A stretch of DNA of 60,403 bases from Bacteroidota bacterium (GTDB taxonomy: Bacteria; Bacteroidota; Bacteroidia; Chitinophagales; Chitinophagaceae): positions 1 through 60,403 of the forward strand of contig JAGWWM010000014.1 of the NCBI GenBank assembly GCA_018970395.1. Direction: 5' to 3'. Each line of letters starts with the position of its first letter. The stretch's first letter is position 1. The notes under the pieces were generated by a model. That model did no database searches and had not been told where the DNA came from. It saw nothing but the letters and a program-made list of their open reading frames with translations. This document shows, piece after piece, positions 1-60,403 of the stretch. The position numbers and the translations under genes are program-made.

Positions 1-949
1 ATTTGTCTCCGTACATTCCCTTGATGGTACGGGTAATATCTCCCAATGCAGTATCACTCAAATTCACACTGTCCGTCCGCATGTAGGTAATCTTTCCACT
101 CTCATACAATCGCTGTGCAATCTGCATGGTTCTGCTTACAGAATAGCCCAACTTTCGACTGGCTTCCTGCTGCAGAGTAGAAGTGGTGAAGGGGGGTGCG
201 GGAGATTTTTTTCCGGGTTTTACCTGTACATCTTTAACGGTGTATTGCGCGTCTTTGCAGGATTGCAAAAATTTTTCTGCATCTAGATAGGTATCTTGTT
301 TTTCTCCTTCTGCTTTAAACTGAACTAATTTATTTTGGAGATCTTTCGCAGTAAAAATAGCTTCTATTTTATAGGAAGAAGTGATTTGGAAAGCATGTAT
401 TTCTCTTTCTCGTTCCGCAATCAACCGAACCGCTACACTTTGTACTCTGCCGGCACTCAGGTTGTTGCGCATGCTCATTTTGCGCCAGAGCACCGGGCTC
501 AATTCAAAACCTACAATACGATCTAATATGCGCCGAGCCTGTTGTGCATGCACCAGATCCATATTTACGGTGCGGGGTTGTTTGACTGCTTTTTGGATGG
601 CGGGCTTGGTGATTTCATGGAAGACAATTCGTTTTGTCTCAGCTGGATCGAGCCCCAAAACCTCACAAAGATGCCAACTGATGGCTTCTCCTTCGCGGTC
701 CTCATCCGTTGCCAGCCATACTTCATCCGATTTTTTGGCAATGGATTTTAATTCACGCACTACTTTTTCTTTTTCTTCCGGAACGATATAACGCGGTTCA
801 AACTGTCGTTGTACATCAATGCCCATTTCATCCTTTTCCAGGTCACGAATATGGCCAAAACAACTCTTAACGGTAAAATCCTTGCCGAGAATTTTCTCGA
901 TGGTTTTCGCTTTCGCAGGGCTCTCTACTATCAGTAAATTTTTAGACAT
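1..949 (-). CDS. topA: DNA topoisomerase I, N-terminal part (runs off the left edge)
   Basis: Type IA topoisomerase that relaxes negatively supercoiled DNA in the cytoplasm. The ATG lies at 947-949 and the frame stays open to base 1, giving about 316 residues; the rest is outside the window. The N-terminus MSKNLLIVESPAKAKTIEK is the canonical TOPRIM start, followed by the acidic stretch ATDEDREGEAISWH (about residues 77-90), the metal-binding DxDxE of the TOPRIM domain. Further on SAGRVQSVAVRLI and the YMRTDS segment with the catalytic tyrosine (about residues 298-303) are present. So the catalytic core is visible up to just past the active-site Tyr, and the zinc-finger/C-terminal repeats are not. 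The call is certain; only the 3' extent is unknown. Confidence 0.97.
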   Translation of the reverse strand, partial: MSKNLLIVESPAKAKTIEKILGKDFTVKSCFGHIRDLEKDEMGIDVQRQFEPRYIVPEEKEKVVRELKSIAKKSDEVWLATDEDREGEAISWHLCEVLGLDPAETKRIVFHEITKPAIQKAVKQPRTVNMDLVHAQQARRILDRIVGFELSPVLWRKMSMRNNLSAGRVQSVAVRLIAEREREIHAFQITSSYKIEAIFTAKDLQNKLVQFKAEGEKQDTYLDAEKFLQSCKDAQYTVKDVQVKPGKKSPAPPFTTSTLQQEASRKLGYSVSRTMQIAQRLYESGKITYMRTDSVNLSDTALGDITRTIKGMYGDK

Positions 950-1021
950 ATCAATGGGTTCAGCCGAAGTTTTCAAAGTGCTGCGGCGGCACAATATTAT
1001 TAAATCCCTTTCAATTCTTCA

Positions 1022-2197
1022 TCAATCTTCTTCTTTCAAGGCGTTAAAACGGATGTTGGTAAGTGATTCGATGAGCGGTTTTAACTTGTAAATATTAGTG
1101 TTCATTTTATTGCCAATAGCGATGATGGTAATCCTGTCGTTCGGAATTCTGTAGAAGCTGGCATTGCTGCCATGCCACCATCCATTGTGGTATAGGATTG
1201 TTTGTTGTTTTGGCAAACAATACATACGCCATCCCAGTCCGTAGTTGTTGATGCCCTTCTTCTCAAAACTACAGGGGTTAAAGGCCGATTCGAGCGTGGA
1301 TTTTTTAAAACATTCTGGATGATATAATGCCTGATCCCATCGCAACAAATCACGCGGGGTACTGCAAATGTTTTTATCTCCGTAGGTGTCATCCAGCCAT
1401 GTGATGGCTTCCTCACTACCATCCCAACGATAGGAGGGGGCATTTTTACTCTGATAAGCGGCGTCACAGACTTTGGTGTCCTTCATGCCAAAAGGTTCAA
1501 AGAAATTTTTGTGTAAATATTCTGCATAAGTTTGATGGCTTAGTTTTTCTATAATTAATGCAAGCAGAACATAATTGGTATTGCAATAGGAAAAGTTTTG
1601 GTTGGGTTTTCCTTGTAAGGGAGGTTTTTCTTCGTTCAGAAATTCCAATACCTGCTGATTGCTAATCCGGGTGGTGTCACCAGGTTTAGGAGGTTTCATT
1701 ACATTCATGTAGTTGGGTAAAGCGCTTCGATGGCTCAATAGCATTTGAATATTAATGTCTTTATATGGGAACTTGCTCAAATGTTTTTTAACGGGATCTG
1801 TCAGCTTTAATTTTCCCTGTTCAGCCAGCCTAAGTATCGCCATTGCAGTAAAGGTCTTGGTGGTAGAGGCAATATGAAGTGCAGTGTGCATCCCAATACT
1901 GTCGTTTTCGCCAAGATGTAAATTGCCTTGATACTGTTCAAAAATAATCTTTCCGTTTTTTGCGACTAAAAATCCTCCGTTAAGTGGATTGCTTTTGAAA
2001 TTAAAATCATAAAACCTTTTTGATTTTTCATACAAAGCTTTTTCATCTGATTTAGATAAGGATTTTGGTTGAAAGGGGTGGTCGTTGATCCACTCAAAAC
2101 AGATCTTGGACGGTGTTGGAGGTGCTTCTGATGAGCAAGAAAGTAAGCTAACGGATGTTATGCAAAAGAAAAGGAACTTTATTGCGAACTGATACAT
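1022..2197 (-). CDS. Lipoprotein serine hydrolase (beta-lactamase / class C PBP family)
   Basis: Predicted periplasmic or outer-membrane-anchored serine hydrolase of the beta-lactamase-related (PF00144) family. I place the start at the ATG at 2195-2197 because it gives a clean lipoprotein signal, a hydrophobic run ending in LLSC with the lipidated Cys. An upstream in-frame start at 2242 would add 15 residues and overlap the promoter of serA. The three family motifs are visible: SxxK as STTK, YxN as YCN, and HxG as HNG near the C-terminus. The gene follows no obvious operon: serA diverges from it and topA lies downstream on the same strand after 72 bp. Substrate (peptidoglycan fragment, ester or peptide) cannot be told from sequence. 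Confidence 0.88.
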   Translation of the reverse strand: MYQFAIKFLFFCITSVSLLSCSSEAPPTPSKICFEWINDHPFQPKSLSKSDEKALYEKSKRFYDFNFKSNPLNGGFLVAKNGKIIFEQYQGNLHLGENDSIGMHTALHIASTTKTFTAMAILRLAEQGKLKLTDPVKKHLSKFPYKDINIQMLLSHRSALPNYMNVMKPPKPGDTTRISNQQVLEFLNEEKPPLQGKPNQNFSYCNTNYVLLALIIEKLSHQTYAEYLHKNFFEPFGMKDTKVCDAAYQSKNAPSYRWDGSEEAITWLDDTYGDKNICSTPRDLLRWDQALYHPECFKKSTLESAFNPCSFEKKGINNYGLGWRMYCLPKQQTILYHNGWWHGSNASFYRIPNDRITIIAIGNKMNTNIYKLKPLIESLTNIRFNALKEED

Positions 2198-2227
2198 TGT
2201 ATTACTGAATAAAAACTGCTTCACATT

Positions 2228-2236
2228 TATCTTTGC
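2228..2236 (+). promoter_or_regulatory. -7 promoter box for serA
   Basis: TATCTTTGC fits the Bacteroidota housekeeping -7 consensus TAnnTTTG and lies 27 bp ahead of the serA ATG. No good -33 TTTG is seen at the normal distance, so this rests on the -7 box and position. Confidence 0.6.
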
Positions 2237-2263
2237 GTGCAAAATAAAGATACAATTCTGACT

Positions 2264-3502
2264 ATGGCCACAAAAAAATCAACCAGTTATCCCAAAGAAA
2301 AAATCAATATTCTGTTGTTGGAGAATATCAGTGACCGTGCGGTGCAGCAAATCAAATCGCTGGGCTATTTGAATGTAAAAAAAATGAGTGGCGCATTGAG
2401 TGAAGCCCAATTAGTGGAGGCCATCAAAGATGTTCATCTCTTAGGAATACGTTCCAAAACACAAATTACGGAGCGGGTGCTGGAAGCGGCTAATAAATTG
2501 CAGGCAATCGGCTGTTTTTGCATTGGAGTCAATCAGGTTAATCTGAAAGCCGCAACACAGAAGGGTGTAGTGGTTTTTAATGCGCCGTACAGCAATACCC
2601 GAAGTGTAGCGGAGCTGGTGATTGGTCTCAGTATTCTTTTAATTCGTAGAATTATTGATAAAAACAAAGCTTGTCATGAAGGCGTTTGGCTGAAAGATGC
2701 GAAAGGCAGTTACGAATTGCGCGGTAAAACGCTCGGGATTGTGGGCTATGGGAATATCGGCAGTCAGGTAAGTGTATTGGCAGAGTCGTTGGGCATGAAA
2801 GTGATTTATCATGATATAATTACTAAACTTCCTTTAGGAAATGCGCAGCAGGTTCGTTCATTGAAGGAACTGGTGCAACAATCCGATATTATTACGCTGC
2901 ATGTGCCGGAAACACAACAGACGAAGAATATGATCAATAAGCAAGTGATCCGTCAATTCAAAAAAGGCAGCATACTACTGAATTATGCCAGGGGAGAAGT
3001 GGTGGATTTGGTTGCGTTGAAAGATGCGCTGGAGAATGGGCATTTATCCGGCGCAGCTATAGATGTTTTTCCCATAGAACCGGAGAAAACGGGGGACTCT
3101 TTTAGCACCCCCTTGCAACAGCTGTCCAATGTAATTTTAACCCCACATATCGGGGGAAGTACCGAGGAGGCGCAGCAAAATATCGGAGAAGATGTGAGTC
3201 AGAAGTTGATGCGGTTTTTAGAGAGTGGTGTTACGATTGGTTCACATACTGTACCCGAACTCGCCTTGCCTTTGCAGGAAGGGGCGCATCGCATTTTGCA
3301 TATTCATAAAAATGTGCCAGGTGTATTAAGTGCCATCAACACTCAATTAAGTAATCACCGCATTAATATTGTAGGTCAATACCTTAAGACCAATGATCAG
3401 ATCGGATATGTGGTCCTGGATGTGGACAGAGGATTGTCGAAGCAGGCATTGAATTTACTAAGGGAAATTAAGGAAACGATTAAGGTGAGAGTGGTGTATT
3501 AA
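2264..3502 (+). CDS. serA: D-3-phosphoglycerate dehydrogenase
   Basis: NAD-dependent oxidation of 3-phosphoglycerate, the first step of serine synthesis. The protein is 412 residues from the ATG at 2264 (an earlier non-ATG start at 2237 would overlap the promoter), matching the E. coli-type length. Visible are the Rossmann motif GIVGYGNIG, the substrate-binding Arg in NYARGEVVD, and the catalytic His in LTPHIGGSTEEAQ. The last ~75 residues (from about 337) form an ACT domain with the VPGVL signature, suggesting feedback control by serine as in the E. coli enzyme. It stands alone; a heptad-repeat stretch and then der follow. Confidence 0.95.
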   Translation: MATKKSTSYPKEKINILLLENISDRAVQQIKSLGYLNVKKMSGALSEAQLVEAIKDVHLLGIRSKTQITERVLEAANKLQAIGCFCIGVNQVNLKAATQKGVVVFNAPYSNTRSVAELVIGLSILLIRRIIDKNKACHEGVWLKDAKGSYELRGKTLGIVGYGNIGSQVSVLAESLGMKVIYHDIITKLPLGNAQQVRSLKELVQQSDIITLHVPETQQTKNMINKQVIRQFKKGSILLNYARGEVVDLVALKDALENGHLSGAAIDVFPIEPEKTGDSFSTPLQQLSNVILTPHIGGSTEEAQQNIGEDVSQKLMRFLESGVTIGSHTVPELALPLQEGAHRILHIHKNVPGVLSAINTQLSNHRINIVGQYLKTNDQIGYVVLDVDRGLSKQALNLLREIKETIKVRVVY

Positions 3503-3582
3503 ATTTAATTAGTAATTAGAGAATTAATAATTAGCAATCAGACTACCCAATTATTAATTATTAATTACTAAATACTAATTAC
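3503..3582. repeat. Heptad-type AT-rich intergenic repeat (AATTANT words)
   Basis: The gap between serA and the der promoter consists largely of AATTAGT, AATTATT, AATTACT and related 7-mers in tandem, interrupted once by a short non-repeat stretch. Same family as the arrays at 5040, 33223, 43229, 45987 and 46924. Confidence 0.8.
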
Positions 3583-3600
3583 ATACCTGCGCATTCTCCC

Positions 3601-3609
3601 TACCTTTGC
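3601..3609 (+). promoter_or_regulatory. -7 promoter box for der
   Basis: TACCTTTGC matches TAnnTTTG exactly and ends 9 bp before the der ATG, implying a 5' leader of only a few nucleotides. The -33 region falls in the end of the AT-rich repeat. Confidence 0.65.
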
Positions 3610-3618
3610 ACCCTTATT

Positions 3619-4929
3619 ATGCAATCATTTACAGTAGCCATTGTAGGGCGCCCAAATGTGGGCAAGAGTACATTTTTCAATCGCTTACTCCAACAGCGTA
3701 AAGCAATTGTGGATGATATTAGTGGGGTTACACGTGACAGACAGTACGGAGTGGCAGACTGGAATGGTAAAGCGTTCAATCTGATTGACACCGGTGGATT
3801 TGTTCCCGATAGTGAGGATATTTTCGAAAGGGAAATCAGAAAACAGGTACTGATAGCAATGGATGAAGCAAACGCTATCGTTTTTATGTGCGATGCGGCT
3901 ACAGGTATTACAGATCTAGATGCGGCTATGGCTGATGTATTGAGAAGAAGTACCAAGCCGGTCTTTTTGGCGGTTAATAAAGTAGATAATCACGAACGAT
4001 TACTCGAAGCTAATGAGTTCTATGCGCTTGGATTTGAGCATTTGTTTTTCATCTCCTCCATGACGGGAAGCGGCAGCGGAGAGTTGCTGGATGCCATTAC
4101 GGCCATTATGCCCGATGCAACAACAGCGGGGGAAGAGGAGTCAGTTCCCCGCATTGCTATCATCGGTCAACCCAATGTGGGAAAATCTTCTCTCCTCAAC
4201 GCATTGATGGGGCAGGAGCGTACGATTGTAAGTGATATTGCAGGGACTACACGCGATACGATTCATACTCGTTATACGCTATTTCAAAAAGAATTTATTT
4301 TAATAGACACTGCCGGCATTCGGAGAAAAACAAAAGTACATGAAGACCTGGAGTTTTACTCCGTTATTCGTGCCATCAAGGCCATGGATGAAGCAGATGT
4401 TTGTCTTTTATTGCTGGATGCGGAAAAAGGAATTACGCAGCAGGATTTGAATATCTATTCCCTTGCGGTCAAAAAAGGTAAAGGGATGGTGGTGCTGGTG
4501 AACAAATGGGATACGTTAAAAAAAGAAACCAATACAGCGAGAGATTATGAAAAAGAGTTAAAAGACAGACTCGCGCCTTTCAACGATGTGCCCATTTTAT
4601 TTATTTCTGCAACAGAGAAACTCCGCATTATGCAAGCCATCGAAGCGGCGCTTGAGGTAGTGGCAAACCGTCAGCATAAAATACCCACTGCTAAGCTAAA
4701 TGATGTGATTCAAAAAGCAATTCAGGCATATCACCCGCCGGTGGTTAGGGGAGTGCCCGTGAGTATTAAATATGTTACTCAATTGCCAACCGTAGTACCC
4801 TCTTTTGCTTTCTTTTGCAATCACCCCGATGATGTTCGACAGCCGTATAAAAATTATCTTGAAAATCAATTGCGAAAATCGTTCAGTTTCAAAGGAGTAC
4901 CCATTCGATTGTTTTTCCGGAAAAAATAA
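3619..4929 (+). CDS. der: Ribosome-assembly GTPase Der (EngA)
   Basis: Double GTPase needed for 50S subunit maturation. The 436-residue product shows two complete G domains in tandem: the first with P-loop GRPNVGKST (residues 10-18), DTGG and NKVD; the second with GQPNVGKSS, DTAG and NKWD, followed by the C-terminal KH-like domain (from about residue 350) ending in the basic SFKGVPIRLFFRKK tail typical of the family. The ATG at 3619 is 9 bp after a strong -7 box. Length and order are normal; nothing odd besides the very short leader. Confidence 0.97.
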   Translation: MQSFTVAIVGRPNVGKSTFFNRLLQQRKAIVDDISGVTRDRQYGVADWNGKAFNLIDTGGFVPDSEDIFEREIRKQVLIAMDEANAIVFMCDAATGITDLDAAMADVLRRSTKPVFLAVNKVDNHERLLEANEFYALGFEHLFFISSMTGSGSGELLDAITAIMPDATTAGEEESVPRIAIIGQPNVGKSSLLNALMGQERTIVSDIAGTTRDTIHTRYTLFQKEFILIDTAGIRRKTKVHEDLEFYSVIRAIKAMDEADVCLLLLDAEKGITQQDLNIYSLAVKKGKGMVVLVNKWDTLKKETNTARDYEKELKDRLAPFNDVPILFISATEKLRIMQAIEAALEVVANRQHKIPTAKLNDVIQKAIQAYHPPVVRGVPVSIKYVTQLPTVVPSFAFFCNHPDDVRQPYKNYLENQLRKSFSFKGVPIRLFFRKK

Positions 4930-5039
4930 AATGCACCCAAAGTTACTCTGGCAACAATCATTCTCATTTTTCGTTATTATTTAAATAAATATAGGTGTTC
5001 CTGAATTTTATTCAGTAATTTGCTTCTGAATCAACCAGC

Positions 5040-5074
5040 CCAATTATTAATTACTAATTACTAATTATTAATTA
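5040..5074. repeat. Heptad repeat abutting the M43 protease start
   Basis: Tandem AATTATT / AATTACT words run right up to the ATG at 5076, so the repeat occupies the place of the ribosome-binding region. Bacteroidota often have A-rich rather than Shine-Dalgarno translation starts, so this may be functional as a leader. Confidence 0.75.
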
Positions 5075-5075
5075 A

Positions 5076-7811
5076 ATGAAATTTCTCTCCTTCTTCATCT
5101 GCTTGCTGCTCTCTCTCTCTTCTGTCCTCGCACAGCCCTTTTGTGGCTTTAATACGGCTCATAATCAACAATTGAGCCAAAATCCGGATTATGGAAAAAA
5201 TATTCAAAATTTTGAAAGGATTTATAAAGAACGTGGTGGTAATTTGAATATGCGCTTGGCAGCTTCCGGGCCTGATACGATTCCGGTTGTAGTTCATGTG
5301 ATACATACCGGAGATGCTGTCGGCACGGTTTATAACCCCTCTGATCTGCAAATCATTGAAGCCATTAAATACCTGAATGATGTATATAGCGGGACTTTTC
5401 CCGGCAGACAAGGGGTAGGAGATATGGGCTTACGTTTTGTTTTAGCGCAAAGAGATACGCTTTGTAATCCTACCACCGGTATTGTACGTGTAGATGGAAC
5501 GGTTGTTAATGGTTACCTGAGCTCGGGGGTCAAAGTGGAGAAAAGCGGTGTCACTGAATTGTCCATCAAAAATTTAAGTCGCTGGGATCCTTCCCGATAT
5601 TATAATATTTGGGTAGTAAACCGTTTGGATGGTGAAGATGGCTCCAATGGCGGCACGTTGGGTTATGCGTATTTCCCGGGTGGATCTCCCAATTTAGACG
5701 GCACTGTTTTGCTGGCGAGATACATGAAAAAAAATGATAAAACACTGCCGCATGAGATTGGGCACGCTTTTGCGTTATACCATCCCTTCCATCCCTATAA
5801 CACCCGTTGTGCAGATAATGAGGGAGATTTTTGTGATGATACCGATCCGGTAACATCCAGCTTTACAGCCCGCTCCGGTACCAATCCCTGTACCAATACC
5901 TCTTACAACATCAATACTGAAAGAAATTTCATGTCTTATACCCAGCTCTTTACCCTGTTTACGGTTAATCAAAAAGACAGAGTACTTGGAGCTATTGCTA
6001 CTTCTCGCGCAACTTTGGCACAGTCTACCGGTAAAACGCCACCTAGTATATTGCCCCTATGTCCTCCTAAAGTCAACTTTCAAACTTCACTCAATACTGT
6101 AGCAGAAGCAACAGACAGTACAAGTGGTTGTCTGGGATACAAAGATTATACCTTATCAGTTAATTTAACCAGTCCCTTAACTGCGGATGCAGAGGTTCAG
6201 ATTATTGAAAACGGAGGTACGGCACGCATTGGAATAGATTACGATATTTTTACCAATGGTAATCTTACTAGTGCTTCCAATTTACTGAAGTTTCCGACTA
6301 ATGCACTTGCCTCGCAAAATTTTGTTTTGAGGGTGTATGATGATATTGATATTGAAACTGAAGAAACCATTGCTTTGAAGCTGAATAGTCTAAGCGGTGA
6401 ACTGAAAATAGGGGAGGCTGCACCGGTGATTTCTTTGAAGTTAACGGATAACGATGCGCTGCCGATATTCCCCAATACAGCTTATTTCCAAATTCCGGTC
6501 GGACAATCCACTACTACGCTTAGCGCGCAGTCTTCTGCCAGTCCGTTCACTGGCGCTTTGAGTAAAAACAGAGTACAGGTGCTTTACTCTTCCAGTGAAT
6601 TGAGACAAGCGGGTTTGTCTGCCGGTCCTATAGATGGATTACTGCTTACTGTCAGTACTAAAAGATCTTCAAGACCTTACGATAATTTAAATGTTTCAAT
6701 AGGTAATACGACCACTAATGCTTTTGTAAACAGTTTCATCACTACGGGATTGACTTCTGTTTTTCTTGGTAGCTATACAACTCAGAAGGGTGATAATATT
6801 ATCAAATTCAATAAATCCTTTATATGGGATGGTGTCAGCAATTTAGTCATTCAGTTTTGTTACGATAATCAGGGATTCACCACTTCTTCTGATGTGGTGG
6901 CAGGACAATCCAGAGATGGCGGGGTAGCCACTATTTCCCTCACTTCCGGAGGAGCGGGTGATTTTCAGGCTTGTAATTCTTCGGCATCTTTTCAAGGGAC
7001 TACCCGGCCTTATATTCAGTTTTTGAAGAACAACCCCGGCAATCCGGTTGCCAATGGTATTATTTCTACTGAATCTTATTTGGGGCCTAATGCCAATGCC
7101 TGTTTTTATGATACTACAGGCAAAGTACTTGGCTGCATCAAGAATTTATCTGACTTTGACTATGGCTGCACCAAATTGGAAATTGATCGTTCAGGTTCGG
7201 GAGTGGCTAATTTCTGGTTCAATGAAGCAGCCAGGCGCCTTACTCAAAAAACATTCAAAGTAACGCCCGCTAATCCAAATCCTAATGGCAGTTATGAGAT
7301 TACACTCTATTATACCAATGCAGAAAAAGCCGGTTATGAATCAGCAACAGGAAGCAGCTGGACGACGGCAAGTGTGGTAAAATCTGAGGGTGCCATCTCA
7401 ACCATCACGCCCTCCAATCAACAGGCTTCTTCAGTGACGGTTAATAATCAGGTAGTTTTTGGTACTTATAATACAGATCATACCGTTAAAGCCACGTTTA
7501 ATAATGGCTTTTCCGGTTATGCAATTGGTAATCCCGGTACGCTTACTTCAGTTACTGATTTACAGTTAATAAAGAAAGTGAAAGTGTACCCCAATCCTGT
7601 TGGGAAGGAATTATATATACGTTTTGAAAATCTGCAAAGAAATGTGAATCTGCGATTGCTATCAGCAGAGGGAAGGATATTGCAAAACAAGCGATTGAAT
7701 GGGTTGTCACAATTACATACGCTTACAATCGATCAACTGAATCAAGGACTCTATCTGCTTGAAATTATCACTGAGGAAGGCAAAGCCACTTTCCCAATCA
7801 TCCGGCAATAG
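5076..7811 (+). CDS. Secreted M43-family zinc metalloprotease with Calx-beta domain and T9SS sorting domain
   Basis: Predicted cell-surface or secreted protease exported by Sec and then the type IX system. Residues 1-19 are a signal peptide (MKFLSFFICLLLSLSSVLA). The catalytic domain carries HEIGHAFALYH at residues 226-236, the HExxHxxxxxH metzincin zinc motif, followed by a Met-turn in ERNFMSYTQ; this pattern fits the M43 cytophagalysin/ulilysin family. A Calx-beta-like domain (about 340-465, with the acidic DDIDIETEETIALKL stretch) follows, then beta-rich repeats. The last ~75 residues start with VYPNPVGKELYI and end in a beta-sandwich tail, a type A C-terminal secretion signal. 911 residues, free-standing gene preceded by a heptad repeat. 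The protein substrate is unknown. Confidence 0.9.
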   Translation: MKFLSFFICLLLSLSSVLAQPFCGFNTAHNQQLSQNPDYGKNIQNFERIYKERGGNLNMRLAASGPDTIPVVVHVIHTGDAVGTVYNPSDLQIIEAIKYLNDVYSGTFPGRQGVGDMGLRFVLAQRDTLCNPTTGIVRVDGTVVNGYLSSGVKVEKSGVTELSIKNLSRWDPSRYYNIWVVNRLDGEDGSNGGTLGYAYFPGGSPNLDGTVLLARYMKKNDKTLPHEIGHAFALYHPFHPYNTRCADNEGDFCDDTDPVTSSFTARSGTNPCTNTSYNINTERNFMSYTQLFTLFTVNQKDRVLGAIATSRATLAQSTGKTPPSILPLCPPKVNFQTSLNTVAEATDSTSGCLGYKDYTLSVNLTSPLTADAEVQIIENGGTARIGIDYDIFTNGNLTSASNLLKFPTNALASQNFVLRVYDDIDIETEETIALKLNSLSGELKIGEAAPVISLKLTDNDALPIFPNTAYFQIPVGQSTTTLSAQSSASPFTGALSKNRVQVLYSSSELRQAGLSAGPIDGLLLTVSTKRSSRPYDNLNVSIGNTTTNAFVNSFITTGLTSVFLGSYTTQKGDNIIKFNKSFIWDGVSNLVIQFCYDNQGFTTSSDVVAGQSRDGGVATISLTSGGAGDFQACNSSASFQGTTRPYIQFLKNNPGNPVANGIISTESYLGPNANACFYDTTGKVLGCIKNLSDFDYGCTKLEIDRSGSGVANFWFNEAARRLTQKTFKVTPANPNPNGSYEITLYYTNAEKAGYESATGSSWTTASVVKSEGAISTITPSNQQASSVTVNNQVVFGTYNTDHTVKATFNNGFSGYAIGNPGTLTSVTDLQLIKKVKVYPNPVGKELYIRFENLQRNVNLRLLSAEGRILQNKRLNGLSQLHTLTIDQLNQGLYLLEIITEEGKATFPIIRQ

Positions 7812-7860
7812 AATTCATTTTGAAGAGAACGTCGGCTTGATTATTTTTACGGACAGAAAG

Positions 7861-7890
7861 TAAAAAGTTTAAACTTAAAACTTAAAAGAA
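7861..7890. repeat. Heptad repeat of ACTTAAA words
   Basis: Downstream of the protease gene, 7-nt words of the type AGTTTAA and ACTTAAA follow each other. The word differs from the AATTACT arrays but the period (7) is the same. Confidence 0.6.
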
Positions 7891-7944
7891 TAAAGTAGTC
7901 AGATATTCTTTTTTATATTCACTTTAAAACTTTCTACTTATAAA

Positions 7945-8018
<74 letters not shown>

Positions 8019-8026
8019 CAAAAGAT

Positions 8027-8057
8027 AAAAATCCTGCCTTACGGGGCAGGATTTTTT
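8027..8057. terminator. Bidirectional rho-independent terminator
   Basis: Arms AAAATCCTGCC (8028-8038) and GGCAGGATTTT (8045-8055) form an 11-bp stem, with a T run on the plus side and an A run on the other, so it can stop both tRNA-Ala and the convergent DUF2267 gene. The stop codon of the latter lies in the hairpin loop. Confidence 0.88.
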
Positions 8058-8518
8058 GTTGTTTCCTCATAGTTAGAACTTTTCTTCATTGCCCCTACCC
8101 AGCTCTGCAAAGGCTCCGGGAGAGATTGCAATACTTTGGCCGCTTCTTGTTCAGAAATCATACTGAATAATTCTTCAAACACAACCCCTGTTACTTTCGC
8201 TGCTTTTTCGTGATTGCCAAAGTCGTAACCGGCCAGTCCTCTGTCCTGCCTCCGTACCTCATCCAGGAATTCTTCCGGATGCCGGAGGCGGATATAGTCG
8301 TTGGTGTGTTTCCACCCGTCAACATATACTCCCTTTAAAGCTATCGGCAGCTGCGCCAGAAGATTAAAAGAAGTATCGAGACTGAGCCGGCTACGCAAAG
8401 CGTGCAAAACAGATCGCACAATTCGTGCGGCTTGCTCTCGCTGCACTTGCAGCTTTTCAGCTACCCTGTTTACAAACGCGTTGCCTTTGGCAGCATATTG
8501 ATCGAAATCGAGCGACAT
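8039..8518 (-). CDS. DUF2267 family protein
   Basis: A soluble 159-residue protein of the DUF2267 family, recognised from the tandem arrangement of a helical domain with RVAEKLQVQREQAARIVRSVLHALRSRL and the AQLPIALKGVYVDGW segment (about residues 15-70), repeated more loosely in the second half (KVTGVVFEELFSMISEQEAAKVLQSLPEPLQSW). The biochemical role of the family is not established. It lies 15 bp downstream of the dodecin gene on the same strand, so the two are probably co-transcribed; members of this family often sit among stress genes in other genomes, which is only suggestive. Its last codons form one arm of the terminator hairpin. Confidence 0.85.
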   Translation of the reverse strand: MSLDFDQYAAKGNAFVNRVAEKLQVQREQAARIVRSVLHALRSRLSLDTSFNLLAQLPIALKGVYVDGWKHTNDYIRLRHPEEFLDEVRRQDRGLAGYDFGNHEKAAKVTGVVFEELFSMISEQEAAKVLQSLPEPLQSWVGAMKKSSNYEETTKNPAP

Positions 8519-8533
8519 ATTCGTTTAAATTAA

Positions 8534-8749
8534 TCAGGCGGTTAAAGCAGGTTCAACTTCAAAACTCAATTTTGCATTCACACGATACTCCACAATCTTG
8601 CCGTGTTTCACCACCGCACTGTGATCGTGAATGTAAACCGACTTAATGTTCTTTAGTGTTTTGGAAGCTTCGTTAACGGCCTGCTGGGCGGCATCTTCCC
8701 AGCTTTTGGGTGAGCTCACCATGAGCTCTAAAACTTTAATGGCAGACAT
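8534..8749 (-). CDS. Dodecin (flavin-binding storage protein)
   Basis: A 71-residue protein matching the dodecin family, which assembles as a dodecamer that sequesters flavins. Key features: KVLELMVSSPKSWEDAAQQ with the flavin-stacking Trp at residue 17, the helix AVNEASKTLKNIKSVYI, and the final strand GKIVEYRVNAKLSFEVE that is near-diagnostic. Length is normal. It precedes the DUF2267 gene on the same strand with a 15-bp gap. Bacterial dodecins prefer FMN or FAD; which ligand is used here cannot be told. Confidence 0.93.
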   Translation of the reverse strand: MSAIKVLELMVSSPKSWEDAAQQAVNEASKTLKNIKSVYIHDHSAVVKHGKIVEYRVNAKLSFEVEPALTA

Positions 8750-8930
8750 AATAATAAATTTTAAGAGTGAGTAGATAACGCTTTTTGTATCAGCTATCGT
8801 AATGCTAAAATAGTAGTATGCTGCATCTGAATTGAATGAGGGGAATCAGATGTGAAACTTATAGATGTTATGAAGTTAGCAGTTATGGTGTAACAGTAGC
8901 TGTCCAATTTTTAATGAATCAATGCCACTT

Positions 8931-10709
8931 CTACATTCTCTCGGGTACCTCGATGCCCAATAGCCGCATTCCATTAGCAATAACTTTTGCTGTGAGAGCG
9001 CATAGCTTTAAACGTAACTGACGTTGCTCGTTATTGTCGGCGTGTAATACCGAATGCTGCGCGTAGAAAGTGTTGAATGATTTAGCGACTCCGTATAAAT
9101 AGTTTGCCAAATGTGAAGGGTCGTGTTCAGCGCAAGACTGCGATATGGTTTGCGGATAACGCTCCAGTTCCAGAATCAGATTTTTTTCCAATGGTTGCAG
9201 GTTGATGCCGGCAACTGTATGTGGCGCAATGTTTTCTTTCCGTAAAATGGAGCAAATTCTTGCGTGGGTATATTGTATGAATGGGCCGGTGTGTCCCTGA
9301 AAATCTATAGACTCCTGGGGATTGAAAATCATTTTCTTTTTCGGACCCACTCGCAATAAAAAATATTTAAGGGCACCCAGACTTAATACCCGATAGAGGT
9401 GTTGACGTTCTTCTTCAATGAAGTCTTCCACTTTGCCTAATACTTCTGTTTTTTGCTGTGCTACCAGTTCCATTTCGTCGAGCAGATCATCGGCATCTAC
9501 CACAGTGCCTTCCCTGCTTTTCATTTTGCCTGTAGGCAATTCCACCATGCCATAGCTCAAGTGATAAATGCCATCGGCATAAGGACGCTGTAGTTTTTTA
9601 CAAATCAACTGCAGCACTTTCATGTGATAATTCTGTTCATCTCCAATCACATAAATGCTGGTATCAGTAGCATAGGTCTGATAGCGCAATTCTGCTAATC
9701 CGATATCTTGTGTGATGTAAACAGAAGTGCCGTCTTTGCGCTGAACCAGTTTCTCATCCAGTCCATCTGCAGTGAGATCGATCCATACACTGCCGTCTTC
9801 TTTTTGATGAAACACATGATGCTGCAATCCTTCCGCTACGGTTTGCTTTCCTAAAAGATAGGTGTCACTTTCAAAATAGGTTTGATCGAAGCGGCTTCCG
9901 ATTCGCTGATAAGTGGCATCAAAGCCCGCATACACCCAACTATTCATCTTCCGCCAAAGATCCAACACTTCCGGTTTTCCCGCTTCCCAGTCGAGCAGTA
10001 ATTGCTGCGCTGCTTTCATCACCGGTGCTTCTTTTTCCGCAACTTCTGACTGCATGCCTGAAGCGATGAGTTGTTTGACTTCTTCTTTATAGAGTTCATT
10101 GAACTGTACATAGTAGTGACCTACAAAATGATCTCCCTTCATTCCCGTAGTTTCCGGTGTGGCTCCATTGGCAAGCAGTTGCCAGGCGAGCATGCTTTTG
10201 CAGATATGAATACCCCGGTCATTCACGATGCAGGTCTTTACTACCCGATACCCAGCGGCTTCATAAATCGCAGCCATACTCCATCCTAAAAAATTATTGC
10301 GCAGGTGTCCGAGGTGTAGTGGTTTGTTGGTATTGGGAGAAGAATATTCTATCAGGACAGTTTTTCCGTTGTGGGCTTGCTGTCCGTAATTGCTGTCTTC
10401 ATAATGATGCTCTAAAAATTTGATGGAATACTCATCCGATAGGGTGAGGTTTAAAAAGCCACCCACAGACTGATAACCCGAAAAAAGGTTCGGCTGCATT
10501 TCGATAAAGCCTTCTCCCATTGTTGCAGCCAACGAAGCGGGAGATTGTCCGGTCAGTTTCAGCAAAGGGAATAGCACCAGTGTATAATCACCTTCAAATT
10601 CAGGTTTGGTTTGCTGAATCTGTAAAGCGTCTTCCGCTACCTCTTTCTGATAATTTTCTTTGATCAGTTGAACAGCAATTTGCCGAATAATTGGTTGTAT
10701 GGATTCCAT
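8931..10709 (-). CDS. argS: Arginyl-tRNA synthetase
   Basis: Class I aminoacyl-tRNA synthetase charging tRNA-Arg. The 592-residue product has the N-terminal Add1 domain (about 1-110), the HIGH signature as HLGH in SPNTNKPLHLGHLRNN (about 125-140), the KMSKS-equivalent region as GKMKSREGTVV (about 390-400; lysine-poor variants are normal in ArgRS), and the DALR anticodon-binding domain at the C-terminus ending GIEVPERM. The ATG at 10707-10709 is followed upstream by a -7 box. A 181-bp non-coding gap separates it from dodecin; I see no clear element in that gap. Confidence 0.97.
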   Translation of the reverse strand: MESIQPIIRQIAVQLIKENYQKEVAEDALQIQQTKPEFEGDYTLVLFPLLKLTGQSPASLAATMGEGFIEMQPNLFSGYQSVGGFLNLTLSDEYSIKFLEHHYEDSNYGQQAHNGKTVLIEYSSPNTNKPLHLGHLRNNFLGWSMAAIYEAAGYRVVKTCIVNDRGIHICKSMLAWQLLANGATPETTGMKGDHFVGHYYVQFNELYKEEVKQLIASGMQSEVAEKEAPVMKAAQQLLLDWEAGKPEVLDLWRKMNSWVYAGFDATYQRIGSRFDQTYFESDTYLLGKQTVAEGLQHHVFHQKEDGSVWIDLTADGLDEKLVQRKDGTSVYITQDIGLAELRYQTYATDTSIYVIGDEQNYHMKVLQLICKKLQRPYADGIYHLSYGMVELPTGKMKSREGTVVDADDLLDEMELVAQQKTEVLGKVEDFIEEERQHLYRVLSLGALKYFLLRVGPKKKMIFNPQESIDFQGHTGPFIQYTHARICSILRKENIAPHTVAGINLQPLEKNLILELERYPQTISQSCAEHDPSHLANYLYGVAKSFNTFYAQHSVLHADNNEQRQLRLKLCALTAKVIANGMRLLGIEVPERM

Positions 10710-10725
10710 GCGCCGCTTTGAGTTA

Positions 10726-10733
10726 CAAAAGTA
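10726..10733 (-). promoter_or_regulatory. -7 promoter box for argS
   Basis: Read on the minus strand the box is TACTTTTG, an exact TAnnTTTG match, 16 bp before the argS ATG. Confidence 0.55.
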
Positions 10734-10752
10734 GGGTAAGTTTGGGAACGGT

Positions 10753-10810
10753 GTTGTGGGTTGTTGGTTGTAGGTTATTATTATTTATTAATTACTAATT
10801 ACTAATTATC
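10753..10810. repeat. Composite heptad repeat (GTTGTNN then AATTACT words)
   Basis: Between tsaC and argS, GTTGTGG/GTTGTTG/GTTGTAG words change over to AATTACT/AATTATC words, all in 7-nt register. The array ends 3 bp before the tsaC stop codon. Confidence 0.8.
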
Positions 10811-10813
10811 ACT

Positions 10814-11791
10814 TCATTTCCATTCATGTTGTGCTCGGTAGAGGCGGTCGTTGATGGCGAGGCCCAGTCCTTCGGCGGGGGCATATTCGGCCAGAATGAG
10901 TTCTGCATTTCGCTGATCGGCCTCTCTTAGTATTTTGAAAAGATTGCTTGCTGCTTCATTGGTATCATTATTGGGGGTGAGGATATATTGTAGTTCGGTG
11001 GGGTAGTGGGGGTGGTAATGGTTGTAGTTGATGATTATAGCTTTTTTATCGGGGAATTTTTTAAGTAATTCAGGAATCCCCCCGGCATGCAGCGGGGTCA
11101 CGGTCGCATAATGACTCTTCAGCATGCCGGGGGTGGCAGGATTTTGTTTTATGGAAGCAGCAATTTTGATCTCACTGCCCAAGACTTTCTCTATGTGTTC
11201 TTTACTGATTCCCCCTAAACGATAAATGACGGGTTTATCCAATTCATCCCAGCCCACAATGGTTGATTCTAATCCAACTTTGCAAGCACCTCCTTCCAGT
11301 ATATAGGGTATCTTTTCATTTAACCCCTCATATACATGGGCGGCGCTGGTCGGACTCACATAGCCGGACGGATTCGCACTGGGCGCCGCCAAAGGAAAAT
11401 CAAGTTGTTTCAATAAGGAAAGGGTCAACGGATGATCGGGTATCCGAATCGCTACTCTCGAATGACCTGCGGTGACCAAATCGGAAATCTTTTCATTTTT
11501 ATCCAACAGTAAAGTGAGTGCCCCCGGCCAGAAAGCAGTGGCCAAAAGCTCCGCCTCAGCAGGAATTTTTTTTACCCATTTTTTGATTGCTTCAAAAGAA
11601 GCTACATGCACAATGAGTGGATTGAATTGCGGACGATTCTTCACATCAAAAATTTTGACCACCGCCGTATTGTCCAGCGCATTCGCGGCTAATCCATAAA
11701 CGGTTTCTGTTGGAATGGCAACCGCCTCTCCTTTGATTAACCATTCGGATGCCTTATGAATATCAGTTCCTATCGTTGTTTTATATGCCAT
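10814..11791 (-). CDS. tsaC: L-threonylcarbamoyladenylate synthase, long Sua5 type
   Basis: Makes threonylcarbamoyl-AMP from Thr, bicarbonate and ATP, the first step of tRNA t6A37 synthesis; tsaD, which uses the product, is also in this window (41458). The N-terminal YrdC domain shows AIPTETVYGLAANA (about residues 27-40), the KxR motif in DVKNRPQFNPL, and SANPSG. The ~120-residue C-terminal extension (from about 200) makes it a Sua5/YwlC-type protein rather than the short TsaC. I prefer the ATG at 11791 to a GTG two codons upstream. Transcribed alone, divergent from the flippase gene. Confidence 0.93.
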   Translation of the reverse strand: MAYKTTIGTDIHKASEWLIKGEAVAIPTETVYGLAANALDNTAVVKIFDVKNRPQFNPLIVHVASFEAIKKWVKKIPAEAELLATAFWPGALTLLLDKNEKISDLVTAGHSRVAIRIPDHPLTLSLLKQLDFPLAAPSANPSGYVSPTSAAHVYEGLNEKIPYILEGGACKVGLESTIVGWDELDKPVIYRLGGISKEHIEKVLGSEIKIAASIKQNPATPGMLKSHYATVTPLHAGGIPELLKKFPDKKAIIINYNHYHPHYPTELQYILTPNNDTNEAASNLFKILREADQRNAELILAEYAPAEGLGLAINDRLYRAQHEWK

Positions 11792-11875
11792 CTCCACTTA
11801 CATCTACACGCAAATTATTGAATAATTCCCGAAACCCTCAGTAAGTTGAAAGGAAGCGTTTAACTTAGCAATTCT

Positions 11876-13198
11876 ATGACGCAACTGACTAGGTCATTAA
11901 ATGGTCATCTGATTTGGAGAATGCTCGGTTTGGGTACCCAACTCCTGATTACCATTTTCCTGTCAAGAATACTGGGCGCAGCTGAAAGCGGCAATTTTTT
12001 CTATTTCATCAGTTGGTTAAGTTTTTTTGTGCTGATTGGCAGCGGAGGATTGGATAGTGCGATTACTTATTTCATGGCTTCAGGCATACTGCCAAAAAGA
12101 AAGCTGTTATTCTTTTCTGGATGCTGGTTGGTTTTAATAATCTTTCTTTATTTTTCTGCCGCAACTTTTTTTACTGAACAGTTACGTTTTCTGAAAAGCT
12201 TTCCGGAAAATGGATTGCGCTATGGTTTAATTTTCATTTTGGGACAACTGATTCTTAATTTCCAGACTGCCTTTTACTACGGCGAACATCAATACTTGCT
12301 GCCTGCACAACTTATTTTTTTTACTAATCTTGGTTTCACTGGCTTGTTGTCGATCTCCGCTTTTAGTCCGGCTCTACATCTTTCTCATCTCTTTTTACTT
12401 CAATCTTATATTCTCTTAATCGCTTTACAAGGATTGAGTTTGCTCTGCATTTACATTTTTCAAAATCGAAAGCAAATTAGTGCTCCCTATACTTTGTCAG
12501 GAAATGCAAAAAGTTTTTTTTCGTACGGATTTCTGGCCTTTTGGGCAAACCTTTTGTTTTTTGCAGCTACCCGTATTGATTACTGGATGCTGAATCATTT
12601 CAGCATTCCTGATGCTGATATCGGTAATTACATTCAGGTTTCCCGCCTGGTACAACTCTTTCAGATTTTACCTTCTATGCTGGCTGCTTATTTTTTTCCG
12701 AAGACCGCATCTGATGGAGATAAAATAATTCCATACATAACCATACTGATTCGATGGATAGTAATACTTAATCTTATATTATTGATGCCAATTGTTATTG
12801 GGGGTTCCTATTTATTCCCTTTGATTTTTGGTCAAAGTTTTGATCAGATGTATCTGCTTTTTATTTTATACATCCCCGGCATTTTTGCGTTATCAGTGCT
12901 GGCTATTATCAGTACTTATCTGGCCGGCGTCAATGCGGTCAGAATCAATTTGTTTACAGCATTTATTGCGTTAATCATTGTGTGTGTAGCCAACTATTTA
13001 TTGATTCCATTTTATGGAGTAAAAGCTGCTGCTATGGTTAGCTCTTTTGCTTATCTGTGTTGTGCAGGTGCTGCTTTATTCTTTTTCATCAGAAAAACGG
13101 GTATTAATTTTCGAAGATTGATTAAGTCCACTGAAACTGATCGGGAAATCAGTAAGGAATTAATGAATATTAAACTATTTTTTAAATCCAATCCATGA
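11876..13198 (+). CDS. Polysaccharide flippase (MOP superfamily, Wzx/MATE-like)
   Basis: A 440-residue integral membrane protein with about 12-14 hydrophobic segments from residue 15 to the end, of the oligosaccharide flippase group that moves undecaprenyl-linked glycans across the inner membrane. The N-terminal pattern LIWRMLGLGTQLLITIFLSRILGAAESGNFFYF is typical of the family. The stop codon overlaps the ATG of the following glycosyltransferase (ATGA, 13195-13198), so the two are translationally coupled, and a radical SAM gene follows 16 bp later. The operon suggests a surface glycan or glycolipid, but which one is not visible. A TAACTTAG near-match to the -7 box lies about 15 bp upstream. 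Confidence 0.85.
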   Translation: MTQLTRSLNGHLIWRMLGLGTQLLITIFLSRILGAAESGNFFYFISWLSFFVLIGSGGLDSAITYFMASGILPKRKLLFFSGCWLVLIIFLYFSAATFFTEQLRFLKSFPENGLRYGLIFILGQLILNFQTAFYYGEHQYLLPAQLIFFTNLGFTGLLSISAFSPALHLSHLFLLQSYILLIALQGLSLLCIYIFQNRKQISAPYTLSGNAKSFFSYGFLAFWANLLFFAATRIDYWMLNHFSIPDADIGNYIQVSRLVQLFQILPSMLAAYFFPKTASDGDKIIPYITILIRWIVILNLILLMPIVIGGSYLFPLIFGQSFDQMYLLFILYIPGIFALSVLAIISTYLAGVNAVRINLFTAFIALIIVCVANYLLIPFYGVKAAAMVSSFAYLCCAGAALFFFIRKTGINFRRLIKSTETDREISKELMNIKLFFKSNP

Positions 13199-14352
13199 AA
13201 ATTCTTTGGCTTTGTAGCTGGTTTCCCAATGAGCTCGATCATTATGGCGGAGATTTTATCGAGCGACATGCAAAAGCACTGGCATTACATAATCCGGTGG
13301 ATGTGATTCATATTGTTCAGAATCAGGACTTATCAAAAAAAAGAATTTCCATCAATAAATATGATATACAACCAGGTTTGAGCGTAATGGTTCATACTGT
13401 ACCGGTTGCTGCATTCAATATTCAGTTACTAAACCAATTGACTTTTAATTTTCGCTATTTGATTTATCTGAAACGTTTGCTGAGACAGTACATTGCTGAA
13501 CATGGTAAACCCGATATGGTACATGTGCATGTGCCGGTGAAAATCGGTGCAGGGGCTTTGTATCTAAAAAAGAAATTCAATGTTCCTTTTGTGGTAACCG
13601 AGCATAGTTCAGCTTATTTTTCTCATATTCCATTCAATTATCATTCACTTAATCCTTTTTACAAATGGATGGCGCGCCAAACTTTTCAACAAGCATTAGC
13701 TGTCAGTTCGGTATCTGAATGGCTCTTGTCCAGGCTAGATGATATTTTCAAACCCGCTCGTCTTAAGTTGATTCGCAATTCAGTTGATACAAGTTTGTTT
13801 TATCATACGCCTTCCACAAATGCAGTAAAAAGATTCATTCACGTTTCCATGATGGAGCCGCTGAAAAATGTAAAAGGAATCATCGAGGCATTTATTGATT
13901 TGAATCGTTTGCATACAGATTGGGAATTGGTGCTGGTGGGTCCGCCTTACGAATCCTATCAAAAAATGGCACAAGAGGGTGGTGTTGGTCATAAAGTGAT
14001 TTTTACCGGCTTGCTTCGTTATGATGAAGTGGCTGCTCAAATGAGGACAGCAGATGCATTGGTTCATTTTAGTCGTTATGAAAATCTACCATGTGTTATT
14101 ACGGAGGCTTTGTGCTGCGGCTTATTTGTGATTGCCTCCGATGTTGGTGGTATTCGTGAAGTAATTCATTCTGAAAATGGAATACTCGTGCAATCGGAAG
14201 ATATAAAGAGCCTCCGGGATTCCTTAGCCAATTATCTGGATAACAGTAGCGCATACGACAGAAAAAAAATTTCCGATGAGGCGGCATCTGTTTATAATTA
14301 TCATGCAATCGGACTTCAAATACTTCATTGGTATCAGGCATTACTAAAATAA
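13195..14352 (+). CDS. Glycosyltransferase, GT4-type (GT-B fold)
   Basis: Retaining glycosyltransferase predicted to build a cell-envelope glycan. 385 residues with the Rossmann-like N-terminal half starting MKILWLCSWFPNELDHYGGDF (split over the usual glycine-rich turn), acceptor-side VTEHSS, and the nucleotide-sugar motif ENLPCVITEALCCGLFVIASDVGG (about residues 295-320) with the two glutamates of the E-x7-E pattern. It overlaps the flippase gene by 4 bp. Sugar donor and acceptor cannot be read from sequence. Confidence 0.88.
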   Translation: MKILWLCSWFPNELDHYGGDFIERHAKALALHNPVDVIHIVQNQDLSKKRISINKYDIQPGLSVMVHTVPVAAFNIQLLNQLTFNFRYLIYLKRLLRQYIAEHGKPDMVHVHVPVKIGAGALYLKKKFNVPFVVTEHSSAYFSHIPFNYHSLNPFYKWMARQTFQQALAVSSVSEWLLSRLDDIFKPARLKLIRNSVDTSLFYHTPSTNAVKRFIHVSMMEPLKNVKGIIEAFIDLNRLHTDWELVLVGPPYESYQKMAQEGGVGHKVIFTGLLRYDEVAAQMRTADALVHFSRYENLPCVITEALCCGLFVIASDVGGIREVIHSENGILVQSEDIKSLRDSLANYLDNSSAYDRKKISDEAASVYNYHAIGLQILHWYQALLK

Positions 14353-14368
14353 CCCTTATTTTTAATTC

Positions 14369-16552
14369 ATGTCCGTCTTTCTCCTCACTCCTCCATTCAC
14401 ACAACTCAATACGCCCTATCCGGCTACGGCTTATTTAAAAGGATTTTTAAATACAAAGAATATCGCTTCTTTTCAGGCAGATCTGGGGATAGAAGTAATG
14501 CTTGAAATGTTTTCTTCCAATGGACTCACTCGATTGTTTCAACATATTTCATCAGAGGATCATCTTTCTGATAATGCGAAAAGAATCTATTCGTTGAGAG
14601 ATACTTATGTCAATTGTATTGATCCGGTAATCCATTTCCTGCAGGGCAATAATCCTACTATTTCCTATCAGATTGCCTCCGGTAATTTCCTTCCCCAAGC
14701 AGAGAGATTTCAACAATATAACGATGACGCTTTTGGTTCAATGGGTATTCAGGATAAAGCGCGCTATATAGCAACCCTTTTCCTGGAAGATATCTCCGAC
14801 TTTATCAAAGAATGTATAGATGAACATTTTGGATTCAGTCGTTATGCGGAAAGATTAGGCAGATCCGCCAATCAATTTGATGAATTATATCATGCATTAC
14901 AACAACCGCTTACTTATACAGATAAAATACTCGCTGAAATTTTAGCTCAACATTTTTCGTCAAAGAATCCTTCGCTGATTGCGATATCGGTTCCCTTTCC
15001 AGGCAACCTCTTTGCGGCATTCCGGATCGCACAATGGATTAAATCGAATCACCCGACTAGTAAGGTCGCCATGGGCGGTGGATTCCCCAATACAGAACTT
15101 CGTTCTTTAAAAGACCCTCGAGTTTTTGAATTTTTCGACTTCATTACCTTGGATGATGGTGAAGCGCCGGTTGAACAAATCATCAAGTATATCAACAATG
15201 AAATTAGTGCGGAAGATTTAAAACGCACCTATCTGCTTTTGAATGGTTTTGTCAGGTACATTAATAACAGTACCTGCAGCGATTATAAACAATCTGAAAC
15301 CGGTACGCCCGATTACTCCGAATTACTTCTTGACCAATATATTTCAGCCATTGATGTGGTAAATCCAATGCATAGCTTATGGAGCAATGGCCGATGGAAT
15401 AAACTGACGATGGCGCATGGATGCTATTGGGGCAAATGTACTTTTTGTGATATTTCCCTCGATTATATACAACGCTACGAGCCGCTTACTGCAAAATTGT
15501 TGTGCGACAGGATGGAAGCCATTATCCAACAAACGGGGACAACCGGTTTTCATTTTGTGGATGAAGCGGCTCCACCATCACTGATGCGTTCACTTGCTCT
15601 TGAAATTATTAAAAGGAAAATGGTGGTCAGCTGGTGGACAAATATCCGCTTTGAAAAAAGTTTTACACATGATTTGTGTCTGCTCTTAAAAGCCAGTGGT
15701 TGTATTGCGGTAAGTGGCGGACTGGAAGTGGCTAGTAATCGTTTGCTGGAGTTGATTGAAAAAGGCGTTACTGTTGAGCAAGTTGCCAGAGTGAACCGAA
15801 ATTTTACGGAAGCGGGCATTATGGTGCATGCTTATTTGATGTATGGTTTTCCCACTCAAACCGATCAGGAAACGATTGATTCACTGGAAATGGTTCGTCA
15901 AATGTTTAAGACCGGTATTTTACAATCTGCATTTTGGCATCAGTTTGCCATGACGGCTCATAGTCCGGTCGGATTGCATCCTGAAAAATTTAAAGTGAAA
16001 CGCGCCAAAGAAACAGTCATATCCTTTGCGGATAATGATGTGGAACATATTGATCCTGCCGGAGCAGATCATGAAGCGTATTCCTATGGGTTAAAAAAAT
16101 CATTGTTCAACTACATGCAGGGGATTGGGCTGGATGAACCATTGCACAAATGGTTTGATCATAAAACGCCTAGAACAAGTGTATCACCTGATTATATTTT
16201 GAATATCCTGAATGAAGATGAATTGCCTCCTTCCGGTTCGAATACTAAAGTTATTTTTCTAGGATCACTTCTGAAATCTCAAATTATTACCAAATCAAAA
16301 AAGGGAAATCAGTGGACAGTGATGCAACTGGATTTTGTATCCAAAAAACAGACACTCTCCATTCAGGTCGATGAACAAAAAGGAATTTGGTTGTCAGCAA
16401 TATTACCCAAAATTTCTCCCTTCAATGACAGGCTGATGACGCTGAGGGATTTAAAGTCTGATTACGAAAAGGCGGGGCTGGAAGATTTTGAATTGTTTTG
16501 GGATAATAAACCGGTATCTCAATTGTATAAGGTGGGATTATTAAGAGTGTAA
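14369..16552 (+). CDS. B12-binding-domain radical SAM protein of unknown function
   Basis: A 727-residue enzyme with three parts. About 1-300 includes a cobalamin-binding-type Rossmann domain (IAISVPFPGNLFAAF ... VAMGGGFPNT ... FITLDDGEAP), without a visible DxHxxG motif, so base-off cobalamin binding is unproven. The radical SAM core begins at HGCYWGKCTFC with the cluster Cys at 352, 357 and 360 (C-x4-C-x2-C instead of the usual C-x3-C-x2-C), continues with the glycine-rich SGGLEVAS strand, and ends near 560. The last ~150 residues form an extension I do not recognise. It is the third gene of the flippase/GT4 operon with a 16-bp gap, so it may modify a lipid-linked glycan or lipid. That link is inference. 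Confidence 0.82.
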   Translation: MSVFLLTPPFTQLNTPYPATAYLKGFLNTKNIASFQADLGIEVMLEMFSSNGLTRLFQHISSEDHLSDNAKRIYSLRDTYVNCIDPVIHFLQGNNPTISYQIASGNFLPQAERFQQYNDDAFGSMGIQDKARYIATLFLEDISDFIKECIDEHFGFSRYAERLGRSANQFDELYHALQQPLTYTDKILAEILAQHFSSKNPSLIAISVPFPGNLFAAFRIAQWIKSNHPTSKVAMGGGFPNTELRSLKDPRVFEFFDFITLDDGEAPVEQIIKYINNEISAEDLKRTYLLLNGFVRYINNSTCSDYKQSETGTPDYSELLLDQYISAIDVVNPMHSLWSNGRWNKLTMAHGCYWGKCTFCDISLDYIQRYEPLTAKLLCDRMEAIIQQTGTTGFHFVDEAAPPSLMRSLALEIIKRKMVVSWWTNIRFEKSFTHDLCLLLKASGCIAVSGGLEVASNRLLELIEKGVTVEQVARVNRNFTEAGIMVHAYLMYGFPTQTDQETIDSLEMVRQMFKTGILQSAFWHQFAMTAHSPVGLHPEKFKVKRAKETVISFADNDVEHIDPAGADHEAYSYGLKKSLFNYMQGIGLDEPLHKWFDHKTPRTSVSPDYILNILNEDELPPSGSNTKVIFLGSLLKSQIITKSKKGNQWTVMQLDFVSKKQTLSIQVDEQKGIWLSAILPKISPFNDRLMTLRDLKSDYEKAGLEDFELFWDNKPVSQLYKVGLLRV

Positions 16553-16553
16553 A

Positions 16554-16586
16554 ACCTACAACTTACAACCTACAACTTTCAACCTT
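16554..16586. repeat. Heptad repeat of CTACAAC / TTACAAC words
   Basis: The 43-bp gap between the convergent radical SAM and patatin genes is filled by CTACAAC, TTACAAC and TTTCAAC 7-mers, the reverse complement of the GTTGTNN class seen at 10753 and 43229. Confidence 0.75.
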
Positions 16587-16595
16587 AATAGTAAA

Positions 16596-18812
16596 TCAAG
16601 GCTTTAATGTGATCAAATTCTCCAGCACTTTCCTGTTCCCCTCATTAGTCACAGACTCCTTCAAGCTTTTTTTCTCCTGAGCTGTTAAATGAAAATTCAA
16701 AGCAGCACCCGGGCGGTTGGCGGCGGGTTCGTACATAAAAGTAAATCTTTTAATCTCCATGCTTTTATTCAAAGTGCTCAACATACTCTCCTGAAAATAA
16801 TCCTGCACCATGTAGAAGTTGTTTTGCACTGCAGTAGCCGGCTTATACCAAATGTCACCCAATCCGTGTTCTGTTGCTTTGATTTCTGTGTTTTTATTTT
16901 TCTGATGATCTCTGATCTGAATCAGAATCACCCCCGAAGTATGTTCTTTTATCCAGCTGTCAAAATAGGAAATAAAGCGCAGGGGCGTTTCAAGTCCGTA
17001 ATTGTCGCGCATGCCTGCATCCATCACATCAATGACCGGTTCGCTGGGCAGCCAAACATTGGGTAATACTAAAGGAAAAGTTGCATTCATTCGCAGCGCG
17101 GTAAGGATTCTTATATTGTACGGATCCTGCGCTTTAAACAATGAAGCAAAATCTACCGCATCCGGCTCAGCGGCAATCCCGCGGCCACTATCCGGTTGAG
17201 GTCGCATCAAAAAACTTAGCGGTTGATTACAAATCATCATTTTTCTGCCATCCTGTGAAACGGTAGAAAGAAACAGGCCAAGAGGAATTTTAGCAGCACG
17301 TTCTTCCTGTTGATAATCTTTCAACTGCTCTCCTAAAACAGAGCCCGTGTTTTGATAAAACTGCTCTTCAAAGGCATACCCTCTGTCTTTAGTGTAGCGA
17401 TAGTTTCCAACTGTAAAATATTGGGGAGGAGTAAATAAGTCGCGCGTTACCAATGCTGAGAAAACAGGATTAAGGAGATCGGCTGAAATGTTTTCTCCAT
17501 ATTCGTGAGATTGAATATTTTCTATTTTCCCTTTTTGTTGCTGTCGGAAAAGTTCGCGGTAATAAGTTGCTCCCAGCATGCCTCCGGATGCACCGGAGAA
17601 CAAAAAGACTTTATGCATGAGTGCACCCTTCATCGCACTGTCAATCATTCGGATCGTGTGAAATGAAAATGTTGCAGACCGACTACCGCCGCCGCTTACA
17701 TTTAAAAGGTATAAGTATGGTTTTTCAACACCCTGTTTACTTTTCCATTTGTTGAGCAAGGTAATCATCTGCAGACTGTCTTTCCGCATTTGATCTGAGT
17801 TTGACAACTCTACCAGGTGTTGAAGATGATAGGGTGGGCGATAAGCTACATTCTGATAGTTGAGTCCAAACGCTTTATTCCGCATATCTACGACTTCGTA
17901 GGCGATTACCAGATTAATGCTGATCACAATACAAATAATTACCAACAGCGTCCATCTTCCCATCCAATATACCAATGCGCCGGCTAATGAAATAAGGATG
18001 GAACAGAATACAAAAACACTTGCAGCGGCAGGAAACTGAAAATAAGGTCTGTCTAAAAAGTATCCATAATTCAGCAGCAGAAAAAACGCGAGTACAATAG
18101 CCAGGAATGCAGCGAAATGATGATGCTCAAAAACACGATTTAAAAAACGCTGATTATAGTGGTCAACGCTTCTGGGAACTTTTATTCTTAGCCAGCCGGT
18201 AAAAAATGAATCTACTCGTATTTGTTTGCTGTCGATGGAAGGTTTCCTGAATCTAATAAATCGGTTTCTTTTTTTGGAAGTAGAAGTGCCGGTCTTCATG
18301 GAACGTTGAATAGCGCTTTCACTGCCGGAGATGTAGGCAAATGCGATGAGCATTAACAGGGTGAATCCCGCAAGCTGACCGCCTATGAGTGCAAAGATTT
18401 CATGCCAGTCGAGTAATTCATTCTCATAATCGAATAGTATAATATGGGTGAGATAGAAGCAAATAAATCCGATGGGCAAGAGCGCATTGTTGAGGATATA
18501 ATTTTTGAAGGGCTTGCTGGTAGCAGCAAGAAATTTGAATTTATGTCCGAATAACAAAAAGCTTGAAATATTCCAGCTCATCAAAAAAATACCAAAGGCA
18601 AAACCGGTAAAAAGTCCGCTGTAAAAGCTTACTTTTCCAAGATATTCAGGGGCAAGTAAAAGTGCGTTGCCTCCAAAACTTTTCATGATACTTCCGTTGA
18701 TGACGGCAACCAGAAATATCCAATAGCCCAAGAGCAGCTGATGCCTTAAAAAATGCATCAGCAATAACTGGAAAGGCAGGGAGTATCGAATGGATTGTAA
18801 AAATGCCTTCAT
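16596..18812 (-). CDS. Patatin-like phospholipase with N-terminal membrane domain
   Basis: 738 residues. The first ~320 contain about seven hydrophobic segments (30-50, 60-85, 110-130, 140-165, 235-255, 265-285, 290-310), and the rest is a patatin-like lipase: an oxyanion-hole glycine run SGGGSRSA, nucleophile elbow GASGG with Ser409, and the catalytic DAG with Asp598. The Ser-Asp dyad is intact, so lipid acyl hydrolase activity is plausible, with the catalytic part probably facing the cytoplasm or periplasm next to the membrane. The gene is convergent with the radical SAM gene and lies 110 bp downstream of the histidine kinase on the same strand, so they may share a transcript. Substrate unknown. 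Confidence 0.83.
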   Translation of the reverse strand: MKAFLQSIRYSLPFQLLLMHFLRHQLLLGYWIFLVAVINGSIMKSFGGNALLLAPEYLGKVSFYSGLFTGFAFGIFLMSWNISSFLLFGHKFKFLAATSKPFKNYILNNALLPIGFICFYLTHIILFDYENELLDWHEIFALIGGQLAGFTLLMLIAFAYISGSESAIQRSMKTGTSTSKKRNRFIRFRKPSIDSKQIRVDSFFTGWLRIKVPRSVDHYNQRFLNRVFEHHHFAAFLAIVLAFFLLLNYGYFLDRPYFQFPAAASVFVFCSILISLAGALVYWMGRWTLLVIICIVISINLVIAYEVVDMRNKAFGLNYQNVAYRPPYHLQHLVELSNSDQMRKDSLQMITLLNKWKSKQGVEKPYLYLLNVSGGGSRSATFSFHTIRMIDSAMKGALMHKVFLFSGASGGMLGATYYRELFRQQQKGKIENIQSHEYGENISADLLNPVFSALVTRDLFTPPQYFTVGNYRYTKDRGYAFEEQFYQNTGSVLGEQLKDYQQEERAAKIPLGLFLSTVSQDGRKMMICNQPLSFLMRPQPDSGRGIAAEPDAVDFASLFKAQDPYNIRILTALRMNATFPLVLPNVWLPSEPVIDVMDAGMRDNYGLETPLRFISYFDSWIKEHTSGVILIQIRDHQKNKNTEIKATEHGLGDIWYKPATAVQNNFYMVQDYFQESMLSTLNKSMEIKRFTFMYEPAANRPGAALNFHLTAQEKKSLKESVTNEGNRKVLENLITLKP

Positions 18813-18921
18813 GTTTCTTTTTTCAAGGTTTTGTTTTTAGTAATTCATTCATTTTTAATTTCCTGTTTTGGATCATTCCTAATAGACCAACATTCGATAA
18901 ACTCATCTTTTCGATGATTGA

Positions 18922-20082
18922 TTACTTGATTTGTAGTGGCAGTACAATCCTGAAAGTAGTTCCTTTTTCCTGCTCTGAATATTTCACATAGAGCTCCCCT
19001 TTATGATATTGTTCAATGATGCGCTTGCTGAGTGATAAACCAAGCCCCCAGCCTCTTTTTTTAGTCGTATAGCCCGGCTTGAATATTTTTTCCCAGGATC
19101 TTCTTGGAATACCTTTCCCTGTATCCCGAACATCCACATAAACACAGTGGGTTGATTTTTTTACGGAGAGGGTAATAGCGCCTTTCCCCTCCATTGAGTC
19201 CAGGGCATTTCGGATCAGATTTTCTATTACCCAATCAAATAGTGGGGGTGACAATGGCAGCAATAGTGCATCTTTTGAAGCGCATTCAAAATGAAAAATA
19301 ACTTTTCCTGAAGCTCTTCGCTTCATATAGGTAATCATATTTTCAAGCTGCTCCCATAAATCGGTTGGTTCCAGATGAGGAGTGCCTCCTATTTTACCGA
19401 AACGCTCACTGATTAATCTTAATCGTTCCACATCTTTACCTATTTCTGCAACGATGTCTTTATCTGCAGCAGACTCTTTCAACATCTCCAGCCAGCCCTG
19501 CAGCGAGGAAACCGGCGTCCCCAGCTGATGTGCCGTTTCTTTTGCCATACCGACCCAAACCTGGTTTTGGGTGGATTTATTACGTAATTGAATGGTCAGC
19601 AGCACAACGAAGATAAATAAGGCCACGATCAACAACTGTATCATCGGGTAGTACCGAACTTCTTTGAGTAATCTGGAATGCCCGTAATAGTATTTATTGA
19701 TCATCTTTCCGTTTTCTCCAATCTCCAGTACTACGGGCTTATTGATTGACTTGAATTCCTTTAGTTTTTGTCGGACAAATTGCGGATCGTTCGCTACAGA
19801 AACGCTATCCAGATTGATCCAGCTGACCAGACTGTCCTTTTCGTCTGTTTCAATGATGGGAATAGCTTGCTGTTCGTTCCTGAGCAAAGAGGGAAGGCGA
19901 GTGTCGGCATCTGCCGGTGCTTCAATCAGAAAGCGACCGGCTTCCACCCAGGCTTCTACTTTTTTTCTTTCATCCTCTGCTATTTTTTCTGCGAGATAGT
20001 TGGAATAGAAAATAGTGCCTGCCACAATGCAGATAGCAACTATTGCAGGAAGGGTTCCCCGATTAAAATATTGTTGAACCAT
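18922..20082 (-). CDS. Sensor histidine kinase (orphan, two transmembrane segments)
   Basis: Membrane sensor kinase. I use the ATG at 20080-20082, which puts the first membrane helix (LPAIVAICIVAGTIFYS) directly after the start; an upstream codon at 20115 would add 11 residues. A periplasmic region (about 30-130) and a second helix (about 134-155) follow. The phosphoacceptor is His185 in ETAHQLGTPVSSLQ, a variant of the usual HExxTP. N box LIRNALDSMEG and G boxes DTGKGI and GLGLSLSKRIIE are complete. No response regulator is next to it. Its partner, and the signal, are unknown; the glycosyltransferase gene diverges from it 53 bp away and the patatin gene lies downstream. Confidence 0.9.
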   Translation of the reverse strand: MVQQYFNRGTLPAIVAICIVAGTIFYSNYLAEKIAEDERKKVEAWVEAGRFLIEAPADADTRLPSLLRNEQQAIPIIETDEKDSLVSWINLDSVSVANDPQFVRQKLKEFKSINKPVVLEIGENGKMINKYYYGHSRLLKEVRYYPMIQLLIVALFIFVVLLTIQLRNKSTQNQVWVGMAKETAHQLGTPVSSLQGWLEMLKESAADKDIVAEIGKDVERLRLISERFGKIGGTPHLEPTDLWEQLENMITYMKRRASGKVIFHFECASKDALLLPLSPPLFDWVIENLIRNALDSMEGKGAITLSVKKSTHCVYVDVRDTGKGIPRRSWEKIFKPGYTTKKRGWGLGLSLSKRIIEQYHKGELYVKYSEQEKGTTFRIVLPLQIK

Positions 20083-20135
20083 GACCGAATTTATACAAGG
20101 TTTGCTTTGCTTCAATTATTTTTGGTAAAAATTAA

Positions 20136-21164
20136 TTGAATCCTTTGCCAAAAGTCGCAGTAGTTATATTAAACTGGAATGGGGTGGAGCATCTTCGCCG
20201 GTTCCTTCCTTCAGTAGTTGCATCTACCTATCCTGAACTTGAAATTATATTAGCAGACAATGCCTCCACAGATGACTCTGTACAATGGGTGCAGGAAAAT
20301 TTTTCTCAGGTAACTATTTTGCAAAATAAAGTCAATAACGGATATGCAGGGGGATACAATTATTTCCTTCCTAAAATAATGGCCGACTACTATGTACTGC
20401 TGAATTCAGATGTAGAAGTGGCGCCGAATTGGATAGAGCCGATAATTGCACTCATGGAAGCGGATGCAACTATTGCTGCCTGTCAGCCTAAAATCCGTTC
20501 TTTTCTTCATAAAGATTATTTTGAATATGCGGGTGCCGGAGGGGGGTGGATTGATCGTTTAGGTTATCCTTTTGCAAGAGGAAGAGTGTTTGATACGCTG
20601 GAAAAAGACGAAGGACAATATGAGGATAACTGCCCTGTTTTTTGGGCAAGCGGCGCAGCATTTTTTGTTCGTTCACAATGTTTTCACGAAGCAGGAGGGT
20701 TTAATGCTTATTTCTTTGCCCATATGGAAGAGATTGAACTTTGTTGGCGATTACAGGAGTTCGGGTATAAAATTTATGTCTGTCCGGCTTCTGTAGTATA
20801 TCATTTAGGAGGGGGTACTTTGTCAGCCGGACAGCCTCAGAAAGTATATTTAAATTTTAGAAATAATCTGATCATGCTTGCACAGCACTGGCACTGGAAG
20901 CAGACCATCTGGAAAATCCCTGTACGATTTGCGCTGGATGCATTAAGTGCCTGGAAAAATTTACTGACCGGCAACCCCGGATACTGGCTTGCGGTTGCCA
21001 AAGCTCATTTTGCATTCATGTACTGGATGCTTCAGAACTATGTTTCAGTGCTGCAAAAAAGCCGTTCTTCATTTGAAGTGGAAGGGGTATTTAAGGGAAG
21101 TGTCGTTAAAGCATATTTTCTTGAACGAAAAACTCTTTTTTCACAAATTGTTAAAAGAAAATAA
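20136..21164 (+). CDS. Glycosyltransferase family 2
   Basis: Inverting GT-A glycosyltransferase, 342 residues, of the rhamnosyl/N-acetylglucosaminyl transferase-like group. Motifs: VVILNWNG at the N-terminus, ADNASTDDS (nucleotide binding), NSDVEV as the DxD-equivalent, and the acceptor-site W-R pair in EEIELCWRLQEFG. No ATG is available before the conserved N-terminal strand: the frame opens after a stop and the best start is TTG at 20136 (or TTG at 20145). Divergent from the histidine kinase with a 53-bp shared control region. The C-terminal ~90 residues carry hydrophobic stretches and may lie against the membrane. Confidence 0.88.
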   Translation: MNPLPKVAVVILNWNGVEHLRRFLPSVVASTYPELEIILADNASTDDSVQWVQENFSQVTILQNKVNNGYAGGYNYFLPKIMADYYVLLNSDVEVAPNWIEPIIALMEADATIAACQPKIRSFLHKDYFEYAGAGGGWIDRLGYPFARGRVFDTLEKDEGQYEDNCPVFWASGAAFFVRSQCFHEAGGFNAYFFAHMEEIELCWRLQEFGYKIYVCPASVVYHLGGGTLSAGQPQKVYLNFRNNLIMLAQHWHWKQTIWKIPVRFALDALSAWKNLLTGNPGYWLAVAKAHFAFMYWMLQNYVSVLQKSRSSFEVEGVFKGSVVKAYFLERKTLFSQIVKRK

Positions 21165-21185
21165 TTATAGAATAAATTCCTTCCT

Positions 21186-21194
21186 TACTTTTGC
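21186..21194 (+). promoter_or_regulatory. -7 promoter box for the 70-residue membrane protein
   Basis: TACTTTTGC, exact TAnnTTTG, 10 bp ahead of the ATG at 21205. Together with the terminator at 21431 it defines a one-gene transcript. Confidence 0.6.
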
Positions 21195-21204
21195 GACACA
21201 ATTA

Positions 21205-21417
21205 ATGGTTATGGAAAAAGCAATAATTGAAGAAAAACATAAGGATATTACCAACAATTGGGTCGTTTCTTCCCGATTCCTTTTTTATGTCCAGCTTTTT
21301 TGTCTGGTTGCCTTTATTTTAGGCGGCTGTTATAAGTTGTATTCCTACCGATATAAAGGTAAGCCAAAGGTGGATATACCTTCAAGCACCCTTTATGATC
21401 CTAAATACGCCAAGTAA
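21205..21417 (+). CDS. Small single-pass membrane protein
   Basis: A 70-residue protein that I do not recognise. The N-terminal 20 residues are charged (MVMEKAIIEEKHKDITNN), one membrane helix follows (FLFYVQLFCLVAFILGGCYK, about 27-46), then a basic stretch YRYKGKPK and a short tail. The topology is probably N-in. A longer reading frame upstream in the same phase is only the overlap with the GT2 gene; the -7 box at 21186 and the terminator at 21431 show a separate small gene. A second ATG at 21211 is an alternative start. Length and layout resemble small conserved Bacteroidota membrane proteins, but no function can be assigned. Confidence 0.72.
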   Translation: MVMEKAIIEEKHKDITNNWVVSSRFLFYVQLFCLVAFILGGCYKLYSYRYKGKPKVDIPSSTLYDPKYAK

Positions 21418-21430
21418 TCAATTGCTTTCC

Positions 21431-21457
21431 AAAAGCCGCAAAATTGCGGCTTTTTTT
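21431..21457 (+). terminator. Rho-independent terminator
   Basis: AAAAGCCGCAA pairs with TTGCGGCTTTT with a minimal loop, followed by a T run ending at 21457. It closes the 70-residue protein gene. Confidence 0.85.
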
Positions 21458-21532
21458 ATTAGATAATTTTTCCGCTTACATTGAATCGAAAATTTTACTA
21501 AATTTAACATTATAAATTCCAAAAATACACAG

Positions 21533-22420
21533 ATGTATAAACCGTTATTTATTTGCTTTTTTATATTGGTTGCAATTTTTAATCAATCTAAAGCACAGGA
21601 TTCAGAGCAGGAATCAGAATCAACTCCCATTGCTGATACAACGATTAATCCGGTAAAGGAATCTATTGAGGAGCCGGAAAGTGCAGATGAAGTGGTAGTT
21701 GAAGAAGAGATTATTCCCCGAAAACCGACTAGAAATTTCATTAAAATGAATCTTTGGAATATCCCATTGAGAAATTATAGTTTTCAGGTGGAGCGCGTAC
21801 TTACCAAAAGATTATCTATTGCAGTTGGCTACCGCACGATGCCTGAAGATGGATTGCCTTTAATTGAACAATTTAAGGCAGTTTCAGGTATGGATGAGTC
21901 ATTTCCGGAAGACAAAGAATTGTTGGATCAGGTTAGAGCGGTTAAAGTTTCCAATACGGCAATTACTCCTGAAATCAGACTTTACATTGGAAAAAAAGGG
22001 TACGGAAGGGGCTTTTATCTAGCACCTTTTTACAGAATGGCTACTTACACGTTAAATGGTTATTCGCAGAATTATGAGGCGGGCAACAGATTAAATACCG
22101 TTACCGTGAGTGGAAAAATAACCGCTGAATCGTATGGTTTGATGATGGGAGCTCAATGGAAACTGGCTCGATTCATTTCACTTGACTGGTGGATTTTAGG
22201 CGGGCACGTAGGCAATCATACCGGCGAATTTACCGCCCAAAAAGACATTGCATTTACCGGTGATGAGAAAAGTTTAATCCTTGAAAATGCTGATACATTT
22301 TCAATCTCAAATATAAAAACCGGCACTCCAACATTTCCAACAGAAAATACGGTTAAAGTTACTTCTGCGGGCATTTGGGGAGGCGTTCGTGCTGGTTTGT
22401 GCTTGGGCATTAGTTTTTAA
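21533..22420 (+). CDS. Outer-membrane beta-barrel protein, function unknown
   Basis: 295 residues with a signal peptide (MYKPLFICFFILVAIFNQSKA) followed by an acidic, Ser/Glu-rich linker (about 22-62: repeated E, D and S) and then alternating amphipathic beta strands to a C-terminal aromatic-ending strand (GLCLGISF), as expected for an 8-stranded barrel of the DUF3575-like group. The residue pattern SYGLMMGAQWKL and GGVRAGLCLG resembles such proteins. No ligand or role is visible. Free-standing between a terminator and a long hairpin; the sdh operon follows. Confidence 0.75.
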   Translation: MYKPLFICFFILVAIFNQSKAQDSEQESESTPIADTTINPVKESIEEPESADEVVVEEEIIPRKPTRNFIKMNLWNIPLRNYSFQVERVLTKRLSIAVGYRTMPEDGLPLIEQFKAVSGMDESFPEDKELLDQVRAVKVSNTAITPEIRLYIGKKGYGRGFYLAPFYRMATYTLNGYSQNYEAGNRLNTVTVSGKITAESYGLMMGAQWKLARFISLDWWILGGHVGNHTGEFTAQKDIAFTGDEKSLILENADTFSISNIKTGTPTFPTENTVKVTSAGIWGGVRAGLCLGISF

Positions 22421-22439
22421 TGAAATTATTTAATTGTGT

Positions 22440-22475
22440 ACACGTAGGGGCGAAAGAAATTTCGCCCCTACGTGT
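22440..22475. repeat. Perfect 16-bp-stem palindrome (REP-like / terminator-like hairpin)
   Basis: Arm 1 ACACGTAGGGGCGAAA (22440-22455), loop GAAA, arm 2 its exact reverse complement (22460-22475). GC-rich core without a clear T run. It sits between the outer-membrane protein stop and the sdh promoter and could stop transcription, but the motif type (GTAGGGGCGAA..TTCGCCCCTAC) also resembles dispersed intergenic palindromes known from many bacterial genomes. Confidence 0.85.
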
Positions 22476-22479
22476 TTTC

Positions 22480-22518
22480 GGTATATTTTTTATACCAAAC
22501 CAAATTCATCAATTTGGT
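22480..22518. promoter_or_regulatory. Two small dyads upstream of sdhC, one over the -33 element
   Basis: GGTATA-N5-TATACC (22480-22496) and ACCAAATT-CATC-AATTTGGT (22499-22518). The second contains the -33 TTTG of the sdh promoter, a natural position for an operator. Confidence 0.45.
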
Positions 22519-22547
22519 GTTTATGTGTATTCAACCCCTAAATTTGC
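22513..22547 (+). promoter_or_regulatory. Promoter of the sdhCAB operon
   Basis: -33 TTTG at 22513-22516 and -7 TAAATTTGC at 22539-22547, spacing 22 bp, 22 bp ahead of the sdhC ATG. Both elements match the Bacteroidota consensus, though the spacing is at the long end. Confidence 0.65.
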
Positions 22548-22569
22548 AACGACAAAAAATATTGTATTT

Positions 22570-23280
22570 ATGACCTGGAAAGAATTGTTTATTTCTTCTA
22601 TTGGGAAAAAACTGGTAATGGGACTCACGGGTATCTTTCTGATAACCTTCTTGATTGTTCACGCCGGTATTAACGCTTGCATTTTTGCCGATTTGCCTTT
22701 TTTCAATTCAGAGGATAACGGTGAAATGTTCAATAAAGCAGCCCATTTCATGGGATCTACTGTATTGATCAGAATTATGGAGATTGGTCTTTTTGCCGGC
22801 ATCATCCTTCACATAGTTCAGGGCTACTTGCTTGAATTGAAAAACCGTCAGAGCCGCAGCGTTGCTTATGCTAAACCTATGGGTAACGATGGCAGTAAAT
22901 GGTACAGCAGAAGCATGGCTTTGCTGGGCACTTTAATCTTATTGTTTCTTATCATTCATCTTGGGCATTTTTGGGTAAGCGCCCGTTTTACGCACAATGG
23001 ATTAGAACCGGTGGTGTATAACGGAGTCGTGATGCATGATATGTTTTCACTAATGAAAGTAACTTTCACTGAAGCCTGGGTGGTAGTGGTCTATCTCCTA
23101 GGTTGCATTGCATTATACTTTCACCTGATGCATGGTTTTACTAGTGCTTTCAGAACTATCGGTGTCAGTAATAAAAAATATTTGTTATTGCTGAACAGCA
23201 TTGGTGCAGGTTATTCTTTTATTATATCTGCTCTCTTTGCGCTCATGCCCGTAGCCATCTATCTGAACTGGGTAGGTTAA
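22570..23280 (+). CDS. sdhC: Succinate dehydrogenase cytochrome b subunit
   Basis: Membrane anchor and heme b protein of complex II, passing electrons from succinate to menaquinone. The ATG at 22570 gives 236 residues; a longer in-frame reading from 22420 runs through the hairpin and promoter and is not real. Five membrane helices are visible (about 14-34, 60-85, 110-130, 155-180, 205-230) with conserved histidines (IVHAGINA, GIILHIVQGY, IIHLGHFW, YFHLMHGFTSAF) that can bind two hemes, as in the single-polypeptide type B family of Bacteroidota and epsilonproteobacteria. First gene of sdhCAB; 67 bp to sdhA. Confidence 0.93.
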   Translation: MTWKELFISSIGKKLVMGLTGIFLITFLIVHAGINACIFADLPFFNSEDNGEMFNKAAHFMGSTVLIRIMEIGLFAGIILHIVQGYLLELKNRQSRSVAYAKPMGNDGSKWYSRSMALLGTLILLFLIIHLGHFWVSARFTHNGLEPVVYNGVVMHDMFSLMKVTFTEAWVVVVYLLGCIALYFHLMHGFTSAFRTIGVSNKKYLLLLNSIGAGYSFIISALFALMPVAIYLNWVG

Positions 23281-23347
23281 AATGAATCTCTTGAACAATC
23301 AATTCAGATAAACAGTTAAATCAATAAATTCGAATCAAACGAAAGAT

Positions 23348-25321
23348 ATGTTGAATTCAAAAATTCCTGCCGGTCCTCTCGAAACGAAATGGAGTAAATA
23401 CAAATCCACCTGTAAGCTCGTTAATCCGGCCAACAAACGCAAGCTGGAAGTGATAATCGTAGGAACCGGTTTAGCCGGTGCGTCTGCTGCAGCATCCCTT
23501 GCCGAACTTGGATATAAAGTAAAGGCTTTTTGTTTTCAGGATAGTCCTCGCCGTGCGCACTCTATTGCTGCGCAGGGAGGCATCAATGCTGCAAAAAATT
23601 ATCAGAATGATGGCGACAGTACCTATCGTTTGTTTTATGACACAATTAAAGGGGGCGATTACAGAGCGAGAGAAGGAAATGTACACCGTCTTGCAGAAGT
23701 GAGTGGCAATATCATTGATCAGTGTGTGGCACAGGGTGTTCCTTTTGCCCGTGAATACGGCGGTTTGTTAAGCAACCGTTCTTTTGGCGGTACACAGGTA
23801 CAAAGAACTTTTTATGCAGCCGGACAAACCGGACAGCAATTATTAATTGGCGCTTATCAAGCATTGGAGCGTCAGGTGGCATTGGGTAATGTAACGATGT
23901 ATAGTCGTCATGAAATGCTCGATATCGTGATGATTGAAGGAAAAGCAAGAGGTATCATTTGTCGGAATCTGGTAAATGGTGAACTGGAGAGACATTTTGG
24001 TCATGCGGTACTTTTATGCAGCGGCGGCTATGGCAATGTTTTCTATCTTTCCACCAACGCGATGGGCAGCAACGTAACGGCTGCCTGGAAAGCACATAAG
24101 AAGGGAGCTTATTTTGCCAATCCTTGTTTCACACAAATACATCCTACCTGTATTCCGGTGAGCGGCGATCATCAGAGTAAGCTGACTTTGATGAGTGAGA
24201 GTCTGAGAAACGATGGAAGAATATGGGTGCCCAAACAAGCAGGCGACCCGCGCAAGCCCAACGAAATTCCGGAAGAAGAAAGAGATTATTATCTAGAAAG
24301 AAGATACCCGGCCTTTGGTAATCTAGTGCCGCGTGACGTAGCATCCAGAGCTGCTAAAGAAAGATGTGATGCCGGCTATGGTGTTGGTACTTCAAAGCAA
24401 GCTGTTTACCTCGATTATGCAGATGCGATCAAACGTTATGGAAAAATTGAAGCCGGTAAAAAAGGTTTAAGCAGTACTGATGAAGCGACGATCATTGCAT
24501 TGGGTAAAGATGTGGTAAAAGAAAAATATGGTAATCTTTTCGATATGTATCAAAAGATTACCGGTGAGAATCCTTACGAAGTGCCTATGCGTATCTATCC
24601 TGCAGTTCACTATACGATGGGAGGACTTTGGGTGGATTATGAACTCATGACCACCGTACCAGGTCTATATGCTTTAGGTGAGGCTAATTTCAGCGATCAT
24701 GGTGCTAATCGTTTAGGGGCTTCTGCATTGATGCAAGGTCTCGCAGATGGGTATTTTGTGATTCCTTATACGATCGGGAATTATTTGTCGGATGAAATTC
24801 ACGTAAAGCCCATTGCTACCGATCACCCTGCTTTTGCAGAAACGGAAAAACAAGTGCGTGAAAGAATCGAGCAGTTGATGAATATTAAGGGGACTCAAAC
24901 CGTGGAAAGTTTTCATAAGCGCCTGGGTAAAATCATTTGGGATAAATGCGGGATGGCTAGAAATGAGCAGGGTTTGAAACAAGCGATCGAAGAAGTGCGT
25001 CAGCTCAAAAAAGAATTCTGGTCGGATGTGCGCATTCCCGGTAATGTTAATGAATATAATCCGGAGCTCGATAAAGCCAATCGCGTAGCTGACTTTATTG
25101 AATTGGGAGAGTTAATGTGTTTGGATGCCTTAACACGTGAAGAAAGCTGCGGCGGACATTTTCGTGAAGAGCATCAGACGGAAGAAGGAGAAGCGCTTCG
25201 CCATGACGATAATTTTATGTTCGTCTCTGCATGGGAGTTGAAAAATGAACATGATTGGCAGTTGCATAAAGAAGATTTGAATTATGAAGTGGTAAAACCC
25301 AGTCAACGTAGTTATAAATAA
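23348..25321 (+). CDS. sdhA: Succinate dehydrogenase flavoprotein subunit
   Basis: 657-residue FAD subunit that oxidises succinate to fumarate. The dinucleotide fold [21 protein letters not shown] is at about 35-55; the FAD-attaching histidine is His71 in [17 protein letters not shown]; the active-site region IHPTCIP and [13 protein letters not shown] (with the substrate-binding residues of the fumarate reductase family) and [20 protein letters not shown] are all present. Length and motif order match the Bacteroidota/epsilon-type enzyme. It is followed 20 bp later by sdhB. Confidence 0.97.
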
Positions 25322-25341
25322 TTTCAAAATATTTACTAGTT

Positions 25342-26100
25342 ATGGAACATAAACATATCAATCTGAAACTTGAGGTATGGCGCCAGCAAAACAGCAAAGC
25401 GAAAGGCGATTTTGAAAGCTATGAGGTAAAAGACATTTCTACGGAAATGAGTTTTCTAGAAATGTTTGATGTGTTGAATGAGCGTCTCATCAAGGAAGGA
25501 AAAGATCCCATCGCTTTCGATCACGATTGTCGTGAAGGTATTTGCGGCATGTGCAGCATGTATATCAATGGTCGTCCGCACGGTCCATGGGAAGCGAATA
25601 CCACCTGTCAGTTGCACATGCGTGCGTTCAATGACGGAGATACCATTGTGGTAGAACCCTGGAGAGCCAATGCTTTTCCGGTGATCAAAGACTTGGTGGT
25701 AGATCGTTCTGCTTTCGATCGTATTATTCAGGCGGGCGGATACGTTTCTGTAAATACAGGTAATGCAGTAGATGGCAATGCCATTCCTATTGAAAAAGAT
25801 AAAGCCGATGCTGCATTTGCTGCTGCAATGTGTATTGGTTGCGGGGCTTGTGTCGCCGCTTGTAAAAACAGCAGTGCGATGTTATTTACCAGTGCGAAGG
25901 TTTCTCATCTGGCATTATTGCCTCAGGGAGATCCGGAAAGGAAATCGCGTGTGGTGAATATGATTGCACAAATGGATAAAGAAGGGTTTGGTGCCTGTAC
26001 CAATACGGGTGCCTGTGAAGCGGTTTGTCCGAAAGAGATTTCCATCAGTAATATCGCCAGGCTTAATGCCGAATATCTGTCGGCAGGGTTGACGTCTTAA
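25342..26100 (+). CDS. sdhB: Succinate dehydrogenase iron-sulfur subunit
   Basis: 252-residue subunit carrying three clusters between FAD and quinone. The [2Fe-2S] ligands are in [20 protein letters not shown], the [4Fe-4S] in [11 protein letters not shown], and the third cluster in [15 protein letters not shown]. No residue is missing. It ends the sdhCAB operon, and a terminator at 26128 follows 27 bp after the stop. Confidence 0.97.
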
Positions 26101-26127
26101 AAAAGAGTGTTCCTGTATGATAACGAG

Positions 26128-26153
26128 AAGCCTCCGCGAAGCGGAGGCTTTTT
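26128..26153 (+). terminator. Rho-independent terminator of sdhCAB
   Basis: AAGCCTCCGC / GCGGAGGCTT with loop GAA, then TTT-C-TTTTT. Strong 10-bp GC-rich stem. Confidence 0.9.
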
Positions 26154-26227
26154 CGTTTTTCGTTGTCCGTTTTTCGTTGTTGTTCGATTACTCTAGCTCT
26201 TTTCAATCACAACCATACAATAAATTG

Positions 26228-26235
26228 TAATTTTA
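26228..26235 (+). promoter_or_regulatory. Possible -7 box for the large beta-barrel gene
   Basis: TAATTTTA is one base off TAnnTTTG and lies 26 bp ahead of the proposed ATT start (26262). If real, it excludes translation from the in-frame TTG at 26163. Confidence 0.35.
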
Positions 26236-26261
26236 ACCATTCATATAATCATAATTCTTCC

Positions 26262-29200
26262 ATTATTCGCCACGCAGTTCTCACAATATGTTTTGCATTG
26301 TTGCTGCTCAAGCTGTATGCACAGCCAGAGAAGGATTTATCCAATCTCAGGTATAAAAAAATATCGGTCAGTAAGGTTCCTGTAAAAATTGATTCCTTCA
26401 GTATTATTCCTGGCAGTATAGTGATTCCGGGAGTTCCGGCTGATTGGTATCGGCTAGATTGGGTGAATGGTAAATTAAACTGGTTGACGTTGCCAAGTTT
26501 TGATTCCATGTCCATCACTTACCGCGTATTTCCCTATTCATTCAATGCGCCTTTTAGAAGAATGGATTATGAAGCGGTGAAATATAATTTCATGACACGG
26601 CCGATTGAAATGGAATCGGATCAGTCCGATAGTCGCGCCCTCTTCGACTTTGGCAAAATAAAATACAACGGAAGTTTTGGAAGAGGCATCAGCTTCGGCA
26701 ACAATCAGGATGCGGTGGTGAATGGTTTGTTGAACCTTCAGATCAACGGAATGCTGGGTGACAGTATGGAATTAAGCGCCGCGCTCACTGATAATAATTT
26801 ACCCATACAGGCTGAAGGAAACACGCAACAACTCAATGAATTTGATCAGGTATGGATTCAGTTGAAAAAGAAGGGCTGGCAGCTGCAGTTGGGAGATATT
26901 GATATCAGAAAGAACGACGCTTACTACATGAGTTTTTTCAAACGGCTGCAGGGGGTTGCATATCAAACAAAAAATAAGGTTTCTGCAAAAGGAATGAATG
27001 ATTTTCAAATCAGCGGTGCTATTGCAAAAGGAAAATTCACGCGCTATGTATTTCAGGGAATTGAGAGAAATCAGGGGCCATATCGTTTGCAGGGGCCCAA
27101 CGGAGAATTATTTTTCATAGTGCTTGCCGGAACAGAACGTGTATTCATTGACGGCGTATTGATGCAAAGGGGAGAAGACAGAGATTATGTGATCAACTAC
27201 AACACGGCTGAGATTACTTTTACCCCAAGGAGGATGATTAATAAGGATCGGCGTATTCAGGTGGAATTCGAATTTGCAGATCGCAATTATCTCAACGCAC
27301 AGTTATTGCTGAGCAATACGTTACAAATCAATCCGCGCTTGACAGTAAGGGTTAGCGCTTTCAGTAATTCTGATGTAAAATCTTCTCCCATCAATCAGCA
27401 ACTGACTCCCGAACAAAAAATCTTTTTATCCAAGGCCGGAGATTTGCGTACGGGTTCGGTATTTAGTTCCGTTACCAGAGACAGTTTTGATGTTAGCCGT
27501 ATCTTATACAGAATGACAGATTCTACAGTGAATGGTATCCTTTATGATTCTGTACTCGTGTATAGTCCTTTGCCGACAGGCAATTTATATAGTGCAGGTT
27601 TTATGGATATGGGAGAGGGGAATGGCGATTATATACAGGACATATCGGGTGTGAATGGTAGAATTTTCAAGTGGGTTGCTCCGGTGAACGGCATCAAATC
27701 AGGACGGTTTGCCCCGGTAGTGCAACTCATCGCCCCTCGTTTACAACAGGTAGTCGTTGCCGGAGCGGATTATCAACTGAATAAGAATTTGCTGATTAAT
27801 GCGGAGATGGCAATGAGTCGTTATGATCCGAATACTTTTTCTTCCATTGACAACAACAAAAACAATGGTTGGGCAGGTCGTGTTAAATGGGTGTATGAAA
27901 ATCCACAAAGAAGAAATAGTCAGGCATTACAATGGCGACTCGGAGGAAGTTTTGAAAAAGTAACCGAACAGTTTAGACCGGTAGAACGATTGCGCCCGGT
28001 AGAGTTTACCCGCGAATGGGGATTGCCTATTTTATTGCAACAGGAATCGGAACAAATTACTGATGCGTTTGTGGAGTTGAACAAAGCATCCAGTCACCGA
28101 TTCAAACATACCCTGCAGCACTATCAGCGGGGGGCTTTGTTTACAGGATGGAAGAATCAATTACAGCATGAATGGTCTCAAACAGGGTGGAGCAGTTATA
28201 CTCAACTTAACTATTCCGCTATGGATAGCGGTTTAAACAGAGGATATTTTTTCCGTCCGCAGGTACAACTAAAAAAACAATTTCCTGCATTAAAGGGTGC
28301 AGAAATAGGAGGAGAATATTACCTGGAGCATAATGAGATTCGGTATCAGCCAACTGACTCCATCTCTTTGAACAGTTTCAACTGGGATACCTGGACTTTT
28401 TTCCTTCGTTCTGCGGAAAATGCCAATCGCTGGGGGTTTCAATTTTTTACGCGCAGAGATAAGTTGCCTTTTTCGCGTTCATTTGAATCGGTGGATAGAA
28501 GTTTGAATTATAACGCATATATAGATTTGCTTCAAAATGAAAACAGACAACTTAAATTAAACGCCACTTATCGCGCGCTACAGGTTTATAAAAATACAGG
28601 GAATCAAAATGCCGACAGAGCCTTGCTTGGAAGAGTGGAATATGTCTTTAATGAATGGAATGGAGGGTTGACGGGAAATGCCTTGTATGAATTAGGGTCC
28701 GGTCAGGAACAGCGGCGAGATTTTTCTTTTCTGGAAGTGCCGGCAGGACAGGGAGAATATACCTGGAATGATTACAACGGAGATGGTATTGCGCAGGTGA
28801 ATGAATTTGAAATTGCTGCTTTTCGTGATCAGGCAAGGTATATTAGGGTATTTACGCCAACGCTTGATTTTATACGAGCCAATTACAATCAGTTCAACTA
28901 CACGATTGACATTCAGCCTGCATTGATGATAACACAACAAAAGAAAAGCGGAATAACGACTTTTCTTTCAAGATTATCTGTACGAAGCAGTTGGCAGTTG
29001 TTTAAGAAAGAAATTTCCGGCGCCGATTTTCAGTTGAATCCATTCACTAAAATCAACAGCGATACAGCTTTGATCGCGTTGAATAATTTGATGAGCAATA
29101 CTTTGTTCTTCAATCGTACTTCTTCAAAGTGGGGAATAGAGCTGACGCACTTGCGCAATACCGGTACGAGTATTGCGACGTATGGAGTTGAAACCAGGAG

Positions 29201-29726
29201 GGTGGAGGAATTGGCAAATCAGTTGCGCTGGAATCTGAGCCGGAAGTTTTCAACGGTATTGAAATACAAGCGGGGTACGAATGAATTGATAACGCCCAAG
29301 TTTGGCAACCGTAATTATTTTATCCGTATGTGGAGTGCCGAGCCGGCCCTCAGTTTCCAAAAAGGAACGCAGAGCCGCCTTTCACTCGCGTACAAATTAG
29401 AGGTGAAGAATAATGAAGCCGGCTCGGCTGAGTCTGTCCGCATCCATGCACTAATCAGCGAATTCAGGTACAATATCCTTTCCAGCAGCACCATCAATCT
29501 TCGTTTCCAAATGAGCGATATCCAATTCAAAAATGGCAATGTCAATTCCCCGGTCGCCTTCATTATGCTCGACGCATTACTGCCCGGTCGAAATTTTATC
29601 TGGAACCTCGATATCACCAAACGCCTTGCCAATAATATGGAACTCTCTATCCAGTACGATGGCAGAAAACCAGGCATTGGAAATGTCATCCATACAGGAA
29701 GAGCCGGCGTAAGAGCACTGTTTTAA
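26262..29726 (+). CDS. Large predicted outer-membrane beta-barrel protein, unknown function, non-ATG start
   Basis: About 1155 residues. The frame is open from a TTG at 26163, but the first 33 codons look non-coding, and the only signal peptide (hydrophobic run AVLTICFALLLLKLYA, followed by QPEK) begins at ATT codons at 26262 and 26265; no ATG, GTG or suitable TTG lies in front of it. I therefore give the start as 26262 with doubt. The rest is rich in alternating aromatic strands; the segment VFIDGVLMQRGEDRDYVINYNTAEITFTPRRMI recalls cell-surface proteins of the SprA/DUF-type seen in Bacteroidota, without allowing a name. An EF-hand-like 12-residue loop DYNGDGIAQVNE occurs at about residues 837-848. 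Single gene, between the sdh terminator and plsC. Confidence 0.6.
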   Translation: MIRHAVLTICFALLLLKLYAQPEKDLSNLRYKKISVSKVPVKIDSFSIIPGSIVIPGVPADWYRLDWVNGKLNWLTLPSFDSMSITYRVFPYSFNAPFRRMDYEAVKYNFMTRPIEMESDQSDSRALFDFGKIKYNGSFGRGISFGNNQDAVVNGLLNLQINGMLGDSMELSAALTDNNLPIQAEGNTQQLNEFDQVWIQLKKKGWQLQLGDIDIRKNDAYYMSFFKRLQGVAYQTKNKVSAKGMNDFQISGAIAKGKFTRYVFQGIERNQGPYRLQGPNGELFFIVLAGTERVFIDGVLMQRGEDRDYVINYNTAEITFTPRRMINKDRRIQVEFEFADRNYLNAQLLLSNTLQINPRLTVRVSAFSNSDVKSSPINQQLTPEQKIFLSKAGDLRTGSVFSSVTRDSFDVSRILYRMTDSTVNGILYDSVLVYSPLPTGNLYSAGFMDMGEGNGDYIQDISGVNGRIFKWVAPVNGIKSGRFAPVVQLIAPRLQQVVVAGADYQLNKNLLINAEMAMSRYDPNTFSSIDNNKNNGWAGRVKWVYENPQRRNSQALQWRLGGSFEKVTEQFRPVERLRPVEFTREWGLPILLQQESEQITDAFVELNKASSHRFKHTLQHYQRGALFTGWKNQLQHEWSQTGWSSYTQLNYSAMDSGLNRGYFFRPQVQLKKQFPALKGAEIGGEYYLEHNEIRYQPTDSISLNSFNWDTWTFFLRSAENANRWGFQFFTRRDKLPFSRSFESVDRSLNYNAYIDLLQNENRQLKLNATYRALQVYKNTGNQNADRALLGRVEYVFNEWNGGLTGNALYELGSGQEQRRDFSFLEVPAGQGEYTWNDYNGDGIAQVNEFEIAAFRDQARYIRVFTPTLDFIRANYNQFNYTIDIQPALMITQQKKSGITTFLSRLSVRSSWQLFKKEISGADFQLNPFTKINSDTALIALNNLMSNTLFFNRTSSKWGIELTHLRNTGTSIATYGVETRRVEELANQLRWNLSRKFSTVLKYKRGTNELITPKFGNRNYFIRMWSAEPALSFQKGTQSRLSLAYKLEVKNNEAGSAESVRIHALISEFRYNILSSSTINLRFQMSDIQFKNGNVNSPVAFIMLDALLPGRNFIWNLDITKRLANNMELSIQYDGRKPGIGNVIHTGRAGVRALF

Positions 29727-29856
29727 TGTCTGATAAGCATATCACCTTGTCTCTTAGATTCTGCGACTCTGTGACTTTGTGTCTCCACGCTTACCTATAC
29801 AGCCATTTCTCTATAAATCGTTATCTTGCATCCTGGCAACTCAAAAATCAGGAACG

Positions 29857-30630
29857 ATGGCGCAACTGCTGAAAAAAATTAGAAATATTCATCTTACCCG
29901 TCGCCTTATTTATGGTACGCTCGGACTCGCTACATATCCGGGTATTGCTCTCTTTAATAAATTAAAAGTAAACGGTGCAGAAAAACTTAAAAATCTGCCC
30001 GACCGGAATGTATTGTTCGTTAGTAACCACCAGACTTATTTTGCGGATGTAATTGCCTTTCTTCATATTTTCTTCGCTGCAAAATGGGGACGTTACAAAC
30101 GTTTGGGCATCCCTTTCTACCTGCTCAATCCTGTTACTCGTATTTATTACGTTGCTGCCGCTGAAACTATGAATGATACCTGGCTCACGCGCCTATTCGC
30201 CAAAGCAGGTGCCATTACGGTTAAGAGAACCTGGCGTGCGGAAGGTAAAGAAGTGCAACGCGGTTTGGATCCTGCGGATACCAGAAAAATTGCACGCGCT
30301 TTGGATACCAGCTGGGTCATTACTTTCCCGCAAGGAACTACCAAACCGTTTGCTCCGGGAAGAAAGGGCACTGCGTATATCATCAAACAAAATCAACCCA
30401 TTGTAGTACCCATCATCATCAATGGTTTTTGGAGGGCATTCAATAAAAAAGGATTGAAATTCAAGAAAAGAGGATCCATTTTATCCGTCACTATTAAGGA
30501 TCCACTGGTCGTTGATTATAATGATTCAGTAGATAATATACTGGCGCAGGTGATGGATGCAATTGAACAAAGTAAAGAACATATGCTTAAAAGCAAGCAT
30601 CACCTGATTCCTGTAAAATCGCAATCGTAA
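29857..30630 (+). CDS. 1-acylglycerol-3-phosphate acyltransferase-like protein
   Basis: Membrane-associated acyltransferase of the PlsC family, placing an acyl chain on a lysophospholipid. The ATG at 29857 begins MAQLLKKIRN; a longer reading from 29779 has no support. 257 residues. Block I is NHQTYFAD, in which five residues separate His from Asp, whereas PlsC normally has H-x4-D. Block II VKRTWRAEGK, block III FPQGTTKPFAPGRKG (usual FPEGTR) and block IV PIVVPIIING are recognisable. These deviations suggest a subfamily with a different acceptor. The stop (30630) is one base from the stop of the convergent thioesterase gene. Confidence 0.85.
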   Translation: MAQLLKKIRNIHLTRRLIYGTLGLATYPGIALFNKLKVNGAEKLKNLPDRNVLFVSNHQTYFADVIAFLHIFFAAKWGRYKRLGIPFYLLNPVTRIYYVAAAETMNDTWLTRLFAKAGAITVKRTWRAEGKEVQRGLDPADTRKIARALDTSWVITFPQGTTKPFAPGRKGTAYIIKQNQPIVVPIIINGFWRAFNKKGLKFKKRGSILSVTIKDPLVVDYNDSVDNILAQVMDAIEQSKEHMLKSKHHLIPVKSQS

Positions 30631-30631
30631 A

Positions 30632-31147
30632 TTATTTCGGTAAAAACAAAGCTTTTAATTCCGCAGCTTCATCCGGCTTCATCTTTCCTCCTAAAATTAA
30701 GCGTACTTGTCTTCTGCGAAGTGCGCCCTCAAATAAACGTTGTTCATCTTCAGTTTCAGGTGTGAGTATGGGAACTTTTCTAGGTTTACCGTTGGGATCC
30801 AACGCTACGAATGTAAAGTAAGCCTCATTGCTTGTATAACGATATTGCTGCGTGATGTCTTCCCCCCAAACTTTAAGATATACTTCCATGGAGGTATTGA
30901 ATGCTCTTGAAACTTTCGCTTCAATGTGTACTACATTGCCGAGCTTGATAGGATTTTCGAATGAAATATTGTCCACGCTCGCGGTAACAACCGGTGCATT
31001 GCAATGTTTAGCCGCCGCCAAAGCTGAGGCAATATCCATCCAATACATCAGCCTTCCCCCCATCAGATTACCAAAGGTGTTGGTATCATTGGGCAATACC
31101 AGTTCGGTCATCATAATGAAAGAATCTTTGGGGTTTTTGGGGCTCAT
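30632..31147 (-). CDS. Acyl-CoA thioesterase (hotdog fold)
   Basis: 171-residue hotdog-fold thioesterase of the YciA/ACOT family, hydrolysing acyl-CoA to free acid and CoA. The diagnostic stretch NTFGNLMGGRLMYWMDIASALAAAKHC (in its usual place, about residues 23-49) includes the catalytic Asp, followed by SVDNISFENPIKLG. The family often works on medium- or short-chain acyl-CoA; the substrate is not known here. A -7 box overlaps the stop codon of the upstream queA, so it likely has its own promoter. Convergent with plsC. Confidence 0.9.
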   Translation of the reverse strand: MSPKNPKDSFIMMTELVLPNDTNTFGNLMGGRLMYWMDIASALAAAKHCNAPVVTASVDNISFENPIKLGNVVHIEAKVSRAFNTSMEVYLKVWGEDITQQYRYTSNEAYFTFVALDPNGKPRKVPILTPETEDEQRLFEGALRRRQVRLILGGKMKPDEAAELKALFLPK

Positions 31148-31157
31148 GTTGTAATGA

Positions 31158-31165
31158 CAAAATTA
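31158..31165 (-). promoter_or_regulatory. -7 promoter box for the thioesterase, overlapping the queA stop codon
   Basis: Minus-strand TAATTTTG, exact TAnnTTTG, 10 bp before the thioesterase ATG. Its first three bases are the TAA stop of queA. Confidence 0.5.
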
Positions 31166-32212
31166 GATGATGAGTAAAGCATCTCCGTAACTTAAAAGCC
31201 GATACTTGTCTTTAATCGCTTTTTTATACGCTTCCATAATAAGGTCATATCCCGCAAATGCACAGCTCATAATCAGTAAACCTGTTTTAGGCATGTGAAA
31301 ATTAGTGAGCAGGGAATCTGCAATATTGAAATCATAAGGAGGGTGGAGAAATATATTTGTCCACCCTTCAGATGGCTTTAATAACTGCTGTGCAGTGAAG
31401 GAGGTTTCCAGTGCACGCATGGTAGTGGTGCCAACCGCACATACCCGGTGTCCGCCTTCTTTTCCTTTGTTGACTACTTTACAGGCAAAATCATCAATCT
31501 TGTAATATTCTGCATCCATTTTATGCTTACTGAGGTCTTCCACTTCAATCTGACGAAAAGTGCTCAGTCCGGTATGAAGCGTGATTTCAGCAAAACGAAT
31601 GCCTTTGATTTCAAGTCTTTTGATCATTTCAACGCTGAAGTGCAGGCCGGCAGTAGGTGCAGCAACAGCTCCTTCATATTTAGCGAACACAGTTTGATAA
31701 CGTTCTTCATCTTCCGGCTCAGGTTTGCGTTTGATATATTTCGGAAGCGGGGTTTCGCCAAGGCTATACAATACTTTTCTGAATTCTTCATCCGTTCCGT
31801 CAAATAAAAAGCGAATGGTTCTTCCTCTGGAAGTGGTATTGTCAATTACTTCTGCAACCAGCTCTTCTGCATCTCCGAAATATAATTTATTCCCAACACG
31901 AATTTTTCTTGCGGGATCAACAATCACATCCCATAAACGATTTTGCTTATTCAGTTCACGCAATAAAAAGACTTCAATCTTCGCACCCGTTTTTTCTTTT
32001 CTGCCGTACATGCGGGCGGGAAAAACTTTGGTATTATTCACCACAAAAACATCCTTGTCGTCATAGTAGTCCAAAATGTCGCGAAACATCTTGTTTTCTA
32101 TTTGTCCGGTTTTGCGGTTGACCACCATCATTCTGCTGTCTTCTCTTTTAGCAGCTGGATGCTGAGCAATTAAATTCAGCGGCAGGTCGAAAATGAATTG
32201 AGAAAGTTTCAT
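31163..32212 (-). CDS. queA: S-adenosylmethionine:tRNA ribosyltransferase-isomerase
   Basis: Transfers the ribose part of SAM to preQ1-modified tRNA, making epoxyqueuosine at position 34. 349 residues with the characteristic start [47 protein letters not shown] (about 55-70), [13 protein letters not shown] (substrate pocket) and [21 protein letters not shown] normal QueA length. The leader from the -7 box at 32320 is about 100 nt; I searched it for a preQ1 riboswitch and saw none. Confidence 0.96.
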
Positions 32213-32319
32213 GTATTGCGTTTGTTTTTAGAAGAATAACAGGGTACAAACGCGAACGTATTCCGGGCTGGGAAATCAAACTCGGACTTACGGCTCCGGG
32301 CTTGTAACTGTTAAAGCAC

Positions 32320-32328
32320 GCAAAGGTA
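32320..32328 (-). promoter_or_regulatory. -7 promoter box upstream of queA
   Basis: Minus-strand TACCTTTGC, exact consensus, about 108 bp upstream of the queA ATG. The leader contains several short GC-rich inverted stretches of unclear meaning. Confidence 0.55.
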
Positions 32329-32406
32329 AATAAAAATTTCAAAACTACCCCCCGCACTTTGGATTAAAACTGATATCAATCATGCAACAGGGTAAGAGAT
32401 CGCTTT

Positions 32407-33180
32407 TTATTCAAATCGAAGATGTTTTACCGTATTCCCTTTGTTGATTAATTGTTGAAGAGATTCTATGCCAATGCGCAGATGTTTCTCTACAAAGTTT
32501 CCCGTTACTTTCTTGTCGCTTTCTTCAGTTTTAACCCCATCTGGTGTCATGGGTTGATCACTCACAAGAAGCAGTGCGCCGGTAGGAATTTCATTGTAAA
32601 AGCCAACCGTAAAAATGGTAGCCGTTTCCATGTCAATAGCCATGGCGCGCACTCTTTCCAGATATCTTTTAAACTCTTCATCATGTTCCCATACTCTTCG
32701 GTTCGTGGTGTACACCGTGCCGGTCCAGTAATCGGAGTCCTGATCTCGAATGGTGGTAGAAACCGCTTTTTGCAGGGCGAATGCCGGCAGCGCCGGTACT
32801 TCAGGTGGAAAATAATCTTTTGAAGTTCCTTCACCCCTAATGGCTGCAATGGGTAAGATAAGATCGCCGATTTGATTTTTTTTCTTCAAACCGCCGCATT
32901 TCCCTAAAAATAAAACTCCTTTAGGGTGAATGGCTGTCAGCAAATCCATGACCGTAGCTGCGGTCGCGCTGCCCATACCAAAATTGATAATGGTAATGCC
33001 ATTTGCAGTGGCGCACTGCATGGGTTTGTCCATGCCATAAATGGATACGTGATTCCATTCAGCAAATAACTTCACGTAATTACTAAAATTGGTCAGTAAA
33101 ATATAATTTCCAAATTCATCCAATGGCATCCCGGTATATCGGGGTAGCCAGTTTTTAACTATTTCCTCTTTCGTCTTCAT
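32407..33180 (-). CDS. amn: AMP nucleosidase
   Basis: Hydrolyses AMP to adenine and ribose-5-phosphate. 257 residues, the short bacterial form common in Bacteroidota, corresponding to the C-terminal phosphorylase-like domain of E. coli Amn. Visible: INFGMGSATAATVMDLL, FLGKCGGLKKKNQIGDLILP, the purine-site AIDMETATIFTVGFYNEIPTGALLLVSDQP. The start at 33180 is an ATG. Single gene, 194 bp downstream to the queA start region; a heptad repeat array lies on its 5' side. Confidence 0.9.
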   Translation of the reverse strand: MKTKEEIVKNWLPRYTGMPLDEFGNYILLTNFSNYVKLFAEWNHVSIYGMDKPMQCATANGITIINFGMGSATAATVMDLLTAIHPKGVLFLGKCGGLKKKNQIGDLILPIAAIRGEGTSKDYFPPEVPALPAFALQKAVSTTIRDQDSDYWTGTVYTTNRRVWEHDEEFKRYLERVRAMAIDMETATIFTVGFYNEIPTGALLLVSDQPMTPDGVKTEESDKKVTGNFVEKHLRIGIESLQQLINKGNTVKHLRFE

Positions 33181-33222
33181 GCGTTATTTTTTGATAATTT
33201 TGTTAAGTTAATAAAATATTAT

Positions 33223-33286
33223 TAATTCTCAATTGTAATTACTAATTATTAATTACTAATTACTAATTACTAATTATTAATTATCC
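33223..33286. repeat. Heptad repeat array (ATTACTA words)
   Basis: About nine consecutive 7-nt units (ATTACTA, ATTATTA, AATTCTC and variants) fill the gap between the divergent amn and HsdR_N-like genes and end 4 bp before the ATG of the latter. Confidence 0.85.
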
Positions 33287-33290
33287 CTAC

Positions 33291-33746
33291 ATGCTCCCTC
33301 TTTCATTCCCTGAGCCTGATTTTTCTGTCCGTAAGCAAGGGGATATTCCACAAATTTTTGATCCGATAAGAAAAAGCTGGGTTCGGTTGACGCCGGAAGA
33401 ATGGGTACGTCAAAATCTGATTCAATTGATTACTCAATCTTTGCAGATTCCTGCTGCCTACCTGAGTGTGGAGAAAGAAATTCAGGTGGGTACGCTAAAA
33501 AAAAGATTTGATCTTTTGGTGTATAATCGCCGTCATCTTCCCTGGATGTTGTTCGAATGTAAATCTGAAGTCGTTGAGTTGAGCGAACAAACTGCCGCAC
33601 AGCTGTTATCCTATCATCAGGTACTGCAGACTCATTATCTCATAACATGCAATGGTAAAAATGCATTGGGTTGGTATCGGGATGAATCGGGCTGGCTACC
33701 TCTACTGCAATGGCCAACGCTTTCTGAATTTGATAATACTTTATAA
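33291..33746 (+). CDS. Stand-alone HsdR N-terminal (restriction-type nuclease fold) domain protein
   Basis: 151 residues similar to the N-terminal domain of type I restriction R subunits (HSDR_N_2 type). The PD-(D/E)xK-like core is visible: acidic EKEIQ, then KRFDLLVYN with Asp, and MLFECKSE with the E-x-K, followed by QLLSYHQVLQTHYLITCNGK. No helicase, specificity or methylase gene is nearby, so this is not a restriction system. Single-domain proteins of this kind are common in Bacteroidota without a known role. The start follows an AT-rich repeat; the 3' end overlaps the convergent luxC-like gene by 6 bp. Confidence 0.8.
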   Translation: MLPLSFPEPDFSVRKQGDIPQIFDPIRKSWVRLTPEEWVRQNLIQLITQSLQIPAAYLSVEKEIQVGTLKKRFDLLVYNRRHLPWMLFECKSEVVELSEQTAAQLLSYHQVLQTHYLITCNGKNALGWYRDESGWLPLLQWPTLSEFDNTL

Positions 33747-34754
33747 TTCGGTTAAAAATCTCATCACATCAACTCCGTCTGCATAATCGGTTAGTCCGGG
33801 TTCTTGGGCTTTCCCAAATGGCAATCCGTTTTCGCCTACGATAGCCTGAATCGCTGGATGCTGACGATATTCCTGATAAGCGGACGTTTCATTCTCATAA
33901 TATTTGTAATGAAGTGTTCCGATGGGAGAGAAGGGTTGCTCGTTTTCAATCAGCACAATACTTTGGTTGGTCATGTAAAACAGATTGTTCATGATATAAA
34001 TGGTGAGCTGATAATCGAAATTGTTTTTGTATTTGGCATGCTCAAAATAATGGCTGTATTTTTTTAGTGCTTCCAGGAGGGGGAGAAAATCATAACCGTG
34101 CGGCACGCAGATTTGTGTTACATTTCTGCATCCCAATCCAAAATAACTCAGGATATCATCTGCAAGTAAATCAAGTGTTTCCTTGCTTTCATTTCCCTTT
34201 AATACAGCTACTGAAGTTCTGTTTTTTCGGATGATGGAAGGATATTTTCCAAAGTAATAGTTGAAATAACGTGCACTGTTGTCGCTTCCGGTGGCTATAT
34301 ATGCATCGCAATCCGAAAGCCGTTCTGCAAAACAAATATGCTCCTGAATATTTGCATTCATTCTTCCCATTACGGTTGCCAGATGGGGAAGTAGTACGTT
34401 ATCTTTAGAAGATAATTTACAAATCGCCTGATGTCCGCTGATAAAAGTGCATAATAAATCGTGAAAGCCGACCATTGGAATATTGCCGGCCATCACGATA
34501 CCGACCCGTTTAGCTGAGGTATGGTCTTTTTTTATGCGATAACTATTTGCCCATTCTTCTAGTAAATCTTTCTGTAAAAATTGTCGGAAGATGGCATTTG
34601 CGGCTTGTTGAGTATTCTCCGGAGTAAACCAGGGATTCAGCCGAGAAGCCTGCTGTACAATACTATTCCACTCGTTGTAATACGCTGTGTCGGCTGATGC
34701 AGAGAGGTATTCCCCAAGTTTTATTAAAATTTCTATCCTTTCCTGTAATTTCAT
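33741..34754 (-). CDS. Acyl-CoA reductase, LuxC-like
   Basis: 337-residue protein of the LuxC acyl-CoA reductase family (aldehyde-dehydrogenase fold), which makes fatty aldehyde from acyl-CoA or acyl-protein. Recognised by VGIVMAGNIPMVGFHDLLCTFISGHQAICKLSSKD (NADP/substrate region), DAYIATGSDNSARYFNYYFGKYPSIIRKNRTSVAVL, and the catalytic Cys in FGLGCRNVTQICVP. No luxD, luxE or luciferase genes are present. It shares a palindromic promoter region with a ferredoxin gene on the other strand; the pairing is frequent in Bacteroidota. Its physiological role there is unknown to me. Confidence 0.87.
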   Translation of the reverse strand: MKLQERIEILIKLGEYLSASADTAYYNEWNSIVQQASRLNPWFTPENTQQAANAIFRQFLQKDLLEEWANSYRIKKDHTSAKRVGIVMAGNIPMVGFHDLLCTFISGHQAICKLSSKDNVLLPHLATVMGRMNANIQEHICFAERLSDCDAYIATGSDNSARYFNYYFGKYPSIIRKNRTSVAVLKGNESKETLDLLADDILSYFGLGCRNVTQICVPHGYDFLPLLEALKKYSHYFEHAKYKNNFDYQLTIYIMNNLFYMTNQSIVLIENEQPFSPIGTLHYKYYENETSAYQEYRQHPAIQAIVGENGLPFGKAQEPGLTDYADGVDVMRFLTEL

Positions 34755-34768
34755 TCAATGCTTTGCTT

Positions 34769-34789
34769 TAATTTTGAACGGCAAAATTA
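34769..34789. promoter_or_regulatory. Palindromic bidirectional promoter of luxC-like gene and ferredoxin
   Basis: TAATTTTG (34769-34776, plus) and its exact reverse complement CAAAATTA (34782-34789) face each other over 5 bp. Each is a consensus -7 box: the plus one for ferredoxin (ATG 34819), the minus one for the reductase (ATG 34754). Start sites would lie inside the dyad. Confidence 0.6.
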
Positions 34790-34818
34790 CGTTTTCCCAA
34801 ACCCTGAAATCATTTATT

Positions 34819-35166
34819 ATGGCAATTAAGATAACTGACGAATGCATTAACTGCGGAGCATGTGAGCCCGAATGTCCGAATAATGCAATTTATGAAGGTG
34901 GTGTTGAGTGGGCAATAGCTGACGGTACTTCTGTTAAAGGCAGCTACGAATTACTCGATGGAACGACGGTAGATGCCGCTGCCAAGCAGGCACCGGTAAG
35001 TACGGATGTGTATTACATTACGCCCAACAAGTGTACCGAATGTCAGGGTTTCCATGAAGAACCTCAATGTGCGGCAGTATGTCCGGTCGACTGTTGTGTG
35101 CCCGATGAAATGTATCGGGAAACAGTGGAGACTTTACTGGAAAGAAAAGATCGTCTTCACCTTTAA
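34819..35166 (+). CDS. 2[4Fe-4S] ferredoxin, Alvin type
   Basis: 115-residue ferredoxin. The first cluster motif is CINCGACEPECP (C-x2-C-x2-C-x3-C) and the second is CTECQGFHEEPQCAAVCP, with eight residues between the second and third Cys, the hallmark of the Allochromatium-type family whose clusters have unusually low potentials. A ~40-residue insert sits between the two motifs. The ATG at 34819 is chosen because the conserved start MAIKITDECI follows it. It may deliver electrons to an unknown partner; the shared promoter with the LuxC-like reductase suggests they act together. Confidence 0.93.
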   Translation: MAIKITDECINCGACEPECPNNAIYEGGVEWAIADGTSVKGSYELLDGTTVDAAAKQAPVSTDVYYITPNKCTECQGFHEEPQCAAVCPVDCCVPDEMYRETVETLLERKDRLHL

Positions 35167-35190
35167 GTTATTTTTCTCATTTGAAATCAG

Positions 35191-35224
35191 ATAAGGTGAA
35201 GAATTTTCTTCACCTTATTTTTAT
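35191..35224 (+). terminator. Rho-independent terminator
   Basis: ATAAGGTGAAG / CTTCACCTTAT with a 6-nt AATTTT-type loop, then a T tract. Ends the ferredoxin transcript 25 bp after its stop. Confidence 0.85.
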
Positions 35225-35239
35225 CAATATTTTCATCTC

Positions 35240-36226
35240 ATGAAGCCCAAAATTGCATTGGTAACAGGAGGATTTTCAGGAGAAGCCGTTGTTTCCTACC
35301 GGTCTGCCGATACGATTCAACAACATATTGATCCTGACCAATATGAAGTTTATCGTATAGATATTCGTAAAGAGGGCTGGTTCTATGAGGCAACTGATGG
35401 GAGCAAATATCCGGTGAATAAATCCGATTTTTCTGTCAGTCTTAATGATTACAACCTGCACTTTGATGCTGTTTTTATTGCCTTACATGGCACACCCGGT
35501 GAAGATGGGAAATTGCAGGGCTATTTTGATTTGATTGGACTTCCTTATACTTCCTGCAACGCAGCGACATCTGCGATTACTTTCAATAAAAGATATACGG
35601 TAGGGGTGGCTGCTTTCTCCGGTATTGCCGTGGCCAAAAGCGTGCATCTGTTTCGTGATAGTGCCTGGAGTGCCGAAACTGCGGCTGCTGAATTAAAATT
35701 CCCTGTATTCGTAAAACCCAATAACGGAGGCAGCAGTATCGGAATGAGCAAAGTACTCAATCCAGAAGCATTGGAAGCGGCTATTCATAAAGCATTCAAG
35801 GAAGATGATCAGGTGTTAGTAGAGGAAATGGTAGAGGGATGCGAATTTACCATTGGGGTATTCCGATCGGAAGGTAAAATTATTACCTTGCCTATGACGG
35901 AAATTCGGGTGAAAGAAGGGGTTGAATTTTTCAATTTTGAAGCCAAGTATGAAGGGAAAAGTGAGGAGATAACGCCGGCAGTTGCATCTCCAAAGCATTT
36001 TGCCAATATTGAGGCTGCGGCAAAAAAAATCTATCAGGTTTTTAATTGCAGTGGTATTGTAAGAATTGATTTTATTTATCATGAAGCAACCGACACGCCG
36101 TATATGCTGGAGATTAATACCGTGCCCGGACAAAGTGCCGCCAGTATTGTGCCTCAACAGGTAAAAGCATATGGTTGGACATTACGTAGGTTTTATGGCA
36201 CGTTATTAAAAGAGATTTTACCTTAA
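35240..36226 (+). CDS. ddl: D-alanine--D-alanine ligase
   Basis: ATP-dependent ligase making the D-Ala-D-Ala end of the peptidoglycan peptide. 328 residues, ATP-grasp fold. Visible: ALVTGGFSGEAVVSYRSA (N-terminal substrate site; the family has GGxSxExxVS), FIALHGTPGEDGKLQG, FVKPNNGGSSIGMSK (ATP loop), and LEINTVPGQSAASIVPQQ (metal-binding Glu/Asn). It starts with ATG right after the terminator of the ferredoxin and is followed 36 bp later by the PASTA gene, probably in one transcript. Confidence 0.95.
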   Translation: MKPKIALVTGGFSGEAVVSYRSADTIQQHIDPDQYEVYRIDIRKEGWFYEATDGSKYPVNKSDFSVSLNDYNLHFDAVFIALHGTPGEDGKLQGYFDLIGLPYTSCNAATSAITFNKRYTVGVAAFSGIAVAKSVHLFRDSAWSAETAAAELKFPVFVKPNNGGSSIGMSKVLNPEALEAAIHKAFKEDDQVLVEEMVEGCEFTIGVFRSEGKIITLPMTEIRVKEGVEFFNFEAKYEGKSEEITPAVASPKHFANIEAAAKKIYQVFNCSGIVRIDFIYHEATDTPYMLEINTVPGQSAASIVPQQVKAYGWTLRRFYGTLLKEILP

Positions 36227-36262
36227 ACAGATTTCTTATTTTTACTAACATAATCGGAACAA

Positions 36263-37099
36263 GTGTTTGATTTCATTACAAAAAAATCCTTTGGTGTCAA
36301 TCTCCTGGCAGCTGCTTTGCTAGGTTTTCTGATCATTTTTATTTTTTTTCAAACGCTTAACTGGCTGACCAATCATGGCGATTATATCAAAGTGCCGGAT
36401 ATAAAAGGCAAAAAGATTGAAGAAGCCCGAAAATTGCTGGAAGCACAGGGTTTTGAGGTGGAGGTGCAGGACAGCGTTTTCTTTGATAATGTCCCTCCCC
36501 TTACAGTGATGAAGCAATTGCCTTTGCCTAATGAAATGGTAAAGGTAAACAGGACCGTGTATCTAACGATTAATCGCATTCAACCGCCATTGGTGGTGGT
36601 TCCGAATTTTATGGGACAGACATTCAGGAGTGTGGAGATGCAATTGCGTACCCTCGGATTCAAACTCGGAGATACTACTTACAAGCCGGATTTTGCGGTG
36701 GGTTCTGTACTTGAACAGTTATACAAAGGTCAGGCTGTTCGTCCGGGTACCAGTATTCCAATGGGTAGTCGAATTGATCTTGTTTTGGGCTCCGGGTTAC
36801 AGCAGGATGAAATGCCGGTGCCTGCTTTATTGGGTATGACTTTTGGAGAGGCAAAAATATTACTCGAGCAGAATGGTTTATTGCTGGGCGCACTGGTACT
36901 CGATGGTCCTGTATTAGATAGTGCTGCGGCGTATGTCATTCGTCAGCATCCCGCCATAAAAAGTCCGGAGGGCGAAACCATGTTAATCAGAGGAGGTCAA
37001 TTGATGGATTTATGGATCAGTATGGATAAGGAGCGCATGGACACGGCACAATTACGCATGATGCCACCCGCTGAAATACCTCCTGTAACTATTGAATAA
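36263..37099 (+). CDS. PASTA-domain membrane protein
   Basis: 278 residues starting with GTG at 36263. A single membrane helix (LLAAALLGFLIIFIFFQTL, about 15-33) is followed by three PASTA repeats (about 40-105, 110-180, 183-255; each with the V/P-x-(L/F)xGxxxxxAxxxLxxxGxxxg pattern, such as VPDIKGKKIEEARKLLEAQGF). These domains bind peptidoglycan fragments in Ser/Thr kinases and PBPs; here there is no kinase or transpeptidase domain. Position right after ddl fits a role in cell-wall sensing or synthesis. Common in Bacteroidota but without a defined function. Confidence 0.85.
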   Translation: MFDFITKKSFGVNLLAAALLGFLIIFIFFQTLNWLTNHGDYIKVPDIKGKKIEEARKLLEAQGFEVEVQDSVFFDNVPPLTVMKQLPLPNEMVKVNRTVYLTINRIQPPLVVVPNFMGQTFRSVEMQLRTLGFKLGDTTYKPDFAVGSVLEQLYKGQAVRPGTSIPMGSRIDLVLGSGLQQDEMPVPALLGMTFGEAKILLEQNGLLLGALVLDGPVLDSAAAYVIRQHPAIKSPEGETMLIRGGQLMDLWISMDKERMDTAQLRMMPPAEIPPVTIE

Positions 37100-37109
37100 T
37101 CTTAAATTT

Positions 37110-37418
37110 ATGAATACAATTAGTGTTGAAGCTTTAAAAGCGCGTTTGGATGCAGGAGAAAAAATTCATCTAGTGGATGTGCGTGAACCTAACGAGCATG
37201 AACAGTTTAATATCGGTGGTCTATTACTCCCGGTAGGCGATATATTAAGTGGACAAACCGATGAGATCGAAGCATTGAAAGAAGCGGAAGTTATTTTCTA
37301 TTGCCGTAGCGGCAACCGCAGCGGGCGTGCCTGTCAAGTAGCGGAAGCAATGGGTTTCACTAATCCTGTTAACCTGACAGGAGGTATGCTCGCTTGGATC
37401 GATCAATTCGGAGAATAA
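37110..37418 (+). CDS. Rhodanese-like domain protein
   Basis: 102 residues from the ATG at 37110 (an upstream TTG in frame at 37092 overlaps the PASTA gene). Single rhodanese domain with LVDVREPNEHEQFNIGG and the active-site loop YCRSGNRSGRA, whose Cys is intact; the six-residue loop fits a sulfur carrier. It follows the PASTA gene by 10 bp, so it is likely co-transcribed with ddl. The sulfur acceptor is unknown. Confidence 0.92.
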   Translation: MNTISVEALKARLDAGEKIHLVDVREPNEHEQFNIGGLLLPVGDILSGQTDEIEALKEAEVIFYCRSGNRSGRACQVAEAMGFTNPVNLTGGMLAWIDQFGE

Positions 37419-37426
37419 AAAGGGTA

Positions 37427-37482
37427 GAGACGCACCATTGTGCGTCTCACTAACCTTATATTAGACGCAATACATTGCGTCT
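37427..37482. repeat. Two REP-like palindromes
   Basis: Palindrome A: GAGACGCAC-CATT-GTGCGTCTC (37427-37448). Palindrome B: AGACGCAAT-AC-ATTGCGTCT (37463-37482), with GTCTC/GAGAC ends in common. They lie between the rhodanese gene and the convergent TonB receptor gene and may also act as terminators, though T runs are missing. A degenerate third copy lies at 44988. Confidence 0.85.
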
Positions 37483-37489
37483 CTCCAAC

Positions 37490-39748
37490 CTACAACTTCA
37501 CGTTCACCCCAATCATCCCGTTAATCCCAGCCATGGGAAAGAAAAAGTTTTCTGTAATCAACGATCCGTTGTAGATATAACTGTATGTATAGCCATTGGT
37601 TTCATAGAATTGATTCCAAATGTTATTGCACTGGAAAATGAAATTGATGTCACCGAATTTTTTCGAAGGTAAATTCCAAATCCAGCGAAGATCCTGTACC
37701 AGATAACCATTAATTTGGCGATTCTTATTTCCGGTATTATCCATGAATTGATCACTTACGCCTTTTGTAATGAAGCTGATCTGATGTTGTTTTGAAGGAT
37801 TGATATGCAAACTCATACTGCCTACCCAATCCGGTGAAAAGCTCATCGGAGTGGAGCGATAATTTTGTTCTTTTTGTCCAATGAGATTAAAATCTGCATC
37901 ATAATCCGGTGTGTAGTCGGTATAGTTCAAGATGCGGTTGCGACTCCAGGTCAAATTGCCTTCTGCTTGCAACCATTTGGCAAACTGATAGGTGCCCTGC
38001 CATTCAACCCCTAAACGAAAGCTGTTGGGTACATTGGCACGTACTGGATCTCCTACATCATTGATACGACCGGTAAGCACCAGTTGATTAAAATAGCGCA
38101 TATAAAACAGATTCAGATTCCAATTGTATTTGGCGGAAGTTTTTGTAATGCCGGTTTCTACATTATGCAAGGTCTCATGTTTCGGACGAGCTTGCGTCGC
38201 TTCTCTTTCAAAATCATCCCGATTCGGCTCTCTGTTCCCTACTGCATAGGAAGCATACGCAGTATAATTATCTTTGCGATAGGTAAGTCCGAATTTGGGA
38301 TTGAAGAAATGATAATTTTCATTTACCACTACCTCCGGATATTTTCTCGTACCGGTAAAAGCATAATGCACGTTTCTGTATTGCAGATCAGTAAACAGCT
38401 CAAGATTATTGTGAATGCGGTATTGCCATTTGGCAAAACTGTTGATGTCTTTTTTATTGGCATCAAAAAAATACCACCGGTAGTTTTGTGGGATATTGTA
38501 TTGTGCCCAGGGGATCGTTCCGAAATGATCACCGGCATATTGAGTATATCCTCCTCCTAGAATAAATTCATGTTTCTCTTGCTTATACTGCAAAGAAAAT
38601 AAACTGCCGTAAAAATCATTGTCCAACTGCAGTCTTCGAATCAGATCTGTTCTTTTTATGGTTTCTGTTCCAACCATAAAGTCAGGCAATCCGTAACTGC
38701 TGAATTTATTTTCATTTCTGTATTGTTCATAATATCCTGCGCCTTTGGAGTAGAAAAGCGTTAGATTGGCAGTTAGATTCGGTCTGAAGGAGTGGTTTAG
38801 AAAAAACTGATAATGGTCTTGCTGATAATTGTCCGTCTGATTTTCATATTGATACACATTGAATCTTCTCGGATCGGAATTGAACAGGTTTAAGGAGTCC
38901 TGTTTCGTAAAATACAATACCCCTAAATTATTAAAATAATGTGTCAGTAACTGGTCGGGCTGGTTTCTGAGTTTGGCTTCCGGAATGCCATTCCATGCCT
39001 GATAGGTTTTTTCTTTGCCGCTTAGAATATTGAAACGTGCGGAAGTTTTCTTTCCAATATAAGCGCCACTCAGATAAAAAGATTGCAGATCGGTATTGCC
39101 TCTGTCAATAAACCCGTCGCTGCTGATGCGACTTAGTCTGGCATCAATGGTGAAGTGATTGCCGATGAGTCCGCTGCCTACCTTAACTGTGTTTTTCCAG
39201 GTGTTAAAACTTCCGTAACTGTTATTGAGTTCGGCATATGCTTTTTCATTGAATTCATTGGTGCTGAAGTTCATTGTTGCTCCGAAGGCGCCGGCTCCGT
39301 TTGTAGAGCTGCCGACTCCTCTTTGAATTTGAACACTGGATACTGAAGAAGCAAGATCCGGCAGGTTCACAAAAAAGATAGTCTGACTCTCTCCATCATT
39401 GTAGGGAATGCCATTAATCGTCATATTAATTCGGGTAACATCCGATCCTCTGATCCTTAATCCGGTATAACCGATTCCGTTGCCTGCATCACTGGTTACT
39501 ACTACCGACGGAGTTGTATTTAGCAGGAAGGGAAGATCTTGGCCCAGATTAGTTTTGGATATATCTTTTTTAGTGAGAATGGTTTTCGCAAAGGGAGAAT
39601 GGTCAGCGGCTCTGAGTGCCGTAATTTCCACCGGTTTCAGCATGCGCAACTGTGAGCTTGAATCCATTTGTTTTTCTTCCCCAGCTTTCTGTGCGAAAGC
39701 GTTCCATTGAATGAGCAAGAGAGTGCCCAACAAAATCATTCGTTTCAT
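37490..39748 (-). CDS. TonB-dependent outer-membrane receptor, probable thiamine/thiamine-phosphate importer
   Basis: 752 residues: signal peptide MKRMILLGTLLLIQWNAFA, plug domain with VVTSDAGNGIGYTGLRIRGSDVTRINMTINGIPYNDGES (residues ~85-125, split by the conserved GxRxRG), then a 22-strand barrel ending in the aromatic GMIGVNVKL. The TPP riboswitch 100 bp upstream strongly suggests the substrate is thiamine or a derivative, in line with known TPP-controlled outer-membrane receptors of Bacteroidota. It lacks the N-terminal carboxypeptidase-like domain of SusC-type proteins. Residue-level substrate determinants are not readable. Confidence 0.9.
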   Translation of the reverse strand: MKRMILLGTLLLIQWNAFAQKAGEEKQMDSSSQLRMLKPVEITALRAADHSPFAKTILTKKDISKTNLGQDLPFLLNTTPSVVVTSDAGNGIGYTGLRIRGSDVTRINMTINGIPYNDGESQTIFFVNLPDLASSVSSVQIQRGVGSSTNGAGAFGATMNFSTNEFNEKAYAELNNSYGSFNTWKNTVKVGSGLIGNHFTIDARLSRISSDGFIDRGNTDLQSFYLSGAYIGKKTSARFNILSGKEKTYQAWNGIPEAKLRNQPDQLLTHYFNNLGVLYFTKQDSLNLFNSDPRRFNVYQYENQTDNYQQDHYQFFLNHSFRPNLTANLTLFYSKGAGYYEQYRNENKFSSYGLPDFMVGTETIKRTDLIRRLQLDNDFYGSLFSLQYKQEKHEFILGGGYTQYAGDHFGTIPWAQYNIPQNYRWYFFDANKKDINSFAKWQYRIHNNLELFTDLQYRNVHYAFTGTRKYPEVVVNENYHFFNPKFGLTYRKDNYTAYASYAVGNREPNRDDFEREATQARPKHETLHNVETGITKTSAKYNWNLNLFYMRYFNQLVLTGRINDVGDPVRANVPNSFRLGVEWQGTYQFAKWLQAEGNLTWSRNRILNYTDYTPDYDADFNLIGQKEQNYRSTPMSFSPDWVGSMSLHINPSKQHQISFITKGVSDQFMDNTGNKNRQINGYLVQDLRWIWNLPSKKFGDINFIFQCNNIWNQFYETNGYTYSYIYNGSLITENFFFPMAGINGMIGVNVKL

Positions 39749-39851
39749 GTTCGATTTTTTGGTTTAAAAAAGTAGGGGAGAAAATTATTGCTCAGCAGCA
39801 ATGAGCCCTTGTAAGAGGAGAGATCGCGCTATGAATGCGACGGTTGTAACT

Positions 39852-39930
39852 CCATCCCTGCGCAGGCATTACCCTGATCAGGTTCTACGGGTTTAATCTC
39901 AGCTGATTATACAATGAATCGGCACCCCGG
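39852..39930 (-). ncRNA. TPP riboswitch (THI element)
   Basis: On the minus strand the conserved TPP aptamer features are in order: CCGGGGTGCC, then CTGAGA, ACCC, GAACCTGATC, GGGTAATGCC and GCGCAGGGA. All parts of the core (J3/2 CUGAGA, the GGAUC-like CTGATC and the AGGGTAATGCC-type block) are present, so the aptamer is complete. Between it and the TonB receptor ATG (103 bp) a GCTCA..TGAGC or ATTGCT..AGCAAT stem could be the expression platform; no T run is seen, so translational control is more likely than termination. Confidence 0.93.
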
Positions 39931-39963
39931 GAAAATGAAATCATCATATTGCTTGATTTCGAT

Positions 39964-39993
39964 GCAAATGTAGCGCCGTTTTGAACAATCAAA
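39964..39993 (-). promoter_or_regulatory. Promoter of the TPP riboswitch / TonB receptor transcript
   Basis: Minus strand -33 TTTG (39990-39993) and -7 TACATTTGC (39964-39972) with a 17-bp spacer; both match the Bacteroidota consensus. The transcript would start about 30 nt upstream of the aptamer. Confidence 0.65.
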
Positions 39994-40014
39994 AAAATAC
40001 TGTCTAATCTTATT

Positions 40015-40047
40015 TTTGGATGACGCTTATAATTGTTATACATTTGC
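40015..40047 (+). promoter_or_regulatory. Promoter of the initiator tRNA gene
   Basis: -33 TTTG (40015-40018), 20-bp spacer, -7 TACATTTGC (40039-40047), 9 bp ahead of the tRNA. Confidence 0.7.
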
Positions 40048-40056
40048 ATTTCAAAT

Positions 40057-40128
<72 letters not shown>

Positions 40129-40132
40129 CAAC

Positions 40133-40156
40133 AGCCATCTTCAGGATGGCTTTTTT
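40133..40156 (+). terminator. Rho-independent terminator of tRNA-fMet
   Basis: AGCCATC / GATGGCT with a short TTCAG-type loop, followed by T6. Confidence 0.85.
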
Positions 40157-40182
40157 GTGCCCGGCACTGCGTAATTTTGAGT

Positions 40183-41430
40183 ATGCGGAAATCAATTGAA
40201 ATCTTATGGAACAGCCTACGCTTCGCTATTCAGGAATTGAATAAGAACAAACTCCGTACTTTTTTGAGTTTACTTGGCATCACTTTCGGTATCTTCTGCA
40301 TCATCAGCGTCATGGCAACTGTTGGGAGTCTGCAACGAAACGTGAAAAATTCACTGGAAACGATTGGTACAAATACTATTTACATTCAAAAATGGTCTTG
40401 GGGAGGTGGCTCTGATTATCCCTGGTGGAAATATATGAGTCGACCCAATACGCAATACAAAGAACTCGCACCGGTAAAAGCCAAAACCTCGCTGGCGCAA
40501 TCGGTTGCTTTCTCTTACTTTAATTCATCGCCGATTGATTACAAGGAAGTGTCATTGGAGAGTGTGAACCTCTATGGCATCACGGAATCCTTTCATGAAA
40601 TTCAACCGGTAACGGTTGGCTATGGTCGCTATCTTTCTTCTAATGAATTTCAGTCGGGTGCCGCTACTACGGTAGTGGGATACAACGTAGCTCAACAATT
40701 ATTTGGCGATGTAACAAGAGCTCTCGGTAAAAGCATCTCCGTAAAGGGAAGAAAAGTGGTAGTGGCAGGGGTGATGCAGAAACAAGGCCAAAGTCTGATA
40801 GGAGGGTGGAACTTTGACGATGTTATTATGATTCCTTATCATTTTCTGAAACAAATTGCCGATGATGAAAAAAGTGATGCCTTCCTGCTGGTGAAAGGGA
40901 AAGAAGGTGTGCCGGTGGAAGATTTGAAAAATGAATTGAGGGGAGTGATGCGCAGTGTGAGAAGACTGAGTCCAAAACAAGAAGACAATTTTTCACTCAA
41001 TGATGTCAGCTCAGGTTCCACTCAATTAAATTCCATCTTCAGCGGGATGACGGTTGGCGGATTTGCCATCACCATTCTTTCTTTTATCGTGGGCATTTTT
41101 GGGGTGGCCAATATCATGTTTGTAAGTGTTCGGGAAAGAACGGCTATCATTGGACTAAAAAAAGCCATTGGTGCGAAAAGGTCAACTATCCTCATTGAGT
41201 TCCTGATGGAAAGCGCTTTTCTTTGTTTGCTCGGCGGTGCGATCGGATTGTTGCTGGTGTATTTGCTGACTTTACTTCTCACACATAGTTTGAATTTTGA
41301 AATTTTTATTTCTCTCAAATTGTTCACCGCTGCGGTTATTTCTTGCATTCTTACCGGTATTTTAGCCGGCATTATTCCGGCTTTTATTGCTGCCCGTATG
41401 GATCCGGTGGCTGCTATACGAAGCAAATAA
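40183..41430 (+). CDS. ABC transporter permease, MacB/FtsX type
   Basis: 415-residue inner-membrane protein. One N-terminal helix (about 24-46), a large periplasmic MacB-like core (about 50-280, incl. VVGYNVAQQLFG), and three C-terminal helices (about 285-310, 335-365, 380-405) around the FtsX domain, whose conserved signature REERTAIIGLKKAIGAKR-like stretch is seen as VRERTAIIGLKKAIGAKR. The ATPase and membrane fusion partners are not adjacent, so the gene is orphaned here. I use ATG 40183; a -7-like TAATTTTG (40172-40179) only 3 bp in front may imply a leaderless mRNA or be coincidental. Confidence 0.9.
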   Translation: MRKSIEILWNSLRFAIQELNKNKLRTFLSLLGITFGIFCIISVMATVGSLQRNVKNSLETIGTNTIYIQKWSWGGGSDYPWWKYMSRPNTQYKELAPVKAKTSLAQSVAFSYFNSSPIDYKEVSLESVNLYGITESFHEIQPVTVGYGRYLSSNEFQSGAATTVVGYNVAQQLFGDVTRALGKSISVKGRKVVVAGVMQKQGQSLIGGWNFDDVIMIPYHFLKQIADDEKSDAFLLVKGKEGVPVEDLKNELRGVMRSVRRLSPKQEDNFSLNDVSSGSTQLNSIFSGMTVGGFAITILSFIVGIFGVANIMFVSVRERTAIIGLKKAIGAKRSTILIEFLMESAFLCLLGGAIGLLLVYLLTLLLTHSLNFEIFISLKLFTAAVISCILTGILAGIIPAFIAARMDPVAAIRSK

Positions 41431-41457
41431 GTTTACTTTGCATTTTATTCAATTAAA

Positions 41458-42501
41458 GTGCCGACAAATATTCTTGCGATAGAAAGTTCCTGTGATGAAA
41501 CCGCTGCATCTGTTTGCAGCGAGGGGCGCATTATTTCCAATGTAATTGCTTCTCAATCGGTGCATGAATTATACGGCGGTGTAGTGCCCGAACTCGCGAG
41601 TCGCGCTCATATGGAACAGATCATTCCGGTTGTAGAAAAAGCATTAAATGATGCAGCGATTAGTTCGCAGCAATTGGATGCCATAGCATTTACTCAGTCA
41701 CCCGGATTAATCGGATCATTATTGGTAGGAGCTCAGTTTGCCAAGTCAATGGCACTGGCACTTGATAAGCCACTTATTGCTGTGCATCACATGCAGGCGC
41801 ATGTGTTGGCCAATCTGATTCCGGAGCGAAAACCTGCCTTTCCTTTTTTATGTCTTACCGTTAGCGGCGGACATACACAAATTGTTTTGTGCGAATCTCC
41901 TTTGCATCTCAAAGTATTGGGTGAAACAATTGATGATGCTGCAGGAGAGGCTTTTGATAAATCTGCTAAGTTGTTGGGGTTGCCTTATCCTGGCGGCCCA
42001 TTGATTGATCGCTATGCAGCTGAAGGGAATTTCAAGCGATTTAAGTTTCCCGAGCCTAAAGTGCCAGGACTGAATTTTAGTTTTAGTGGATTAAAGACAG
42101 CCATTCTCTACTTCCTGCAAAATGCAGGCAAGAGCATGGTGTATAAAGAGCAGTTTCTTGCGTCAGTAGAAGAAAAAAATAATTTCATTCAATCTAATCT
42201 GTCAGATTTATGTGCAAGTATTCAGCAGGCCATTATTCAAATCTTGTTACACAAATTGGAAATGGCAGTAGAGCAGACAGGTATCACGAGTATTTGTCTG
42301 GCAGGAGGAGTAAGTGCCAATAGGGGACTAAGAACCGCACTGGAATCAGCAGGAAGGAAAAATGGATGGGAAACATTTATACCTTCTTTTGAGTATTGTA
42401 CGGATAATGCGGCAATGATTGCCATAACCGCTTATTATAAATGGCTGGCCAAAGATTTTGTCTCACTCGATACAAGTCCTTCTGCGCGTGCTCATTGGTA
42501 A
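41458..42501 (+). CDS. tsaD: tRNA N6-adenosine threonylcarbamoyltransferase
   Basis: Attaches threonylcarbamoyl to A37 of ANN-decoding tRNAs (t6A). 347 residues with ILAIESSCDETAASV at the start, the metal-binding HHMQAHVLA and GGHTQIVL, DDAAGEAFDKSAKLLGLPYPGG, and the C-terminal LAGGVSANRGLR with TDNAAMIA. The start codon is GTG at 41458, chosen as the only one that keeps the conserved N-terminus. 27 bp follow the ABC permease, with a TTACTTTGC near-consensus -7 box in that gap. Its substrate donor enzyme tsaC is at 10814. Confidence 0.96.
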   Translation: MPTNILAIESSCDETAASVCSEGRIISNVIASQSVHELYGGVVPELASRAHMEQIIPVVEKALNDAAISSQQLDAIAFTQSPGLIGSLLVGAQFAKSMALALDKPLIAVHHMQAHVLANLIPERKPAFPFLCLTVSGGHTQIVLCESPLHLKVLGETIDDAAGEAFDKSAKLLGLPYPGGPLIDRYAAEGNFKRFKFPEPKVPGLNFSFSGLKTAILYFLQNAGKSMVYKEQFLASVEEKNNFIQSNLSDLCASIQQAIIQILLHKLEMAVEQTGITSICLAGGVSANRGLRTALESAGRKNGWETFIPSFEYCTDNAAMIAITAYYKWLAKDFVSLDTSPSARAHW

Positions 42502-42506
42502 AAAGT

Positions 42507-43223
42507 ATGCCAAACCCGTATTTTCAATTTAAACAGTTTGTGATTTATCAGGATCAGTGTGCGATGAAAGTAAGCACAGACAGTTGTTTGTTTGGTGCCT
42601 GGATCAGTAAAAGAATCATCCCGGGACTAAGCAATATCAGAACCGTGTTGGATATTGGTGTCGGCACCGGTTTGTTGATGCTGATGATGGCGCAGGAACA
42701 TAATTTTGAAATAGATGGTATTGACCTGGATATTTCCGCCTTTCAACAGGCCAGCTCCAATATCTCATTGACAAAATGGAAGGAAAGGCTGCAGTTGTAT
42801 CAGGGAGATGTGAAAGCTTTCACTTTTAATCGACCTTATGATTTGATTATTTCTAATCCGCCCTTTTATGAAAATAATTTACTGCCTCATTCAGAATCAA
42901 AAGCCGCTGCCATGCACGATGCGACTTTAACTTTTGAAGCATTATTGGCTTCCATTGAAAAATGGTTAGCTCCTGAAGGATATGCTGCATTGTTGATTCC
43001 CTATCATCGTTTTGAGTATTTGAAAAATATCTCACAAGTCAAGGGATTTTATATCCGGCAGGCTGTAAATATTCAACACAGATCCGATCATAGGGCTATT
43101 CGAACGATGGTTTTATTGAGCAGAGCTCCTGCTGAACTCAGTATCCGAAATATGGTAATAAAAGAAAATACTGGCCAATATAGTGATGCGTTTATGGAGT
43201 TATTAAGTGGGTATTATTTGTGA
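42507..43223 (+). CDS. trmN6: tRNA1(Val) A37 N6-methyltransferase, TrmN6/YfiC type
   Basis: 238-residue SAM-dependent methyltransferase. SAM-binding VLDIGVGTGLLMLMMAQ is at about 46-62 and the catalytic N-P-P-F motif of N6-adenine methylases at IISNPPFYENN (about 113-123), with the YfiC-like start YFQFKQFVIYQDQCAMKVSTDSCLFGAW. E. coli YfiC methylates A37 of tRNA-Val; whether the target is the same here is inference. It begins 5 bp after tsaD, with ATG at 42507, so both t6A37 and m6A37 enzymes are in one operon. Confidence 0.9.
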   Translation: MPNPYFQFKQFVIYQDQCAMKVSTDSCLFGAWISKRIIPGLSNIRTVLDIGVGTGLLMLMMAQEHNFEIDGIDLDISAFQQASSNISLTKWKERLQLYQGDVKAFTFNRPYDLIISNPPFYENNLLPHSESKAAAMHDATLTFEALLASIEKWLAPEGYAALLIPYHRFEYLKNISQVKGFYIRQAVNIQHRSDHRAIRTMVLLSRAPAELSIRNMVIKENTGQYSDAFMELLSGYYL

Positions 43224-43228
43224 TGGGG

Positions 43229-43340
43229 GATGTTGTGGGTTGTTGGTTATTGGTTGTTGGTTGTAAGTTGTAAGTTGTAAGTTGTGGGTTCTCAATTACT
43301 AATTATTAATTACTAATTATTAATTCCTAATTCCTAATTC
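43229..43340. repeat. Long composite heptad array (GTTGTNN then AATTANT then AATTCCT)
   Basis: The clearest array in the window: about eight GTTNNNN words (GTTGTGG, GTTGTTG, GTTATTG, GTTGTAA) pass over a short junction into AATTACT/AATTATT words and then AATTCCT words, all with a period of 7. It spans the whole gap between trmN6 and polX-like, which are convergent, and runs into the polX-like stop codon (43334-43336). Confidence 0.9.
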
Positions 43341-44968
43341 TTCCTCTCCCTAACATATTTCTCAAATTCCTGTAATGAAAAGCTGCTAAGATTCTGTTGG
43401 GCGGTTAGTCCTGCTTTTCGGGCTACTAGTACGCCGTATTGTATATCGTCGAAGCCGCTGATGGCATGGGCGTCGGGATTGATGGAGATGAGTACATTTT
43501 GACGGAGAGCAGATTTGATATAGCGCCAGTCGATGTCGAGCCTGCGCGGGTGTGCATTCAATTCTAGAACGACATTATTTTCCGCGCAGGCTCTGATGAT
43601 CCGCTCATGGTCAACGGCATACCCCTTCCTGCTTAATAATAACCTGCCGGTTAAATGCCCCAAGATAGTCGTAAACGGATTTTCTATCGCACGCAACAGT
43701 CGCTGCATTGCTTTCTCTTCATTCATGCGCAGATTACTGTGTACAGACGCAATCACTAAATCAAAAAGTTCCAGCGTCTGTGGTGAATAATCCAGTTGTC
43801 CTTCCCCCAAAATATCGCATTCAATACTCTTGAAAATTTTAAAATCCGTCCAACGCTCGTTGAGACTATCTATCAATTCATGCTGCGCTTTAATGCGATC
43901 TTCCTGCAATCCGTTGGCATAATGTGCCGCCTTACTATGATCACTGATGACCAGGTACTCAAAGCCCTTCTTCCTGCATGCTTCCGCCATTTCCTCAATC
44001 GTATTGCTGCCGTCACTCCAGTTGCTATGACTGTGAATGATGCCTTTAATTGAACTCGTTTCAATAAAATCGGGGAGCGGTGCGGTACTCCATTCTTCAC
44101 GATAAAAGGAAGGGATATAGTTCATCTTTCGCACTTCAAAAAGTTGGGCTTCATCTGCTACTGCAGCTACCTCTCCCCAGGCTTTTAAAAACGCTTCGCT
44201 TGACGAAGTTTCAAAAAGTTTTTTTCCAAATGATGCGGCTTCCGTGAGATGAAATAACAATCGTACTCCCTCACGGCTTTTACATCCAATCATAATAGCT
44301 GATGACTCTGTTACTTCAACGCTCGTTTCTTGCAGCCACGCTTTTAGTTTTTCTTCCGGTACGGTTGCTACCCATTCCAGCTTTTCAATGGTTTCCATCT
44401 TTCTTCTGTAAGCTCCTGTCAGCTCAATCCTGGCTTCCGGAAACGCAGTTGTTAATTGGTCATGTAACAATCTTGCATAATCTTCCAGCTCGGCATATAA
44501 ATAGTTGTCGCGGTGCTTGAAGAAAAACTCAATCTGCTCGCGAATGGTTTGCTGTGTTTTTTGTCCAAATCCTTTTACGTTGACAAGACGATTCTCTTCG
44601 CAGGCATATAATAGTTCACCCAGACTTTCAATTCCCATTTCGTGCCAGATGACAGCAATTTTTTTTGGGCCGATACCTTTGACTGACAACATTTCCATCA
44701 CGCCTTGCGGTGTGATTTCCAATAATTGTTTCAGCCGTTTGATTTCTCCGAACTGAAATAGCTCTCTGATTTTTTCTGCTGCACTATTGCCAATTCCTTT
44801 GTAAGTGGCAAATTTTTCAGGCGATACTTCACTTAATTCAATCGGTAATTTGTCGATGGCATAGGCTGCGGATGCATATGCTTTTGCTTTGAATTCATTT
44901 TCCCGATGAATGTCCATCAGTTTGCTCAAAAGAGAAAAATTATCCGAAATTTCCGCATTAGTGATCAT
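43334..44968 (-). CDS. polX: PolX-like protein: HhH, inactivated polymerase domain, intact PHP phosphoesterase
   Basis: 544 residues from the ATG at 44966-44968. Order: helix-hairpin-helix 8-kDa domain and fingers (about 1-150, with LLEITPQGVMEMLSVKGIGPKKIAVIW), palm (about 165-290), PHP domain (about 305-540). The palm has lost the polymerase active site: where bacterial PolX has GS-x-RR and D-L-D, this protein has GAYRR and K-L-E, and the third Asp position reads Leu in GVRLLFHL. The PHP metal ligands are intact (HSHSNWSDG, ISDHSK, ASVHSNL, ELNAHPRRLDID, NPDAH), so a 3'-5' exonuclease/phosphoesterase role remains likely. A -7 box TACCTTTG ends 4 bp from the ATG. Confidence 0.88.
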   Translation of the reverse strand: MITNAEISDNFSLLSKLMDIHRENEFKAKAYASAAYAIDKLPIELSEVSPEKFATYKGIGNSAAEKIRELFQFGEIKRLKQLLEITPQGVMEMLSVKGIGPKKIAVIWHEMGIESLGELLYACEENRLVNVKGFGQKTQQTIREQIEFFFKHRDNYLYAELEDYARLLHDQLTTAFPEARIELTGAYRRKMETIEKLEWVATVPEEKLKAWLQETSVEVTESSAIMIGCKSREGVRLLFHLTEAASFGKKLFETSSSEAFLKAWGEVAAVADEAQLFEVRKMNYIPSFYREEWSTAPLPDFIETSSIKGIIHSHSNWSDGSNTIEEMAEACRKKGFEYLVISDHSKAAHYANGLQEDRIKAQHELIDSLNERWTDFKIFKSIECDILGEGQLDYSPQTLELFDLVIASVHSNLRMNEEKAMQRLLRAIENPFTTILGHLTGRLLLSRKGYAVDHERIIRACAENNVVLELNAHPRRLDIDWRYIKSALRQNVLISINPDAHAISGFDDIQYGVLVARKAGLTAQQNLSSFSLQEFEKYVRERKN

Positions 44969-44972
44969 GCCC

Positions 44973-44980
44973 CAAAGGTA
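44973..44980 (-). promoter_or_regulatory. -7 promoter box of the polX-like gene, very close to the start codon
   Basis: Minus-strand TACCTTTG, exact consensus, separated from ATG by GGGC only. A transcript starting 4-6 bp after the box would be leaderless or nearly so. Confidence 0.55.
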
Positions 44981-44987
44981 AGACGGA

Positions 44988-45004
44988 GAGACGCAATGCA
45001 TTGC
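44988..45004. repeat. Truncated copy of the GAGACGCAAT palindrome
   Basis: GAGACGCAATGCATTGC keeps the left arm and half of the right arm of the palindromes at 37427-37482. It lies about at the -20 to -33 position of the polX-like promoter. Confidence 0.7.
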
Positions 45005-45042
45005 AACTTATAAAGAGGGAGTATGTATCGTTTGAAGGGGTA

Positions 45043-45076
45043 TAAAAAAAGAAAAACTTCCTTTCGGAAGTTTTTC
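45043..45076 (-). terminator. Rho-independent terminator (minus strand)
   Basis: GAAAAACTTCC / GGAAGTTTTTC with loop GAAA on the minus strand, followed by a T run (A run at 45044-45050 on plus). Stops transcription from the SDR gene or from an RNA starting in the 45077-45274 gap. Confidence 0.85.
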
Positions 45077-45274
45077 AAGGACATTGGGTACGACATTAAA
45101 TGCCGGGCCGTTTTCCTCAAATATGGATTTAAATATTCGTTTTCATTGTACAGATTTTGGTTTCAGGACAAGATTGGATTTAAGACGGGACTTTCTTTAT
45201 TTTTAAACAACGTAAAAGTAATAATTTTTTTTCAACATGTGCAAAAAAAAATTTGGTCATCTGAAGTAAATGTT
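45077..45274 (-). other. Non-coding stretch, possible 3' UTR or small RNA
   Basis: About 200 bp between the SDR stop and its terminator. The plus strand is open for 87 codons (45023-45286), but the frame crosses the terminator hairpin and has no promoter-like start. On the minus strand only a 26-codon frame starting near 45260 is seen. A long 3' UTR or a small RNA ending at 45043 are the two readings. Confidence 0.35.
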
Positions 45275-45946
45275 TCAATGCATTGAATTTTGATGCTGAT
45301 CTTTCATTTCTTTATAGGTATAAAAATGAATTCCCGGCTTGTTGTTTTTTACTGTTCTGATCATTGAAAGAGCCACTGTAATTGCTTCAATTGGACGAGC
45401 GGGTTTAGGTAAAAGAAATGAAATGCTTTGCAAGAGTGAGCCGAAGAATTGTTCCGCTATTCTTTGTTCCTTGCGATTTCCGATGAGGAAGGAAGGTCGG
45501 AAAATATGAGTAGACTCATATGGGAAAGTGGATATTACTTCTTCTGTTTCTCCTTTTATTCGGTTATAAAAAAGAAGAGAATTGGCATTAGCCATCTGTG
45601 CGGAAACCAGTGCATATTGCCGATAGCCCGCTTCAATGCCGAACCTTGCTGCATTGACCGCGATATCAAAGTCTATGGATTTGTAAAGTGCTTTATCTCC
45701 TTTTACTTTTTTCATCGTCGTACCGATGCAGCAAAAAATCACATCTCCTTCTCCCATCGCTTTTTGAAACGCCTCAAGATGGTTGAAATCAATCACCAGT
45801 TCTTCTAATTTAGGATGATGGATGGATAATGATTTTCTAACCAGAATGCGAACTTTTGAGAAATAATCATCATTTAACAGATAGGTCAAAAGTTGACTGC
45901 CGATCAATCCGGAAGCTCCTAGTACTAATGCGGTTTTTGTTTGCAT
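45275..45946 (-). CDS. NAD(P)-binding oxidoreductase, atypical SDR (HTATIP2-like)
   Basis: 223 residues from the ATG at 45944-45946 (an upstream TTG would add three). The NAD(P) motif ALVLGASGLIGSQLL (GxxGxxG type) is at the N-terminus, VIFCCIGTTMKKVKGDKALYKSIDF follows, and YNRIKGETEE carries the YxxxK pair of the SDR active site. The profile fits the atypical SDR group containing human HTATIP2. Substrate and pathway are unknown. Single gene transcribed away from the outer-membrane protein at 46098; 141 bp upstream is an AT-heptad array. Confidence 0.82.
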   Translation of the reverse strand: MQTKTALVLGASGLIGSQLLTYLLNDDYFSKVRILVRKSLSIHHPKLEELVIDFNHLEAFQKAMGEGDVIFCCIGTTMKKVKGDKALYKSIDFDIAVNAARFGIEAGYRQYALVSAQMANANSLLFYNRIKGETEEVISTFPYESTHIFRPSFLIGNRKEQRIAEQFFGSLLQSISFLLPKPARPIEAITVALSMIRTVKNNKPGIHFYTYKEMKDQHQNSMH

Positions 45947-45986
45947 AAAGATCAATGAGGAGTAAGATTACGATTTTTTTATTAGC

Positions 45987-46020
45987 AATTATTAATTATT
46001 AATTACTAATTACTAATTTG
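45987..46020. repeat. Heptad repeat (AATTATT/AATTACT words)
   Basis: Four to five tandem 7-nt units in the divergent gap between the SDR gene and the outer-membrane protein gene. Confidence 0.8.
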
Positions 46021-46097
46021 TAATAATACTTCAGATTATGGTTTTCGTTGTTGTCTTGTTTTAAGTTTGTATCTTTCATACACGTACAATTTAATTG

Positions 46098-46916
46098 ATG
46101 AGGCGTAGAATTTTGATCTTACTGCTTTTATTGTCAAGCTCCATTATCGGGCACTCGCAGGAGTTGTATATGTTTACCAATCCTGCTTCCAATATTCCCG
46201 CTAAAGCTTGGGTGTTGAAAGGAATGGGTAAGGTGATTGAATCAACGCATCATGCGGGTGCGGAGTATCGGCTTTCTCCCGAATGTCAGCTAGGATTGAA
46301 TAAAAACTGGATGCTGGCAGGCGGATTAAGTTTATCAGATATGTTTGTAAGAAATGCTTTGCAATTTGAATCATTCAGGGCTTATGCCAAATATCGTTTT
46401 TTGAGTATAGATGAAGTACATCGTCATTTCAGGATGGCGGTTCATGGATCTTATGCCTGGAGCAGGAATCCTTTACAGTATCAGGAGTTGAATTTTGAAG
46501 GAGATCATACCGGTTTTCAGGGTGGAATTGTCGGAACAGGGTTGGTGCATAAGTTGGCGGTTTCGGGAGGAATTTCATTTTTACAGCGGATGAATGGGCA
46601 GGAGAAAGCGGTTGTTGCTTATCCATTGTCTGAACAGGCGTTGGGATATAATTTATCTGCGGGTTATTTACTGTTTCCGCTTCGTTATAAAAATTACAAG
46701 CAGGTGAATGTGAATTTGTATTTGGAATTATTGGGGCAAAAGAATTTGGATATCAAAGCAGGATTCATGGATGTGGCGCCCGCGATTCAGTTCATTCTTG
46801 CCAGCCGGATGCGCATCAACGCGGGCGCCCGATATCAACTCGCAGGCTCTGCCCAACGCATGGCTACTCAATCAGCTTACCTGAGCGTTGAATATTATTT
46901 CCTGAATGGATTTTAA
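46098..46916 (+). CDS. Predicted outer-membrane beta-barrel protein
   Basis: 272 residues from ATG 46098 (TTG just before it in frame is not needed). Signal peptide MRRRILILLLLLSSSIIGHS, then mostly amphipathic beta strands and a terminal aromatic strand YLSVEYYFLNGF. It does not match a family I can name. A near-consensus -7 box TATCTTTC lies about 30 bp upstream. The gene is bounded on both sides by heptad arrays. Confidence 0.65.
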   Translation: MRRRILILLLLLSSSIIGHSQELYMFTNPASNIPAKAWVLKGMGKVIESTHHAGAEYRLSPECQLGLNKNWMLAGGLSLSDMFVRNALQFESFRAYAKYRFLSIDEVHRHFRMAVHGSYAWSRNPLQYQELNFEGDHTGFQGGIVGTGLVHKLAVSGGISFLQRMNGQEKAVVAYPLSEQALGYNLSAGYLLFPLRYKNYKQVNVNLYLELLGQKNLDIKAGFMDVAPAIQFILASRMRINAGARYQLAGSAQRMATQSAYLSVEYYFLNGF

Positions 46917-46923
46917 AAGGTAT

Positions 46924-47009
46924 CGGTTATCAGTTGTCAGTTATCAATTCGTACCCCAATTACTAATTATTAATTCCTAATTATTAATTCCTAATTCCTA
47001 ATTCCTAAC
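46924..47009. repeat. Composite heptad array running into a coding end
   Basis: GTTATCA/GTTGTCA words, a short break, then AATTACT, AATTATT and six or so AATTCCT units. The stop codon of the minus-strand GT4 gene (46998-47000) and its last three codons are made of the array. Confidence 0.88.
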
Positions 47010-48116
47010 TATCTCCTCCACCATTCTCACCCAACTATACTGCTGCTTCTCCTCCCGCAACCCGGGAATAAAATGGCCAGTGCCGCTTTGTAGCATCGAT
47101 AACATAGCTGCAGCGATGGCTTTGGAATTCGGTTCACATACCAAACCTACTTTGCCATGGGGTACCATGTCGGGTAAAGCACCTACTCTTGTAACAATCA
47201 TCGGAATTTCAAAATGATAGGTGAGGGGAGTTACTCCACTTTGAGTGGCATTTTTATAGGGCTGAACAACCGCATCAGCAGCACAAAGAAAATATTTTAC
47301 TTCACTGTCTGCTATAAAATCTGTCTTCAATATTAAAGAGTCAGCAATTTGCAGCGACTCAATCTGTTGTTGGTAAGGAGCAGCATCTTCGTAAAACTCT
47401 CCTGCAATTAAAACTTTAAATACTTGATTAGTTTGTTTGCGTAATAAATCAGTTGCTTCCAGCAGCAGGTCAAGTCCTTTATATTTTCGAATAAATCCAA
47501 AGAATAAAAAAATAAAACAATCCTGGGGTAACCCTAATTTTTCTCTTGCTAATTTCCTTTCTACCCGATCTCCGAAGTTGTCATACAAAGGGTGGGGGAC
47601 AAATTTAGCCGGTTGGTCTTTTCTAAACTGATCCAGGTCTTTCAATACTTTTTCACTCATAGTAATGAAAGCATCCACCGGCTTCACAAAATATCGGGTA
47701 AATAGAATATCTCCCGGTCGTTTCTCATGCGGATTGATATTGTCTGCGATACAGACAACCTTGGTCTTTTTATTTTTTTTCGCAATCCTTAAAATCGTTC
47801 CCAGACAGGGTCCCATAAAAGGAAGCCAATATCTTACCACAATAAGATCCGGTTGCAGTTGTTTCAGTTTTCTTCCAACAACAATCCAGTTCAACGGGTT
47901 GACGGAATTGATACATACATGAATATTAAGATCTGTGGGAGCAGGTTCGGTAGAGTATTGAGTAGTTCCCGGGAATAAAAAGCCGGGATATTGCAGACTA
48001 AAGGTAAAAACAGAGACATCATGTCCTGCTTCTCTAAATGCCTTTGCCAGTCGCTCGTTGTAGGATGCAAGTCCCCCACGCAATGGATGAGCCGGCCCTA
48101 TGATGATGATGTTCAT
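46998..48116 (-). CDS. Glycosyltransferase, GT4-type
   Basis: 372 residues from the ATG at 48114-48116, where the canonical start MNIIIIGPAHPLRGGLASYNERLAKAF begins; 38 extra in-frame codons upstream read through the intergenic hairpin and are unlikely. The C-terminal donor domain contains DAVVQPYKNATQSGVTPLTYHFEIPMIVTRVGALPDMV (about 285-325), a variant of the E-x7-E motif in which the first Glu is replaced by Gln-rich residues. It follows the GT2 gene by 91 bp and closes the run starting at the dihydroorotase-like gene. The C-terminal RN* derives from the repeat array. Confidence 0.85.
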   Translation of the reverse strand: MNIIIIGPAHPLRGGLASYNERLAKAFREAGHDVSVFTFSLQYPGFLFPGTTQYSTEPAPTDLNIHVCINSVNPLNWIVVGRKLKQLQPDLIVVRYWLPFMGPCLGTILRIAKKNKKTKVVCIADNINPHEKRPGDILFTRYFVKPVDAFITMSEKVLKDLDQFRKDQPAKFVPHPLYDNFGDRVERKLAREKLGLPQDCFIFLFFGFIRKYKGLDLLLEATDLLRKQTNQVFKVLIAGEFYEDAAPYQQQIESLQIADSLILKTDFIADSEVKYFLCAADAVVQPYKNATQSGVTPLTYHFEIPMIVTRVGALPDMVPHGKVGLVCEPNSKAIAAAMLSMLQSGTGHFIPGLREEKQQYSWVRMVEEIVRN

Positions 48117-48120
48117 TGAA

Positions 48121-48186
48121 TGAGTTAAAAGTTGAAAGTTTGAAAGAGAAATCCGATAACCTGACAACGCCCCGAGTATTCGGGGC
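48121..48186. repeat. Short heptad stretch and GCCCCGA/TCGGGGC hairpin
   Basis: AGTTAAA/AGTTGAA/AGTTTGA words (48121-48147) followed by the dyad GCCCCGA-GTAT-TCGGGGC (48169-48186), no T run. It separates GT2 and GT4 genes on the minus strand and might pause or process the transcript. Confidence 0.6.
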
Positions 48187-48207
48187 CGACAACACGACAC
48201 CATTTTT

Positions 48208-49149
48208 TCACCACCCCTCCCTCTCTTCAATCAAATAACTGTTTCTTTCGGGTGCGTTTCTTGCAATCAGTTCACCCACAAATCCGGCTAAGAATAATTG
48301 GGAACCAATAATCATGAATGACAAAGCGATGAAGAAAATCGGACGATTGGTGATGGCAACCTGAAAGTCAATCAACTTTTGAACAATCAGATAAAGACTC
48401 CCTACAAAACCTAGGAGAAAACAAAGGGTTCCCCAAAGTCCAAAGAAGTGCATGGGTCGCTTGCCGAACTTGCCGACAAACATGATGGTAGCCAAGTCAA
48501 GAAATCCGTTTACAAAACGATCCCACCCAAACTTGGTAGTGCCATATTTTCGTTTGCGATGCTCTACTACTTTTTCGCCTATTTTTCTGAAGCCTGCCCA
48601 CTTTGCAAGCACCGGAATATAACGGTGCATTTCCCCGTACACTTCAATACTCTTAACTACTTTTTGACGATAGGCCTTAAGTCCGCAATTAAAATCATGC
48701 AAGGCAATGCCACTCATTTTTCGGGTAGCGGCATTGAAAAATTTGGAAGGAATATTTTTAGTTAAAGTGTTGTCATATCTTTTTTTCTTCCACCCACTTA
48801 CCATGTCAAAGCCTGTTTCTGTAATCATTTGATAGAGTTCCGGAATTTCATCCGGACTATCCTGCAAGTCAGCATCCATGGTAATAACGACTTCTCCCTG
48901 TGAAGCTTTGAATCCCTCATTCAGCGCTGCGCTTTTTCCGTAATTGCGTTGGAATTTTATCCCCTTTATATGGTTATTCTCTCCTCTTAATTGCTGAATA
49001 ACCTGCCAGGATTCATCGGTGCTTCCGTCATCAATCAAAATGATTTCATAACTGTATTGATGCTGGTTCATGACCCTCGCAATCCACGCAGTTAATTCGG
49101 GAAGCGATTCCGCTTCATCTTTAAGAGGTATGACAATACTCAAATGCAT
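48208..49149 (-). CDS. Glycosyltransferase family 2, polyprenol-phosphate type
   Basis: 313 residues from the ATG at 49147-49149. GT-A fold with MHLSIVIPLKDEAESL, IDDGSTDESW and the metal-binding TMDADLQDSPDEI (about 90-105), typical of GtrB/DPM-like enzymes that move a sugar onto undecaprenyl phosphate. Two C-terminal membrane helices (about 230-250 and 270-295) anchor it to the inner membrane. It begins one base after the DUF4199 stop, thus in an operon with it. The sugar is unknown; a modification of lipid A or of a surface glycan is typical for the group. Confidence 0.9.
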   Translation of the reverse strand: MHLSIVIPLKDEAESLPELTAWIARVMNQHQYSYEIILIDDGSTDESWQVIQQLRGENNHIKGIKFQRNYGKSAALNEGFKASQGEVVITMDADLQDSPDEIPELYQMITETGFDMVSGWKKKRYDNTLTKNIPSKFFNAATRKMSGIALHDFNCGLKAYRQKVVKSIEVYGEMHRYIPVLAKWAGFRKIGEKVVEHRKRKYGTTKFGWDRFVNGFLDLATIMFVGKFGKRPMHFFGLWGTLCFLLGFVGSLYLIVQKLIDFQVAITNRPIFFIALSFMIIGSQLFLAGFVGELIARNAPERNSYLIEEREGW

Positions 49150-49150
49150 A

Positions 49151-49669
49151 TCACAAAGATTTGGGCATGGAGCCGGTAGGGTTCTTTTTAACAATGGCTG
49201 CTCCTATAAGAGAACTGATGGCACCGCTAATGCCCAGGCCGAATAAAGAACCAACAATGCCAAACAGGAAAAAAAACTGATCTGTCCATTTAATGGCTTC
49301 CTGAATATTTTTCTCAGTGATACGCGGATCTTTTTCCATTTCTTTTCTGGCGGCTTCAAGCGCTTTCTCTTTTATTTCCGGCATAATGAGATAAGTGAGC
49401 GCAAAAGCGGCAATAGAGATTAAAATCACAATGGAAGCGGTCTTGAAACCATGACTAAACACTTGTCCGAAGCTGACTTCTCCATTCATTTCTTTACTGA
49501 AAGAAAAGCAAGACCAAATGATAGAGCCGGCATAAAGTGCGGTTGTCAACCATTGCACCCATTGTTCATAAATATTGAATATCTGAAACACAAAGCCAAT
49601 GGTAACCAATGCCAGGCCTATAATTAAACCTTTCGTAAAGTGGGTTGTTATTTTATTTGTTGTACTCAT
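49151..49669 (-). CDS. DUF4199 membrane protein
   Basis: 172 residues, four hydrophobic segments (about 15-35, 40-58, 75-95, 135-165) with a charged helix EIKEKALEAARKEMEKDPRITEKNIQ between the third and fourth, fitting DUF4199. Function unknown. Its start codon overlaps the end of the dihydroorotase-like gene by 17 bp and its stop is one base before the GT2 start, so it is co-translated with both; a role in GT2-dependent glycan modification is possible. Confidence 0.85.
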   Translation of the reverse strand: MSTTNKITTHFTKGLIIGLALVTIGFVFQIFNIYEQWVQWLTTALYAGSIIWSCFSFSKEMNGEVSFGQVFSHGFKTASIVILISIAAFALTYLIMPEIKEKALEAARKEMEKDPRITEKNIQEAIKWTDQFFFLFGIVGSLFGLGISGAISSLIGAAIVKKNPTGSMPKSL

Positions 49670-50930
49670 TCTGATGCATATTTTGATTATAAATGGTTCC
49701 GATAACTTTCCCGGTTAAAGTTTTGCCGATGAACGGTGAGTTTTTGGATTTGGAGCCAATTTCTTTTTCGGTAAAGATATAGGTTATGGAAGGATCAAAC
49801 AAGGTGAGGTTGGCAGTTTGATTGAGATCAATTACAGGTTGGGAAAGGTGAAATATTTTACGTGGATTTTCAGCCACTAATTGTACCCATTTTTCAGGCG
49901 AAAGGGCTTTGCCCAATGCGGTTTGAGTGGCAGCATAAGCTGTTTCCAGGGCAATCATTCCCGGTTCGGCATGATCAAATTCACATACCTTACTATCGTA
50001 TTCATGCGGAAGATGATGACTGGCGATACAGTCAATCAGTCCGTTACTAACGGCATCTTTCAATTGAGTTTGCTGAGCAGCATTCCGTAGGGGAGGAAAT
50101 ATTTTAAGATTCGAATCATAACTTATTAGTGCATCATCAGAGAAAAACAGGTGAGCCGGGGTTACAGAACAGGTAATATCTTTTCCGTTTGCTCTTGCAT
50201 TTTTAATCTGTTCCAGTGTAGACGAAGAAGTAATGCCTGTTAAATGTAAACGCGATTCGGTATAGGAAAGTAAAGACAGATCGCGTGAAGCAGCAATTTC
50301 TTCCGCAATGATGGGCTTGCCTGGCAGGCCAAGTCTGGTACTGTTGATGCCTTCATTCATCAGTCCTTTATATCCGATGGTGCCGTCATCGGGAACTTGA
50401 ATAACGATTCCATTAAAAGCTTTTACATATTGCAAAGCTTTCAGCATTAGTCCGGCAGACTGCAGGGGTTTGAGTCCATCTGTAAAAGCAACTGCTCCTG
50501 CCTTTTGCATGTCATACATCTCGGCCAGGTCTTTTCCTTCTGTATTTTTACTCAATGCTCCAAGAGGATGGATTTTTACTTTTTTATTTTCTGCCTTTTT
50601 TAGAATGTATTCTACCTGCGATTTTCCGGTGATGGCAGGGGATGTGTGAGGAAGAATCATCACTTCAGTATAACCGCCTTTTGCTGCGGCCTCTATCCCT
50701 GTCTCGATAGTTTCCTTATACTCAAAACCAGGGTCGCAAAAATGGGAGAAAATATCTACCCATCCGATGGAAACATGCAGGTTTGTTGAGGTGAAAACAT
50801 GGTCGGCCTGCACCGAGCCCAACTGTCCTATTTGGGTAATAACCCCGTTTTCAATGAGCAAATCCTGACGACTGCCATGATAGGGGGAGAGGGGTTCAAT
50901 AATAATGGCTTGTTGGATGAGGATATTCAT
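49653..50930 (-). CDS. Dihydroorotase homologue lacking the metal-binding residues (pseudo-enzyme)
   Basis: 425 residues from ATG 50928-50930. Collinear with type I dihydroorotases over its whole length, but each metal/substrate position is changed: the H-x-H-x-R-DPG motif reads F-S-H-F-C-DPG; MPNTxP reads LPHTSP; the DHCED His region reads IQVPDD; the H-x-x-HVST His reads TGITS (Gly); the final ATDHAPH Asp reads ASHHLPH. Catalysis is therefore unlikely. In Pseudomonas a similar inactive PyrC' supports aspartate transcarbamoylase; a comparable structural role is inference. It heads the DUF4199/GT2/GT4 run, and guaD is divergent. Confidence 0.88.
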   Translation of the reverse strand: MNILIQQAIIIEPLSPYHGSRQDLLIENGVITQIGQLGSVQADHVFTSTNLHVSIGWVDIFSHFCDPGFEYKETIETGIEAAAKGGYTEVMILPHTSPAITGKSQVEYILKKAENKKVKIHPLGALSKNTEGKDLAEMYDMQKAGAVAFTDGLKPLQSAGLMLKALQYVKAFNGIVIQVPDDGTIGYKGLMNEGINSTRLGLPGKPIIAEEIAASRDLSLLSYTESRLHLTGITSSSTLEQIKNARANGKDITCSVTPAHLFFSDDALISYDSNLKIFPPLRNAAQQTQLKDAVSNGLIDCIASHHLPHEYDSKVCEFDHAEPGMIALETAYAATQTALGKALSPEKWVQLVAENPRKIFHLSQPVIDLNQTANLTLFDPSITYIFTEKEIGSKSKNSPFIGKTLTGKVIGTIYNQNMHQNEYNK

Positions 50931-51006
50931 ATTGACATTCAACTTTTAAAAAGTCGGCGTAAAGTTCGTAAATAATCCGTGGATTCATTAACTTTCATCT
51001 TCAACT

Positions 51007-51480
51007 ATGACACGGGAAGAAAAATTCATGATGGAAGCCATTCGCTGCTCTTCAAATGGCATGCAAAATAACGAAGGGGGACCTTTTGGCTGCATTGTGG
51101 TAAGAGGAGAAGAAATAGTTGGTCGTGGCAACAATAAAGTTACCTCCTCCAATGACCCTACTGCACACGCGGAGATTACTGCCATTCGCGATGCTTGTAA
51201 AAATTTAAACACTTTTCAGCTTACTGATTGCGAGATTTATACTTCCTGCGAACCTTGTCCTATGTGTTTGGGTGCCATTTACTGGGCCAGACCCAAAGCG
51301 GTATATTATGCTAATACTAGAATGGATGCTGCAGTAATTGGATTTGATGATTCTATGATTTATGATGAGATGTCTGCTCCTCTTGAAAAAAGAAAAATAC
51401 CGATTATACAATTAGGCAGAGAAGAAGCTTACAAAGTATTTAAAGCATGGCAGGATAAAGCGGATAAAAAGCCTTACTGA
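51007..51480 (+). CDS. guaD: Guanine deaminase
   Basis: 157 residues of the cytidine-deaminase fold. The zinc motifs are HAEITAIRDACKNL and TSCEPCPMCLGAIYWARPKAVYYAN, and the flanking residues (NNEGGPFGCIVV, SSNDPTAHAE, GFDDSMIYDE, and the C-terminal KAWQDKADKKPY) follow Bacillus GuaD almost residue for residue, which separates it from TadA. It converts guanine to xanthine. The gene stands alone, divergent from the dihydroorotase-like gene and convergent with panB. A TAACTTTC near-consensus -7 box is at 50989. Confidence 0.92.
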   Translation: MTREEKFMMEAIRCSSNGMQNNEGGPFGCIVVRGEEIVGRGNNKVTSSNDPTAHAEITAIRDACKNLNTFQLTDCEIYTSCEPCPMCLGAIYWARPKAVYYANTRMDAAVIGFDDSMIYDEMSAPLEKRKIPIIQLGREEAYKVFKAWQDKADKKPY

Positions 51481-51516
51481 TGAAGTTGCTTTTAGGCTGT
51501 CATAAGACCTTTATAT

Positions 51517-52332
51517 TTAATAAGACTCTTCTTTCAACGGGAAGTTTTTATTTTTCACATCTTTTACATAATTGCCGACTGCCTCGCTGATTTGTTCATG
51601 CAACTGCAGGTACTGCCGTAAAAAACGAGGTTTAAATTCACGGTTAATCCCTAGCATATCATGCATCACCAGCACCTGTCCGTCGCAACCAGCTCCAGCT
51701 CCAATACCTATCGTAGGAATTTGCAGGGAAGCAGTAACTGCTTCTGCTAAAATAGCCGGAATTTTTTCCAGTACCAGCCCGAAACAACCGGCCTCCTGCA
51801 AAATGAGGGCATCCTCTTTTAACTTATCTGCTTCAGCAATTTCTTTAGCCCTCACATTGTAGGTGCCAAATTTATAAATGGATTGAGGGGTTAGTCCTAA
51901 ATGCCCCATCACCGGAATGCCGGCAGAGACGATGCGCTTGATGGATTCCGCCACTTCCGCACCTCCTTCCAGTTTTACCGCATGCGCACCCGTCTCTTTC
52001 ATAATGCGAATGGCACTTGCCAAAGCATTATCGGAATTGGATTGATAAGTTCCGAAAGGCAAATCAACAATCACCAGGCAATGATTGATTCCTCTGATAA
52101 CAGATTGTGCGTGATAAATCATCTGATCGAGTGTAATGGGAAGCGTTGTTTCATGTCCTGCCATCACATTACTGGCAGAGTCGCCAACGAGTATCACATC
52201 AATGCCGGCTTCGTCAATTAAACGGGCAAAAGAATAATCATAAGCGGTCAGCATTGCAATCTTTTCTCCCGCCGCCTTCATTTTTAGAAGGGTATTCGTG
52301 GTTACTCTCTTGACTTGTTTATGCTGACTCAT
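51517..52332 (-). CDS. panB: 3-methyl-2-oxobutanoate hydroxymethyltransferase
   Basis: First committed enzyme of pantothenate synthesis, using methylenetetrahydrofolate. 271 residues with [33 protein letters not shown] (metal-binding Asp), [18 protein letters not shown] and [20 protein letters not shown]. It lies 35 bp after ppx on the same strand, with a TACCTTTA box (52351-52358) in the gap, so it may have its own promoter; panC and panD are further upstream on the same strand. Confidence 0.96.
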
Positions 52333-52367
52333 GCTGTTAATTTAAGGGGGTAAAGGTAAGAAAGGGG

Positions 52368-53252
52368 TCAATATGATTTTACTTCTTCATATAGCAAATG
52401 AATCAATCCATCCGCCAATCCGATTTTAGGCACATAAATTGCTTCCACATTCGCCCAGCGCATTACATTCACATAAATCTGCAACGCGGGCACAATAACA
52501 TCCGCGCGGTCTTCTCTTAACTTGTACAATTTCATTCTTTCCTCCAGGCTTACTGACCCAAGCTCTTTGAGATAATCTTTAAGGAGTTCAATCGAGAGGG
52601 GTTTGCCTTCTTTTTTCTTGGAAAGGGAAAAGACCTTGTTGATATTTCCGCCTGAGCCAATTGCGATAATATCATGATGATTTTTAGTGTTCACCCGGAT
52701 GTATTCTTTCATAGTTTCCCATTGTTCCTCCTTTACCTTTCCTTTGAGCAAACGAATGGTGCCAATATTAAAAGATGCTTTGAAGACCATTTTTTCTTTT
52801 GCAAAAAAAGTAAGTTCTGTACTTCCGCCGCCCACATCAATATAGAGATACGAATGATTTTTATCCAGATTTTCAGCTACATGATTTTCGTAAATATAGG
52901 AGGCTTCCTCGCTGCCACTGATAAGATGAATATGAATGCCTGTAGCCTCTTTTACCTGGTTGAGTATCTCTTTGCCATTCGTTGCATCGCGCATGGCAGA
53001 AGTGGCACAGGCTTTCAAATGCTTCACTTCATAAATGCTTAAAAGATGCTTGTATGCCTTGATTGTCTCAATGAGTTTGTTGGCCTTTTCTTCAGAAATA
53101 TAGCCATGTTCAAACACGTCAATACCGAGCCTAAGCGGGACTCTTACTAAATTAATTTTGTTAAACAGGGGCGCCTCGTTCTTTTTTTCGGTTACTTCCG
53201 TAATCAAAAGACGTGCGGCATTACTTCCTATGTCTATCGCTGCCAGTTTCAA
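52368..53252 (-). CDS. ppx: Exopolyphosphatase (Ppx/GppA family)
   Basis: Degrades polyphosphate or pppGpp. 294 residues, the short ASKHA form without the C-terminal HD domain of the E. coli protein. Phosphate 1 loop AAIDIGSNAARLLI starts at residue 4; the second loop is LYIDVGGGSTEL and AIGSGGNINKV follows. The N-terminus requires the TTG start at 53252, since no ATG lies upstream in frame. The gene overlaps ppk by 32 bp, so translation is coupled with the polyphosphate-making enzyme. Confidence 0.9.
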   Translation of the reverse strand: MKLAAIDIGSNAARLLITEVTEKKNEAPLFNKINLVRVPLRLGIDVFEHGYISEEKANKLIETIKAYKHLLSIYEVKHLKACATSAMRDATNGKEILNQVKEATGIHIHLISGSEEASYIYENHVAENLDKNHSYLYIDVGGGSTELTFFAKEKMVFKASFNIGTIRLLKGKVKEEQWETMKEYIRVNTKNHHDIIAIGSGGNINKVFSLSKKKEGKPLSIELLKDYLKELGSVSLEERMKLYKLREDRADVIVPALQIYVNVMRWANVEAIYVPKIGLADGLIHLLYEEVKSY

Positions 53253-55332
53253 TTTGCTTCAGCATTTTTTGATACAGATGCTCATATAATTCTATCTGAC
53301 TTCTGATGCGCTTCCCTTTTCTGGGAGCATATCGGTTAGATAAGTGATTGTCGAGCACCCTTGCTTTAACATTGTCTTTTAACTGAATATGCAGATAGGA
53401 TATCAATTCCTCCCGCAGCTCGTTATCTTTTATTTCAACCGCGGTTTCAATGCGGTGATCCAGATTCCGAACCATCCAGTCTGCCGAAGATAGATAAACT
53501 TTTTCTTTCCCTTTGTTGTGAAATATTAACACTCTGCTGTGCTCTAAATATTGATCTACAATGCTGATGGCATAAGGCGGGTTAAGAAACTTTTTTTGTT
53601 CAGGTAGCATACAAAATATCCCGCGAATAATCATATTGACTTGTACGCCTGCTTTGGCGGCATCATACAAAAGATCTATCATTTCATAATCTGACAGACT
53701 ATTCATTTTAAGGGTAATGGCAGCCGCCAAACCCTTTTGCGCCAGACGTATTTCCTGTTGAATTAAACCTGCAAAGGTTTTACGCATGCTCGTTGGACTA
53801 ACGAGGAGGCTATTACAAGTTCTCAATAATTTTTGTCTTTCGGCCGAAGGGCGCTCCAGATAGGAAAAGATCCGGTTGATATCAGCCATTATTTTCCGGT
53901 CGGAAGTCAGTAAACAATGGTCGGCATAAACTTTTGAAGTCTGCTCGTTGAGATTGCCTGTACTGATGAAACCATACTGAAAAGTTTTATTTTGAACCCT
54001 CTTTTTGATGAGGCAACATTTGGCATGCACTTTCATATGTGGTACGCCAACCAGTACTCGAACACCTTCCAGCTCGAGTCTTTCCTTCCAGTCTAAGTTG
54101 GCTTCTTCATCAAATCTCGCTCTGAGCTCAAGCATCACGGTCACCTTTTTTCCATTGCGTGCTGCGTTCACAAGCGCATTGATGATTTTCGAATTTTCCG
54201 CCAGCCGGTAAGCAGTAATTTTCAATTCTTTTACATCCGGATCCATGGCTGCTTCGCGCAATAAATCAATTACTGCTTCAAAAGAATGATAGGGGAAATG
54301 CAATAGAATATCTTTTTCCTTTACCCGCTCGCTGATTCGGGTATCATGATTCAGCAAAGGGTGAGGGAAGGGTTTTTTGCGAAGGGTTTTGGAATGGAAA
54401 ATTTCTTTCGGAAAATCCATGAAATTCCTGAAATTATGGATTCGTCCTCCTGGGATAATCGCATCTTGCTTCGAGATGTTCAGTCTTTTAATCAGATAAT
54501 CCAGCAGGCCCGCATTAATTTCCTTGTCATAAATAAAACGAACCGGTTTTGCTTTTCTTCTGTTCTTAAGTCCTTTCTCAATTTTTTGAATCAAGGTTGA
54601 ACTGTAGTCGCTGTCCATGTCAATCTCTGCATCCTTAGTTACTTTTACTACATGCGCTTCATATTGATTGAAACCCATAAAGGAAAATATTTTAGGCAGG
54701 CAAAACCGGATCACATCTTCCATTAAAATAATATCCTGCTTGCCGGAGGGAGATGGCAGTTTTACAAACCTTCTTTTATTTCTGGATGGGACTTCAATCA
54801 GCGCATATTTTTTTTTGTAAGCATTGCTTTTGTTGAGCAGACAAACCGCCAGATATAGCGATCTTTCGCGCAGGTAAGGCATTTCAGGATTACTCTCAAT
54901 CATCAGCGGAATCACTTCAGACTGAATTTCTTCCTCGAAATATTGTTCTACAAATTTTTTTTGTTCGCGGTTGAGTTGTTTTTCTGTTACTAATCTGATG
55001 CCTTGCTTTTTGAGATCCGATTGTAATTGCTGCCAGATGCGGCCAAATTCATTCTGTTGCTCCAGCACAATTTCCTGAATTTGCTCCAGTATTTGTTTGG
55101 GATTTTTTTCAAGATGCATCTTGTCGCCCGCCTTATCACCCATCTGCACCATTCGTTTGAGCGTAGCGACCCGAACGCGGAAAAATTCATCAAGATTATT
55201 GGAGAAAATCCCCAGAAAACGAATCCTTTCGCTCAGTGGAACGGTGGGGTCGTTTGCTTCCTGTAATACCCTTGCATTAAAAGATAACCAACTGATGTCC
55301 CTGATATTTTTTTTATAGCCGGTTTTATTCAT
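53221..55332 (-). CDS. ppk: Polyphosphate kinase 1
   Basis: Makes polyphosphate from ATP. ATG at 55330-55332 gives 703 residues, normal for PPK1. Domains: N domain with ISWLSFNARVLQEA (about 13-26), H domain, and the phospholipase D-like C domains. The autophosphorylated His lies in GVPHMKVHAKCCLIKK and the second His region in RVLIFHNKGKEKVYLSSADWM. Preceded by rfaE2 (39-bp gap) and overlapping ppx at the 3' end. Both building and degrading enzymes on one mRNA suggest controlled turnover. Confidence 0.96.
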   Translation of the reverse strand: MNKTGYKKNIRDISWLSFNARVLQEANDPTVPLSERIRFLGIFSNNLDEFFRVRVATLKRMVQMGDKAGDKMHLEKNPKQILEQIQEIVLEQQNEFGRIWQQLQSDLKKQGIRLVTEKQLNREQKKFVEQYFEEEIQSEVIPLMIESNPEMPYLRERSLYLAVCLLNKSNAYKKKYALIEVPSRNKRRFVKLPSPSGKQDIILMEDVIRFCLPKIFSFMGFNQYEAHVVKVTKDAEIDMDSDYSSTLIQKIEKGLKNRRKAKPVRFIYDKEINAGLLDYLIKRLNISKQDAIIPGGRIHNFRNFMDFPKEIFHSKTLRKKPFPHPLLNHDTRISERVKEKDILLHFPYHSFEAVIDLLREAAMDPDVKELKITAYRLAENSKIINALVNAARNGKKVTVMLELRARFDEEANLDWKERLELEGVRVLVGVPHMKVHAKCCLIKKRVQNKTFQYGFISTGNLNEQTSKVYADHCLLTSDRKIMADINRIFSYLERPSAERQKLLRTCNSLLVSPTSMRKTFAGLIQQEIRLAQKGLAAAITLKMNSLSDYEMIDLLYDAAKAGVQVNMIIRGIFCMLPEQKKFLNPPYAISIVDQYLEHSRVLIFHNKGKEKVYLSSADWMVRNLDHRIETAVEIKDNELREELISYLHIQLKDNVKARVLDNHLSNRYAPRKGKRIRSQIELYEHLYQKMLKQIETGSDRHRK

Positions 55333-55380
55333 ACGTTTCAATCCGACCGCTAAAATAAGAAGCCCAAAAGGGATAGTATG

Positions 55381-55869
55381 TTAAATTTTTAAAGACTGCT
55401 CTAATCGAGTGGTAGAAAGACCCGGTATTAAGGGGATGATTTCTACCCGTCCTCCGTTCTCAATGACCTCTTTGGCGCCTACTACGGTTTCGGGGGAATA
55501 GTCTCCTCCTTTCGCTAATACATCCGGCAAAATAAATTCGATGATTTCAAGTGGCGTATCGTTTTCAAAAATGATGACTGCATCCACCATATAAAGCGAG
55601 GCGAGGATAGTGGCACGATCGGTTTCCGTTTGAAGTGGACGACGTTCTCCTTTCAATCTTTTAACCGAAGCATCGCTGTTTAATCCAACAATCAGCACAT
55701 CACCCAGAGCCGCAGCCTGCGATAAAGAGTGGATATGACCCGCGTGTAGCAGATCAAAACAACCATTGGTGAAAACAATTTTCTTGCCAAAGAATTTCCA
55801 TTTGTATAAGGATTTGGCTAAACTTTCTTTAGTATAAATTTTTTGCTGATGGGGATTGGAAAGACGCAT
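55381..55869 (-). CDS. rfaE2: D-glycero-beta-D-manno-heptose 1-phosphate adenylyltransferase
   Basis: 162 residues, the stand-alone nucleotidyltransferase half of HldE/RfaE, making ADP-heptose for LPS. Visible: [20 protein letters not shown] with the catalytic Hx[19 protein letters not shown], and [25 protein letters not shown]. In many Bacteroidota the kinase partner is elsewhere. It lies 6 bp after the flippase-like gene in the pan operon. Confidence 0.94.
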
Positions 55870-55875
55870 GGGTTT

Positions 55876-56871
55876 TTATTTGTTTCGGTTGTAAATTGGT
55901 AAGATAATCATGCTGAATAATCCTCCCGCGAGTAATACCAGCGTTTGGGCAATCCATAATAGCCAGCCGTAGGTGAATCCAATTACTTTATCTATCTGAT
56001 ATAGGGCAAGGGTTTCCTGTACTGCATACTGATAAGCACCGAGACCACCTTGTGTTACAATCATGCCGATACTTCCAAATGAGAGGATCGACAGGGCTTC
56101 TTGCATGCCAAGATGGGATACTTCATTCAATGCATAAAATCCGATGCGGGTGCCGGCGTAATATAAAATCCAGATGAGTACGGAGTATAAGGTGAACCGT
56201 AATTTGTTGTTTACATAACGGATGCTGACTAAGCCTGCAGCAACTCCTTTTATAAGATTGGAAATTTTTTGGAGCAGTGGATTCTCAGGATGTTTTTTTA
56301 CCCATCTGATGAGTAGCCAACTAAGAAAAAAGAATCCCGCAATTCCGAAAATTACGGAAGAAGAATTCCCTTTTGCATTCGTCGCAAATTGATCCAGCAG
56401 TTGCAATGCGTATTGTCCTACAATATCCATCTGCAATAAAATAGTGAGGAGAAAAACACTAATCAGACAAAGTAAATCAATGGTTCTTTCCGCTACGATC
56501 GTACCCACCAGCTTATCGGGACTGGTCTTTTCATATTTGGCGAGTAAGGTGCATTTTAGTAATTCTCCAAGCCTCGGGAAAGCCAGATTAGCCAGGTATC
56601 CAATCATAACCGCATTAAAAATATTGAAGGTGGAGGGTTGATAGCCCAGCGGCTGCATCAGCATTTTCCAGCGCAGCGCACGGATATAATGACTTAGCAG
56701 GAGCAATATGAAAACGGGAATAAAAAGGAGATAATGCGCTTTGCTGATGGAAAGCCGGATCTGTTCCCATCCTTTTTCATCAATGCCCCTGGACATCCAT
56801 ACCACCATAAAAATACCCAGACCTAAGAAGATCAGAAATTTGACAATCGTCAAAATTCTTTTTGTAAGCAT
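55876..56871 (-). CDS. Lysylphosphatidylglycerol-synthetase-type transmembrane protein (flippase-like, UPF0104)
   Basis: 331 residues with about eight hydrophobic segments (8-25, 40-60, 85-105, 125-145, 175-200, 220-240, 255-280, 295-325), in the family of YbhN and of the membrane half of MprF. The motif RALRWKMLM (residues about 63-71), LARPRLGE-like LAFPRLGELLKCTLLAKY and GGLGAYQYA are typical. Function not established; lipid or glycolipid transport is suspected for the family. Gap to panD 14 bp, to rfaE2 6 bp. Confidence 0.85.
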   Translation of the reverse strand: MLTKRILTIVKFLIFLGLGIFMVVWMSRGIDEKGWEQIRLSISKAHYLLFIPVFILLLLSHYIRALRWKMLMQPLGYQPSTFNIFNAVMIGYLANLAFPRLGELLKCTLLAKYEKTSPDKLVGTIVAERTIDLLCLISVFLLTILLQMDIVGQYALQLLDQFATNAKGNSSSVIFGIAGFFFLSWLLIRWVKKHPENPLLQKISNLIKGVAAGLVSIRYVNNKLRFTLYSVLIWILYYAGTRIGFYALNEVSHLGMQEALSILSFGSIGMIVTQGGLGAYQYAVQETLALYQIDKVIGFTYGWLLWIAQTLVLLAGGLFSMIILPIYNRNK

Positions 56872-56885
56872 GGGTAATATTTATG

Positions 56886-57230
56886 TTATAAAAGATTCCC
56901 CTCTTTGGGGAAAACGATTTTGGGTCGAAAGGTCTTCGCTTCCTCCGGCGTCATGCGCGCATAGGCAATTACGATTACCGTATCTCCGACGGCACCCATT
57001 CTTGCTGCAGGACCATTCAAGCAGCATACTCCACTGCCTGCTTTCCCTTTGATGGCATAAGTTTCCAGCCGCGAACCATTGTTGACATTCACCACCTGTA
57101 TCTTTTCAAATTCCAGGATGCCCGCTGCTTCCATTAAGTTTTCATCTAAAGTAAGACTCCCTACATAATGCAAATGTGCCTCGGTAATGTTTACCCGATG
57201 AATCTTTGATTTTAGCATTTCTATTTCCAT
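56886..57230 (-). CDS. panD: Aspartate 1-decarboxylase
   Basis: Makes beta-alanine for pantothenate. 114 residues, pyruvoyl enzyme; the self-cleavage site is Gly24-Ser25 in HYVGSLTLD, and numbering equal to that of E. coli PanD supports the start at 57230 over a second ATG four codons later. [21 protein letters not shown] is the conserved C-terminal half. It lies 15 bp after panC, so beta-alanine synthesis and condensation are coupled. Confidence 0.96.
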
Positions 57231-57245
57231 ATTGCAAATTTAATC

Positions 57246-58112
57246 TCATTCTCCTTTTGAAAATAATCTTATATTATCTATTAACCTAACTTTTCCAATA
57301 GTGGCAGCGATGCATGCAGTGTTAGAAACCTGTAAATTCCAGCCGTTCAGAATCTCTAAAGTATCACTGTTCGCCAGTTCCAAGTAATGTACTTCAAAAC
57401 TATGTTGTTGTAAATGATTTAGCAGGTTTGCCTTAAGTTTTGGATAATCAGCAGCGCCAAATCCTGCCTTGAGTTCACTCAATGCTTTAAAAAGAAGAGG
57501 GGCAGATTTTCTTTGTTCGGGTGTTAACCGAAGATTCCGGCTACTCATGGCAAGTCCATCCTGCTCTCTAAGTGTTGGACAAATGATCAGTCTCATTTTG
57601 TCTTCTAATCCTGTCAGCTTTATTAAATGTTCGATTACTTTACACTGCTGTAAATCTTTTTCTCCCAAAAAAAGGTAATCCGGCTCAACGATGGATAGTA
57701 GTCGATGCACTACCTGACAAACACCCTGGAAATGTTCCGGCCGATGTTTGCCTTCCATGATGGTTTCCAGATAACCTAATTCATAATGGGGAAGGCGGGA
57801 AGTGCCTTCAGGGTAAATTTCATCGTAGGTGGGGAGAAATACCAAATCGCAGCCGGCCTCTTCCAGTAATTGAATATCCATTTCGAGCTGCCTGGGATAG
57901 TGGGTGTAATCTTCCGGATTGTTGAACTGGGTAGGATTTACAAAAATACTGGCAATGGTGAAGTCGGATTTTTCTTTGGAAAAACGAATTAAAGAAAGAT
58001 GTCCCTCATGTAAAGCCCCCATAGTGGGCACAAAGCCGATTGTTCTCTTTTGAACGTTTCTGATCTCTCTTGAAATCATACTTAGTTCCGACGATTTTTC
58101 TATTTTGTACAT
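57246..58112 (-). CDS. panC: Pantothenate synthetase
   Basis: Condenses pantoate with beta-alanine using ATP. 288 residues with TIGFVPTMGALHEGHLSLI (HxGH motif as HEGH), FVNPTQFN, LEYLGEKDLQQCKVI-type stretch (DYLFLGEKDLQQ), and the KMSKS-like MSSRN. First gene of the minus-strand run panC-panD-flippase-rfaE2-ppk-ppx. Divergent from the glycogen-synthase-like gene (99-bp gap). Confidence 0.96.
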   Translation of the reverse strand: MYKIEKSSELSMISREIRNVQKRTIGFVPTMGALHEGHLSLIRFSKEKSDFTIASIFVNPTQFNNPEDYTHYPRQLEMDIQLLEEAGCDLVFLPTYDEIYPEGTSRLPHYELGYLETIMEGKHRPEHFQGVCQVVHRLLSIVEPDYLFLGEKDLQQCKVIEHLIKLTGLEDKMRLIICPTLREQDGLAMSSRNLRLTPEQRKSAPLLFKALSELKAGFGAADYPKLKANLLNHLQQHSFEVHYLELANSDTLEILNGWNLQVSNTACIAATIGKVRLIDNIRLFSKGE

Positions 58113-58144
58113 GGTCGTATTGTGATTGATTCTATATGTTTAGA

Positions 58145-58174
58145 TTGCCTTTGGCTTAAAATCACTAACTTTGC
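58145..58174 (+). promoter_or_regulatory. Promoter of the glycogen-synthase-like gene
   Basis: -7 TAACTTTGC at 58166-58174, exact consensus, with TTG at 58145-58147 at an 18-bp distance. It lies 37 bp ahead of the ATG, in the intergenic region shared with panC. Confidence 0.6.
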
Positions 58175-58211
58175 ACCCGAATTAGGGTAAAAGTTTAACC
58201 AACCTTCAGCA

Positions 58212-59030
58212 ATGTCAGCAACAAAGAAAAGGATTTTATTCATTGCAAGCGAAATATCTCCTTATCTGGAAGAAACAGATTTTGCTTCTGTCATCAATCA
58301 ATTGGCCATCAAAGCGAATGATAGTGGCTTTGAAGTACGTTGTATCATGCCGCGTTTTGGGGTCATTAATGAAAGAAGGCATCGGCTTCATGAGGTCGTT
58401 CGTTTAAGCGGCATCAATGTATCCTTAGATAATGATGATTATCCGATTCAGATTAAAGTAGCATCGCTGCCCAATGCAAGACTTCAGGTCTATTTTCTTG
58501 ATAATGAAGATTTTTTCAAGAGAAAATTCGTTTTTCATGATGATCAGGATCAATGGTTTGATGATAATGCGCTCAGAACCATTTTCTTTTGTAAAGGTGC
58601 GTTGGAAACGGTGAAAAAATTCGGATGGCCTCCCGACATTATCCATTGCAGTGGCTGGATGACCGGATTGATTCCCATGTATCTGAAAACCGCTTATAAG
58701 AAGGAGCCTGTGTTCAGTAACTGTAAACTCATTTATACGATTGGCCAAAATACATTTAAAGAGAAAATGGGTGCTTCTTTTGTAAAGCTGGCCAATATCC
58801 ATGCTAATATTAATGAAAAGGACCTCGCTCCGTTCAAGGATGGTACCAATGCCGCCATGTTCCGGGGTGGAGCCGGTTTCGCGGATGTCATTACCTTTGG
58901 TGCTGAAAAAATAGATAAAAAATTAATGGAAGAATTTGCGAAGGTTAAAGGAAAAAAAGTACTGCCCTTCCGTCCCGAAAGCGACCTTAGCGAATATATC
59001 CAACTCTATCAAGAACTTAGTTCCAACTGA
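58212..59030 (+). CDS. Glycogen/starch synthase-like protein, N-terminal (GT5) half only
   Basis: 272 residues aligned with the first GT-B Rossmann domain of GlgA: RILFIASEISPYLEETDFASVINQLA and RCIMPRFGVINERRHRL, and FGWPPDIIHCSGWMTGLIPMYLKTAYK. But the ADP-glucose binding motif KTGGLADV is replaced by EETDFASV, and the second GT-B domain is absent, so a catalytic GlgA is not possible. A bare N-domain of this kind looks retained rather than decayed (no stops or frameshifts). It lies 3 bp before the DUF4270 lipoprotein gene, so the two are co-transcribed. Confidence 0.8.
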   Translation: MSATKKRILFIASEISPYLEETDFASVINQLAIKANDSGFEVRCIMPRFGVINERRHRLHEVVRLSGINVSLDNDDYPIQIKVASLPNARLQVYFLDNEDFFKRKFVFHDDQDQWFDDNALRTIFFCKGALETVKKFGWPPDIIHCSGWMTGLIPMYLKTAYKKEPVFSNCKLIYTIGQNTFKEKMGASFVKLANIHANINEKDLAPFKDGTNAAMFRGGAGFADVITFGAEKIDKKLMEEFAKVKGKKVLPFRPESDLSEYIQLYQELSSN

Positions 59031-59033
59031 TTC

Positions 59034-60403
59034 ATGCGTCATCTGATTTCTATTATTCCCTCCTTTAGAATGTGGATTTCCGCATTATTTGTTATTTCAA
59101 TTTTTTCTTCCTGTAATAAGCTCGAAAGAACGAATGTTGGAAGTGAATTAATTCCCGGCACCGACCGTCTCTCAACGGATACCTTATATTTGGAGGTCAA
59201 TACATTTCAGTCGCAGCCCAATGAAGTCAATCTGGATACCAATGTGGTAGAGAAATCTGAGAGTCATGCAACGGGCTACTTAAATGATCCTGTTTTCGGT
59301 ACTACCACTGCCGCGACTTACTTTCAGCCACTTCCTGCTGCATACCCTTTCAAATTTCCTGTCTCCCGCGATAGTCTGTTTGTTGACTCATTGGTACTAT
59401 CAGTAGCGTATGCAGGCATGTATGGCGATACTAATGCCGTCAATACCTTTTCGGTGTATCGGGTGGAAGATGCCGATTTTAATGGCAGCCGAAGATACCG
59501 GTTGAATGAAGCGCCCAATGTGAATGGGTCAATCAGACTTGGACAAGCAACGGTGAATCATGCACAACTAAGTAGCGGCTACCGTCTTGCCTATAAGAAT
59601 GATACGGTATCCGCTCAACTTCGTATGCGCCTGTCTTCAGATCTTGCTGCATCGCTTTTGTCTCAGGAAGGATTTCTTACAGATTCTGCATTCAAATCTT
59701 TTTTGCGCGGACTGGCATTGATTCCAGATTCATCGAAATCCGGAATTGGGGTACTGCATTATTTTCAGTTAAATGCTCCTTCTACCAGACTGGAACTGTA
59801 TTATCGGGCATTAAAAGCTGATGGAAAAACAGATACTACTGCTGCTTATTTTCCTTTTGTTGCCAACAATAATCGTTCTGCAAACGCCAATAAGATTCAC
59901 AGAAATCTAAGTAGTGTACTATCCGGTTCCGGACAATCTGATGCTTATGTGATGAGTGCTCCTGGTACTTCCGTTGCGGTTCAGCTAAAAGGACTGGAAG
60001 ATTTAGTCGGTAAACCGTATATCATCCATCGGGCAGATTTAGTTGCTACACAGATTGCAGACAATAATGTGCTTAAAGATATTTCCGTTCCGGTAACGCA
60101 TCTTTTTGCCCTGAATGATGCAGGTCAACAGATGCCGATTCCGTATGATAGTGTGTTCTATTATACCAAAGTTTCCTTCGATGCCGGTAGAAATGTTTTT
60201 CTCCATGCCATTGCGCAAACGTATTGCGGGGGAATCCCGAAATTCATTAATGTAAATGGACAAAGTGTTGCAGAATACCGCTATAATCTCACAAGATACA
60301 TACAGAATGTAATCAATAGGAATACTGCGATTCGCTCTTTACGCATCGCTGCGCCCTATTATGCATTCTTTGCCGGGGGCAATATCAGCCAGCTGCCTTT
60401 TAA
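59034..60403 (+). CDS. DUF4270 lipoprotein (runs off the right edge)
   Basis: At least 456 residues, cut by the window end. Lipoprotein signal peptide: MRHLISIIPSFRMW then a hydrophobic run ISALFVISIFSSC, with the lipidated Cys at about residue 26. The first part after it (ELIPGTDRLSTDTLYLEVNTF) is typical of DUF4270. The remaining beta-rich sequence has no named motif. Exposed on the outer membrane or in the periplasm; function unknown. Co-transcribed with the GlgA-like gene. Confidence 0.85.
   Translation, partial: MRHLISIIPSFRMWISALFVISIFSSCNKLERTNVGSELIPGTDRLSTDTLYLEVNTFQSQPNEVNLDTNVVEKSESHATGYLNDPVFGTTTAATYFQPLPAAYPFKFPVSRDSLFVDSLVLSVAYAGMYGDTNAVNTFSVYRVEDADFNGSRRYRLNEAPNVNGSIRLGQATVNHAQLSSGYRLAYKNDTVSAQLRMRLSSDLAASLLSQEGFLTDSAFKSFLRGLALIPDSSKSGIGVLHYFQLNAPSTRLELYYRALKADGKTDTTAAYFPFVANNNRSANANKIHRNLSSVLSGSGQSDAYVMSAPGTSVAVQLKGLEDLVGKPYIIHRADLVATQIADNNVLKDISVPVTHLFALNDAGQQMPIPYDSVFYYTKVSFDAGRNVFLHAIAQTYCGGIPKFINVNGQSVAEYRYNLTRYIQNVINRNTAIRSLRIAAPYYAFFAGGNISQLPF

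Follow-up and report, generated by a model that had tools for sequence, protein, structure and literature searches.

Facing arms of heptamer repeats in the intergenic DNA of a Chitinophagaceae bacterium

Introduction

Heptanucleotides are the most abundant unit of long simple sequence repeats in most genomes, and slippage at the polymerase footprint was proposed as their origin (Mrazek 2007, as described in PMC4679880 and PMC4692102). In Xanthomonas and Nostoc, heptamers of the GGGAATC and GGGGA(C/T)T types were described, with 70 (Xcc) and 75 (Xac) two-site convergent cases; the words had been chosen for their G-tracts and form quadruplexes in vitro (Rehm 2015, PMC4692102). Direct repeats of TAACTGA were reported from Beggiatoaceae, Cyanobacteria and five Bacteroidetes (MacGregor 2015, PMC4679880); their arrays show mostly 7-nt indels between two Cyanothece strains and are sometimes mixed with other heptamers (PMC4679880). 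The accounts in PMC4692102 and PMC4679880, as far as they bear on origin, give no accepted cause for bacterial heptamer repeats and consider quadruplex or translational roles for single words. Separately, template switching between short inverted repeats is described as homogenizing the arms and inverting the spacers (PMC8604942), and loop inversions were reported in rRNA hairpins, bacteria included (PMC8794818). The minute inversions of chloroplast DNA are a comparable case of template switching, with the spacer or loop inverted. Arms built of tandem 7-mers are not treated in the relevant parts of these accounts (PMC8604942, PMC8794818).

The window analyzed here is the whole stretch of 60,403 nt, in which a first-pass annotation had noted intergenic arrays of strict 7-nt period at ten places. 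Like the Xanthomonas heptamers as presented in PMC4692102, these arrays have a 7-nt unit with fixed and variable positions, are mostly intergenic and lie near gene ends, and in both systems convergent pairs occur and divergent gaps are poorer in arrays than convergent ones. Unlike the Xanthomonas words, the dominant ATTAATA and ATTAGTA words have no G-tracts capable of forming a quadruplex, although the rarer GTTGTGG does give GGG. Variation in sequence and length is reported for Xanthomonas, but co-varying arms or inverted spacers do not figure in the corresponding parts of that account (PMC4692102). Intergenic heptamer arrays are also common to the TAACTGA repeats and to our genome. In BOGUAY one word dominates and stands just ahead of starts, whereas here many words occur, often in two arms, with a preference for 3' ends: 32 of 51 arrays near genes lie at a 3' end, and some, such as 5042–5074, precede a start codon. 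In the window, variants of TAACTGA were counted only at 46921–46946, on the other strand. The Mrazek repeats, as described in the two later papers, show no two-arm layout, unlike our arrays, and searches of the open-access literature yielded nothing on a facing heptamer layout in Bacteroidota. The view that such arrays are unlike ordinary repeats stands with respect to CRISPR, the units being 7 nt long without spacers and without long identical repeats, which rules out a CRISPR array, but heptamers, some in convergent pairs, had already been described in other bacteria.

Results

Period-7 arrays are concentrated between genes

The assembly comprises 2,417,097 bases in 74 contigs, of which 855,228 bases (the window and 40 stretches) were sampled. 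Genes were called as the longest ORFs of at least 80 aa, so that their starts are rough. Lag-7 identity was 0.306 in intergenic versus 0.253 in coding DNA of this sample. Only intergenic DNA had local autocorrelation maxima at lags of 7, 14, 21 and 28, as the first-pass annotation had expected; coding DNA showed just its three-base period. Between genes, identity at lags 1 and 3 matches or exceeds that at lag 7 (0.343 and 0.308). A lag-7 scan with a segment score of at least 14, a cut-off stricter than that of TRF, detected 54 intergenic segments and 11 inside called ORFs. Other periods from 2 to 15 gave 0–6 intergenic segments each, including 5 arrays of period 8 and 6 of period 14; G022, a relative, had 28 of period 8. 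Five second-order Markov simulations produced 0.0 intergenic period-7 arrays versus the 54 real ones. Chance or base composition is thus ruled out as their source, and the arrays are heptanucleotide simple sequence repeats, that is, tandem 7-nt units beyond chance.

Array density was 0.834 per kb of intergenic DNA versus 0.0139 per kb in ORFs; the earlier description of the arrays as intergenic only is therefore nearly right, but 11 arrays lie in ORFs and some of these lie deep. Part of the 11 look like over-extended ORF starts. Arrays of GTTGGAG/GTTGTAG words were seen deep inside long ORFs of 853 and 835 aa (C29:64820–64862 and C8:33007–33076). At all ten places in the window TRF reported a period-7 row. 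The stricter scan recovered 8 arrays at seven of them, whereas those at 7863, 16553 and 48123 fell below the cut-off; the TRF rows at 7863–7887 (score 36) and 48123–48146 (score 32) are weak.

Words vary around a conserved start of the unit

The two dominant word classes are GTTGTNN and TAATTAN. TAATTAN words have a palindromic core, and their last base is usually Y when read on one strand and R on the opposite one. The commonest words were ATTAATA (82 units), ATTAGTA (60) and GTTGTAG (22), and GTTGTGG accounted for 3 of 271 units. The pattern RTTNNNR fits the consensus word of 48 of the 54 arrays and 251 of the 271 single units; 34% of random intergenic heptamers fit it in some rotation. Between adjacent units, 1–4% of comparisons showed a difference at positions 1–3 and 45% showed one at position 5, with the unit register set on the consensus, which somewhat favors the RTT positions. 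A called stop codon is entered by 21 of the 54 arrays, among them the one at 43334. It had been proposed that words change while the register stays. Where GTT words give way to ATT words, the phase is preserved at 43229 (0 mod 7) but lost at 10753 (3 mod 7), and a constant register across a word change is therefore not general.

These words bear on the second idea of the first-pass annotation, a selected spacing of about two thirds of a helical turn. Protein binding sites on DNA or RNA with a selected 7-bp spacing would be in line with the nearly fixed positions 1–3 (given the register set on the consensus) and with the translational regulator that MacGregor considered for TAACTGA, which stands just upstream of BOGUAY start codons (PMC4679880). 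A fixed binding site would not predict words that vary within an array, between arms and between species, so the helical spacing found no support, and the arrays here prefer 3' ends, not starts. We consider such sites very unlikely as the explanation; arms that seem to change jointly between two related species, and spacers that seem able to invert (both described below), point to DNA copying and not to a protein ruler.

Arrays of the window and their flanking genes

The most conspicuous array of the window is a dyad in which GTT words are followed by ATTAY words, adjoining the stops of two convergent genes. Its left, forward arm (43232–43292, plus strand; GTTGTGG, GTTGTTG, GTTATTG and GTTGTAA) starts 8 nt past the stop of a gene for a small methyltransferase domain protein (42441–43223, plus strand; Pfam PF05175). 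Its right, reverse arm (43294–43340, minus strand; ATTACTA, ATTATTA and ATTCCTA) enters the stop codon of a minus-strand gene (43334–45001) encoding a protein with helix-hairpin-helix and PHP domains (Pfam HHH_8, HHH_5 and PHP), which we take from this domain set to be DNA polymerase X-like. The best identity of this protein was 54%, to Chitinophagaceae MAG proteins, in a search that may omit near relatives; a Chitinophagaceae-like host is accordingly probable.

Further dyads were found at three places. At the first, a degenerate left arm of ATTAGTA/ATTAATA words (3505–3540, plus strand), detected by TRF and contributing one strict unit to the layout count, faces a right arm of ATTATTA/ATTACTA words (3549–3582, minus strand) detected by TRF and the lag-7 scan. 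At the second, a left arm of GTTGTGG, GTTGTTG and GTTGTAG (10753–10776, plus strand; TRF and layout count) is followed, out of phase, by a right arm of ATTAYTA words (10778–10808, minus strand). At the third, a left arm of GTTATCA/GTTGTCA words (46921–46946, plus strand), GTTATCA being a rotation of the reverse complement of TAACTGA, precedes a right arm of ATTACTA, ATTATTA and ATTCCTA (46958–47008, minus strand) that enters the stop of a minus-strand glycosyltransferase gene; these two arms were paired by eye, as the left-arm words miss the strict unit count.

Single minus-strand arms were made of ATTAYTA words directly ahead of a start codon (5042–5074; TRF and lag-7 scan), of AACCTAC/AACTTAC between convergent genes (16553–16585; below the score-14 cut-off) and of ATTAYTA words between divergent genes (33236–33284), an exception to the 3'-end preference. 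A second such exception is the reverse arm of ATTAYTA words at 45987–46018 (minus strand), also between divergent genes; one GTT unit stands to its right, so that its gap (45956) counts as opposite in order. Two arrays were listed without strand: a weak AAAACTT array (7863–7887) upstream of a tRNA-Ala gene (7945–8019), and a short AAGTTGA array (48123–48146) in the called N-terminus of a TTG-start ORF, whose start was possibly called too far upstream. Pfam matches were obtained for 9 of 10 proteins flanking the window arrays and share no common theme. A TCGTTTT-type array that is absent from the first-pass list was also observed at 26149–26180, after a terminator-like hairpin, and TCGTTNN arms facing CGAGCAA/AAACGAT words recur elsewhere in the genome (C1:71713, C1:67516 and C30:14705).

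Forward words precede reverse words within a gap

Arrays frequently consist of two arms that face each other, a layout that the first-pass annotation had missed. Within the window, forward words are followed by reverse words in the gaps at 3503, 10710 and 43224 and, by eye, in that at 46917; the gap at 45956 is contrary. Across the 403 gaps of the sample, with GTT and ATTAR taken as forward words, the forward arm lay to the left of the reverse arm in all 20 gaps that had two or more units each way (P = 2 × 10−6), and in 32 of 37 gaps that had one or more. The orientations of the genes flanking the 20 gaps were ++ (7), +− (6), −− (5) and −+ (2). Because TAATTAN arms were assigned a direction only once the gaps had been inspected, gaps with only GTT/AAC words are the cleaner test: they were forward-then-reverse in 7 of 7 cases with at least two units and 13 of 16 with at least one. 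A further 39 gaps had one direction only (at least two units), 27 on the expected side and 12 on the other. Ten array pairs sharing one gap comprised 5 inverted, 3 tied and 2 direct pairs.

The same order was seen in relatives. In G022, same-word pairs within 400 nt were forward-then-reverse in 27 of 27 cases (19 TTGAAAR and 8 AATTARG), and three other words tried there gave no same-word pair within 400 nt. Many arrays of G022 lack a partner: the 19 TTGAAAR pairs came from 33 forward and 26 reverse arrays of that word. Thirty array pairs sharing one G022 gap comprised 29 inverted, 1 tied and 0 direct pairs. Plus/minus pairs within 600 nt were also counted by hand: all 15 in G039 (first 100 of 336 places) were forward-then-reverse, as were all 10 in G040 (first 50 of 297 places). 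Of 33 pairs with clear composition in 440 kb of G022, 31 were purine-rich then pyrimidine-rich, 2 were of one kind and 0 were the reverse; in our sample the corresponding figures were 3 of 4, with 1 of one kind.

One explanation for such an order is that the arrays are scars of double-strand breaks, each 3' end having been extended by a templated 7-mer in a telomere-like manner before the ends were joined into facing arrays. It would accommodate the finding that, in all 20 two-direction gaps, the forward strand extends 3' into the gap from both flanking genes. It would also accommodate the 8 gaps, among 28 forward-then-reverse ones whose arms are each of a single word class, in which the two arms differ in class (the excess of same-class arms in our genome had P = 0.053). 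The matched order of words in the two arms and the inverted spacers described below would require a further process, and we rate this as the least likely of the explanations considered.

Arrays favor gene 3' ends and are predicted to fold strongly in G022

Arrays were present in 13 of 51 convergent gaps (25.5%), 36 of 258 tandem gaps and 4 of 94 divergent gaps (4.3%) of our sample (convergent versus divergent, P = 0.0003). In G022 they were present in 19 of 50 convergent (38%), 53 of 178 tandem and 10 of 52 divergent gaps (19%; P = 0.048), within a region (C2:440001–880000) picked around a stretch, 620001–640000, that had itself been chosen on hits. Arrays within 25 nt of a gene end numbered 32 at 3' and 19 at 5' ends in our genome (P = 0.014), and 62 and 27 in G022 (P = 0.0006).

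Computed folds of G022 gaps with arrays had a median z of −8.6 when convergent (16 gaps) and −4.5 when tandem, versus −2.8 and −1.5 without arrays. In our genome the values were −1.2 (13 convergent gaps) and −2.0 with arrays, versus −1.3 and −0.5 without, and the dyad at 43232–43340 folded with a z of −1.5. Predicted fold strength speaks for a possible terminator-like role in G022, and hardly does so in our genome. In our genome a hairpin is not supported as a requirement, since most folds show little pairing between arms that differ in class.

That convergent gaps are richest in arrays and divergent gaps poorest would also follow from neutral tandem slippage, in which 7-mers expand where they are harmless and survive in gaps at gene ends because neither promoters nor coding DNA are affected there, the dyads having no function. 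The 39 gaps with a single direction agree with this. Neutral slippage, however, predicts neither the forward-then-reverse order (20 of 20 and 27 of 27) nor the match of arms within a gap; we regard it as possible but doubtful.

Array density and words differ among relatives

The TAATTAY pattern TAATTAYTAATTAYTAATTAYTAATT was present in 16 of 294 family genomes. Its counts (backward control in brackets) were 77 (10) in G000, 83 (47) in G039, 24 (14) in G040 and 17 (8) in G022, and 0 in five same-genus genomes drawn. Intergenic arrays numbered 75 per 400 kb in G022 versus 3 each in G003 and G017, 5 of the 20 G022 stretches in this count having been chosen because of search hits. Both the confinement of TAATTAY and a density that differs more than tenfold between relatives are in keeping with neutral slippage. 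Places with three TTGAAAR units numbered 838 in G022, 336 in G039 and 297 in G040, and those with three GTTGAGA units 21, 193 and 0, respectively; the backward control for GTTGAGA was high because the array reads almost alike backward. The shift from TTGAAAR to GTTGAGA is incomplete genome-wide.

The 838 TTGAAAR places in G022, and the common order of arm words at several loci there, the AATGA end included, are what a dispersed inverted-repeat element would leave, that is, a MITE- or REP-like element whose heptamer-armed copies were inserted between genes by a transposase. Against it, the spacers of the G022 loci are mostly unrelated, and about 10 of 28 loci, their ends compared by eye, showed no target duplication. 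Nor do matches to Y1 transposases track array density, with 1 match in G000, 3, 6 and 3 in G022, G039 and G040 (some broken), and 0–8 in nine other genomes; a Y1/REP transposase is thus an improbable mover. In addition, gap 50 has the inner AAAAGTCGCAT hairpin in both G022 and G039, while its arm words differ. Insertion of such an element is, in our judgment, unlikely.

The two arms often appear to change words together between species

Gaps of our genome could not be aligned, because its nearest relatives match at about 70% DNA identity (one gene). G022 and G039, of genus g10, have a common gene order here, and the flanks of the compared gaps are mostly 86–97% identical. An ortholog was found for 46 of 68 gaps: arrays were in both species in 13, in G022 only in 3, in G039 only in 2 and in neither in 28. 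Gaps 36, 39, 44, 50 and 56 have TTGAAAR on both sides in G022 and GTTGAGA-type words on both sides in G039, so that both arms carry another word in G039 at all five of the compared gaps where TTGAAAR flanks both sides in G022. In gaps 18, 32, 37 and 58 the words were unchanged between the two species, and in gap 61 the two G022 arms bear unlike words.

Arms matched those of their own gap better than those of other gaps, with mean scores of 15.7 versus 10.0 in G022 (permutation P = 0.0001) and 15.0 versus 9.4 in G039 (P = 0.0002), in 14 gaps that were chosen for having arrays out of the 46 with an ortholog. Homogenization of the arms, as described for template switching, was thus apparent in genus g10 only. 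The slippage-type growth put forward in the first-pass annotation is plausible: for the array of gap 37, the one array measured, the difference in length from G022 was 49 nt (7 × 7) in G039 but 6 nt in G040.

Spacers appear inverted between species

One piece of each G039 gap was inverted and the gain in global alignment was compared with that from reversing or complementing a piece, in 28 gaps of 40–300 nt in both species; the maximum gain among 56 controls was 11.5. The gain exceeded every control in four of the 28 gaps, namely gaps 8 (27.0), 60 (21.5), 17 (18.0) and 45 (16.0), of which gap 8 alone has heptamer arms. There, a 25-nt stretch of the loop aligns with one mismatch in the inverted orientation only, and an alignment score confined to the inner part favored inversion at gap 8 only. 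Gap 18, also with heptamer arms, gave a gain of 11.0 versus 2.0 and 3.0 for its own controls; its arms and loop align at 58 of 61 positions once inverted, and it is likely a second heptamer-armed spacer inversion, judging from the alignment. Gap 46 had a gain of 11.0 but is a plain palindrome. Gap 50 was rejected as a spacer inversion, its gain of 9.5 being no better than a control of 8.0, and gaps 32, 41 and 58, with alignable spacers, showed no inversion (gain 0–4). Spacers that appear inverted were, like the co-varying arms, seen in genus g10 only.

The words of gaps 17 and 45 are about 8 nt long, and gap 60 is flanked by GGGCGAAT palindromes. Nested dyads, with heptamer arms outside and period-8/9 words or a GGGCGAAT palindrome inside, were observed at L143:5059–5177 and in other G022 gaps; spacers within such inner words can also flip between species (gaps 17, 45 and 60).

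Discussion

The 7-nt period, the orientation rule and the preference for 3' ends were observed in our own genome, where arrays fill gaps at gene ends as arms of a dyad or as single arms, and paired arms face each other whichever way the genes run. The account we lean towards is that slippage multiplies the 7-mers, that the two arms are kept similar by template switching, and that gene ends retain the dyads, which perhaps act as terminator-like hairpins. Slippage, the simplest plausible source of 7-nt steps, would add or remove units, mostly 7 nt each time. Where the arms match, replication may switch template between them, copying the word of one arm into the other and sometimes inverting the spacer. 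The combination of matched arms and inverted spacers is the published signature of template switching (PMC8604942; for inverted loops, PMC8794818), and both features were seen in genus g10. The dyads may be tolerated, or kept, mainly at gene 3' ends; in the RNA, matched arms could pair into a hairpin rich in purines on its 5' side and in pyrimidines on its 3' side, like that of a bidirectional terminator. Template switching gives no account of purine-first arms, whereas a role at the RNA level such as bidirectional termination would. In our own genome several observations speak against this account: the 39 gaps with a single direction (versus 20 with both), the direct pairs among arrays sharing a gap, arms that differ in word class and the weak folds. 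In genus g10, the different words of the two G022 arms in gap 61 and the 6-nt length difference in gap 37 do so too.

The facing rule for AT-rich words, a joint change of word in both arms and the inversion of spacers in such arrays were not found in searches of the open-access literature and appear to be new. AT-rich words in the same facing layout argue against quadruplexes as a general cause. Jointly changing arms and flipping spacers amount to a testable mutational mechanism, and the arrays may offer a natural setting for the origin of RNA hairpins without paired point mutations. More tentatively, facing heptamer arms of distant bacteria might all belong to a single general class of intergenic dyads that renew themselves, in which slippage supplies the 7-mers, template switching rewrites one arm from the other and inverts the spacer, and many loci of a genome change words in concert, so that the process, not the sequence, would be inherited.

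Loss of the hairpin nuclease SbcD as a cause of the arrays was rejected, since SbcD exceeded its curated cut-off only in the array-rich G000 and was below it or absent in 12 others; the match in G000 (C46:2220–3005) stands alone among the 13 genomes compared. A dispersed long dyad with GTCATSYTGAGCG-like ends and CAAAAGT-type arms at its center was also observed, in both orientations, in our genome (C1:67516–67906, C1:94491–94869, and C30:7575, 8685 and 10035).
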